Below are positions 1 to 40,413 of a stretch of 40,413 bases of DNA, piece after piece. A program made the translations under genes and the position numbers. Within the stretch, counting starts at the first letter, position 1; every line of letters begins with the position of its first letter. This DNA comes from Sulfurimonas indica. GTDB lineage: Bacteria > Campylobacterota > Campylobacteria > Campylobacterales > Sulfurimonadaceae. The DNA is taken from positions 1 through 40,413 of the forward strand of contig NZ_SDID01000010.1 in assembly GCF_009192995.1 (NCBI RefSeq), read 5' to 3'. A model generated the notes under the pieces. That model saw only the letters and a list, made by a program, of their open reading frames with translations. It was not told the DNA's origin and did not search any database.

Positions 1-852
1 CGCTGTTACTGTTGCATCATCTACAGGCGTTACTGTGATATTTACAGTTGCCGTATCTGTACCGCCGTTGCCATCACTAATAGAGTAAATGATTGTATCG
101 CTGCCATTGAAGTCTTGATTTGGTGTGTATGTGATTGTTCCATCATTATTGATCGTCACAGTACCGTTTGCAGCAGTTGCACTTGTCACAATAAGGCTAT
201 CACCATCGACATCAGTATCGTTTCCAAGGACACTAATAGTTACGGCAGTATCTTCATCAGTTGTTGCTGTGTCATCTGCCGCTACCGGGTTGTTATTATT
301 TGGATTATCTATCGGGGTCTCAGTATCTTCTTCTGTATTTGTTAATAGAACAGGAGTTCCATCTATATCCACCCCATTATCAGGAGAATTAAACTGTGCA
401 TCTCTTAAACTACTTTGCACATCAACAAAACCATTATCACGTGCTAGGAAGCTATCTTCTTGGAGGTGCCCTACTACTGCTTCGCTTCCTGCAGCAGTTT
501 CATCATCGATGCTTCCTTCTTTTTCTTTGTCTGTTGCATCATCTTCAGCATATACACCTGTTTTTTCAATTGCTTTGTCTATATTATTTGGAGAGATAAA
601 TTCATCTAGATTGTTGTCTTCGATAAGAGAGAGGTCAAAGATCTGTTTTTCAAGCCCCGTCAGTTCAAGAGCCTGTTCAAGATTCATCATGCCTATTTTT
701 ATATGTGCACTTGGGCTGTTGCCATCTGCACCAAAGACAAGCATATCTTTGCTGATTTTATCTCCAACATGCAATTCTACGATATCACCATGTTCATCTT
801 TGGCATAAAATTTTCCGCTTATCTCTTTGACTGTTCCGATAATTACCTTCAT
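1..852 (-). CDS. Large repeat adhesin, N-terminal 284 residues (LapA/RTX type, cut by window edge)
   Basis: This is the start of a secreted surface adhesin; the frame is open from ATG 852 to base 1, so the C-terminus is missing. Residues 1-75 resemble the retention module of LapA-type adhesins (short beta-rich segment, GD at 30-31). Residues 119-122 read TAAG (487-498), the di-alanine motif cut by LapG-type periplasmic proteases. An acidic linker follows, then from about residue 188 a roughly 95-residue cadherin/Big-like repeat with Ca-binding style DTDVDGD and ending near TVTPVDDA; a second repeat seems to begin at the edge. The start is set by AGGAGAG 6 nt upstream of ATG. It lies directly downstream of its likely type I secretion genes. 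The family role (cell attachment, biofilm) is known for LapA; it is inferred here. Confidence 0.85.
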
Positions 853-892
853 TTCTCTCTCCTAAAATATAGACAATTTCCTAGTTTGTTAG

Positions 893-898
893 ATTATA
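893..898 (-). promoter_or_regulatory. Extended -10 element for the adhesin gene
   Basis: On the minus strand this reads TATAAT preceded by TTGCC, with a predicted start site near 886 and a 5' leader of about 34 nt before the adhesin ATG. The hexamer 17 bp upstream (916-921, TAGTAT) does not resemble a -35 box, which suggests that the promoter depends on an activator. Confidence 0.55.
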
Positions 899-922
899 GG
901 CAAAAAAAGAAAGCAATACTAT

Positions 923-936
923 TGTCCCTAGGGACA
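923..936. promoter_or_regulatory. Perfect 14-bp palindrome, candidate LuxR-type operator
   Basis: TGTCCCTAGGGACA equals its own reverse complement, and the symmetry extends to 20 bp with one mismatched pair. Its centre (929.5) is about 34 bp upstream of the centre of the adhesin -10 box, that is near -43 from the predicted start. This is the usual place for a lux-box-type activator site. It lies between the LuxR-type gene and the adhesin gene. Binding by that regulator is inferred. Confidence 0.5.
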
Positions 937-959
937 GTATGGAAAATGTATTAAAAAAA

Positions 960-1550
960 TTATTTTAAAAGGAGTGCGAGACCGAGTCTGTCTTTTACAT
1001 CAAGCTTTTGATAAGTTGCCTGTGCATGGGCTTTGACAGTTCTTGCTGAAATATCAAGTCGCTCTGCTATCTCATTATAGGTAAGTCCCTCTTTTAAAAG
1101 GAGTGCGACCTCTTTTTCACGTGGCGTTAATTTTTGTAACATGATTTCGTTATTTTTTTCTTCACTCTCCGGAAGTTCTAAAATAAGTTGGGATGTGAGT
1201 TCGGGATAAAGCCAAATCATACCCTCACGCAGAGCATCAAGTGCAGAGAGTATAAAGTGCGGTCGCATCAAAGCATTGCCATATCCAAATGCACCAAACT
1301 TCAGTACTCTTTTTGCTCTGTTTAGCTCAGGTAATCTATCAAGCACAAGAACACGGTTGTCTCTTTCACGGGATACTTTTAAAAATTTTTCACAATCTCT
1401 CTTGCATGATTCATAATCTATGATGATTATGGAGTTTTGTATATCTTCTAATTGATATAACTCATCAACACTTTTGTATGTCTCATTTTCAAGAGCTTTT
1501 TCCCAATGGGCTAAGAGATTAATATCATCACTGTAGAGGATTATTGACAT
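960..1550 (-). CDS. LuxR/NarL-type transcriptional regulator with atypical receiver domain
   Basis: This 196-residue regulator has an N-terminal receiver-like fold (about 1-115) and a LuxR helix-turn-helix at about 141-190 (LTPREKEV, then SARTVKAH). Acidic residues D8/D9 and a possible phosphoacceptor D45 are present. The usual Ser/Thr after beta-4 is D71, and the conserved Lys after GAxGY is missing (GAFGYGNAL), so normal phosphorelay control is doubtful. GGAG lies 10 nt before the ATG, and the gene starts 4 nt after the HlyD gene. It is the fifth gene of the secretion operon and directly precedes the adhesin promoter, so it probably controls the adhesin. The WxxR-type c-di-GMP motif of VpsT was not found (WLYPEL at 113-118). 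Confidence 0.85.
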   Translation of the reverse strand: MSIILYSDDINLLAHWEKALENETYKSVDELYQLEDIQNSIIIIDYESCKRDCEKFLKVSRERDNRVLVLDRLPELNRAKRVLKFGAFGYGNALMRPHFILSALDALREGMIWLYPELTSQLILELPESEEKNNEIMLQKLTPREKEVALLLKEGLTYNEIAERLDISARTVKAHAQATYQKLDVKDRLGLALLLK

Positions 1551-1554
1551 TAAT

Positions 1555-2895
1555 TTATCGCTCCGTGAATGTATACTGTTTTGTTTTTAGTATCGGTTTT
1601 AAAATATAGTCAAGCACAGTTTTTTGTCCTGTAATAATATCTACACTTGTTGTCATTCCAGGAATGATTTTGAGTTTTTTCCCATGTCTTCCTATGTAGT
1701 TCTTATCTGTTTTGATACGTACTTCATAAAAGACATTCCCTTCTTCATCTTTAATACTGTCAGGAGAGATAAGAACTACTTTTCCTTCAAGTCCACCATA
1801 AATAGAGAAATCATAAGCGGTAAATTTTACTATGGCGCGTTGCCCAAGATAGATAAATGCGATATCTTTTGGTTTTATCTTCACTTTTACCAGTAAAGTC
1901 TCATCACTTGGAACGATTTCCATGATGTCCTGACCCGGTTTAATTACACCCCCTATTGTATGTACATAAAGTTTTTGTACGATTCCCTTCATCGGAGATT
2001 TTACAATGGTACGGGTTACCTGATCTTCCAAAGCCGTTGAAGTCACGCGCAGGCCTCTTAGCTCTGCGACAGCCTCATTGAGTTTTGTTTTTGCTTCACT
2101 TTGAAAGTTTAACTTTGTCTCTTTGATATTACTTTTTACCTCTTTGATGGCAGACTTGAGCCTTGGAATAGATTTTTTAGCCGCATCATACTTAGAAGCG
2201 ATCTCATTGGCCTCACGCTGCAGTTTTAAAAAGTCGATTTTTGAGCGCACCCCTTTTGCCACCATTGGTTTTGTCATACGAACTTCACGTGATATCATTG
2301 AGTAAGATGATTCTAAATGGTCACGTTGTGAATATGCTTCTGCCAACTCTTGCTTCTTTTGTGCAAGTTTCTCACGCAGTGCATTGAGTTTTGAATTAAG
2401 CTGTTGTTTGTTTGTATTGTAAAGACTTTTTTCATTGTCAATAAATTGTGCCAGTCTCTCTTTGAGGTCAGCAGGAACGATAAAGTCCTGACCGGTAGAC
2501 TCTGCTTTTAAACGTAGTATCTGTGCCTGCAGAGCATCGGCTTTTATCTCGTTTGAACTATAAGAAGAGATAGATTTTTGATTGTCAATTTTGAGAAGTA
2601 CCTGTCCTTTTTCAACGGGGTCACCTTCTTGGACAAGAATCTCCTCAACAATCCCACCTTCAAGATTTTGAATCATCTGGTTTTCACCGCTTGGAATGAC
2701 TTCCCCCTGACCTCTTGCTATCTCATCAATATAGGCAAAATTTGCCCATGTAAGAAACATTATAATTGCTGCAAGCCAAAAATAGAGCACAATACGCAGT
2801 CGTGTCGGAGCAACCTCTAAAATGGCAGCACTCAAAGAGTGCATAAACTCATAATCACGTTTTGAGAGGTTCTTTTTTATCTCTTTTTTAGCCAT
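1555..2895 (-). CDS. HlyD-family type I secretion membrane fusion protein
   Basis: This is the periplasmic adaptor that would join the inner-membrane ABC exporter to the TolC-like outer-membrane channel. The 446-residue protein has a basic cytoplasmic N-terminus, one membrane helix at about 34-55, a lipoyl-like beta segment (GEVIPSGENQMIQNLEGG), a long coiled-coil hairpin (roughly 150-270) and a C-terminal beta-barrel region (IVKSPMKGIVQKL onward). A GTG at 2907 would give a longer product, but ATG 2895 has GGAG 6 nt upstream and is preferred. The ATG overlaps the end of the ABC exporter gene by 8 nt, which indicates translational coupling. The length is normal for LapC/HlyD proteins. Confidence 0.92.
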   Translation of the reverse strand: MAKKEIKKNLSKRDYEFMHSLSAAILEVAPTRLRIVLYFWLAAIIMFLTWANFAYIDEIARGQGEVIPSGENQMIQNLEGGIVEEILVQEGDPVEKGQVLLKIDNQKSISSYSSNEIKADALQAQILRLKAESTGQDFIVPADLKERLAQFIDNEKSLYNTNKQQLNSKLNALREKLAQKKQELAEAYSQRDHLESSYSMISREVRMTKPMVAKGVRSKIDFLKLQREANEIASKYDAAKKSIPRLKSAIKEVKSNIKETKLNFQSEAKTKLNEAVAELRGLRVTSTALEDQVTRTIVKSPMKGIVQKLYVHTIGGVIKPGQDIMEIVPSDETLLVKVKIKPKDIAFIYLGQRAIVKFTAYDFSIYGGLEGKVVLISPDSIKDEEGNVFYEVRIKTDKNYIGRHGKKLKIIPGMTTSVDIITGQKTVLDYILKPILKTKQYTFTER

Positions 2896-5035
2896 TGGAA
2901 GCTCCACTTAGCTGCTTGAGAACCAGCTCTTTTTTATCATCTAGCAGTACTTGGGAATTATGCATGACTATCACTCTATCTACCATATCAAGGAGCGCTA
3001 GTTTTTGCGTAATGATCACGAGAGTCTGGTCTCTTAACTCCACTTTTAGTTTGTCCATCAAACACTTCTCTGTGGTTTGATCCATGGCATTTGTTGGTTC
3101 GTCCATAATCATAATAGAGCTGTCCTGCATTAGTGCACGTGCCACACCTACACTTTGTCTCTGTCCTCCAGAGAGTCCTGCACCACGCTCACCGATTGGC
3201 ATATCATAACCCAATGGATGTGTGCGAACAAACTCTTCAACACCACTGACCTGAGCAGCATAGATAATATCTCCCACATCGGGATGCTGCTCTGATGAGA
3301 CAATATTTTCTTTAATAGTACCTTTAAAAAGATGGATATCCTGCGGTACATAAGAGATAAATTTACGCAGATCTGCCGGGTCAATTTGCGTGATATCGAT
3401 ATCATCGATTAAAATTTTTCCACTTGTTGGCTCATAGAGTTTTAAAATCAATTTTGCAATCGTACTTTTTCCTGAGCCAATACGTCCAATAATGGCCACT
3501 TTCTCTCCGGCCTCTATCACGAAACTCACATTGCTAAGAGCTGGTACTTCTGTACCCGGGTAGTTAAAACTAACATCTTTAAACTCTATTTTTCCTTGAA
3601 ATTTCGGACGTTCTACAAACTCTTTTCCAGCAGGACGTTCCACCTCACGTGAAATGATCTCATTGAGCGTATCATACGCTGTCTTTGCATCAGAATAGTT
3701 TGAAATAAGTGCTGCAGCCTGCCCAATCGGTGCTACTGTTCTTGAAGTCAAAATCACAATTGCAATAAGCCCACCCATTGTAAGTTCAAACTCTTTAATA
3801 AGATAGACTCCAAAAACAACTACAAAGACAGTATTGAGCTGAATAAAAAGATTTGTCACATTTGGAATAGAAGAGGAAAGCAGACGAGACTTCAGGTTTT
3901 TCTCTGCAATCTCACCTGTTGATTCTTCCCACTCCCACTGTTTTTTTCCATTCATACGCATCGTTTTAACCGTCTCGATATTTTGGAGTGTCTCAATCAG
4001 TATGCCGTTTTTCTTTGCACTTGCTTCATGCGATGCTTCGATACTCTCTTGTAAAGGTTTTCGAATGATCAATGAGTAGCTTAAAATTAAAAATATTGTA
4101 ATTATAGGTACTAAAACGAGCAATCCACCAATATAATAGATGACAGCAAGAAAGATAATGGCAAATGGCAGATCTATAACAGCTGTCATCGTTGCTGTTG
4201 TAAAAAAAGAACGAACAGCTTCAAAATCTTTGAGGTTATTGGCAAATGAACCAACTGATGGAGGATATTCTGCCATTTTCAGATCAAGAACTTTTTCAAA
4301 GATAATAGAGGACATAATGATATCACTCTTTTTACCAGCAAGTTCTAAAAGGTATGCTCGAGTAAACTTTAAAAAGAAGTCTAAGATGTAAACAAGAACA
4401 ATCCCAATAGTAAAGACCATTAAGGTCTCTTCTGCGTTGTTGGGAATCACCCTGTCATAAACATTCATCGTAAAGAGCGGTGTTGCCAAAACAAACAGAT
4501 TTATTAAAAAAGATGCGATTAAAACATCACGATAGATTGGAATAGAGAGCTTGAGTGTGCTCCAAAACCAATGTTTTTGTTTGAGTTGCAGTGTACGTGA
4601 GCTTTTTTTATCATACTCAAACTCTTTTTTGAGAATATAAGCAAAGCCAAGGTACTCTTTTTCCAAATCATGAACATTTACCCACTGCTCTAGTCCATCA
4701 CCTTCAGGATAGATAATCTTTGCCTGTGTCTTATCATCATTAAATTTTTCCAATATACAGACATTATCATTACTTAAGAGCAAAATTGCAGGAAGATGCA
4801 AAGAGAGCATATCTTCAATAGAGCGTTTGATGAGGGTTGATTTGAGTCCTGCACGGGCTGCCACACGTGAGAAAAGAGATTTTGAACTATCTTTAGAGAA
4901 AAGCTTTTGAGAATCATGAATAGGAAGACCTGCTAAGAGAGCCTCTTTACTAAAAGGCTTATGAAAGAGCTTAATAAAAAGGACAAAAGTATCTAAGAGT
5001 GTATCTTCATGTACCGTAATCTTATGTTCGTTCAT
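2888..5035 (-). CDS. Type I secretion ABC exporter, LapB-like, with Cys-less C39-like domain
   Basis: This is a 715-residue inner-membrane exporter ATPase that would energise adhesin secretion. Residues 1-130 match a C39-like domain, but the catalytic Cys motif is absent, so it should bind substrate rather than cut a leader. The membrane domain spans about 160-450. The nucleotide-binding domain has Walker A GRIGSGKST (517-525), LSGGQ (621-625) and Walker B with D645/E646. The H-loop, normally ITHR, reads ITQK with Gln at 677, which is unusual. The ATG at 5035 follows the upstream OmpA gene by 15 nt. Domain order and size match LapB/RtxB exporters that serve retained adhesins. Confidence 0.93.
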   Translation of the reverse strand: MNEHKITVHEDTLLDTFVLFIKLFHKPFSKEALLAGLPIHDSQKLFSKDSSKSLFSRVAARAGLKSTLIKRSIEDMLSLHLPAILLLSNDNVCILEKFNDDKTQAKIIYPEGDGLEQWVNVHDLEKEYLGFAYILKKEFEYDKKSSRTLQLKQKHWFWSTLKLSIPIYRDVLIASFLINLFVLATPLFTMNVYDRVIPNNAEETLMVFTIGIVLVYILDFFLKFTRAYLLELAGKKSDIIMSSIIFEKVLDLKMAEYPPSVGSFANNLKDFEAVRSFFTTATMTAVIDLPFAIIFLAVIYYIGGLLVLVPIITIFLILSYSLIIRKPLQESIEASHEASAKKNGILIETLQNIETVKTMRMNGKKQWEWEESTGEIAEKNLKSRLLSSSIPNVTNLFIQLNTVFVVVFGVYLIKEFELTMGGLIAIVILTSRTVAPIGQAAALISNYSDAKTAYDTLNEIISREVERPAGKEFVERPKFQGKIEFKDVSFNYPGTEVPALSNVSFVIEAGEKVAIIGRIGSGKSTIAKLILKLYEPTSGKILIDDIDITQIDPADLRKFISYVPQDIHLFKGTIKENIVSSEQHPDVGDIIYAAQVSGVEEFVRTHPLGYDMPIGERGAGLSGGQRQSVGVARALMQDSSIMIMDEPTNAMDQTTEKCLMDKLKVELRDQTLVIITQKLALLDMVDRVIVMHNSQVLLDDKKELVLKQLSGASNG

Positions 5036-5050
5036 GCTTTTCCTAAACTT

Positions 5051-6169
5051 TTAGTTGAATAACTTTATCTCAATACGACGATTCGCTTTTCGCCCCTCTT
5101 TTGTTCTGTTAGACTCTATCGGATCAAGCTCACCCCGACCTGTTGCTACAATTCTTGACGCATCAATACCCTCCGCAACTAAAGCAGCTTTAACCGCTTG
5201 GGCTCTTTTAATGGAGAGTGCCATATTTGTTACTGCTTTACCTATACTATCCGTATGTCCTATAATTTTTACTTTATAGCCTGGATTCTTTTTCAAAAAC
5301 TCTGCAAATCTTTGCACTTCAGCGTATGAGTTTTTGAGTATTTTATCAGAACCAGTTTTAAAATTTAATTTTAATGTCTGTTTTACTGCACAGCCATGTG
5401 GATCTACATTTACGCCGGCAGGTGTGTTTTCACACTTGTCTTTGTAATCAACAACTCCATCATGGTCACTGTCAAGAGGGCAACCATGTGCATCCACACT
5501 TACACCTTCTGGTGGTGTATCTGGACATCTATCTTTATAGTCTAAAACCCCGTCATGGTCACTGTCAACCGGACATCCATTTTTATCCACTTTTGAGCCA
5601 CGAGGAGTTCCTATACATCTGTCATATCTGTCATACACTCCGTCTCTATCACTGTCAATATCTTCAGGTTTGAGTACATAGACACTCAACATTACACGGT
5701 CTGAGAGTCTGCCACTCTCTTGTATCTCATCGCTAAAGCCCAGTACTTTACCTCTTTTTGAGTATAAAGAGAGTGTTTTTTCATTTACACCACTCTCTGT
5801 AAGTCTGTTTTTCACACTATCAAGATAGAGTTTTGTCTGGTTATCATTACTGCTGTTTATATTACTGTTATATGCTAAATTATTGTCTATTTTACCAACA
5901 TAATAATCATCTGCACGGTAAATATGCCCAACCAATGTTATTTTTAATTTGTATGATTCATTGAGTTCTTTAATTTTTTCAATAGCAGTTTCTAAGGTTT
6001 TTTCAGACTTTTCATCAAGAGTATTCTCTGATGTAAAATGCAGCATTTCAAAACGAATAATCTCTTCAAAGTCATCATCATAGAAATTATCTTCAAGCTC
6101 TTGAGAGATAGAAGCATGCAACAGTGTTGTGATAACAAGCATCAAAAAAAGTTGTACTACATTTTTCAT
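5051..6169 (-). CDS. OmpA-family protein with TSP3 repeats and a degenerate second OmpA-like domain
   Basis: The 372-residue envelope protein starts at ATG 6169 with GGAG 8 nt upstream; an in-frame TTG at 6190 lacks that support and would precede the signal peptide (MKNVVQLFLMLVITTLLHAS). Residues 36-165 look like a decayed OmpA-like domain (GHI instead of GHTD, and a SDRVMLSV end). Three thrombospondin type-3 Ca-binding repeats follow (about 172-262, each with DxDxDGVxDxxDxC). A canonical OmpA peptidoglycan-binding domain ends the protein, with the HTD Asp at 307 and the LSxxRA Arg at 322. It lies 4 nt after the TolC-OmpA gene in the same operon. It probably anchors or stabilises the secretion channel on peptidoglycan; this is inferred. 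Confidence 0.88.
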   Translation of the reverse strand: MKNVVQLFLMLVITTLLHASISQELEDNFYDDDFEEIIRFEMLHFTSENTLDEKSEKTLETAIEKIKELNESYKLKITLVGHIYRADDYYVGKIDNNLAYNSNINSSNDNQTKLYLDSVKNRLTESGVNEKTLSLYSKRGKVLGFSDEIQESGRLSDRVMLSVYVLKPEDIDSDRDGVYDRYDRCIGTPRGSKVDKNGCPVDSDHDGVLDYKDRCPDTPPEGVSVDAHGCPLDSDHDGVVDYKDKCENTPAGVNVDPHGCAVKQTLKLNFKTGSDKILKNSYAEVQRFAEFLKKNPGYKVKIIGHTDSIGKAVTNMALSIKRAQAVKAALVAEGIDASRIVATGRGELDPIESNRTKEGRKANRRIEIKLFN

Positions 6170-6173
6170 CCTG

Positions 6174-8183
6174 CTATCTCCAATCTTCAAGAGTTAACTC
6201 TACTTCAACTCTGCGGTTAATATATCTTCCCTCAGGTGTTTCATTGTCAGCTATAGGTTCTTCCTCACCTCGACCTTCTGTTGTAATTCTATCAGCAGCA
6301 ATACCAAGCTTGACAAGAGCACGTTTCACTGAGTCAGCTCTTCTTTTTGAAAGTTTTTTATTGAGTACAGTATCACCGCGTGAGCTTGTATGCCCTACGA
6401 TATGGATTCTATACTGTTTGTTTTTCTTTGCAAACTCTGCAAACTTTTCAATATTTGCATAGGAGTTTTTATCGATAACATCACTATAGTAGGCAAAATT
6501 AACACCAAGGTTCAGTGAAATCGCACAACCATCTTCATTGACATTGTATCCAAGCGGTGTATTTGGACATTTATCTTTGTAGTCTTTTACACCATCCATA
6601 TCAACATCAACTGCACAGCCATCAGACGATACTTTTGCATTTTTAGGTGTATTTGGACACTTGTCTTTTGAGTTGATAATACCGTCACCATCACTGTCAC
6701 GTGTCATCTTCACACAACCATATGGCATGATATTATTTTCTAAAAGAGAGTTGTCACACAGATCTTCATCATCTGCTATTTTGTCATTATCAACATCATA
6801 TTTTACAGGCAATGTATCTATGACCTGGTCTGCATCACTGTTGATATAAAGATTTACTCTGGCATCAAACTCTTTTGTATCTCCGATAATGGCTAATGGT
6901 AAGAGTCCCATTGCATCAAGTATTCTATACTTAGCAAGTAGATAATCATACTCTGCTTTAATGATTTGCGCACGGGAGTTGATAACATCATTTTGTGCCG
7001 TTAAAAGATCAAGCAAAGAGCGACGTCCTAAATCATACTCTTCTTTATAAAGCTCTAAAGTCTTCTCTGCAAAAACTTTATAATCTCGTAAATCTTTGAG
7101 TTGCAGAGCTATCATCTCATAAGCATTCCAAGACAAGTCAAGCGCTTCAATGACTTGACGTTTCAAGTCTCGTTTTGTCTCAACTTCTTGGTTTATTTTA
7201 CTCACATCTTTTTGCACTGTTGCTCTGTCAGCAAAACCTCTAAAAAGATTATAAGAAAGTACAACACGCGCTTTAAATCTGTCATCGGGCTGATCAAAAG
7301 CATTTGTCTTTTGCACATCATTAAAGTTTTGTGTCACTTCCAAATCGATTTTTGGATAAAACTCTTTTTGGTGCTGCTTCCAAATTGCCTGTGCACCTTT
7401 AATGTTATAACGACTTACCAATAAAGAGGGATTATGATTGATTGCATACTCAGCAGCACGTTCAACAGAGCTTGGCATACTGACATTAAGATCAGGCTTT
7501 TGCATCTCTGCGACGTGAGGCATACGACCAAGAACTCTTCTGAAGTTGTACTCTTTGTCTCTTGTGTTATTTTTTTGTACTGTCAGGTTTGAGCGAGCCA
7601 AAGAGAGTGCTGATTCGATCTTTTTTACTTCAGAATCCGTTGTAAGACCAGAGTCATAGAGGTCTTTTACCTTCTTGAAAATCTCTTCATTTATCTGCAC
7701 ATTTTCACGAGTAGTTTGCAAAAGCTCATATTCACGCAGTACATTCAAGTAGGCATTAGTCATCTTATAGGCGATATCATTGGCTTTTTCTATGTAGTTA
7801 TATGCAGCAGCTAATATTCTTGCCTCTTGATACGAGACTTTGTATGTCGTACCAAAACCATCAAAAAGATTTTGCGTTAGCACTAAAGAAGATTCATAAT
7901 TACCATAACTTTCATCACCTACGGCATGATTCCAACTACTATTAGCACCTTTTAGTAAACCGGCTTTTGTATAACCTAGACTTGCTCTAAAATCTACACT
8001 TGGCAGGTACTCTGCATTTGCAATATTTAAATCTTCTCGTGTAGCTCTATAGTTACGTAATCTCTCTTGAACAACAGGGTTAGTATCCATAACTTCAACA
8101 ACACTCTCTTTAATTGTTAAAGCTGTTAACGTGTGTATGTTTATTAAAGTAAAAAGACCAATAATTATGACTCTTTTAACCAC
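6174..8183 (-). CDS. TolC-family outer-membrane efflux protein fused to TSP3 repeats and an OmpA domain
   Basis: This 669-residue protein starts at GTG 8183, behind AAGGG, with a signal peptide in residues 1-21. Residues 22 to about 430 are a TolC domain (two helical-barrel repeats, including the motif VLSYNLFRGF). Residues 450-550 hold TSP3 Ca-binding repeats with Cys pairs, and 557-669 are an OmpA-like domain. In that domain the usual HTD is HTS (S600) while the Arg of LSxxRA is kept (R615), so peptidoglycan binding may be altered. TolC proteins normally end after the barrel, so the C-terminal half is an addition that closely resembles the next gene. It is the first gene of the adhesin secretion operon and presumably forms the export channel. 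Confidence 0.9.
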   Translation of the reverse strand: MVKRVIIIGLFTLINIHTLTALTIKESVVEVMDTNPVVQERLRNYRATREDLNIANAEYLPSVDFRASLGYTKAGLLKGANSSWNHAVGDESYGNYESSLVLTQNLFDGFGTTYKVSYQEARILAAAYNYIEKANDIAYKMTNAYLNVLREYELLQTTRENVQINEEIFKKVKDLYDSGLTTDSEVKKIESALSLARSNLTVQKNNTRDKEYNFRRVLGRMPHVAEMQKPDLNVSMPSSVERAAEYAINHNPSLLVSRYNIKGAQAIWKQHQKEFYPKIDLEVTQNFNDVQKTNAFDQPDDRFKARVVLSYNLFRGFADRATVQKDVSKINQEVETKRDLKRQVIEALDLSWNAYEMIALQLKDLRDYKVFAEKTLELYKEEYDLGRRSLLDLLTAQNDVINSRAQIIKAEYDYLLAKYRILDAMGLLPLAIIGDTKEFDARVNLYINSDADQVIDTLPVKYDVDNDKIADDEDLCDNSLLENNIMPYGCVKMTRDSDGDGIINSKDKCPNTPKNAKVSSDGCAVDVDMDGVKDYKDKCPNTPLGYNVNEDGCAISLNLGVNFAYYSDVIDKNSYANIEKFAEFAKKNKQYRIHIVGHTSSRGDTVLNKKLSKRRADSVKRALVKLGIAADRITTEGRGEEEPIADNETPEGRYINRRVEVELTLEDWR

Positions 8184-8211
8184 TAAGTTCCCTTTTGCAA
8201 TTTTAATTTGT

Positions 8212-8217
8212 ATTATA
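8212..8217 (-). promoter_or_regulatory. Candidate -10 element of the type I secretion operon
   Basis: The minus strand reads TATAAT in the context AAGATATAATAC, about 30 nt upstream of the GTG start. No convincing -35 box is present, which is common in Campylobacterota sigma-70 promoters. A second TATAAT lies further upstream near 8242-8247, so the exact start site is uncertain. Confidence 0.4.
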
Positions 8218-8296
8218 TCTTAAATCCTGTGATTTCTTGATTATATTATGTGTTTTATATATAAAAACAAGAGAATCTCATTACATAAACATGGAG

Positions 8297-8315
8297 TTAA
8301 CACAAAATTAACACA
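8297..8315. repeat. Two TTAACACA direct repeats at 11-bp spacing
   Basis: TTAACACA occurs at 8297-8304 and again at 8308-8315, one helical turn apart, upstream of the secretion operon promoter. Direct repeats with this period are typical of sites for OmpR/PhoB-type regulators. This is a suggestion only. The rest of 8184-8351 shows AT-rich promoter-like sequence and no clear terminator. Confidence 0.35.
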
Positions 8316-8351
8316 TTTTCGCTATCTTTTATGCAAGTAATGTACCAACTT

Positions 8352-9161
8352 CTAATCTTCGATCCATGCATCTGTTTTGATAACTCTATTATCGTCAAAT
8401 ATTTTTAATTTATAAGCAGATCTACAACTCCCGGAGCTTATCTCCATAATGGCAATCTGCAGTATCTTTTTACACTTTTTTGGAACATCAAAATGGCCTT
8501 TCATTCCCGTTAAAAATTGCGTTAATGGTACTTTTTTATCCATCCCTATAACATTGTCACGACATCCGGTAAGTCCAATATCACTGAGGTATACAGTTCC
8601 CTGTACAATCTGAAAATCATCACTGCTGACATGTGTATGTGTCCCAATGATAGCGCTTACCTGTCCTTCAAGAAGCATCATCATTGCCCGTTTTTCGCTT
8701 GTGGCCTCTGCATGAAAATCAATAAATATATTTTCTACTCCATCCTCACGCAGACGCTCTACACTCTTCTGTGCACAGCGAAAAACATTATCAGCATATG
8801 GCATACTGTAATGTCCCATCAGATTAAGCACAGCAAGCTTCTCACCTGCGACATCATAAACTCTGCAGCCCGTTCCTGCAACTTCCTCAGGATAGTTATG
8901 CGGACGCAGTATCTCATGGGTCTCAAAAAGGGGTAAGATATCTTTTTTATCCCAGGAGTGATTGCCGCCTGTCATCACATCAACACCGTAAGCAAAAAGC
9001 TCATTACAGTTCTTTGCAGTCAGGCCAAAACCATGTGATGCATTTTCATAGTTTGCTATAACAAAATCTAACTTCTCTTCTTCTCTTAATTTTGCCAAAT
9101 GCATCTTGAGCATATCTCGCCCAGGACGTCCTACGATATCGCCAATAAAAGCTATTTTCAT
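8352..9161 (-). CDS. YmdB-family metallophosphoesterase
   Basis: The 269-residue protein belongs to the TIGR00282/YmdB family of metallophosphoesterases; Bacillus YmdB is a 2',3'-cyclic-AMP phosphodiesterase. The dinuclear metal-site residues are all visible: D8 (IGDIVGRPG), E39/N40 (ENASHG), N67/H68 (GGNHSWD), H150 (DFHAEATSEK), and H175 and H177 (GTHTHV). The ATG overlaps the mfd stop codon (TAATG), so the gene is the last of the long minus-strand run. The substrate in this organism is not shown by sequence. Confidence 0.92.
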   Translation of the reverse strand: MKIAFIGDIVGRPGRDMLKMHLAKLREEEKLDFVIANYENASHGFGLTAKNCNELFAYGVDVMTGGNHSWDKKDILPLFETHEILRPHNYPEEVAGTGCRVYDVAGEKLAVLNLMGHYSMPYADNVFRCAQKSVERLREDGVENIFIDFHAEATSEKRAMMMLLEGQVSAIIGTHTHVSSDDFQIVQGTVYLSDIGLTGCRDNVIGMDKKVPLTQFLTGMKGHFDVPKKCKKILQIAIMEISSGSCRSAYKLKIFDDNRVIKTDAWIED

Positions 9162-12148
9162 TATAGTACCTTTGGTTTGTTGTTTCTAAGATAAAAGAGC
9201 GTTGCTTTGATGATGTCATCATCATCTTTGCTCTCTGATTTTATCGTCTCTTTTGAGTCATTGAGATAAGTAAAGGTGATATTTTGCCCATAGTTTCCGA
9301 TGAACTTTATCTTCTTATCAAGTGCTAAGAGTTTAATGACCATTAACTCAAAAAACTGCTTTGTCGGCATATCAAGTTCACCAAAACGGTCAATCACCTC
9401 CTCTTCTATCTCATAAATTTCAACTGCCTCTTCACATTGTGAAAGACGACGGTAAATATCTAAACGGAGCCTATCTTCTTGTACCACATCATCAGAGATA
9501 TATGCCGAAATAGTCAGTTTGATATCTACTTTTATCTTCTGACTCTCTTTTGTATTGCTAAGCTCTTTGATGGCATCCTCAAGCATACGCAGATAGAGCG
9601 AATAACCAATATTTTTGATATGTCCGCTCTGTGCATCACCTACCAGGTTCCCACCACCACGAATCTCTAAATCATGATGTGCGAGAACTGAACCTGAACC
9701 TAAAAATGAGTTGGACTCCAGTGCCAAAAGGCGTTTTTTCGCTTCATCTGTGAGAGCTTCTTTGTTTTGAACTATAAAATAGGCAAAACCCTCAACATGT
9801 CCACGTCCAACACGTCCACGCAACTGATGCAAATCTGCTATACCAAATCTATCCGCACCGTCAACAATGATAGTGTTAACCTTTGGCATGTGAATTCCAC
9901 TCTCGATGATAGATGTTGCAATCATCATATCATACTCACCCGCTTCAAACTTTAAAAGCTCTTTTTCTGTTTCGACCGCTGAGATTTTAGAGTGTAACAT
10001 CAAAATTCTCAAATCTGGAAGTAGTGCTTTTAACTCACCCATTTTAATAGGCATATGGTCAATTGAGTTATGTACATAAAAAACCTGTCCGCCACGACGA
10101 AGCTCACGCAGGATGACCTCTTTGATGAGTTTTTCATCATACTCTTTTACAAAAGTACGCACTCCTTGACGCTCACTCGGTGGTGTTAAGAGCTGACTCA
10201 TGGTTTTAATGGAGCTGAGTGCCTGATTGAGACTTCTTGGAATCGGCGTTGCTGACATTGAAAGCAGATGCACATTATGATAGAGCTCTTTTATCTTCTC
10301 TTTTTGTTTCACACCAAATTTGTGTTCCTCATCAATGATAACAACACCCAGTTTTTTAAACTCCAGACCAAAAAGAGTATGCGTACCAACTACACAATCT
10401 ATCTCTCCACTAGCCAAACCTTTGATGATGGCATTTTTTTCTTTCGTGCTTACAAATCTGTCAAGTTTTGCATAACGAATCCCCAGCTCACAAAAACGCT
10501 CATCCAGACTCCTAAAATGCTGTGCTGAAAGGAGTGTCGTCGGTACGATAAAGGCTGACTGATATCCTGATTTATAAGCGGCATAAATAGTATTAAGTGC
10601 GATTTCTGTCTTTCCAAAACCAACATCACCACTGAGCAGTCTATCCATAATATGCCCGGAGCTCATCTGCGTGAGGATTTCATTGACTGCCTGTGTCTGG
10701 TCCTCTGTATATTCAAACCCTGAGAGTGCCTGAAACTCTTGAAGTTCTTTTTTCGCAAGTGTAATTTTTGGAGCTTTTATTAAAGCCCTTACTGCGGCAG
10801 TGTTTACAATCTGTCCGGCAATCTCTAAAAGGCGTTTACGTACTTTGGCTTTGAGCTTTCCAAAGCTTCCTTTGCCAAGTCTGTCAAGCACAGGCACACT
10901 TCCACCACCTGCAATGTAACGGTCAATATAGTCAAGATTTTCAACCGGCAGTAAAATCTTATCATCACCAATATACTTGATCACGATAAAATCTTTTACC
11001 CCGCCTAAGATCTCTGCCTGTTCAATCTTTTCAAAAATTCCAACACCATAATCTTCATGAACGACATAATCGCCTGCCTTTAAATCATCAAGCAGGATTG
11101 AACTTTTTCTTCTACGTCGCTTCTTTTGAGGCTTGTTGAGCGATATAACAACCTCATCATCGGTAATAATATTTAAGATATAAGGCGCTTCCACAACTTC
11201 GATGTTTGTTGTATCATAAATCCCAGCTTGTTTTATGGTCGCTTTGTTTGCAGCGATAAGTATGATTTTTTTCTCTTGATGGACTTTGATAAGCTGCGCT
11301 GCATTAGCAACTACGAGCTCTTTTACCCTCTCATCTTCACTCAATACTGCAAGATTAAATACCTCACGTGAGATTATTGGGTTATTAATGGCATAGGCAT
11401 CAATAAGAGCATCATCCATCTTGCATGAGAAGATCGCTTTCTTATCTGCTAAAAAGTTCTCTGCCATCTCTTCAAGATGCCAAAAACCAAGTGATGCGAT
11501 ATCACGAGAAAGTGCATCAAATTCACTCTTTTGTATCCGTTCATTGAGCCTTGCATATTCTGTTTCATTCAAAGCAAAAAATGCACTTGTAATCTCTATG
11601 GAGTCCAGTTCATCACCCACTGTCCGCTGCGAGTCAAGATCAAACGCTTTTATCTGCTCTATCTCTGTATCAAAAAGAGAGATTCTGACAGGATTTTGAC
11701 TTGATGGAACAAAGATATCTATGATATCTCCACGGTGTGATATCTCTCCAGCAACCTGAACCATATCTACAAAAGTATAACCCCAAAAGAGCATCTTCTC
11801 TTTAAAGCTTTGCAGATCTATCTCACTGCCAAATTCCAAATTCATCGAGTCTAAAAACTCTTTTTTAGGAAGAGGGAAAAGGAATGTTTTCAGTGGTGAA
11901 ATTATCAATGGCTTTTTTTGGGCTTCATGATAATTTCGCAAAGCAGCTAAAAGCTCATGCAACTCTTCTTTATAAGAGCGTAGATCATCCCCAAGGGATG
12001 GACGAAAATCCACAAAGGTGATAATATCTTTGTTAAAAAATTTTGCTACATTTTCTAACTTGTGAACCTCTTTACTATCCTCGCATATAAGGATGTCAAA
12101 CTCTTCATGAGAGTTTTTAAAATAGTTATAAAGTGCGGCTTGAGACAT
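9161..12148 (-). CDS. mfd: Transcription-repair coupling factor
   Basis: Mfd removes RNA polymerase stalled at DNA lesions and recruits UvrA. The 995-residue protein has an N-terminal UvrB-like region, a basic KRRRRK patch (343-348), the RNA-polymerase interaction domain (about 355-415, DYVVHEDYGVG), and a RecG-like translocase with Walker A GDVGFGKT (507-514), DEEH (606-609) and a GRVGRG motif VI. The C-terminal TRCF domain is present. It is shorter than the E. coli protein (about 1,150 residues), mainly in the N-terminal half, as is usual in this phylum. It lies 12 nt after the bactofilin gene and overlaps the YmdB gene. Confidence 0.97.
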   Translation of the reverse strand: MSQAALYNYFKNSHEEFDILICEDSKEVHKLENVAKFFNKDIITFVDFRPSLGDDLRSYKEELHELLAALRNYHEAQKKPLIISPLKTFLFPLPKKEFLDSMNLEFGSEIDLQSFKEKMLFWGYTFVDMVQVAGEISHRGDIIDIFVPSSQNPVRISLFDTEIEQIKAFDLDSQRTVGDELDSIEITSAFFALNETEYARLNERIQKSEFDALSRDIASLGFWHLEEMAENFLADKKAIFSCKMDDALIDAYAINNPIISREVFNLAVLSEDERVKELVVANAAQLIKVHQEKKIILIAANKATIKQAGIYDTTNIEVVEAPYILNIITDDEVVISLNKPQKKRRRRKSSILLDDLKAGDYVVHEDYGVGIFEKIEQAEILGGVKDFIVIKYIGDDKILLPVENLDYIDRYIAGGGSVPVLDRLGKGSFGKLKAKVRKRLLEIAGQIVNTAAVRALIKAPKITLAKKELQEFQALSGFEYTEDQTQAVNEILTQMSSGHIMDRLLSGDVGFGKTEIALNTIYAAYKSGYQSAFIVPTTLLSAQHFRSLDERFCELGIRYAKLDRFVSTKEKNAIIKGLASGEIDCVVGTHTLFGLEFKKLGVVIIDEEHKFGVKQKEKIKELYHNVHLLSMSATPIPRSLNQALSSIKTMSQLLTPPSERQGVRTFVKEYDEKLIKEVILRELRRGGQVFYVHNSIDHMPIKMGELKALLPDLRILMLHSKISAVETEKELLKFEAGEYDMMIATSIIESGIHMPKVNTIIVDGADRFGIADLHQLRGRVGRGHVEGFAYFIVQNKEALTDEAKKRLLALESNSFLGSGSVLAHHDLEIRGGGNLVGDAQSGHIKNIGYSLYLRMLEDAIKELSNTKESQKIKVDIKLTISAYISDDVVQEDRLRLDIYRRLSQCEEAVEIYEIEEEVIDRFGELDMPTKQFFELMVIKLLALDKKIKFIGNYGQNITFTYLNDSKETIKSESKDDDDIIKATLFYLRNNKPKVL

Positions 12149-12160
12149 TCAGTTCCTGTA

Positions 12161-12571
12161 TTATGCTTTTTTTACTGCAGCAGTTTTATCTATAACGGCA
12201 TGATTGGAGCTGTTCTTGACAATAGAATTCCCTTCAAAAATACCTTTTGACTCTATAACTAGCTCAATTGAAGTAATCTCACCATTGACATGACCAGCTG
12301 CTTTTATCTCTACTCTGTCAGCTTCGACACTCCCTTCAACATAGCCCTGAACAACAAGTCTATTTGTTACGATATTACCTTTAACACGCCCGTTTTTTCC
12401 CACATTGACCTCTTTGGAAGAGTTGATACTGCCGTCGAGTTCACCATCGATATATAAGTTACAAGAGAGCTCTACTTCCCCAGTGATTTTTGCACCTGCT
12501 GTGATGATTGCTGTGTTTGAATCTGTGGGGTTACTTTTAGTCGCGACGTCGCTGTTATTAAAGATTGCCAT
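12161..12571 (-). CDS. ccmA: Bactofilin (CcmA-like polymer-forming cytoskeletal protein)
   Basis: The 136-residue protein is a bactofilin (DUF583): a right-handed beta-helix of repeated hydrophobic turns (about 22-115) with short polar ends, which polymerises without nucleotide. AAGGAG lies about 11 nt upstream of ATG 12571. No other usable in-frame start precedes the beta-helix, so the first 100 nt truly overlap the M23 peptidase gene. From memory, Helicobacter pylori CcmA sits beside the Csd peptidases between folC and mfd and sets helical cell shape; the same order is seen here. A role in cell curvature is inferred from that synteny. Confidence 0.93.
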   Translation of the reverse strand: MAIFNNSDVATKSNPTDSNTAIITAGAKITGEVELSCNLYIDGELDGSINSSKEVNVGKNGRVKGNIVTNRLVVQGYVEGSVEADRVEIKAAGHVNGEITSIELVIESKGIFEGNSIVKNSSNHAVIDKTAAVKKA

Positions 12572-13428
12572 GGTACTTTTTTCTCCTTTTGGAATATTTC
12601 ATTATAATTTTGCTGTGTCCATTTTATAAAATAGAACGGATTAAGTGCTCTATGAATAAAACGTACTTCATAATGCAGATGTGGGCCATTACTCAGACCT
12701 GAATTTCCACTGTATGCTATGAGGTCACCCTTCTTTACAAATTGACCAGATTTTACCACAACTTTGTTTAAATGCCCGTAGTACGACTTAAAGCCATACA
12801 TATGCTCCAATATAACAAGTTTTCCAAATCCACTGCGCTTATGGTATCCTGACCACTCCACAATGCCATCGGCTGTAGCATAAACTGGAGTATTGAATTT
12901 TGCTTTCATGTCTGAGCCACGGTGAAACTCACGTTTTAGTAATGTTGGATGGACTCTATACCCAAACTTACTTGTAATTCCATGATACTCAATTGGTGAG
13001 CCACTTGGGATGAGTTGCAGAAGTGTTGCTCTTTGGGAAGAGCTGAGTTTGGCAATGCTTACCCGCTCACGCAAAGACTCATCCCCGATAGGTTTGAGAC
13101 CTATGAGTGTCTCAATCTCTGCAAGTGAATCAGAGAGCTCATTCAACTCTTGTTTCTTGACAAGCAGTGAGTAACGTGTTGCTTTCATTGTCTCTTCAAG
13201 CAGTTCATTTTGCTCTTTGAGGTTTTCATAAGCATGCTCTATTGCATCTTTTTTATGCTGCATTGTATCGACACTGTAATCGAGGTACAAGATTGTCGCA
13301 ACTGCAATAAGTCCCAGTGTTAAAAGAAAAAGCCCCGCATACAAAAAAGCTTTTTTGACAAACTTATGCAGATTAAACTGTTTGACACCATTATCATCAT
13401 GAATAGTAATAGTAAAATGTTTATCCAC
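12472..13428 (-). CDS. Membrane-anchored M23 family metallopeptidase (Csd-like)
   Basis: This peptidoglycan DD-endopeptidase candidate has one membrane helix (about 27-49), a coiled coil (55-108) and a periplasmic LytM/M23 domain. Zinc ligands and active-site residues are intact: H169 and D173 (FHRGSD), H219 (YGHL), H250 and H252 (HLHYE). The start is GTG 13428 with AAGGTG upstream, overlapping the folC stop by 8 nt. The last 33 residues, rich in Gln and Ser, are encoded in the region shared with the bactofilin gene. H. pylori has two such peptidases at this locus; here only one is seen. Confidence 0.92.
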   Translation of the reverse strand: MDKHFTITIHDDNGVKQFNLHKFVKKAFLYAGLFLLTLGLIAVATILYLDYSVDTMQHKKDAIEHAYENLKEQNELLEETMKATRYSLLVKKQELNELSDSLAEIETLIGLKPIGDESLRERVSIAKLSSSQRATLLQLIPSGSPIEYHGITSKFGYRVHPTLLKREFHRGSDMKAKFNTPVYATADGIVEWSGYHKRSGFGKLVILEHMYGFKSYYGHLNKVVVKSGQFVKKGDLIAYSGNSGLSNGPHLHYEVRFIHRALNPFYFIKWTQQNYNEIFQKEKKVPWQSLITATSRLKVTPQIQTQQSSQQVQKSLGK

Positions 13429-14569
13429 GATACACCTTCAAAAATGCCTCCACTACACTAAAAGAACCAAATACCAAATAGTGCTCTTTTTTATCTATCT
13501 TCTTAAACTGACTATATTCTATACCTAATTTTTCAAGAGTCTCTTGTAAAAAGGTACTTTCAGCAACGCGAGCATTATAAACATCAATCAACTCTACTCT
13601 TGAAATTATGGGTTTTAAAATCGATAATATCTCTTTGTAATTTTTATCTTTGTAGCTATTATAGACTAAAATATATTTTTTATCTTTTAAACTCTCTAAA
13701 ATTGATTTCGCTGCAAGTACGTTATGACCTACATCGACTAAAATATTTTTCTCTAAAACACTCAGTCTTCCAAATAACCTTGCATTATAAAAATTTTCTG
13801 CCGAGTAGTTAATTTCCAAATAGTTCAAGGCTGCTATTGCAAGAGAGAGATTTTGCACCAGATATGGCACCAGTCCCTCATGCTTTGTTATGTTCTCAAT
13901 CTTTCTATGATCTTCATGCCCAAGCAGTTCTTCATACGAATATGTAGTGATATTATTATGCTCTTGTATCATCTGCAAACTTTTATATACTTCTTCATAT
14001 TTCTGTTTTGCAAGAATTGCACTGCTTTGAATAGCAGAGAGTTTTGTTTGTGCAATATCACTGATATTTTCTCCTAAAAATGCCTCATGATCTCTGTCTA
14101 TAGGAGTAACAAGTGTAAGTATATTTTCAAAAACGGCCGTGGCATCATGCTCACCTCCAAGACCGGCTTCTAAAATAATAAAATCACTCCTTTTACTAAA
14201 AAAGAGCATTGCAAGGAGTGTTGTATATTCAAAGTAGCTTAATGCCTCCGCTTCATCCTGCGTGAGGATAGATAAAAGTTCTTGATGAACAGTTTCTAAA
14301 ATGTCCATAGAAACATTGTGACCATTAAACCAGATACGTTCATTAAATTCTACAATATGCGGGGAGGTGTAGTGTCCAGTGTTATATCCCAGTTTATACA
14401 GTGCTGTTGCTAGGAATCTCCCTGTAGTTCCTTTACCGTTTGTACCGATGATATGAATAACTTTTGGAAGCTGAAACTTCTCTTTTATACGTGCATATAC
14501 ACGTGGCATACGTGTGTAATCTATCTCATCATAGAAAAGAGGTTTTGCATCAAGAAACGCTGATAACAC
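13421..14569 (-). CDS. folC: Bifunctional folylpolyglutamate synthase / dihydrofolate synthase
   Basis: FolC ligates glutamate to dihydropteroate or folate in the cytosol. The 382-residue protein has the Mur-ligase-like P-loop GTNGKGTT (42-49), the ILEAGLGGEHDATA motif, and a C-terminal Rossmann-like domain. It is shorter than E. coli FolC (about 420 residues). The start is GTG 14569, overlapping the diguanylate cyclase stop codon (TAGTG). Mono- versus bifunctionality cannot be settled from sequence, but no second folC-like gene is seen in the window. Confidence 0.93.
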   Translation of the reverse strand: MLSAFLDAKPLFYDEIDYTRMPRVYARIKEKFQLPKVIHIIGTNGKGTTGRFLATALYKLGYNTGHYTSPHIVEFNERIWFNGHNVSMDILETVHQELLSILTQDEAEALSYFEYTTLLAMLFFSKRSDFIILEAGLGGEHDATAVFENILTLVTPIDRDHEAFLGENISDIAQTKLSAIQSSAILAKQKYEEVYKSLQMIQEHNNITTYSYEELLGHEDHRKIENITKHEGLVPYLVQNLSLAIAALNYLEINYSAENFYNARLFGRLSVLEKNILVDVGHNVLAAKSILESLKDKKYILVYNSYKDKNYKEILSILKPIISRVELIDVYNARVAESTFLQETLEKLGIEYSQFKKIDKKEHYLVFGSFSVVEAFLKVYRG

Positions 14570-16119
14570 TACTTTTTATACTCTACTCTGTTACGTCCGT
14601 TTTTCTTGGCAATATAGAGATATTCATCTGCAGAATTGATTGTTGCCTGCAGGGAGACGTGTTTTGCTCGCTCACTCACCCCTGCACTTGATGTAATTGA
14701 AAGACGTTGTTTTTTATACATAAAACGGGCTTTTTCTACATGTTTTAGAACTTTAGTAGCAAAAGTAACTCCACCTTGCATATCTGTATCACTAAGGAGT
14801 GCCAGAAATTCCTCTCCACCAAAACGCCCGACAATATCAACACTGCGTGCCTCTTTTTTGAGTATTTTAGCAAAAGCTGCCAAAACCGCATCTCCCGCTT
14901 CATGTCCAAAAGTATCATTTACATCTTTAAAGTGGTCTAGATCAAACATAACAATAGCATAGTTACGGTTATACCGCTGATACTCGGCCTCTTTTAACTC
15001 TAAAAACTCATCAAGTGCCCGTTTATTGTAAAGCTTTGTCAAGAAGTCCTCTTTAGACTCTTTTTTTGCCTCTTCAAGCTCAGCTTCGAGTTTTTTTACT
15101 CTTTTACTAAGTGCTTCTACATCTTCGTTGTGTCCTTTTAAATTTTTGCTCAGCAATTGTGTATTTTCTTCCAAAGCAACAGCTATAGTAAAGAGCTTTT
15201 TATGTGCAATTTTAAAATTACTACTTGATTCTACTGTGTACAATTCCAACTCTTTTTTAATAGCCTGAATCTCCGCATTTGAGTTATCAGAACTTTCAAT
15301 CATATCTATCAGACGAAGAGAGAGCTTGTCAAGAACACCATCAATGGATTCAACCATCTCTTTAACACTCCCTTTATCTAAAGCAATACGCAGTGATATG
15401 GCTGATTTTATCTCTTTTTCTATATTGTCATCATCTAATATTGCAGGATTCTTTGTGATCTTTTCACTTACATTTGCTATTGTATCATTGACACTTGAAG
15501 CGATAGAAGGAACAAATGATGCGACTAAGAGCTTGGATATTCTTTGCAGATTTATTGTTTCATTTTCTGAACTCTCTGCTGCCTTAAAAACCTGCAGGTT
15601 CTCTATCGTTTTTTGCAAGTCACTGCTGTCAACATCTCCGAAACTCTTTAGTTTTTGTAAAAAAGTATCATCGTAAGTTGTGAGAAAATTGACCCAGCGT
15701 TGACGAAAATTATCCAACTGTTCAGGAGTGGGAGCATTCTCAAGCAGATCAATACTATTTTTTGCCAACTCTGCAGCCTCTTTATTATGCAGTACTGTTA
15801 TAACCTGCAAAGCACGTTTACACAAGATTGTTTGTGCCTCCAAGGTATCAGAGCATTGTGTAGGATTGGTACGATTGAGTTTAGAGATAAGAAAACGGAC
15901 AAATTCACTCATTGTCTTGATGCGGTAGTTTTTCAAATCTTTTTGAAAATCTTTTGAGAGCATGTTTTTAAATTTTTCTACATGATTACAATCTTCTACA
16001 CTCATTTTGGCATGCTCGACCTCTTTACAAAAAGCCTCTGCATAAAAGTCGGGAGTTAAAAGTCTCCCCTCTGCTTTGAGTCGTTTTACTGCATTGTTTA
16101 TAATCGTCTGTATTGTCAT
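14569..16119 (-). CDS. Diguanylate cyclase (GGDEF) with all-helical N-terminal region
   Basis: The 516-residue cytosolic protein makes cyclic di-GMP. The GGDEF domain covers about 350-516, with the active-site motif GGEEF at 434-438 and an RxxD inhibitory site (RSVD, 425-428) exactly five residues before it, so it should be active and product-inhibited. Residues 1-340 are helical, without membrane segments or a recognisable sensor domain; a coiled coil (about 315-350) leads into the GGDEF domain. AGGAGAG precedes ATG 16119. It sits between the LptE-like gene and folC in the long operon. It could feed c-di-GMP to the LapA-like adhesin system nearby, which is inference. Confidence 0.95.
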   Translation of the reverse strand: MTIQTIINNAVKRLKAEGRLLTPDFYAEAFCKEVEHAKMSVEDCNHVEKFKNMLSKDFQKDLKNYRIKTMSEFVRFLISKLNRTNPTQCSDTLEAQTILCKRALQVITVLHNKEAAELAKNSIDLLENAPTPEQLDNFRQRWVNFLTTYDDTFLQKLKSFGDVDSSDLQKTIENLQVFKAAESSENETINLQRISKLLVASFVPSIASSVNDTIANVSEKITKNPAILDDDNIEKEIKSAISLRIALDKGSVKEMVESIDGVLDKLSLRLIDMIESSDNSNAEIQAIKKELELYTVESSSNFKIAHKKLFTIAVALEENTQLLSKNLKGHNEDVEALSKRVKKLEAELEEAKKESKEDFLTKLYNKRALDEFLELKEAEYQRYNRNYAIVMFDLDHFKDVNDTFGHEAGDAVLAAFAKILKKEARSVDIVGRFGGEEFLALLSDTDMQGGVTFATKVLKHVEKARFMYKKQRLSITSSAGVSERAKHVSLQATINSADEYLYIAKKNGRNRVEYKK

Positions 16120-16128
16120 TACTCTCTC

Positions 16129-16641
16129 CTAGGGTTGTCTTGAGCCTTCAGCTGAAACCTGTGCTATAAAAGCTGCAATCGCTTTTTGTGTACTGTATTT
16201 AATAGCATCAAATCTCTCTTGATCTGTAATCACTGCATTTGGAGCAATAGCGAAATCATAAGTGCCTACGGCATTATAGTTCTTTTTCACATCTTTTGTC
16301 TCTCGCGTGATATGCATTGTAATTGTAGCACGATAAGCGATAACAAAACCATCTGCATTATATTGAATCGGTGTATATCTTGGCTCAGAGATACTAAAAC
16401 TCAAATCTGTATCAGCATATCTCTTTTCAACCAAAGAGGCACGAAAAACCTCAATAATAGCCTTGTCTACAGCATCTTTGATAAGAACTGTATTTTCGGG
16501 GTCTTGCGCAGAGATTACAACATTTGTACTAATTTTTTCTCCGACAACTACTCTAGAATATTTTGAGCTCGGTTTATAACCACATCCGCTAAACTCTAAC
16601 AATAAAAAAGAAAAAAGAAAAAGCGGAAGCAAAGATTTCAT
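16129..16641 (-). CDS. LptE-like LPS-assembly lipoprotein
   Basis: The 170-residue protein has a short hydrophobic signal and a lipobox-like end FSGC, giving lipidated Cys at position 20 followed by GYKP, as in LptE proteins. The rest is a small alpha/beta domain. It lies 3 nt downstream of leuS, the position lptE holds in E. coli and, from memory, a similar lipoprotein holds in Campylobacter. Sequence similarity to LptE is too weak to see directly, so the role as plug of the LptD translocon rests on the lipobox and synteny. Phe at the -3 lipobox position is atypical. Confidence 0.75.
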   Translation of the reverse strand: MKSLLPLFLFSFLLLEFSGCGYKPSSKYSRVVVGEKISTNVVISAQDPENTVLIKDAVDKAIIEVFRASLVEKRYADTDLSFSISEPRYTPIQYNADGFVIAYRATITMHITRETKDVKKNYNAVGTYDFAIAPNAVITDQERFDAIKYSTQKAIAAFIAQVSAEGSRQP

Positions 16642-16644
16642 GAT

Positions 16645-19104
16645 TTAACCTTTAATTACCAGGTTGACAAGTTTTTTAGGAACAACAATCTCTTTGACTA
16701 TCTCTTTATCCTCAAGCCACTTGGAAACTTCAGCTTTTGCGGCTTCTATGATATCCTCTTTTGAAGCATCGTGTGCAACTTCAATCTCTCCACGTTTTTT
16801 CCCGTTAACAGAAACACCTAAAGAGATACTCTCTTCTACAAAAACTTCTTCAATAATCTCCTGTTTTGTAAAGTTTTTGAGATTAAAATATTTTTCACTT
16901 ATCTCTGAGGCTGTATGTGGAATGACAGGCTCCATTATAGAAGTCAAAATCCAATACGCTTCACTCCATACATCAACATTGCTTTGCGCATTGAGTGCAT
17001 TCATCGCTTCCATAACACCTGCTATCATCGTATTAAATGTATAACGCTCGTTATAAACTTCTTCGGCACGTTTTAAGGCTTCATAAACTTTTTTACGAGC
17101 AAATTTTTCCTCTTTTCTTAGACTTGCATGTTCAATTTCAGGTTTTTGCTCACATGCAACTACATTAGCGCTTCTCTCATAAAAACGTTTGATAAATCGA
17201 AATGCACCCTCAACAGCACTGTCATTCCACTCTAACTCTTGTGTTGGCGGTGCAGCAAAAAGAATAAAAAGACGGGCAGTATCTGCACCATACTTTTCAA
17301 TGATAGCATCAGGATCAACGGTATTGCCTTTTGATTTAGACATTTTAGCACCATCTTTTAGCACCATTCCCTGCGTGAGCAGTCTATCAAATGGTTCATC
17401 AAAATCAAGGTATCCCAAATCACGGAAGACTTTTGTAAAGAAACGTGCATAAAGTAGATGAAGTACCGCATGCTCAATTCCACCGATGTAGTGATCAACA
17501 CCCATCCAGTACTTAATCTGTTCAGCAGAAAACGCCTCTTTTTCCCAGTTCTGCGGTGATGCACAAAAACGTAAGAAGTACCAGCTAGATTCAACAAATG
17601 TATCCATAGTATCTGTCTCACGAGTCGCATCTTTGCCACACTCAGGACATTTACAGTGTTTCCATGTTGGATGTTTTTCAAGTGGATTACCCTCACCTGT
17701 AATCTCAATATCTTCAGGAAGTGCGATAGGGAGGTTCTCTTTTTTCTCCATCACAAGACCACACGAGTCACAGTGAACAAAAGGAATCGGTGCACCCCAG
17801 TAACGCTGACGGCTCACACCCCAATCTTTGAGTTTATAGTTTGTTGTCTTCTTCCCTAGATTTTTTGCTTCAAACATCTCGATGATTTTAGCTTGTGCCT
17901 CTTTAGAATTCATGCCCTCAAACTCATCAGAGTTTATAAGCTTTCCAACTTCCGTAAATGCTGATTTGCTAAAGTCATGCTCACCCTCATACGGCTCAAT
18001 TACCGGATTGATTGGAAGGTCATATTTTTTAGCAAAATCATAGTCTCTCTCATCATGAGCAGGTACTGCCATAACAGCCCCGCTACCATAATCCATCAAC
18101 ACAAAATTTGCTATCCACACAGGAACAGTTTTACCCGTAAGCGGATGTACAACATTCAGCCCCAACGCCAAACCTGATTTCTCTTTTTGTCTATCAATTG
18201 AAGAGGCATTTTTCATCGTATTGATTGCTGCTACTGTAGTCTCATCAAGTAAGCCATTATCGATCATATACGTAACGATTTCATGCTCAGGGGCTAAAGC
18301 TGTATAGCTTACACCATAGATAGTATCCGGACGTGTTGTAAAGACATCAAAGCTCTCAAACTTGCTATCAAGTTTTGCTTTGCTTGCTTCATCAAAGTAG
18401 AGGTCAAATGCCAAACCATTTGATTTACCTATCCAGTTCTCCTGCATTGTAAGAACTTGCTTCGGCCAGCCATATTCTAACTTTTTGAGGTCTTCTAAAA
18501 GCTCATCAGCATACTTCGTAATTTTAAAGTAGTACTGATTCATATCTTTTTTCACTATCGGAGTATCACAGCGCCAACAGCATCCGTCAATCACCTGTTC
18601 ATTTGCAAGAACAGTCTGGTCATGCGGACACCAGTTAAGCATCCCTTTTTCACGGTATAAAAGCCCTGCATTGTACATATCTATAATAAAGCCCTGCTCA
18701 AATTTCGTATAGAGCTCATCCGAAGTTGCTAGTTCACGTTTGCGTGAAAATGAAAAACCAAGCGAATAGAACTCGTTTTTCATATAGTCTATATTGTCAT
18801 AAGTCCAAGATTTTGGATGACTTCCGTTTTTGATAGCTGCATTTTCCGCAGGCATACCGAAACTGTCAAATCCGATTGGATGCAGAACATTTTTGCCCTG
18901 CTGTCTGTGATATCTTGCAAAAGCATCAGAGATTGAGTAGTTTCTCACATGTCCCATATGTAATCTTCCACTCGGAAATGGAAACATCGAAAGGATATAC
19001 TTCTTCTCTTGTGTGAAATCTTCACTCGGCTCAAAACTCTCGTTTTTTTTCCAATACTCTTGCCATTTTTTTTCTATATTTTTTGCACTATATTCCAAGG
19101 TCAT
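16645..19104 (-). CDS. leuS: Leucyl-tRNA synthetase
   Basis: The 819-residue class I synthetase charges tRNA-Leu. The HIGH-type motif HMGH is at 49-52 ([14 protein letters not shown]) and KMSKS at 587-591. A CP1 editing domain with a TTRPDTIYG motif lies between them, and Cys pairs (CPHDQ...CCWRC and CDSC...CKCPEC) suggest zinc binding. The C-terminal domain is complete. AGGA precedes ATG 19104. It lies 22 nt after the small membrane protein gene and 3 nt before the LptE-like gene. Confidence 0.97.
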
Positions 19105-19126
19105 TATTCCTATTTATTTAAATCTT

Positions 19127-19465
19127 TTAATACTCTTCGTGTGTTTTTGAACTCTCAATGTAGACAAGTCCCATTGAAAACAGATTTGCAATGAGAGCCC
19201 CAATCGAGAGCGCAATTGCCCACGAGTCATCATGAACTATCACTAAAAACACAAATGCAGGAATAAGGTGTAAGTCTGCTACAAGTGATGAAGCCAAAAG
19301 CTCCGCTGAAAGCAGATTTCTTACCCCGATCTTTAAAATTGTCGAGATTAGATTCACACTTGCTGCCATAAACAACGAAATCGCTGTATTTTCATATAAA
19401 AAACCTGCTATTGATGTTAAACTCATCAATGAAAAAAATACGTAAACTACTTTACCCCAATCCAT
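19127..19465 (-). CDS. Small inner-membrane protein between secF and leuS (DUF6394-like)
   Basis: The 112-residue protein has three to four hydrophobic helices (about 5-25, 28-47, 64-80, 83-102) and a charged C-terminal tail. Its ATG overlaps the secF stop (TAATG), so it is translationally coupled to secF. From memory, a protein of this type occurs at this position in other Campylobacterota and is labelled DUF6394, but that name was not checked. The function is unknown. The location suggests a link to Sec export, though position alone does not show it. Confidence 0.8.
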   Translation of the reverse strand: MDWGKVVYVFFSLMSLTSIAGFLYENTAISLFMAASVNLISTILKIGVRNLLSAELLASSLVADLHLIPAFVFLVIVHDDSWAIALSIGALIANLFSMGLVYIESSKTHEEY

Positions 19466-20436
19466 TACATTACTCCTGATTCAAATTGTGCTCTCATTCT
19501 CTCTTTTTCAGCTTCACGTTTTGCTTTTTGGGCCAGTTTTGTGTGATATTTTTTCACATCAAAACCAAAAAGCATCAATATTGGAGAAGCAACAAAGATT
19601 GATGAATATGTACCAACAATTATACCCACAAGAAGCGTAAATGCAAAAGCATGAATAATCTCACCACCAAACATAAAGAGTGTAAATACCACAAAGAATG
19701 TTGTCAATGAAGTCAGTGTCGTACGCGCCAATGTTCTCGTAATGGACTCATTGATAATCTCAGCCAAATTCACATTTTTGGACTTCACTATACCCTCACG
19801 GATACGGTCAAATACAATGATGGTATCGTTAAGTGAATACCCAAGCAGTGTGAGTATCGCAGCAAGGACATCAAGGTTCACATCAATTTTAAAGAGTGCC
19901 ACGGCACCCATTGCAATCGAGACATCATGAATCAGTGCTACGATTGATGCAATCGCAAAACGCCACTCAAATCGAAATGCCACATAGATTAAAATTGCAG
20001 CAACAGAGAGAAAAAGTGCCATAAGCCCTTTCTCTTTTAACTCATTTCCAACTTTTGGACCAACAATGTCCACACGACGAATCTCAAAATTTCCTGTCCC
20101 TTTAAGAGCTTCACGTGTTACATCACCGATATCCTGTGTTACATTGCCTGTCGTTGTCTTCATACGGATAACAACCTCATCAGGCGAACCAAATTCCGTG
20201 ATAGATGCATTATCAAAAAGTTTGTTGCCTTTTAACTGCTCACGCATCTCTTTGATTGGTGCTTCTGTATCATACTTTACCTGAACGATTGTTCCACCGG
20301 CAAAGTCAATACCGTAATTGAGACCTTTTGTCGCCAGAATTGCATACGAAGCAAGAATCAGGATAATAGAAATTGCCATAGCAATTTTTGATTTACCCAT
20401 AAAATCTAGTGGGTGTTTATATTTAAAAAACTCCAT
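19465..20436 (-). CDS. secF: Protein translocase subunit SecF
   Basis: SecF works with SecD, using the proton motive force to finish Sec-dependent export. The 323-residue protein has the expected first helix followed by the GIDFAGG motif, a short periplasmic P1-like domain, and five further membrane helices with the conserved VALIHDVSIAMG and GYSLNDTIIVFDRIRE motifs. The ATG has AAAGGA upstream and follows secD by 2 nt. Confidence 0.97.
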   Translation of the reverse strand: MEFFKYKHPLDFMGKSKIAMAISIILILASYAILATKGLNYGIDFAGGTIVQVKYDTEAPIKEMREQLKGNKLFDNASITEFGSPDEVVIRMKTTTGNVTQDIGDVTREALKGTGNFEIRRVDIVGPKVGNELKEKGLMALFLSVAAILIYVAFRFEWRFAIASIVALIHDVSIAMGAVALFKIDVNLDVLAAILTLLGYSLNDTIIVFDRIREGIVKSKNVNLAEIINESITRTLARTTLTSLTTFFVVFTLFMFGGEIIHAFAFTLLVGIIVGTYSSIFVASPILMLFGFDVKKYHTKLAQKAKREAEKERMRAQFESGVM

Positions 20437-20438
20437 AA

Positions 20439-22004
20439 TTATCCTTTAATCCCAAACCAAAAACGGTAGTTTTTACTTTTGTTCATTTTAGACTCAAGCA
20501 TCTGGTAGATTCCATGTGTACCTAAAATAGCTGTGAGCATTGAAGCTAAAATACCAATACTCATCGTAATTGCAAAACCTTTAATAGCACCTGTACCATA
20601 CACATAAAGGACAATTGACGCAATTAACGTCGTAATATTTGCATCTAAAATAGCACGCATCGCATTTGCATATCCATCTTCGATAGCTTTATGCATCGAT
20701 TTGCCTTCATAGATAAGCTCACGGATCCTCTCAGTGATAATTACATTGGCATCAACTGCCATACCGACAGTTAATACAATACCAGCCATACCAGGAAGTG
20801 TCAGTGTCGCACCAAAAAGACTCATTACCGCTAAAAGAATAAAAAGATTGGCAATAAGCGCAATATTTGCAATAATACCAGCCATACGATAGTAAATAAT
20901 CATAAAGACAATTACTAAAACAAAACCACCGATTAGTGCTACCATAGAAGCCTTAATACTATCCGCTCCCAAGCTTGGTCCAACGGAGCGTTTCTCCATC
21001 AAATAAATCGGTGCAAGAAGTGCTCCTGAGCGAAGTGCAATCGCTAAATCTTTTGCTTCTAAAACTGTATAGTTCCCAGAGATCTGTCCAGCACCACCAC
21101 CAATACGCTCGTTAATATTTGGAGCTGAAAAAACCTTCCCGTCTAAAACAATCGCAAGACGTTTACCGACATTTGCTCCGGTAAAGTCACCAAATATCTC
21201 TGCACCTTCGGCATTGAGTTTAAAGTTAATGACCGGACGGTTATTTTGGTCAAAGCCGACATTTGCATTGGTAAGCATACTGCCGTCTAAGATAGGAATC
21301 TCATGAACAAGATATTTGATTTTAGGATTTTTTGCATCCGGTAAAATCACATCACCATACGATGCGGCATCTGCATCACTCATATTATAAACACGAGCAT
21401 TTCTATCTTCATCAACAGCCATAAGCTCTAATTTTGCAGCACGGCTGATAAGCTCACGTGCACGCTGCTCTTCTTCGGGAGTCTTGATACCTGCAAGTTC
21501 TACAAGGATCTTCTCCTCTCCTTGACGTGCAACGATTGGCTCTGAAAGTCCAAATTGGTCAAGTCTGTTTCTGATTGTCTCGATTGCCTGCGTGATTGCC
21601 AGTTTTTTGATTTTCTCAATCTCTTGCGGTGTAAATGAAACAGTGATCACACTGTCGTTTGTTGCAACTTTTGCACCCTCGATTTTAGATAAAAACTCAT
21701 CAAATGATTTTATCTCATCACTGTCAAGCACTTCAACACGTACACTGTTTTCATCAAATGTCAGTCCATCTATCAAGATGTCATTTCTATCTGCAAAGTG
21801 CTTGACACTCGCAGCGATGGACTTGATACGGGATTTTAACGCTTCATCGGTTTTTACGCCCAAAAGCATATGCAGACCACCTTGAAGGTCAAGGCCTAAA
21901 GTTATTTTTTTTCCACCTTGCGTCTGCAGAAGTGATGGGACAGAAAAAACTACCCCAAATACAATTGCTAATGCAAAGATGACTATTCTGTAATTAAGCT
22001 TCAT
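20439..22004 (-). CDS. secD: Protein translocase subunit SecD
   Basis: The 521-residue SecD subunit has an N-terminal helix, LGLDLQGG, a large periplasmic P1 region, and a C-terminal membrane domain with the GMAVDANVIITERIRE motif. Three starts are possible: TTG 22022, ATG 22010 and ATG 22004. The last is preferred because AAGAAG lies about 7 nt upstream and the protein then begins MKLNYR just before the membrane helix. The start lies inside the end of yajC (11-nt overlap), which indicates coupling. Confidence 0.96.
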   Translation of the reverse strand: MKLNYRIVIFALAIVFGVVFSVPSLLQTQGGKKITLGLDLQGGLHMLLGVKTDEALKSRIKSIAASVKHFADRNDILIDGLTFDENSVRVEVLDSDEIKSFDEFLSKIEGAKVATNDSVITVSFTPQEIEKIKKLAITQAIETIRNRLDQFGLSEPIVARQGEEKILVELAGIKTPEEEQRARELISRAAKLELMAVDEDRNARVYNMSDADAASYGDVILPDAKNPKIKYLVHEIPILDGSMLTNANVGFDQNNRPVINFKLNAEGAEIFGDFTGANVGKRLAIVLDGKVFSAPNINERIGGGAGQISGNYTVLEAKDLAIALRSGALLAPIYLMEKRSVGPSLGADSIKASMVALIGGFVLVIVFMIIYYRMAGIIANIALIANLFILLAVMSLFGATLTLPGMAGIVLTVGMAVDANVIITERIRELIYEGKSMHKAIEDGYANAMRAILDANITTLIASIVLYVYGTGAIKGFAITMSIGILASMLTAILGTHGIYQMLESKMNKSKNYRFWFGIKG

Positions 22005-22260
22005 CCTCATACTTCTTTGCAATGGAGTCTTTTAAAATTTTTACGATTGTATCATCGTTCATTTTTACAGTAAAAAAGTTCTCTTCAACCTTATGAACAA
22101 CAACGATAAAACCACCATTTGTAACTACTTTATCACCTTTTTTCAAAGACTCCACCATCTCTTTTTTGGCTTTAGCCTCTTTTTGCTGTGGACGAATAAT
22201 TACAAAATACATAATTGCAATTAAAAATATAAACGGTAACAGTTGAGAAATAATTTCCAT
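21994..22260 (-). CDS. yajC: Preprotein translocase accessory subunit YajC
   Basis: The 88-residue protein has one N-terminal membrane helix (about 4-22) followed by the family signature IIRPQQKEAK and a small cytosolic domain (GDKVVTNGGFIVVV). ATG 22260 is chosen over ATG 22269 because AAGGA is 10 nt from the former and only about 1 nt from the latter. It is the first gene of the long minus-strand run and precedes secD and secF as in most bacteria. Confidence 0.95.
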   Translation of the reverse strand: MEIISQLLPFIFLIAIMYFVIIRPQQKEAKAKKEMVESLKKGDKVVTNGGFIVVVHKVEENFFTVKMNDDTIVKILKDSIAKKYEDEA

Positions 22261-22292
22261 GACTGGCATATCCTTTAGTTAAAATTGTAGGG

Positions 22293-22298
22293 ATTATA
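22293..22298 (-). promoter_or_regulatory. Candidate -10 element for the yajC-secD-secF run
   Basis: The minus strand reads TTTTGTATAATCC, an extended TATAAT box, with a predicted start near 22286 and about 25 nt of leader to yajC ATG 22260. No other obvious promoter was noticed in the gene junctions downstream as far as 8352. Confidence 0.5.
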
Positions 22299-22342
22299 CA
22301 AAACTTATACTAACATACTTATAAATTGTGTACAATTTCATC

Positions 22343-23548
22343 ATGAATAAATTAATAAAAGAGATTTTACTAGGAATTTTCACAGCATTTTTACTCGGTG
22401 CATTTATCTATTTAGAACATTTTGGACTGAGTTATAAAATCATCAATACAGCTCTTGGTTTGGCTGCCTTTGCAATGCTTTTATATCTACCCAAAAAATC
22501 TATTCTTGTTTTTGGTTTTTTTACTGGTCTGCTTTGGTTTTACTGGATAGGCTACAGTTTTAAGTATCAGGGTATCAGCTATATGGAACCCATCATTACT
22601 GTTGCTTTTGGTTTTATCTATCTGCTTTTTTTTCTACCGCTCTATTTTACAAACAATGCTCTTATCAGAGCTTTTTTACTCTTTGGACTTAGCTTTTTTG
22701 AGCCCTTAGACTGGAACTGGATGCAGTTAGAGCTCCCTTTTGTTAACAGCTATATCGGTATCTATAAATACCAGTTTGCTGCAGTGCTTTTAGCACTTTC
22801 ATTACCCTCGCTTATGCCAAAGAAGTATAAATATCTACCTCTTGTTTTACTCATTGCAGCACTCAATTATGGATACCCTCCACAATATGATGCACCTCTT
22901 AAGATAAAACTTATCCAAACAGAGATAAAGCAAGAGGACAAATGGCAAAGAGAAAACCTTTATCCAACAGTTTATGCAATGTTTCAAGAGATACAAAAAG
23001 CAATCAAGGAAGGCTATGATGTTATAATCTTACCTGAGTCGGTGTTCCCTCTTTTTATGAACAAAACACCAAAACTCATAGAGAACTTAGAAAAATTTTC
23101 TCAAAAAATCACGATTGTTGCAGGTTCACTTTTAAAAGAAAACAGGAAAAATTACAATGTGACCTATATGTTTCAAAACGGCTCTTATAAAATTGCAAAA
23201 AAACTGGTTCTAGTCCCTTTCGGCGAATATATTCCCCTGCCAAAGTTTGCACAAAAATTTATTAATGATACTTTTTTCAATGGTGCAAGTGATTTTGTAA
23301 CAGCAACAAAGCCGACAGATTTTCTCATCAAAGGCGTAAAATTTCGAAATGCTATCTGCTATGAAGCGACCTGTCAAGAGATCTATGAAGGTGATGTGAA
23401 ATATCTTATAGCAATCAGTAATAATGCATGGTTTGCTCCGTCAATAGAGCCAACGCTGCAAAAACTTCTTTTAGAGTATTGTGCCCGTAAAAATGGTGTT
23501 ACAATTTATCATTCAGCCAATTATAAAGGTACAGGGGTCATTAAATAA
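22343..23548 (+). CDS. lnt: Apolipoprotein N-acyltransferase, short C-terminus
   Basis: Lnt adds the third acyl chain to lipoproteins in the inner membrane. The protein (401 residues from ATG 22343) has about six N-terminal helices and a nitrilase domain with the catalytic triad visible: E232 (LPESVFP), K287 (KKLVLVPFGEY) and C339 (ICYEATC). It stops at TGVIK, around the equivalent of the ATNNG...AVI segment in E. coli Lnt, so the final periplasmic tail and last membrane helix of the longer family members are missing. An in-frame GTG at 22328 is also possible. No Shine-Dalgarno sequence is seen, and TACAAT at 22331-22336 would start transcription at the ATG itself. Confidence 0.93.
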   Translation: MNKLIKEILLGIFTAFLLGAFIYLEHFGLSYKIINTALGLAAFAMLLYLPKKSILVFGFFTGLLWFYWIGYSFKYQGISYMEPIITVAFGFIYLLFFLPLYFTNNALIRAFLLFGLSFFEPLDWNWMQLELPFVNSYIGIYKYQFAAVLLALSLPSLMPKKYKYLPLVLLIAALNYGYPPQYDAPLKIKLIQTEIKQEDKWQRENLYPTVYAMFQEIQKAIKEGYDVIILPESVFPLFMNKTPKLIENLEKFSQKITIVAGSLLKENRKNYNVTYMFQNGSYKIAKKLVLVPFGEYIPLPKFAQKFINDTFFNGASDFVTATKPTDFLIKGVKFRNAICYEATCQEIYEGDVKYLIAISNNAWFAPSIEPTLQKLLLEYCARKNGVTIYHSANYKGTGVIK

Positions 23549-23554
23549 TCTTAC

Positions 23555-23576
23555 TATAATCTACATTAGATATAAT
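23555..23576 (+). promoter_or_regulatory. Two tandem -10 boxes for ppk
   Basis: TATAAT occurs at 23555-23560 and again at 23571-23576, just after the lnt stop and upstream of the ppk start. Either would give a short leader. No good -35 sequence was found for either. Confidence 0.4.
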
Positions 23577-23605
23577 AAGGAAAAATACAGAGGATTACGA
23601 TTAAT

Positions 23606-25702
23606 ATGTTAAATTTAAAAAATCCAAATCTTTATAATAACCGTGAAATATCTTGGCTACAGTTCAATACAAGAGTTTTAAAACAAGCGCAAGATGACTC
23701 ACTTCCTCTGCTAGAACGCCTTAAATTCCTTGCAATTTATGGAACAAATCTTGATGAATTCTATATGATCCGTGTTGCAGGGCTTAAAAAGCTTTTTGCC
23801 GCAGGTATCATTGTCTCAGGACCAGACAAACTCACGCCACTGCAACAGTTGCGTGAGATTCGCTCTTATTTACATCAAGAGCAACAGGTAGTAGAGCATT
23901 GCCGTAGTGAGATTCTCAAAAAGCTTGAACCTGAAGGTATCAGTGTAAAGATATATGAAGAACTCAATAATCAAGAAAAGCATAAAGTAAATCAGTACTT
24001 CAATGAAAATATTTATCCTGTTATTATCCCTATTGCCGTAGATGCGACACACCCTTTCCCACACCTGAACAATCTTAGTTTTGGGCTTATAGTAAAACTG
24101 CGTGACAATGACAATGAAAATATTGAGCGTTTTGGTATTATCCGTGTTCCACGTGTACTGAATCGTTTTGTAGAACTTGAAGGCGGTGTTTATGTTCCTA
24201 TTGAGAGTGTTGTAGAGAAGCATGTCGATGAACTCTTTCCAGGCTACAGTCTTATTAAGTATGCACCATTTCGCGTAACAAGAAATGCGGACATTGCCAT
24301 CGAAGAGGAAGAAGCCGACGACTTTATGGAGATACTTGAAGAGGGACTCAAACTTCGCCGTAAAGGAGAGATGGTCCGTCTAGAAGTGGGTTCCAACGCC
24401 GATGCGGAGATTATCAATTTTATCAACAAACATACCAATGTCTATAAGGATGATATCTATACTTTCCATACATTCTTAAATCTTGCATCGCTGTGGCAGA
24501 TAGTCTCCAACCGAGATTTTGCACATCTTCTACTGCCACCATTCAAGCCAAAACTTCTACCACCATTTGATACGAGTGAAGATATCTTTGCAACTTTAGA
24601 GAAGCAAGATATCTTAATGTACCACCCGTATGAGAGCTTTGAACCGGTTGTCAAACTCATTCAAACAGCAGCAAAAGACCCCGATGTCGTATCTATCAAG
24701 ATGACACTCTATCGTTCCGGGACAAACTCTCCAATCGTTAAAGCCCTCATGGATGCAAGTGAGAGTGGTAAACAGGTAACTGTTATGGTTGAACTAAAAG
24801 CCCGTTTTGATGAAGAGAACAACCTTATCTGGGCAAAAGCGCTGGAGAAATCAGGTGCACATGTTATTTACGGTATCAAAGGCTTTAAGGTCCATGCAAA
24901 AGCAGCTCTGGTCACGCGTAGAAAAAATGGTAAACTCAAACAGTACGCGCACTTAGGCACAGGAAACTATAACCCTAGTACGGCAAAAATATACACAGAT
25001 ATGAGTTATATGACAAGTAAAGATGTTGTCACAAACGACCTAACCCGTTTTTTCCACTTTTTAACAGGCTTTAGTAAAAAAGGAAAGCTCAACGAGCTCT
25101 ATATGGCACCCTCACAGATAAAACCAAAACTCCTTTCACTCATTCATAATGAAACACGTCAGGGTAGTAATGGGCATATCATTGCAAAAGTGAACTCTTT
25201 GGTTGATGAAGATGTTATCCGTGCACTCTATAAGGCAAGTCAGGCAGGTGTAAAAGTAGAACTTATTGTTCGAGGTATCTGTTGTTTGAAACCGGGTATC
25301 GAAGGCGTGAGTGAGAACGTCAGAGTTATCTCCATTCTAGGAAAATATCTTGAACATGCCCGTGCATTTTATTTTAAAAATGATGCCGCACAGGTATACA
25401 TCTCAAGTGCAGATTGGATGCCAAGAAACTTAGTGCGAAGAATAGAACTTTTAACAGCTGTTAAAGATGAGTCAGCACAACGAAAAATCATTCAAATCCT
25501 TAAACTTCAATGCTCAGACAATGTACTTGCACATGAGCTCAAAAATGACGGGACATATACAAAACTCAAAGCTGATGGAGACAAAGCAATTAACAACCAT
25601 AAACTGTTAGAAGATTATGTTAACAAAATCGCAAAAGCAACGAAAAAAGAGACTTCAACCTATGTTCAGCAACTCGTAAATCGTCTCTTTATAGAAAGCT
25701 AG
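23606..25702 (+). CDS. ppk1: Polyphosphate kinase 1
   Basis: PPK1 makes inorganic polyphosphate from ATP. The 698-residue protein has the full N, H, C1 and C2 domain layout. The autophosphorylated His is H430 (GFKVHAKAAL) and the second conserved His is H584 (YLEHARAF). The ATP-binding region includes HPYESFEPVV (340-349) and LYRSG. AGAGGA lies 11 nt upstream of ATG. Length and motifs are standard. Confidence 0.97.
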   Translation: MLNLKNPNLYNNREISWLQFNTRVLKQAQDDSLPLLERLKFLAIYGTNLDEFYMIRVAGLKKLFAAGIIVSGPDKLTPLQQLREIRSYLHQEQQVVEHCRSEILKKLEPEGISVKIYEELNNQEKHKVNQYFNENIYPVIIPIAVDATHPFPHLNNLSFGLIVKLRDNDNENIERFGIIRVPRVLNRFVELEGGVYVPIESVVEKHVDELFPGYSLIKYAPFRVTRNADIAIEEEEADDFMEILEEGLKLRRKGEMVRLEVGSNADAEIINFINKHTNVYKDDIYTFHTFLNLASLWQIVSNRDFAHLLLPPFKPKLLPPFDTSEDIFATLEKQDILMYHPYESFEPVVKLIQTAAKDPDVVSIKMTLYRSGTNSPIVKALMDASESGKQVTVMVELKARFDEENNLIWAKALEKSGAHVIYGIKGFKVHAKAALVTRRKNGKLKQYAHLGTGNYNPSTAKIYTDMSYMTSKDVVTNDLTRFFHFLTGFSKKGKLNELYMAPSQIKPKLLSLIHNETRQGSNGHIIAKVNSLVDEDVIRALYKASQAGVKVELIVRGICCLKPGIEGVSENVRVISILGKYLEHARAFYFKNDAAQVYISSADWMPRNLVRRIELLTAVKDESAQRKIIQILKLQCSDNVLAHELKNDGTYTKLKADGDKAINNHKLLEDYVNKIAKATKKETSTYVQQLVNRLFIES

Positions 25703-25710
25703 GAGGACGT

Positions 25711-26238
25711 ATGCTTCATAAATTTAAAGATATAACTCCACGTGTAAAAGAAGGAACATGGATAGCACCATCTGCTGATGTTATCGGAGAAGTAACCGTA
25801 GGTAAAGATTGTTCCATCTGGTTTAGCTGTGTTGTGCGTGGAGATGTTCACTATATAAGCATTGGAGATAGAACAAATATTCAAGACCTCTCAATGATTC
25901 ATGTCACACACTATAAAAACGGTGACAAATCGACCGGAAATCCTACTATCATAGGTAATGATGTAACTGTTGGTCATCGAGTAATGTTGCATGGATGCAC
26001 GATAGAAGATGCCTGTTTGATTGGTATGAGCGCAACGATTTTAGATGGTGCAGTTATCGGCAAAGAGAGCATTGTAGGTGCAGGTGCACTTGTAACGAAA
26101 AACAAAGTGTTTCCACCACGAAGTTTAATAGTCGGTAGTCCTGCTAAAGTAGTACGAGAGTTAAATGATGAAGAGGTAGCAGAGCTTTATGCTTCTGCTA
26201 AAAGATATGTGGAATTTAAAAAGGATTATGAAGCATAG
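25711..26238 (+). CDS. Gamma-carbonic-anhydrase-like hexapeptide-repeat protein (YrdA/CaiE type)
   Basis: The 175-residue left-handed beta-helix protein has a series of hexapeptide turns (about 15-135) and a C-terminal helix. Candidate metal ligands of the gamma-carbonic-anhydrase family are present: IHVTH (H64/H67), GHRVMLHGC (H89 and H94), along with the conserved RGDVH and NIQD motifs. AGGAGG lies 4 nt upstream of ATG. It starts 8 nt after ppk and probably shares its transcript. Many such proteins have no proven anhydrase activity, so the enzymatic role is uncertain. Confidence 0.9.
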   Translation: MLHKFKDITPRVKEGTWIAPSADVIGEVTVGKDCSIWFSCVVRGDVHYISIGDRTNIQDLSMIHVTHYKNGDKSTGNPTIIGNDVTVGHRVMLHGCTIEDACLIGMSATILDGAVIGKESIVGAGALVTKNKVFPPRSLIVGSPAKVVRELNDEEVAELYASAKRYVEFKKDYEA

Positions 26239-26254
26239 ATTATAAAAATCTATG
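26234..26254. terminator. Hairpin shared by two convergent genes
   Basis: CATAGATT (26234-26241) and AATCTATG (26247-26254) form an 8-bp stem with a 5-nt loop. The stop codons of the anhydrase-like gene (26236-26238) and argJ (26250-26252) both lie inside the stem. The U-tract is weak on both strands, so termination efficiency is uncertain. Confidence 0.5.
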
Positions 26255-27428
26255 TTCTGTAATCTGCATTGATCTCCACATATTTATAACCTAAATCACA
26301 TCCATAGGCTTCAAAACTACCATCTGCGATACCTAAATCACAAGAAATCGTAAAAGCATCTTTTTTCATAACTGCAGCTGCCTTTGCTTCCATAGCTGCA
26401 TCAAAAAAGAGCTCACCTTTTTTATAGACACATACATCATCAAATGAGATGCTTAAACTCTCTTCACAAGCTTCTGCCCCACTAGCTCCTACTGTTGAAG
26501 CGATACGCCCCCAGTTAGGGTCTTCGCCGTAAAGAGCTGTCTTTACAAGCAGAGAGTTAGAGAGTGCTTTTGCAACAATCTCTGCTTCTTGATCATCTTT
26601 TGCCCCTGTCACATTGTAAGTTACAAGTTTAGTAGCACCCTCACCATCACGCACCATCTCACGTGCTAAGAATTTCATGATATTGTGTAGTGCCTCTTCA
26701 AAAGCTTTGGCATGATATGTATCAGACTTACCGTTACTCAGAAGCATTACCGTATCATTTGTAGAGGTATCACCGTCAACACTTGCTGCATTAAATGTAG
26801 TCACTGTAACTTTGTCTAAAATTGCCTGCATCTCCGTACTTGAGACCTTTGCATCTGTAGTAATAAAGCAGAGCATAGTAGCCATAGCAGGGTTGATCAT
26901 CCCCGCACCTTTTGCCATAGCACCTATGTGAAAACTGCTTCCATCTTCAAGTTCCACCCTGTAGGCTTTTTCTTTTGAGAAGCTGTCCGTTGTCATTATT
27001 GCCTGTGCCGCTGCGTGAGGCTCACATTTACTGAGATCAAAAAGTTTAGCCCCATTGATGATCTTTTCTTTTGGCAGACGTACACCGATAACTCCCGTTG
27101 AACTCATTATAGGATTGTTCACGCAAGATGGCAGTGTTGCAAGGATATCATCAATATCACTCACCCCTGCTTCACCTGTCATCGCATTGGCATTTTTAGA
27201 GTTAATCAGTACAAAGTTTGTCTGAAACTCCCCTTTTGCTTTAAAATGTTTAATCGGAGCTGCCGCCATTTTGTTTGTCGTAAAAACTGATGCAATTTCA
27301 CACAGAGTTTCAGAATAGACAAATGCCATATCTTTTGCACCATTAGGTTTGAGTCCGGCACTTATACCATCAGCAAAAAAACCTTCAGCGGCACAAACAC
27401 CGCTTTTTAATTCTACTAACTTATACAA
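26250..27428 (-). CDS. argJ: Arginine biosynthesis bifunctional protein ArgJ
   Basis: ArgJ transfers acetyl from N-acetylornithine to glutamate and can acetylate glutamate from acetyl-CoA. The 392-residue precursor has the self-cleavage motif with nucleophile T184 (NPAMATML) and the oxyanion region SSTGVIG (109-115). The C-terminal part keeps GEDPNWGRI. It starts at TTG 27428 with GGAG 7 nt upstream, overlapping the K+ channel gene by 8 nt (TTGTATAA). Whether it is mono- or bifunctional cannot be decided from sequence. Confidence 0.95.
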
Positions 27429-28551
27429 ATTTCAACTCCTTCGGTTTTACCCTTTTTCTTAAAAGGTCTTTTGTTATTTTTATACCATCTTGCGTACCGA
27501 TAACAAGGAGTTTTGATTCACTTGTAACTAGGGTATCACCCTTTGGCATACTTAAAAATTTCCCATCTTTTTTTCTTATACCTACAACAGAGGTATTTGC
27601 AATCTCACGGATATGTGTCTCTTTGAGTTTTTTCAGCACTGCCCATGAATAACGCGGTACTTCAATCTCCTGCATATCAAGTGGGTTATCACTTTTGTAT
27701 AAAAACTCTTCAAGCAGATTTTCCATATCTGGTCGTGCTGCCATAGCACTCACACGCTGTGCTGTCAGTTTTGTTGGGCTCACAACTGTGTCAGCTCCTA
27801 ATTTTTTGAGCTTTTCAACATCACTCATACTCTCTGCGGCAGAGATGACATAATAAGGACGCGGAAGAAAATGCTCTTTTTCAAAAAGCCTTACAGAAGC
27901 AATCAGGGCAATATTATCAGCGATTGAATCTGAAAGTGTTATCAGACCTTTTGCAGAAGAGAGATGTGCTTTTAACATTGCAAGCTCTGCGTGAGGTTCT
28001 GCTTGCAAATATTGCGGGTATTTGTATTTAGCTGCCCACTCATGTATCTCTTCTCTTGGGTCAATGACCACAAAAGGTATATGATTCTTACGAAGTTGTT
28101 TTGTTACCTCAATCGTATAGTCATTATGGTAACAGACAACAAAGTGTTTTTTGAGCCTTGCGATTTTATATAACATTCTTCGCTCCTTAAGTATGGTAAC
28201 AATATGCCCTTTATTTATCTCTGCAACTAAAATACCTATAGCACTTGAAAAAACTGCAAATCCGGCAATGATTAAATTAATCGTAAAAATTCTACCCTCT
28301 TCTGAAATAGGAGCAATCTCTCCAAATCCAACAGTAGTAAAGGTAATAGCAGTTTGGTATATTGCATCAATTATTGGAAAATCATCTATAAGTACATAAC
28401 CTATAGTTCCAACAAGCATAACAAATACAGTAAGTATCAGGGGTAAGCGGAAAGCTTTAAGATGGGGGTAAACTTCTGGAAGAAGTTTTTTATCTGGTTT
28501 GGGAGCAATCTCCCAATTTAGGAATTTACGAATCCTTTCTAAAAGATTCAA
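27421..28551 (-). CDS. Two-helix potassium channel with degenerate RCK (TrkA-N) domain
   Basis: The 376-residue protein has a first helix (about 36-55), a pore loop with selectivity filter TVGFGE (73-78), a second helix (88-111), then a cytosolic TrkA-N domain (from about 135) and a TrkA-C domain (about 290-365). The Rossmann loop that should read GxGxxG is YHNDYT (141-146), so NAD(H) or nucleotide binding in the usual way seems lost. Start is TTG 28551 with AGGA upstream; no ATG precedes the first membrane helix. It lies between rpmB and argJ. From memory, H. pylori also has a K+ channel gene next to rpmB. Confidence 0.9.
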
Positions 28552-28567
28552 AACAAATTCCTAAAGT

Positions 28568-28756
28568 TTACGAATTTTTCTTAAGTGTGCGTAATTCTCT
28601 TGCAGAAATCTTAATTTTTTTCGTTGTACCATCTTCTAATGTGATACGCACTGTTCTTAGGTTTAATAAAAAACGACGCTTTGTTCTGTTTTTTGCATGA
28701 GAAACATTGTTCCCACTCATAGGGCCTTTGCCGCTAATAGCACATCTTCTTGCCAT
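28568..28756 (-). CDS. rpmB: 50S ribosomal protein L28
   Basis: The 62-residue protein has the L28 signature [12 protein letters not shown] and the NRTKRRF basic segment. Only one Cys is present, so it is a zinc-free form. AAGGA precedes ATG 28756. It has its own promoter in the divergent spacer and is followed 16 nt later by the K+ channel gene. Confidence 0.97.
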
Positions 28757-28790
28757 TTGAGTATCCTTGAATGATATTTTAAAGTTGCGA

Positions 28791-28818
28791 ATTGTACCAA
28801 ATCAAAGCAAAACTTCAA
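28791..28818 (-). promoter_or_regulatory. rpmB promoter (TTGAAG - 16 bp - TACAAT)
   Basis: On the minus strand a -35 box TTGAAG (28813-28818) is 16 bp from a -10 box TACAAT (28791-28796), about 35 nt upstream of the rpmB ATG. The remaining part of the 28757-28918 spacer holds a possible plus-strand -10 (TACAAT, 28888-28893) for the HDOD gene and nothing else recognised. Confidence 0.5.
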
Positions 28819-28918
28819 CTTAAGCCAAAACTATTTTGATGAGAAGCAACTCTTTTAGAATTCTTTTATCTAATTGTAGCTAAAATATACAATATTTCAC
28901 AAAGAAGAGTAAACCATT

Positions 28919-29716
28919 TTGATTACCAAAGAAAAAATTGATGCATTTATAGAGAAGATTCCTCCCTCTCCACAGGCTCTGCGCAAAACAATCCTTGCCT
29001 TAAATGCAGGAGATTTAACAAAGGCTGCAGAAGCTGCGAAAGAAGATAAAGCACTCAGCCACTATCTTAAAGAGCTCGTTAACAAACCCATCTACGGATT
29101 TAGAAATGAAGTCAGTGATGTCTCTCAGATCTTTGGAATACTTGGAGTATCACAATCACAGCAAGCAGTTTACAACTATATGCTCACACTGCTTTCACCT
29201 GCGAAATGGAAGCTTTTTAAACTCAATAGAAACTCTTTTAGTGATCTCCAAGCCGAACTCTCAATCCAATGGCAAAAAATATTAAAACATCTTCATATTG
29301 AAGATAAAGAGATTGAGAGTGCCATCGCCTTGCTTCCTGCGAGTATTATTGTCTCTGAAGCACTCTTTTGCGAGAAGATTGATGATGTAGAGCTACTGCG
29401 CTCAGTGAACAATATCGACCTCAATACAATTCTAAAAAGACTCTGCGGTATGGATTTGTTCGATATCTGTGAACGCATTGCACAAAAATGGGAAATGGAT
29501 GAAAAGATTGCAAATATCATTCAAGCTGCAAGTGGGATTAAGCCATCAGATGATGAGAAAATAGATCTACTCGGTAAATGGATGCATCTCCTTCTCTTTT
29601 TTACGCTTTCAAAGCCTCAGTTTATTGATGCAGGACTGAATGATTTTATCGATTTTCAAATAGAATATGTTTCAGATATCTATGATGAATTCGCAACACT
29701 AATGGAGATAACATGA
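28919..29716 (+). CDS. HDOD-like domain protein
   Basis: The 265-residue soluble, mostly helical protein resembles HDOD domains (a non-catalytic HD relative): IPPSPQALRKTILALN at the start, then VSDVSQIFGILGVSQSQQAVYNYM, which fits the HDOD helix pattern. Metal-binding HD residues are not seen, as expected for the family. An in-frame TAA at 28910-28912 forces the start to TTG 28919 or later, and AAGAAGAG is upstream. Its stop overlaps the next gene (ATGA). HDOD proteins often act as adaptors in signalling, and pairing with a CheX-domain protein suggests a link to taxis or response-regulator control. The exact role is unknown. Confidence 0.8.
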   Translation: MITKEKIDAFIEKIPPSPQALRKTILALNAGDLTKAAEAAKEDKALSHYLKELVNKPIYGFRNEVSDVSQIFGILGVSQSQQAVYNYMLTLLSPAKWKLFKLNRNSFSDLQAELSIQWQKILKHLHIEDKEIESAIALLPASIIVSEALFCEKIDDVELLRSVNNIDLNTILKRLCGMDLFDICERIAQKWEMDEKIANIIQAASGIKPSDDEKIDLLGKWMHLLLFFTLSKPQFIDAGLNDFIDFQIEYVSDIYDEFATLMEIT

Positions 29717-31107
29717 GAGCAACTGTAAAAGATGGTGTTGGTACTTTTCATCCCCAAGGTTTTTTAGATGGCAACGCAAGTGCTTCACTACTGAGTATAG
29801 AAGATATCGAAGCGACACTCAAACTTAATGCTGATATGATTTTAGTCTCACTCAAAAACGTCATCTTCTTTAACCGAAACGGACTTGATGCCTTTGTAAA
29901 ACTTTTTCAAAAAGTACGTTCTGCAAACCATATAATCGTCGGATTCTGTGATTATGATACAAAGAAATACCAGACTATTATGAAGTTTTACAAAGATGAA
30001 CTGATGTTTTCACTCTTTAAGACACAAGAGATTGCTACGCTCTTTGCCTCAAGTTTTAAAAATCAAAGTAAAAATGTTTTGCTCTACAGCGATGACAAAT
30101 CCCAACGTGCTGCCATGGCAATAGAGTTGCATGACAACGGTCACAACCCAATAGTCGCTCAGACAAAAAAAGAGTTTGATGAAAAGGCAAAAGCAGAGAA
30201 TGCCTATGATGTCATCATAGATGATACCTTTTTAGGACAGATGGGACAAAAAGTCGCTACCCGGGTTACCGGCAATGCAATCATCTATACCGTATCTTCT
30301 TTTTTAGATGCGGAAATAGGCAATACTTTTAATATTGCCTATCATAATAATTCGCTCAATGTCGGTTTTCGCCTTTTTATCTTCGATGCCTATAAAGTTG
30401 TCAGTATGAATGTCCATGCACTCAATTTTTTCTCCAAACTCGCTTCTGCGGCAGCTGAGTATAATGCAACCATCTGTTTTGTAGGTATGACTTTTGAGAA
30501 AACTCCCCTCTCTTTTAAAGAGACTCTCGAAGATTCGGGAATTATGTTTTTTGAACAGATGGATGATATTTTGGGCGATAAAGAGCTGCTAGAAGAGTTA
30601 GGCGCAAGCTCTGCTACTGCCATTAAAAGCAAACGGGCCTTAAATAAAGAAATAGTAACAGAGATTCCAAACTTTATCGATGCTACTGTTGCAACCATTG
30701 AGATGATGACAAACTCTAAAGCACTCAAAGAGGCTGTCAAAATCGATAAGCTTGAGATTACCGACAGAGAGAACAAAATTGCAAGCTCCATTGGTTTTTA
30801 TGGAGATATTGACGGTATGGTCATTCTTGTGTTTCCAGATGGTATCGCGAAAAAAGCATGTGAGTTGCTCATCGGTGAGGATACAGATGATAAAGAGCTC
30901 ATTTTAGACACTTTAGCTGAGCTTGTAAACATTGTTGGAGGAAAAGTAAAAACACTTCTTAACGATGAAAGTATCAGTGTAGATATTACCCTTCCTCGTA
31001 CCTACCCTAATGTTGAGAGTCTTTTAGAGATTGCACAGGATAAAAAAGGTGTCCAGGTTGATCTCAATTTTAACAATGATAACTTTTTATTCTTCTTAAC
31101 TAGATAA
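29713..31107 (+). CDS. Multi-domain signalling protein: STAS-like, receiver-like, STAS-like, CheX
   Basis: The 464-residue soluble protein appears to have four parts: a STAS-like domain (1-115, FFNRNGLDAFVKLF), a receiver-like fold (about 119-200, NVLLYSDD and VIIDD), a second STAS-like domain (about 205-290, ending in DSGIMFFEQMDDIL), and a CheX-like domain (about 310-464). CheX proteins dephosphorylate CheY; the catalytic pair ExxN is present as E403 and N406 (AELVNIVGG). The ATG overlaps the HDOD stop by 4 nt, so the two are co-translated. The domain calls for the middle regions rest on pattern reading and are less certain than CheX. Confidence 0.82.
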   Translation: MRATVKDGVGTFHPQGFLDGNASASLLSIEDIEATLKLNADMILVSLKNVIFFNRNGLDAFVKLFQKVRSANHIIVGFCDYDTKKYQTIMKFYKDELMFSLFKTQEIATLFASSFKNQSKNVLLYSDDKSQRAAMAIELHDNGHNPIVAQTKKEFDEKAKAENAYDVIIDDTFLGQMGQKVATRVTGNAIIYTVSSFLDAEIGNTFNIAYHNNSLNVGFRLFIFDAYKVVSMNVHALNFFSKLASAAAEYNATICFVGMTFEKTPLSFKETLEDSGIMFFEQMDDILGDKELLEELGASSATAIKSKRALNKEIVTEIPNFIDATVATIEMMTNSKALKEAVKIDKLEITDRENKIASSIGFYGDIDGMVILVFPDGIAKKACELLIGEDTDDKELILDTLAELVNIVGGKVKTLLNDESISVDITLPRTYPNVESLLEIAQDKKGVQVDLNFNNDNFLFFLTR

Positions 31108-31152
31108 AAGTAAGTTCAGTATATAATTCCTTAATAATTTTGAAGGATAAAA

Positions 31153-31797
31153 ATGATTCAAGTAGCTCCTAGTATTTTATCTGCTGATTTTGGGAATCTT
31201 GCACGTGATGTCAAAGAGATTTGTGAGGGAGGCTGTGACCTGGTTCATGTCGATGTCATGGATGGACATTTTGTACCAAACCTGACAATCGGTCCTGTCG
31301 TAGTCTCTGCTGTTGCAAAAGCTGCCACAAAACCTCTTGACATTCACCTGATGGTTGAGAACAATACATTTTTTGTTGAACTTTTTGCTCCACTTAAACC
31401 TGAATATATCTCTTTTCATATAGAAGAAGAGAAACATCCGCACAGACTTATCCAAAAAATCCGCTCTTACGGAATCAAGCCTGCTATCGTTTTAAATCCA
31501 AACTCAATTCCTGAAGAGTTGGAGTATATCTTAGCTGACTTGGATATGGTTCTGCTGATGAGTGTAAACCCGGGTTTTGGCGGACAAAGCTTTATCGATT
31601 CTGTCATACCAAAGGCAAAGAAACTTGATGCTATGCGAAAAAGACTCAATCCAAACTGTCTTATAGAAGTCGATGGTGGGGTAAGTGATAAAAACATTCA
31701 ATCTTTAAAAGATGCCGGTGTCGATGTTGTTGTAGCGGGAAGCTATGTATTTAAACATCAAGACCGTGCCCAAGCTATAAAGAGTCTGCAAATCTAA
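31153..31797 (+). CDS. rpe: Ribulose-phosphate 3-epimerase
   Basis: Rpe interconverts ribulose-5-phosphate and xylulose-5-phosphate in the pentose phosphate pathway. The 214-residue TIM barrel shows metal and catalytic residues H32 and D34 (VHVDVMDG), H65 (DIHLM) and D174 (VDGGV), plus the phosphate-binding NPGFGGQ. AAGGA precedes the ATG. A TATAAT at 31122-31127 may provide a promoter after the CheX-domain gene. Confidence 0.97.
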   Translation: MIQVAPSILSADFGNLARDVKEICEGGCDLVHVDVMDGHFVPNLTIGPVVVSAVAKAATKPLDIHLMVENNTFFVELFAPLKPEYISFHIEEEKHPHRLIQKIRSYGIKPAIVLNPNSIPEELEYILADLDMVLLMSVNPGFGGQSFIDSVIPKAKKLDAMRKRLNPNCLIEVDGGVSDKNIQSLKDAGVDVVVAGSYVFKHQDRAQAIKSLQI

Positions 31798-32384
31798 TGC
31801 GTACAAAAATCTGTGGTATTACAAATTATGAAGATGCAATGACAGCCATAGAGGCTGGTGCAGATGCACTTGGTTTTGTTTTTTATGAAAAATCCCCCCG
31901 TTATATCTCCCCAGAAAATGCAGCAGAGATCATCAAGCAACTACCTCCTTTTGTAGAGAAAGTAGCACTCTTCGTCAATCTTGATGCACCAACGATTGAT
32001 ACTATCTGCAAAACTGCAGGTGCTACACTCGCACAGATTCATTTTGAAGCAGATAATAATCTCTATGCATCTTTGCAAACACCGCATATAAAAGTTGTCC
32101 GTGCAAAATCAAAAGAAGATATTTTGCTCTATAGTGATGAATACAGACTAGTTGATGCTTACTGTGAAGCTTATGGCGGTGCAGGAAAACGTATCAATAC
32201 AGAATGGTTTGAAGGTATAGACTGCTCAAAGATCATTCTTGCAGGTGGACTCTCACCTGATAATGTGGCATCGGTGAAAAAATTTGGCTTTTACGGTGTT
32301 GATGTCAGTAGTGGTGTAGAACTGTCTCACGGGAAAAAAAATGCACAAAAAGTAAAGGATTTTATCGTTCATGCTAAGTCATAA
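31797..32384 (+). CDS. trpF: Phosphoribosylanthranilate isomerase
   Basis: TrpF catalyses the Amadori rearrangement in tryptophan synthesis. The 195-residue TIM barrel has the general base C6 (KICGIT) and general acid D120 (LVDAY), with GGLSPDNV and GVDVSSGVE phosphate-binding loops. The ATG overlaps the rpe stop (TAATG). No other trp gene is in the window, so it is separated from the rest of the pathway here. Confidence 0.96.
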   Translation: MRTKICGITNYEDAMTAIEAGADALGFVFYEKSPRYISPENAAEIIKQLPPFVEKVALFVNLDAPTIDTICKTAGATLAQIHFEADNNLYASLQTPHIKVVRAKSKEDILLYSDEYRLVDAYCEAYGGAGKRINTEWFEGIDCSKIILAGGLSPDNVASVKKFGFYGVDVSSGVELSHGKKNAQKVKDFIVHAKS

Positions 32385-33168
32385 CATCACTCTTGATGCA
32401 AAAAGTATCTCCCGGCTCTCCTCACGTGGACTCTCTCTTAAAATACTCAAAGACCAACTAGAACATGAACTAGAACTCTCACTTGAGCTTTGGCGTGCTC
32501 AAGGTCTTAATGTTGTTAAGCATCAAGGATATTATTACTTTGATACGGCATTCATTCCTATTGAAGAGGCAGAGTTTTGCATCGTCGATATTGAAACAAA
32601 TGGCTCAAAAATAGAAAAACACCAGATTATAGAACTTGCCGCTGTCAAAGTAAGAGATGGTAAGATAATTGACAGATTTGAATCTCTCGTATATACGAAA
32701 GAGATAAACCCTCACATAACAGAGATAACAGGAATAAAAGCCGAAGATACAAAAGATGCTCCCCAGTTAAAAGAGGTACTTAAAGCATTTAGACTCTTTT
32801 TGGGCAATGCTATCTTTGTCGCGCATGATGTAAAATTTGATTATATGTTCATCTCAAAAAGTATGGAAAAAATCGGACTCGAACCACTACTAAACAGAAG
32901 TCTTTGCTCGCTTGCATTTGCCGAGAGAACAATAGTCTCCTACAGATATGCGCTCTCTTATTTAAATGATGCACTCAAACTCAATCCAAACGCACAGCAC
33001 CATCGTGCTATGAGCGATGTTTTAACAACATACGGACTCTTTTTACTGTCACTGCAAAATTTAGATGAAAATGTAAAAACAGTAGAAGATTTAATTCGAT
33101 TTTCAAAAGAGGCCAAAAGACTGAAGCGTCCTAAGTTTGATCCTCTTTTAGAGGAAAAAGAAGCCTAA
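32371..33168 (+). CDS. DnaQ-family 3'-5' exonuclease (DEDDh)
   Basis: The 265-residue protein has an extra N-terminal segment (1-65) before the exonuclease domain. The DEDDh residues are all visible: D73 and E75 (VDIETNG), D157 (AHDVKFDYMF), H211 and D216 (HHRAMSD). It could be the polymerase III epsilon proofreading subunit or a separate exonuclease; the extra N-terminal piece argues for some caution. It overlaps trpF by 14 nt and ends one base before the convergent accA gene. From memory, Campylobacter also has a dnaQ-type gene near rpe. Confidence 0.93.
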   Translation: MLSHNITLDAKSISRLSSRGLSLKILKDQLEHELELSLELWRAQGLNVVKHQGYYYFDTAFIPIEEAEFCIVDIETNGSKIEKHQIIELAAVKVRDGKIIDRFESLVYTKEINPHITEITGIKAEDTKDAPQLKEVLKAFRLFLGNAIFVAHDVKFDYMFISKSMEKIGLEPLLNRSLCSLAFAERTIVSYRYALSYLNDALKLNPNAQHHRAMSDVLTTYGLFLLSLQNLDENVKTVEDLIRFSKEAKRLKRPKFDPLLEEKEA

Positions 33169-33169
33169 A

Positions 33170-34126
33170 CTACGTTTCTGGAAGTGTTTCTAGTTCAGCA
33201 AAAGCACCTGGTGCTGTAAGTTTGGCATAACGTGCTGCCATTCTCTCTTCTTCGCTCATAGCTTTTAATTTTCCTACTTCTTCTAGGAAATAATCAGCGA
33301 TGGCAGAAGCGGCCGCTTCTTTCTCACGATGTGCACCGATTAACGGCTCATTGATAATATCATCGATAAGATTCAAATCTTTCAAGTCTTGTGATGTAAT
33401 TTTGAGTGCATTTGTAGCAGTTTCGACTTTTTTCGGGTCATTCCATAAGATTGCCGCACAACCCTCAGGTGAAATAACAGAAAATACTGAATAACGCATC
33501 ATTGCAAATCTGTCAGCAACACCGATAGCAAGTGCACCACCAGAACCACCTTCACCGATTACTATTGAGATAGTAGGAGTTTTGAGCTCAGCTAACTCTA
33601 AAAGGTTTCTTGCAATTGCTTCTGATTGGTTTCTCTCTTCTGCACCGATTCCTGGATATGCACCCGGAGTGTCAATCAGCATCAAAAGTGGAAGATTAAA
33701 CTTCTCGGCAAGTTTTGCTGCACGAAGTGCTTTACGGTATCCTTCAGGGTGCGGCATACCAAAGTTACGTTTTAACTTATTTTTTGTTCCACGCCCTTTT
33801 TGCTCACCGATTACCACGACTTTTTCATCACCGATGTAACCCATATAGCAGATAATCGCAGCATCATCACGGAAGTGTCTGTCTCCATGGATCTCATACT
33901 TATCTCTCATTATAAGATTAATATAATCAAGTGCATAAGGACGGTCAAGGTGACGTGCAAGCTGTAGTTTTTGAAAGTCAGAAAGATTTTTGTAAATCTT
34001 TTCAACCTCTTTATCTAGTTTCTTTTTTAACTCTTCAACAGCCGCATAATCATGACGTACCTGTGCAGAGATGATATCTTCTTGAATAAATTTAATCTTA
34101 TATTCAAAGTCTAAGTATGTAGCCAA
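33170..34126 (-). CDS. accA: Acetyl-CoA carboxylase carboxyltransferase subunit alpha
   Basis: AccA forms the carboxyltransferase with AccD, moving CO2 from biotin to acetyl-CoA for fatty-acid synthesis. The 318-residue protein has the family signatures [30 protein letters not shown] and [12 protein letters not shown]. It starts at TTG 34126 with AAGGA 6 nt upstream, 12 nt after fabF. There is no hairpin in the 1-nt gap to the convergent exonuclease gene. Confidence 0.97.
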
Positions 34127-34138
34127 ATCAAATCCTTC

Positions 34139-35356
34139 TTAGATTTTTTTGAAAATAAGAACGCCGTTAGTTCCACCAAAACCAAATGAGTTAGACATAA
34201 CTACATTTAAGTCAGCTTTTCTTGCACCTTCTGTAACATAGTCAAGATCACAGTTTTCATCAGGAGTCTCATAGTTGATCGTTGGAGGGATGAGACCGTC
34301 TCTCATAGCCATCAGACATGTAACAGCCTCAATACCACCTGCAGCACCAAGACAGTGACCAATCTGTCCTTTGATAGAACTCATTGGAGGGCAGTTCTCT
34401 TTGCCACCAAGTAGCTCTTTTACTGCCAATGTTTCGTTCTTATCATTGATAGGTGTTGAAGTACCGTGTGCATTTACATAGTCAATCTTTGGTTCACCAG
34501 CCATTTTGTATGCTGCTTTCATAGCACGTGCAGGACCATCAAGACTTGGAGTAGTAATGTGATTTGCATCACCACTTTCACCAAAACCGATAATCTCACC
34601 ATAGATCTTAGCACCACGTGCCACTGCATCATCATATGCTTCAAGAACAAGTGCTGCTGCACCCTCACCCATAACAAAACCGTCACGACCTGCATCAAAT
34701 GGACGAGATGCATGTTTTGGGTCATCATTTCTAGTAGAGAGTGCTTTCATAGCAGCAAATCCACCAACACCAACACCAGTAACTGCAGACTCAGCAGAAA
34801 CAACAAGCATCTTGTCAGCACCACCACACATAATTGTTTTACATGCTTCACTTACAGCATGCGTTCCTGCAGCACAAGCAGTAACAGACGATAAGTTCGG
34901 TCCTTTTGTTCCATGCTCAATAGAAACAAATCCTCCAAGCATATTCACAAGTGCACCAGGGATAAAGAACGGAGAAATTCTTCTTGGTCCGCGAGAATCT
35001 AAAATGATAGAGTTTTTCTCGATTGATGGAAGCCCACCAATACCACTCCCTGCAGAGATACCAAATCTCTCCATATCTGTATCTTCTGGAAGTGCTGCAT
35101 CTTCCATAGCTTCTTGAGCAGCTTTAAGACCTAAGTGAATAAATCTGTCCGCTTTTTTCACCTCTTTTGCCGGCATTACAGTTGCTGGGTCAAAATCTTT
35201 CACCTCACCTGCAATCTTCACACTAAATGCTTCCGGGTCAAAAAGAGTAATAGTGTCAATTCCACACTCGCCTTCACATATCGCTTTAAATGCACTCTCT
35301 TTGTCATTTCCTACAGAATTTATCATACCAAGGCCAGTTACTACTACTCTTCTCAT
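34139..35356 (-). CDS. fabF: 3-oxoacyl-ACP synthase II
   Basis: FabF condenses malonyl-ACP with acyl-ACP in fatty-acid elongation. The 405-residue protein has the Cys-His-His triad: C161 (VTACAAGTH), H297 (NAHGTSTP) and H334 (GHCLGAAG). GGAG lies 9 nt before ATG. It follows acpP by about 107 nt, a spacer that holds a possible attenuator hairpin, and precedes accA. Confidence 0.97.
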   Translation of the reverse strand: MRRVVVTGLGMINSVGNDKESAFKAICEGECGIDTITLFDPEAFSVKIAGEVKDFDPATVMPAKEVKKADRFIHLGLKAAQEAMEDAALPEDTDMERFGISAGSGIGGLPSIEKNSIILDSRGPRRISPFFIPGALVNMLGGFVSIEHGTKGPNLSSVTACAAGTHAVSEACKTIMCGGADKMLVVSAESAVTGVGVGGFAAMKALSTRNDDPKHASRPFDAGRDGFVMGEGAAALVLEAYDDAVARGAKIYGEIIGFGESGDANHITTPSLDGPARAMKAAYKMAGEPKIDYVNAHGTSTPINDKNETLAVKELLGGKENCPPMSSIKGQIGHCLGAAGGIEAVTCLMAMRDGLIPPTINYETPDENCDLDYVTEGARKADLNVVMSNSFGFGGTNGVLIFKKI

Positions 35357-35411
35357 TTAAATATTCTCCATAAATAAAATACTTTTAAAAATTAATTAAC
35401 CAAATTAACTA

Positions 35412-35454
35412 CTAAAAATATTTACTTCCAAGAAGCAGAACTCCTTGGGTAAGT
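35412..35454 (-). terminator. Hairpin between acpP and fabF, possible attenuator
   Basis: On the minus strand TACTTACCCAAG pairs with CTTGGAAGTA (two bases bulged), with an 11-nt loop, followed by AAATATTTTTAG. This could be a partial terminator that leaves acpP more abundant than fabF. The stem is imperfect and the U-run is short, so it is a moderate candidate only. Confidence 0.4.
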
Positions 35455-35463
35455 AAACTACGA

Positions 35464-35691
35464 CTATTTGCTTTCTATATAGTTAACAACGTCTTGAACT
35501 GTTTGAATCTTTTCAGCTTCATCATCAGGAATTTCGATATCGAATTTTTCTTCAAGAGCCATTACTAATTCTACAACATCAAGGCTATCTGCACCTAAAT
35601 CTTCTACAAATTTTGAATCTTCTTTTACCTCATCTGGGCTCACGCTTAGTTGTTCAACTACTACTTCTTTAATATCGTCTAAAAGTGCCAT
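35464..35691 (-). CDS. acpP: Acyl carrier protein
   Basis: The 75-residue acidic protein carries acyl chains on 4'-phosphopantetheine attached to S36 in the GADSLD motif. AGGAG lies just upstream of ATG 35691. It has its own extended -10 promoter and lies between fabG and fabF, the usual order. Confidence 0.98.
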
Positions 35692-35724
35692 TATAGCTCC
35701 TGTCTTTAAGTTTAAAATCCCGTA

Positions 35725-35730
35725 ATTATA
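35725..35730 (-). promoter_or_regulatory. Extended -10 promoter for acpP
   Basis: The minus strand reads ATGCTATAATTACGG, a TGn-extended TATAAT, with a predicted start near 35718 and a leader of about 27 nt. It lies in the 89-nt fabG-acpP spacer. The -35 region is weak. Confidence 0.55.
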
Positions 35731-35780
35731 GCATAAATATCTTAATCAATTTGGAAACAAGCCAAAATAAATCAAGAAAA

Positions 35781-36527
35781 TTACGCCATATTCATCCCAC
35801 CATTTACTTTTAAAGTCTCTCCTGTGATGTAAGAAGCACTGTCTGAAAGTAGAAATGCCGTTGCTTCAGCAACCTCTGCTGGGTTACCAAAACGATTCAT
35901 TGGAATCTTGTCCGTAAAACTTTTCTTTACCTCATCACTAAGCACTTCTGTCATCTCTGTTGCAATAAATCCGGGAGTAACTGTGTTGTATCTGATACCA
36001 CTTGTTGCTGCTTCAATCGCGAATGATTTACTCATCGCAATCACTCCACCTTTACTTGCCGCATAGTTTGTCTGACCACCATTTCCTGTTTCACCAACAA
36101 TCGAAGCGATATTAACTACTGAGCCAAATTTCTTTTTACGTGCAGCCTTAAAAAATTCACGACAACCGATAAATACTGATGTCAGATTTGCGTTAATTAC
36201 AGACATGAAATCTTCTGTCTTCATACGAAGCGCAAGCTTATCGTTTGTGATGCCGGCATTGTTTACAAGATAGCTAAGCTCACCGTCAGAATCAATGATA
36301 GTTTTAATCGCATCGATAAATGCTGCCTCATCACTCACATCAAAACCGATAACTGCTGCCTCACCGCCTGCAGCTTCAATAGCCTCTTTTACAGCATCTG
36401 CTTCTGCTGCACCACTACGATAGTTAATCCAAACTTTCAGACCATAACCTGCTAAAACCTTTGCAATCTCTGCACCGATACCACGACTTGAACCTGTTAC
36501 TAAAACATTTTTACCTGAGAATTTCAT
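35781..36527 (-). CDS. fabG: 3-oxoacyl-ACP reductase
   Basis: FabG reduces 3-oxoacyl-ACP with NADPH. The 248-residue short-chain dehydrogenase has TGSSRGIG (11-18), NNAG (89-92), and catalytic S142, Y155 and K159 (YAASK). AAGGA is 11 nt upstream of ATG. It follows gpmI by 26 nt and precedes acpP, so it may be read from the gpmI promoter. Confidence 0.97.
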   Translation of the reverse strand: MKFSGKNVLVTGSSRGIGAEIAKVLAGYGLKVWINYRSGAAEADAVKEAIEAAGGEAAVIGFDVSDEAAFIDAIKTIIDSDGELSYLVNNAGITNDKLALRMKTEDFMSVINANLTSVFIGCREFFKAARKKKFGSVVNIASIVGETGNGGQTNYAASKGGVIAMSKSFAIEAATSGIRYNTVTPGFIATEMTEVLSDEVKKSFTDKIPMNRFGNPAEVAEATAFLLSDSASYITGETLKVNGGMNMA

Positions 36528-36553
36528 ATTCTGTATTTTCCTTTTTATTAAAA

Positions 36554-38029
36554 TTAGACTAAAGAGTGATCCATCTCTGCTGGAATCTCTAAATTCATAA
36601 GTTTTAAGACTGTCGGTGCAATGTTATTAAGCCCACCGTTATCAACTTTCTCTACACCATCTGCATCAACGAAACACCATACTTTTCCAACTGTATGGTT
36701 TGTAAGAACATTGCCTGCATCATCTTTCATCTCTTCACAGTTTCCATGATCACTTGTAAGAACAAAAGAATACTCATTCTCTTTTGCTTTGCTCCAGATT
36801 TTTCCCAACTGCTCATCAACTGCCTCAACAGCTTTTTTCGCTGCTTCAAAATCTCCTGTATGACCTACCATGTCGCCATTTGCAAAGTTCACTACGATAA
36901 AGTCATACCCTTCATCCATAGCCTTCAGCACTGCTTCACCTACCTCGTGCGCACTCATTTCCGGTTTCATATCGTAAGTTTTTACATCCGGTGAAGGAAT
37001 AAGCACACGCGTCTCATTGGCGTACGGTTCATCAATACCACCATTTAAAAAGAATGTCACATGCGCATACTTTTCCGTCTCCGCAGTATGAAGCTGTCTA
37101 AGTCCTGCATTAGAGATCACCTCTGCAAGAGTATTTTTTGGTGGCTCTTTTTTAAATAAAACAGGATAATTAAAGCTCTTATCATACTCTGTTATCGTTG
37201 CAAGATGCACTTTGATAGGTTTATGTTCAAACTCTGCAAAATTCTCACCTGCCAAAGCTGTCACCATCTCACGCATACGATCACTTCTAAAGTTGATCGT
37301 AAGTACCGCATCTCCATCTTGCATGCCTTCATAATCTTCAAATGCAGTTGGTTCTACAAACTCATCTGTCTCGCCCTGTGCATAAGAGTGACCGATGTAA
37401 GCTTCAGGACTCATTGAAGTCTTTGGCTCAGCATTTACGATTGCATCATATCCGCGTTTGATTCTCTCCCAGCGGTTATCTCTGTCCATTGCATAAAAAC
37501 GTCCTGCTATTGTTGCGATAGTCACATTTTCATTCAAGTGCTCTTGTACTTTTTCTATATACTTTTGTGCAGATGTAGGAGAGACATCACGACCGTCAGT
37601 GATAAGATGTAAAAAAACTTTTTTGTCGTTTTTTGCCGCGATATCCGCTAAACCCATAAAATGGTCTATGTGCGAATGTACACCACCGTCACTTAAAAGT
37701 CCGATAAGATGAATTCTATCTGATCTACCAAAAAGATCTTGGAGTACTTCATTGGACTCTAACGTTCCCTCTTGGAGTGCCAAAGATATCTTTACCAAAT
37801 CCTGATACAAAACACGTCCGCTTCCTATACTCATATGTCCTACTTCAGAGTTCCCCATCTGTCCTTCTGGAAGTCCAACGCTCAAACCAAAAGTATCGAT
37901 TAGAGAGTGAGGTACCTGACTAAAGAGTTTATCATATGTAGGTTTGTTTGCATTATAAAAGGCATTATGCTCTGTGTTAGCACAAAAACCTATCCCGTCT
38001 GTGATGACCAATATCGCTTTTTTACTCAA
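36554..38029 (-). CDS. gpmI: 2,3-bisphosphoglycerate-independent phosphoglycerate mutase
   Basis: GpmI interconverts 3- and 2-phosphoglycerate using two metal ions. From TTG 38029 the product is 491 residues and begins with the usual [13 protein letters not shown]. Metal-ligand D11 and the phosphorylated Ser S61 ([11 protein letters not shown]) are visible, as are the SDHGNCE and NHTVGKV motifs near the end. TTG 38029 has AGGA 8 nt upstream, while ATG 38047 lacks a ribosome site and would add six residues, so the TTG is preferred. Transcription diverges from mraY. Confidence 0.95.
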
Positions 38030-38064
38030 TACAACTATCCTGTTCATTAATAATTCGTTTGCGG

Positions 38065-38077
38065 ATTATACTATAAT
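38065..38077. promoter_or_regulatory. Symmetric divergent promoter for gpmI and mraY
   Basis: The sequence ATTATACTATAAT holds a -10 box on each strand: TATAAT on minus at 38065-38070 and TATAAT on plus at 38072-38077, one base apart. Predicted starts are near 38058 (minus) and 38084 (plus). Two polymerases could not occupy both boxes at once. Confidence 0.5.
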
Positions 38078-38111
38078 GTCACTTTGATTTTACAAATGAA
38101 TAGGAAATATA

Positions 38112-39173
38112 TTGCTATATTGGTTACATGATTTTTTAGATATTAACATTTTGGGATACATCACTATCCGAGCCGGTGTTGCATTTTTTATCGCACTCTG
38201 TCTTACACTTTTTTTACTCCCTCGTTTTATAAAATGGGCACAAAGAACTTCCAGTGTACAACCTATCAATGACTGGGCACCCGAACGTCATCAAGAGAAG
38301 CACTCGACCCCTACAATGGGTGGTATCGTTTTCATAGGTGCGACTATATTTGCGTCTCTCTTATCGATACGCTGGGACAATGCTTATGCACAAGCAGGAA
38401 TCCTTACTCTGTTTCTGTTTTCACTGATTGGTTTTTATGATGACTTTGCAAAGATAAAAAAAAGTGAAAACCTGGCAGGATTTAAAGCAAGAACAAAACT
38501 TTTTTTACAAATTCTCTCAGCCTTTGCAGTAGCAGCTTTTTTATGTCTCTTTGCAGACTTTAATACAGATCTCTACATTCCATTTCTAAAAAACCCTGTT
38601 ATGGATATGGGTGTTTTTGCCATCTTACTATGGGTTTTGGTCATCATTGCAACATCAAATGCGGTTAACCTGACAGACGGACTTGATGGTCTTGCAACGG
38701 TACCTTCCATTGTTGCACTGACAACATTTAGCATTATCATTTACATCACGGGAAATATAAAAATCTCTTCTTACCTTTTAATGCCACACTTTCAAGTGAG
38801 TGAAGTTGCCATTATGGCCAGTGCACTCATCGGTGCACTTACAGGATTTCTCTGGTATAACTGCCATCCGGCAGAGGTCTTTATGGGTGATAGTGGCTCT
38901 TTGACAATCGGAGCATTTTTAGGCTATCTTGCCATCATCTCAAAAAGTGAGATTCTACTTTTTCTTATTGGTTCTATCTTTGTTATTGAAACGCTCTCCG
39001 TTATTTTACAGGTTGGAAGTTTTAAGCTCAGACAAAAAAGAGTCTTTTTAATGGCACCGATTCACCATCACTTTGAGATGAAAAACTGGGCAGAGAACAA
39101 AATCATTGTCCGTTTTTGGATTATTGCCATCCTATCAAATATCTTGGCACTTATAACACTCAAAATAAGATAA
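38112..39173 (+). CDS. mraY: Phospho-N-acetylmuramoyl-pentapeptide transferase
   Basis: MraY makes lipid I from UDP-MurNAc-pentapeptide at the inner membrane. The 353-residue protein has about ten helices and the active-site Asp residues D110/D111 (FYDDFAK), D189 and D192 (LTDGLDG) and D260 (FMGDSGS), plus the HHHFE motif near the C-terminus. The start is TTG 38112, with AGGA upstream; the N-terminus MLYWL matches the family's usual MLxWL. It is followed by a purN-like gene (TAATG overlap), not by murD as is common. Confidence 0.96.
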   Translation: MLYWLHDFLDINILGYITIRAGVAFFIALCLTLFLLPRFIKWAQRTSSVQPINDWAPERHQEKHSTPTMGGIVFIGATIFASLLSIRWDNAYAQAGILTLFLFSLIGFYDDFAKIKKSENLAGFKARTKLFLQILSAFAVAAFLCLFADFNTDLYIPFLKNPVMDMGVFAILLWVLVIIATSNAVNLTDGLDGLATVPSIVALTTFSIIIYITGNIKISSYLLMPHFQVSEVAIMASALIGALTGFLWYNCHPAEVFMGDSGSLTIGAFLGYLAIISKSEILLFLIGSIFVIETLSVILQVGSFKLRQKRVFLMAPIHHHFEMKNWAENKIIVRFWIIAILSNILALITLKIR

Positions 39174-39733
39174 TGAATCTCGCAGTTTTCGCCTCTCACA
39201 ACGGTAGCGCCTTAGATGTTATCTACACTGCCATTGAAAAAGGAGAATTGCAGTTCAATCTAAAGCTTGTCATCTCAAATAACTCAGATGCAAAAGTACT
39301 TAAAAAAGCAAAAAACTACAATATAAAGCACACCGTTATCAATGCAAAACTTTTTGAAAGTCCGGACCTCGTAATCTTTGAACTTTTAAAACGTGAAAAT
39401 ATAGCGTGTGTCTTTCTTGCCGGTTATATGAAGAAACTCTCACTTCTCATTACAAGGAACTTCAAGGTTATCAACTCCCACCCTGCACTGCTACCAAAGT
39501 TTGGTGGAAACGGAATGTATGGACGCTTCGTTCATGAAGCAGTGATAAAAAATAAAGAAAAAGTAAGTGGCGTTACTATTCATGAGGTAAATGAGAACTA
39601 TGATGAAGGCAAAATTATTTTACAGAAGTCTCTAGAGATCCACCCAAATGAGACTGTAGAGAAACTTGAAGAACGCATCAAAGAGCTTGAAAAAAGCACA
39701 ATTCTTGAAGGTCTGCAGCAATGTTTGAACTAG
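39173..39733 (+). CDS. purN: Phosphoribosylglycinamide formyltransferase (PurN-like)
   Basis: PurN formylates glycinamide ribonucleotide using 10-formyltetrahydrofolate. From ATG 39173 the protein is 186 residues; this start overlaps the mraY stop and leaves the N-terminus as MNLAVFASHNGS. Catalytic N101, H103 (INSHPALLP) and D144 (YDEGKIIL) match the family. An upstream in-frame start inside mraY is unlikely. The sequence diverges somewhat in the phosphate loop (SHNGSALD), so a related formyltransferase is possible but less likely. Confidence 0.9.
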   Translation: MNLAVFASHNGSALDVIYTAIEKGELQFNLKLVISNNSDAKVLKKAKNYNIKHTVINAKLFESPDLVIFELLKRENIACVFLAGYMKKLSLLITRNFKVINSHPALLPKFGGNGMYGRFVHEAVIKNKEKVSGVTIHEVNENYDEGKIILQKSLEIHPNETVEKLEERIKELEKSTILEGLQQCLN

Positions 39734-40320
39734 CAGAATACATCGGTATCATCGCTTTTGCCATGAGTGGTTTTTTTGTGGCTGTACGCAATCATCTTGA
39801 CCTGCTTGGTGTACTCATTGCTACTTTTTTAACGGCACTTGGCGGTGGAATACTGCGAGACATTACTGTAGACAAAATCCCTTTCACCTTTTCACACAAC
39901 TACCCTGCCGTTATCGTTATCTCTGTTATGCTGCTTTTGATTGTTTTTAAGTTTCATAAACGTAACTCACTGGAGAACAAACCTCTTTTTATTTTAAGTG
40001 ACTCCATAGGACTGGTCTCTTTTAGTATCTCCGGTGCACTAATCGCCATAGAAGCAAATTTTAATTTGACCGGTGTAATTGCCATGGGGTTTATCACTGC
40101 TGTTGGAGGAGGAATTGCCAGAGACGTCATCATCAATGAAGTACCTTTTGTTTTAAAAACCGGTTTTTATGGGACTGTTTCTATTTTTATCTCCATAAGT
40201 CTCTATTTTTTACATCTGCAAAATGCAATCTCTTTCATTGCTATCAGCACTATTTTCGTTCTTGCACTCACACTCAGACTCCTTGCCTATTATAAAAAGT
40301 GGTCTATTCCTCTACAATAA
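39721..40320 (+). CDS. TRIC/UPF0126 family inner-membrane protein (YicG-like)
   Basis: The 199-residue protein has about seven hydrophobic helices arranged as two similar halves, each with the signature GGGxxRD (GGGILRD 41-47 and GGGIARD 129-135). This is typical of the bacterial relatives of TRIC cation channels. The ATG overlaps purN by 13 nt. The transported substrate is not known from sequence; glycine transport has been proposed for E. coli YicG relatives. No clear terminator follows in 40321-40371. Confidence 0.9.
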   Translation: MFELAEYIGIIAFAMSGFFVAVRNHLDLLGVLIATFLTALGGGILRDITVDKIPFTFSHNYPAVIVISVMLLLIVFKFHKRNSLENKPLFILSDSIGLVSFSISGALIAIEANFNLTGVIAMGFITAVGGGIARDVIINEVPFVLKTGFYGTVSIFISISLYFLHLQNAISFIAISTIFVLALTLRLLAYYKKWSIPLQ

Positions 40321-40348
40321 TATAAGCTTACTTTCAGTACCAACGGGG

Positions 40349-40354
40349 TATAAT
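40349..40354 (+). promoter_or_regulatory. -10 box upstream of tRNA-Phe
   Basis: TATAAT after a GGGG run, with a predicted start near 40361 and about 11 nt of leader before the tRNA. No strong -35 box is seen in the 40320-40345 interval. Confidence 0.5.
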
Positions 40355-40371
40355 TTCGCTCTTTTAAAGAT

Positions 40372-40413
40372 GGCCTGTTAGCTCAGTCGGTAGAGCAAGT
40401 GACTGAAAATCAC
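40372..40413 (+). tRNA. tRNA-Phe (GAA), 5' part, cut by window edge
   Basis: The sequence begins GGCCTGT (acceptor), then TA, a D-arm GCTC...GAGC (40381-40396), and an anticodon stem AGTGA with loop CTGAAAA (40403-40409) and the start of the 3' stem TCAC. The anticodon is GAA at 40405-40407. The variable loop, T-arm and 3' acceptor lie beyond the window. Confidence 0.93.

Follow-up and report, generated by a model that had tools for sequence, protein, structure and literature searches.

What does the short palindrome in front of a large adhesin gene of Sulfurimonas indica do, and which protein reads it? The palindrome lies in the window (the whole 40,413-nucleotide stretch of DNA analysed here) between the adhesin gene and a regulator gene, and a preliminary description had taken it for a Lux-box-like site at the activator position of the adhesin promoter. 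Comparison with relatives supports that view in its main point: we consider it probable that the adjacent NarL/FixJ-type regulator uses the palindrome as its operator, at the activator position, to turn on the adhesin. Judged from sequence, the regulator next door very probably binds there. The argument draws on the following features.

923-936, no strand: perfect 14-bp palindrome TGTCCCTAGGGACA, putative core operator in the C/G form at ±4, centre 929.5, conserved in relatives
919-937, minus strand: entire conserved operator (putative), CTGTCCCTAGGGACAATAG as read on the adhesin strand, from the base table of 120 sites
893-898, minus strand: -10 element TATAAT of the adhesin promoter, centre 895.5, read directly
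886, minus strand: predicted transcription start, placed from the -10 alone with its last T as -7
859-863, minus strand: ribosome-binding site AGGAG of the adhesin gene, read directly
1-852, minus strand: start of the large adhesin gene, with a LapA-retention-module-like N-terminus and an Ig/cadherin-like repeat, extending past the window edge
960-1550, minus strand: NarL/FixJ-type regulator, proposed ligand of the operator, with an atypical receiver and a GerE helix-turn-helix
1555-2907, minus strand: type I secretion periplasmic adaptor of the HlyD family (TIGR01843, E 3.7e-127)
2888-5035, minus strand: type I secretion ABC transporter of the LssB subfamily (TIGR03375, 891.8 bits against a cut-off of 693.1)
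5051-6190, minus strand: OmpA-domain protein of the secretion operon (PF00691)
6174-8183, minus strand: TolC-family outer-membrane protein with an OmpA domain, the operon's first gene (TIGR01844, PF00691)

Read directly, the palindrome is perfect over its 14 bp, as had been claimed, and its centre lies exactly 34 bp from that of TATAAT; counting the last T of the -10 as -7 puts the centre at -43.5, matching the earlier placement about 43 bp before the start. The adhesin start codon ATG follows at 852-850 on the minus strand. The -10 had also been called extended, which we correct: it is not canonical in that sense because the TG sits one base too far away (TGCC-TATAAT, not TGN-TATAAT), and in the base table of 120 sites the relatives do not favour TG where a canonical extended -10 would have it. 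The promoter does lack a -35, as described. That absence is uninformative in this phylum, for which it is ordinary according to the accessible part of PMC3656092.

The 2.09-Mb genome holds a single exact copy of TGTCCCTAGGGACA, the one at 923-936, and across the whole genome copies with up to three mismatches showed no excess (28 places, the reversed control giving 40). Inside the window, matches to the palindrome word numbered 2 against 0.79 expected. By hand calculation, the chance of a perfect 14-bp palindrome within about 100 bp of the local AT-rich DNA is near 1%. Taken alone, without its relatives, the palindrome is thus mildly improbable and only suggestive; it is far beyond chance because it is conserved in relatives.

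The regulator gene comes after a complete type I secretion set (TolC-like/OmpA protein, OmpA protein, ABC transporter and HlyD adaptor), whose neighbouring genes overlap or lie at most 15 bp apart, and this upstream operon presumably secretes the window adhesin. The LapA retention module profile NF033682 scored 19.7 to 21.7 bits on the window adhesin, under the cut-off of 50; it matched 18 of 19 adhesin N-terminal fragments with E up to 0.01. No copy of the operator motif with at most one mismatch occurs in the 168 bp ahead of the window's secretion operon, so autoregulation of the operon through the motif is unsupported in the window.

We then asked what kind of protein the regulator is. It had been described as LuxR-type. 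Its GerE helix-turn-helix agrees with that (PF00196, 58.3 bits against a cut-off of 23.5, E 5.7e-16); the remainder is NarL/FixJ-like with an atypical receiver and does not make an autoinducer-binding LuxR. Pfam gave no match to an autoinducer-binding domain in the protein and the model has a receiver fold in its place, so an AHL-type LuxR identity was rejected. No Pfam match to a receiver domain was listed either. The AlphaFold2 model (mean pLDDT 95.4) consists of a receiver-like domain and GerE, and its best Foldseek matches were full-length NarL/FixJ-type regulators with E down to 8.6e-10 and TM-scores near 0.5, a value we attribute to a different orientation of the two domains. The leading structural matches were LiaR/VraR, EvgA, NarL, VpsT and RcsB, and sequence likewise groups the protein with VraR/LiaR, NarL, VpsT and RcsB. 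At the position we equated with the receiver Lys, 98 of 99 clade A-C proteins (clades defined below) have Asn92; at the Asp-like position 45, the window protein has D, as do all 46 of the clade C proteins, and 25 of 31 in clade A have N. The regulator does not show the conserved pair of Asp acceptor and Lys, and with these residues incomplete it is not an ordinary phosphorylated response regulator. By analogy with VpsT, our guess is that its input may be c-di-GMP.

To examine conservation, we searched the 228 genomes of the window's family with the regulator protein and found matches in 151. Loci carry L-numbers and genomes G-numbers, the window locus being L035 and the best 30 loci L035-L064; from a separate search L001-L007 were used as well, and L008-L034 (26 Microbulbifer and one Clostridia), matching from residue 117 on only, were not. 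A clear palindrome stands behind the regulator stop in 27 of the best 30 loci, the window's included, nearly always before an adhesin start. The check proposed in the preliminary description, that the palindrome be kept before adhesins adjoining this regulator, thus came out in its favour. Most of these palindromes are followed by an adhesin gene. L046 has a second regulator gene there, and in L060 the ORF that comes next lacks a clear retention module. In the other three of the best 30 loci (L048, L050 and L051), other genes follow the regulator, with neither site nor adhesin.

We also approached the site from the adhesin side, using a profile of 19 adhesin N-termini (A1), which matched 116 of the 228 family genomes. 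Both regulator and adhesin were found in 109 genomes, the regulator only in 42, the adhesin only in 7 and neither in 70; in G152 and G167 there was no adhesin match among the matches listed. Most of the matched places listed yielded 134 distinct adhesin starts; one of the two frames of L038 was dropped, no start codon having been found, and L242 was too short for the 150-bp counts. The motif TTGT[A/C]C-N4-G[T/G]ACAA (at least 10 of 12 positions) occurs within 150 bp before 120 of 133 LapA-retention-module-like adhesin starts. Shuffles reach this score in 1.9% of cases, and upstreams of other ORFs in 15 of 266, several of these being divergent genes that share the adhesin's site. This score is not blind, since the motif was read from part of the sequences and some loci were fetched for carrying it. 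With the motif masked, the 133 upstreams fell into 103 unlike clusters, 92 of them with the site. The family genomes are related, and conservation counts are not counts of independent events.

Thirteen of the 133 upstreams fell below threshold. Six of these have an obvious gene directly in front (the end of an HlyD gene in L229, L238, L244, L247 and L252, another ORF in L253), so these adhesins probably lack a promoter of their own. L188 and L236 reach 9 of 12 positions, L147 and L259 have other palindromes, and in the adhesin upstreams of L179, L182 and L234 no palindrome was visible on reading.

Scanned across the family, the strict C/G pattern TTGTCCNNNNGGACAA showed no excess: hand counts gave 39 sites, spread over 34 genomes, and 37 for the reversed control; about 20 of the 39 are at adhesin starts and the others mostly within genes. 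The extended-arm pattern TGTMCNNNNGKACAATA gave 146 rows in the 228 genomes against 30, counted by hand, for the reversed control. The 146 rows represent 116 distinct sites, of which 69 stand before one of the 77 adhesin starts compared, 67 of them 64-82 bp from the start and two at 124. The remaining 47 sites are elsewhere or before adhesins outside the 77 (for example G111:C104 and G183:C198). In the window genome, TGTMCNNNNGKACAATA has exactly one site, the window's own.

The dyad and its spacing to the -10 are conserved across the 120 sites, with the centre near -43.5 of the predicted start. At 107 of 120 sites TANNNT starts exactly 31 bp from the operator centre, while the second-best offset accounts for 35 of 120; offsets of 31 and 32 bp together cover 114 of 120, where shuffled spacers give 12%. 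When only the best TATAAT match was taken and ties were shared, 44% fell at 31-32 bp against 6% in shuffles. From the site centre to the start codon the distance is 62-82 bp in 116 of 120. The promoter-proximal operator arm (ACAATA) is the longer of the two in the base table, with A at +7 in 99%, A at +8 in 95%, T at +9 in 99% and A at +10 in 85% of the 120 sites.

Two forms of the site emerged. Positions ±3 (C..G) and ±6 (G..C) are identical in all 120 sites, and ±4 is A..T in 83, C..G in 32 and mixed in 5. In a tree of 104 regulators, clade A, the window's, has 31 rows (support 98/90), clade B 22 (100/99), clade C 46 (100/99) and group D five. Sites adjoining clade A regulators are C/G, with mixed sites in L001/L040 and L049, and those adjoining clade B regulators are A/T. 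Paired by genome, clade A goes with C/G sites and clades B and C with A/T sites, the per-genome counts taking in fetched regulators only. C/G sites occur in 13 of the 16 genomes with clade A alone and in two of the 44 with B or C alone; in those two, G045 and G060, only clade B was fetched, and their C/G sites are of the TGTCCGATCGGACA kind, elsewhere paired with the L085/L090 regulators. Clade A is present without a clean C/G adhesin site in G111, G131 and G201; G201 has a second regulator match, outside the fetched set, on the contig of its A/T adhesin. The five group D genomes divide into two with A/T sites only, two with C/G only and one with both.

Eleven genomes combine clade A with B or C, and ten of these hold both site forms. 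In eight of the ten, each regulator is on the same contig as an adhesin of matching form; for three of the eight the contig is about the whole genome, and the A/T adhesin start lies 2-6 kb from the clade C gene. The eleventh dual genome is the window's own, where a second adhesin-like ORF runs toward a contig end. There (G000, contig C50, 118000-136723; L322) a second type I secretion operon has a clade C regulator at its end, and the adhesin-like ORF, which is convergent, rich in repeats and at least 4455 aa long, nearly reaches the contig end, leaving its start and site unreadable. The window genome's second A1 match, L260 (E 3.8e-4), proved unlike an adhesin on reading and was dropped.

Pairing does not depend on adjacency. 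A related regulator gene ends at most 450 bp in front of 48 of the 120 sites and is absent there from 71, one being unjudged. G199 and G200 carry C/G sites before a total of three further adhesins, which are distant from the clade A regulator (about 0.2 Mb in one of the two genomes, 1.1 Mb in the other) and lack a regulator gene of this kind in front; the adhesin adjoining the clade A regulator in G199 has a mixed site. The distant C/G adhesins and the 71 sites therefore require a trans-acting protein. Because clades inherit their site form, independent switches are few, namely clade A, the L085/L090 lineage and other families. A single-residue specificity code was considered and rejected: clades A and B differ at 158, 169, 177 and 178, but clade C and the L085/L090 proteins fit no one rule, and none of the recognition-helix residues by itself accounts for C/G against A/T.

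A class-wide set of 397 genomes, family members included, gave A1 matches in 109. Among the 13 non-family loci with readable starts, an A/T-like site was found in L301, L302, L310 and L321, a GTACC(C)-type palindrome in L307, L308, L309 and L311, and a TCACCC-N4-GGGTGA palindrome in L312, L314, L315, L317 and L318; in the eight measured, the start codon is 66-72 bp from the centre. Five of the non-family loci have a regulator match. The recognition helix reads NTVKTH[VI]K in L312, L315 and L318 against RTVKAH in the family, and RTVKAHA is kept in L301 and L302, which have A/T-like sites. We give even weight to a broader picture in which Campylobacterota adhesins would be under lineage-wide pseudo-receiver regulators, duplication having produced two insulated circuits in one cell, split by the ±4 pair (TGTCC-N4-GGACA against TGTAC-N4-GTACA), with the site rewritten outside the family (TCACCC-N4-GGGTGA) in step with the recognition helix.

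Several loci have unusual arrangements. In L046/L138 (G174), a C/G-like palindrome, TTGTCCTAGTGGGCAA, stands ahead of a second, tandem copy of the regulator gene, which suggests autoregulation there. L135 (G046) has the operator twice in tandem before one adhesin, TTGGACCAAGGTACAA and TTGGACCAAAGTACAA, 30 bp apart. An A/T site lies between divergent genes in L243, L245 and L246, about 30 bp from the divergent gene's start codon; in L245 these genes are the adhesin and lapG-lapD, and the site is within the lapG promoter. L234 has a similar site ahead of a similar gene. Several A/T-type adhesins have a divergent neighbour gene for a protein of about 370 aa (L223:316-1434, with similar genes in L193 and L232); the L223 protein had no Pfam match, and the shared site lies at roughly equal distances from the starts of this gene and of the adhesin.

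The sequence comparison establishes the site, its fixed geometry to the -10 and its conservation before adhesins, and also that it does not depend on gene order and that form pairs with clade. As for what these mean, it is highly likely that the adjacent regulator is the binder, and quite likely that it activates the adhesin rather than represses it. The regulator would be made from the last gene of the upstream type I secretion operon. Its homodimer would bind TGTCC-N4-GGACA, centred at about -43.5, and the promoter-proximal arm would extend to the -35 region. The bound regulator would most likely recruit RNA polymerase to a sigma-70 promoter with a good -10 and no -35, turning on an adhesin that would be secreted by the same operon. 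The same dimer at -43 could instead block sigma or polymerase, the adhesin being released on a change of state. That the site abuts the -35 region fits repression, as do L243, L245 and L246, where it lies inside the divergent promoter and binding is expected to repress that gene (lapG in L245). In the adhesin promoters, however, the centre keeps to about -43.5, clear of the -10, with TANNNT at one offset in 107 of 120. Such a fixed centre is the usual place of polymerase-contacting activators, repressor sites being freer in position, and we regard repression as unlikely.

Another transcription factor might own the operator, the neighbouring regulator gene being a bystander, since the tie between regulator and site comes from sequence and no such gene ends in the 450 bp ahead of 71 of the 120 sites. 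Against this, site form tracks regulator clade, both forms occur in 10 of 11 dual genomes, regulator and matching-form adhesin share a contig in eight of those ten, the site recurs ahead of the second regulator gene in L046, and in three non-family loci the site and the recognition helix of the adjacent regulator are both changed; a different owner is improbable. Still less probable is an intrinsic terminator hairpin of the secretion/regulator operon. The window stretch does fold on the transcribed strand (-7.3 kcal/mol), with a T-rich stretch some bases later, but no terminator was called at 700-1700 and at least five T in the 8 bases behind the arm occur in just 34 of 120 sites. The arms are fixed beyond what pairing needs (±3 and ±6 identical in 120 of 120), and the L245 site sits between divergent genes. 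With no such regulator gene in front of 71 of 120 sites, L107, L131 and L180 among them, the site is not a terminator of the regulator operon; together with the T-run counts and fixed arms, this refutes termination as the reason for conservation. A chance palindrome in AT-rich DNA could claim the lack of genome-wide excess of the word at up to three mismatches, but family-wide conservation at a fixed distance refutes it, and we give it almost no weight.

The reading as an operator of the adjacent regulator invites comparison with known systems. Like the lux box and LuxR of Vibrio fischeri and relatives, the window system has TGT..ACA dyad arms around an N4 centre and a GerE domain in its regulator, and the label Lux-box-like is apt for the architecture (a TGTMC-N4-GKACA dyad centred near -43.5 of the predicted start) and not for the regulator, which is not an autoinducer-binding LuxR. 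In the part of PMC7585371 available, the lux box is given as 20 nt, 42.5 nt upstream of the start. The differences are a receiver-like N-terminus with no autoinducer-binding domain found, an outer base that in the family is mostly T rather than C (C in the window's distal arm), an inner pair that is C/G or A/T, and a target that is the adhesin of a type I secretion locus.

VpsT of Vibrio cholerae and CsgD of enterobacteria share the NarL/FixJ fold and are both among the structural or profile matches of the window regulator; both regulate biofilm matrix, and their receivers are atypical. The NCBIfam CsgD profile, however, scored 46.9 bits on the window regulator against a cut-off of 250. The best NCBIfam profile was NarL, in agreement with solved relatives and fold, yet its 56.5 bits are far under the cut-off of 250, and the receiver Lys position of the window regulator is Asn. 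NarL sites have a 7-2-7 arrangement, which the palindrome spacing of the window operator does not resemble. For the VpsT T-box, the accessible portion of PMC8754643 gives -3 and +3 as key positions, usually C and G, and these are positions invariant in the window-type operator. The T-box is short and degenerate, whereas the window-type operator is longer, strict and at a fixed place before adhesins.

With the Lap system (LapA adhesin, LapG protease and LapD receptor) the locus shares a retention-module-like adhesin and type I secretion, and in one relative, L245, lapG and lapD adjoin the adhesin. In contrast to that system, the regulator gene here ends the secretion operon, and the regulator clade has its own operator form. 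Transcription of such adhesins elsewhere is under VpsR, VpsT and FlrA in V. cholerae, as far as the consulted part of PMC6890996 goes. Our literature search, mostly of papers open without subscription, turned up no paper on how type I secreted adhesins are transcriptionally controlled in Sulfurimonas-like bacteria.

New here are how widely the site occurs across the family and the two paired forms of site and regulator. If the reading is true, the motif would predict, family-wide, which adhesin answers which regulator, and the secretion operon would carry the switch for its likely cargo. The C/G, A/T and CACCC forms would then make a natural series of regulators and operators for studying how recognition-helix specificity changes in NarL/LuxR-type proteins.
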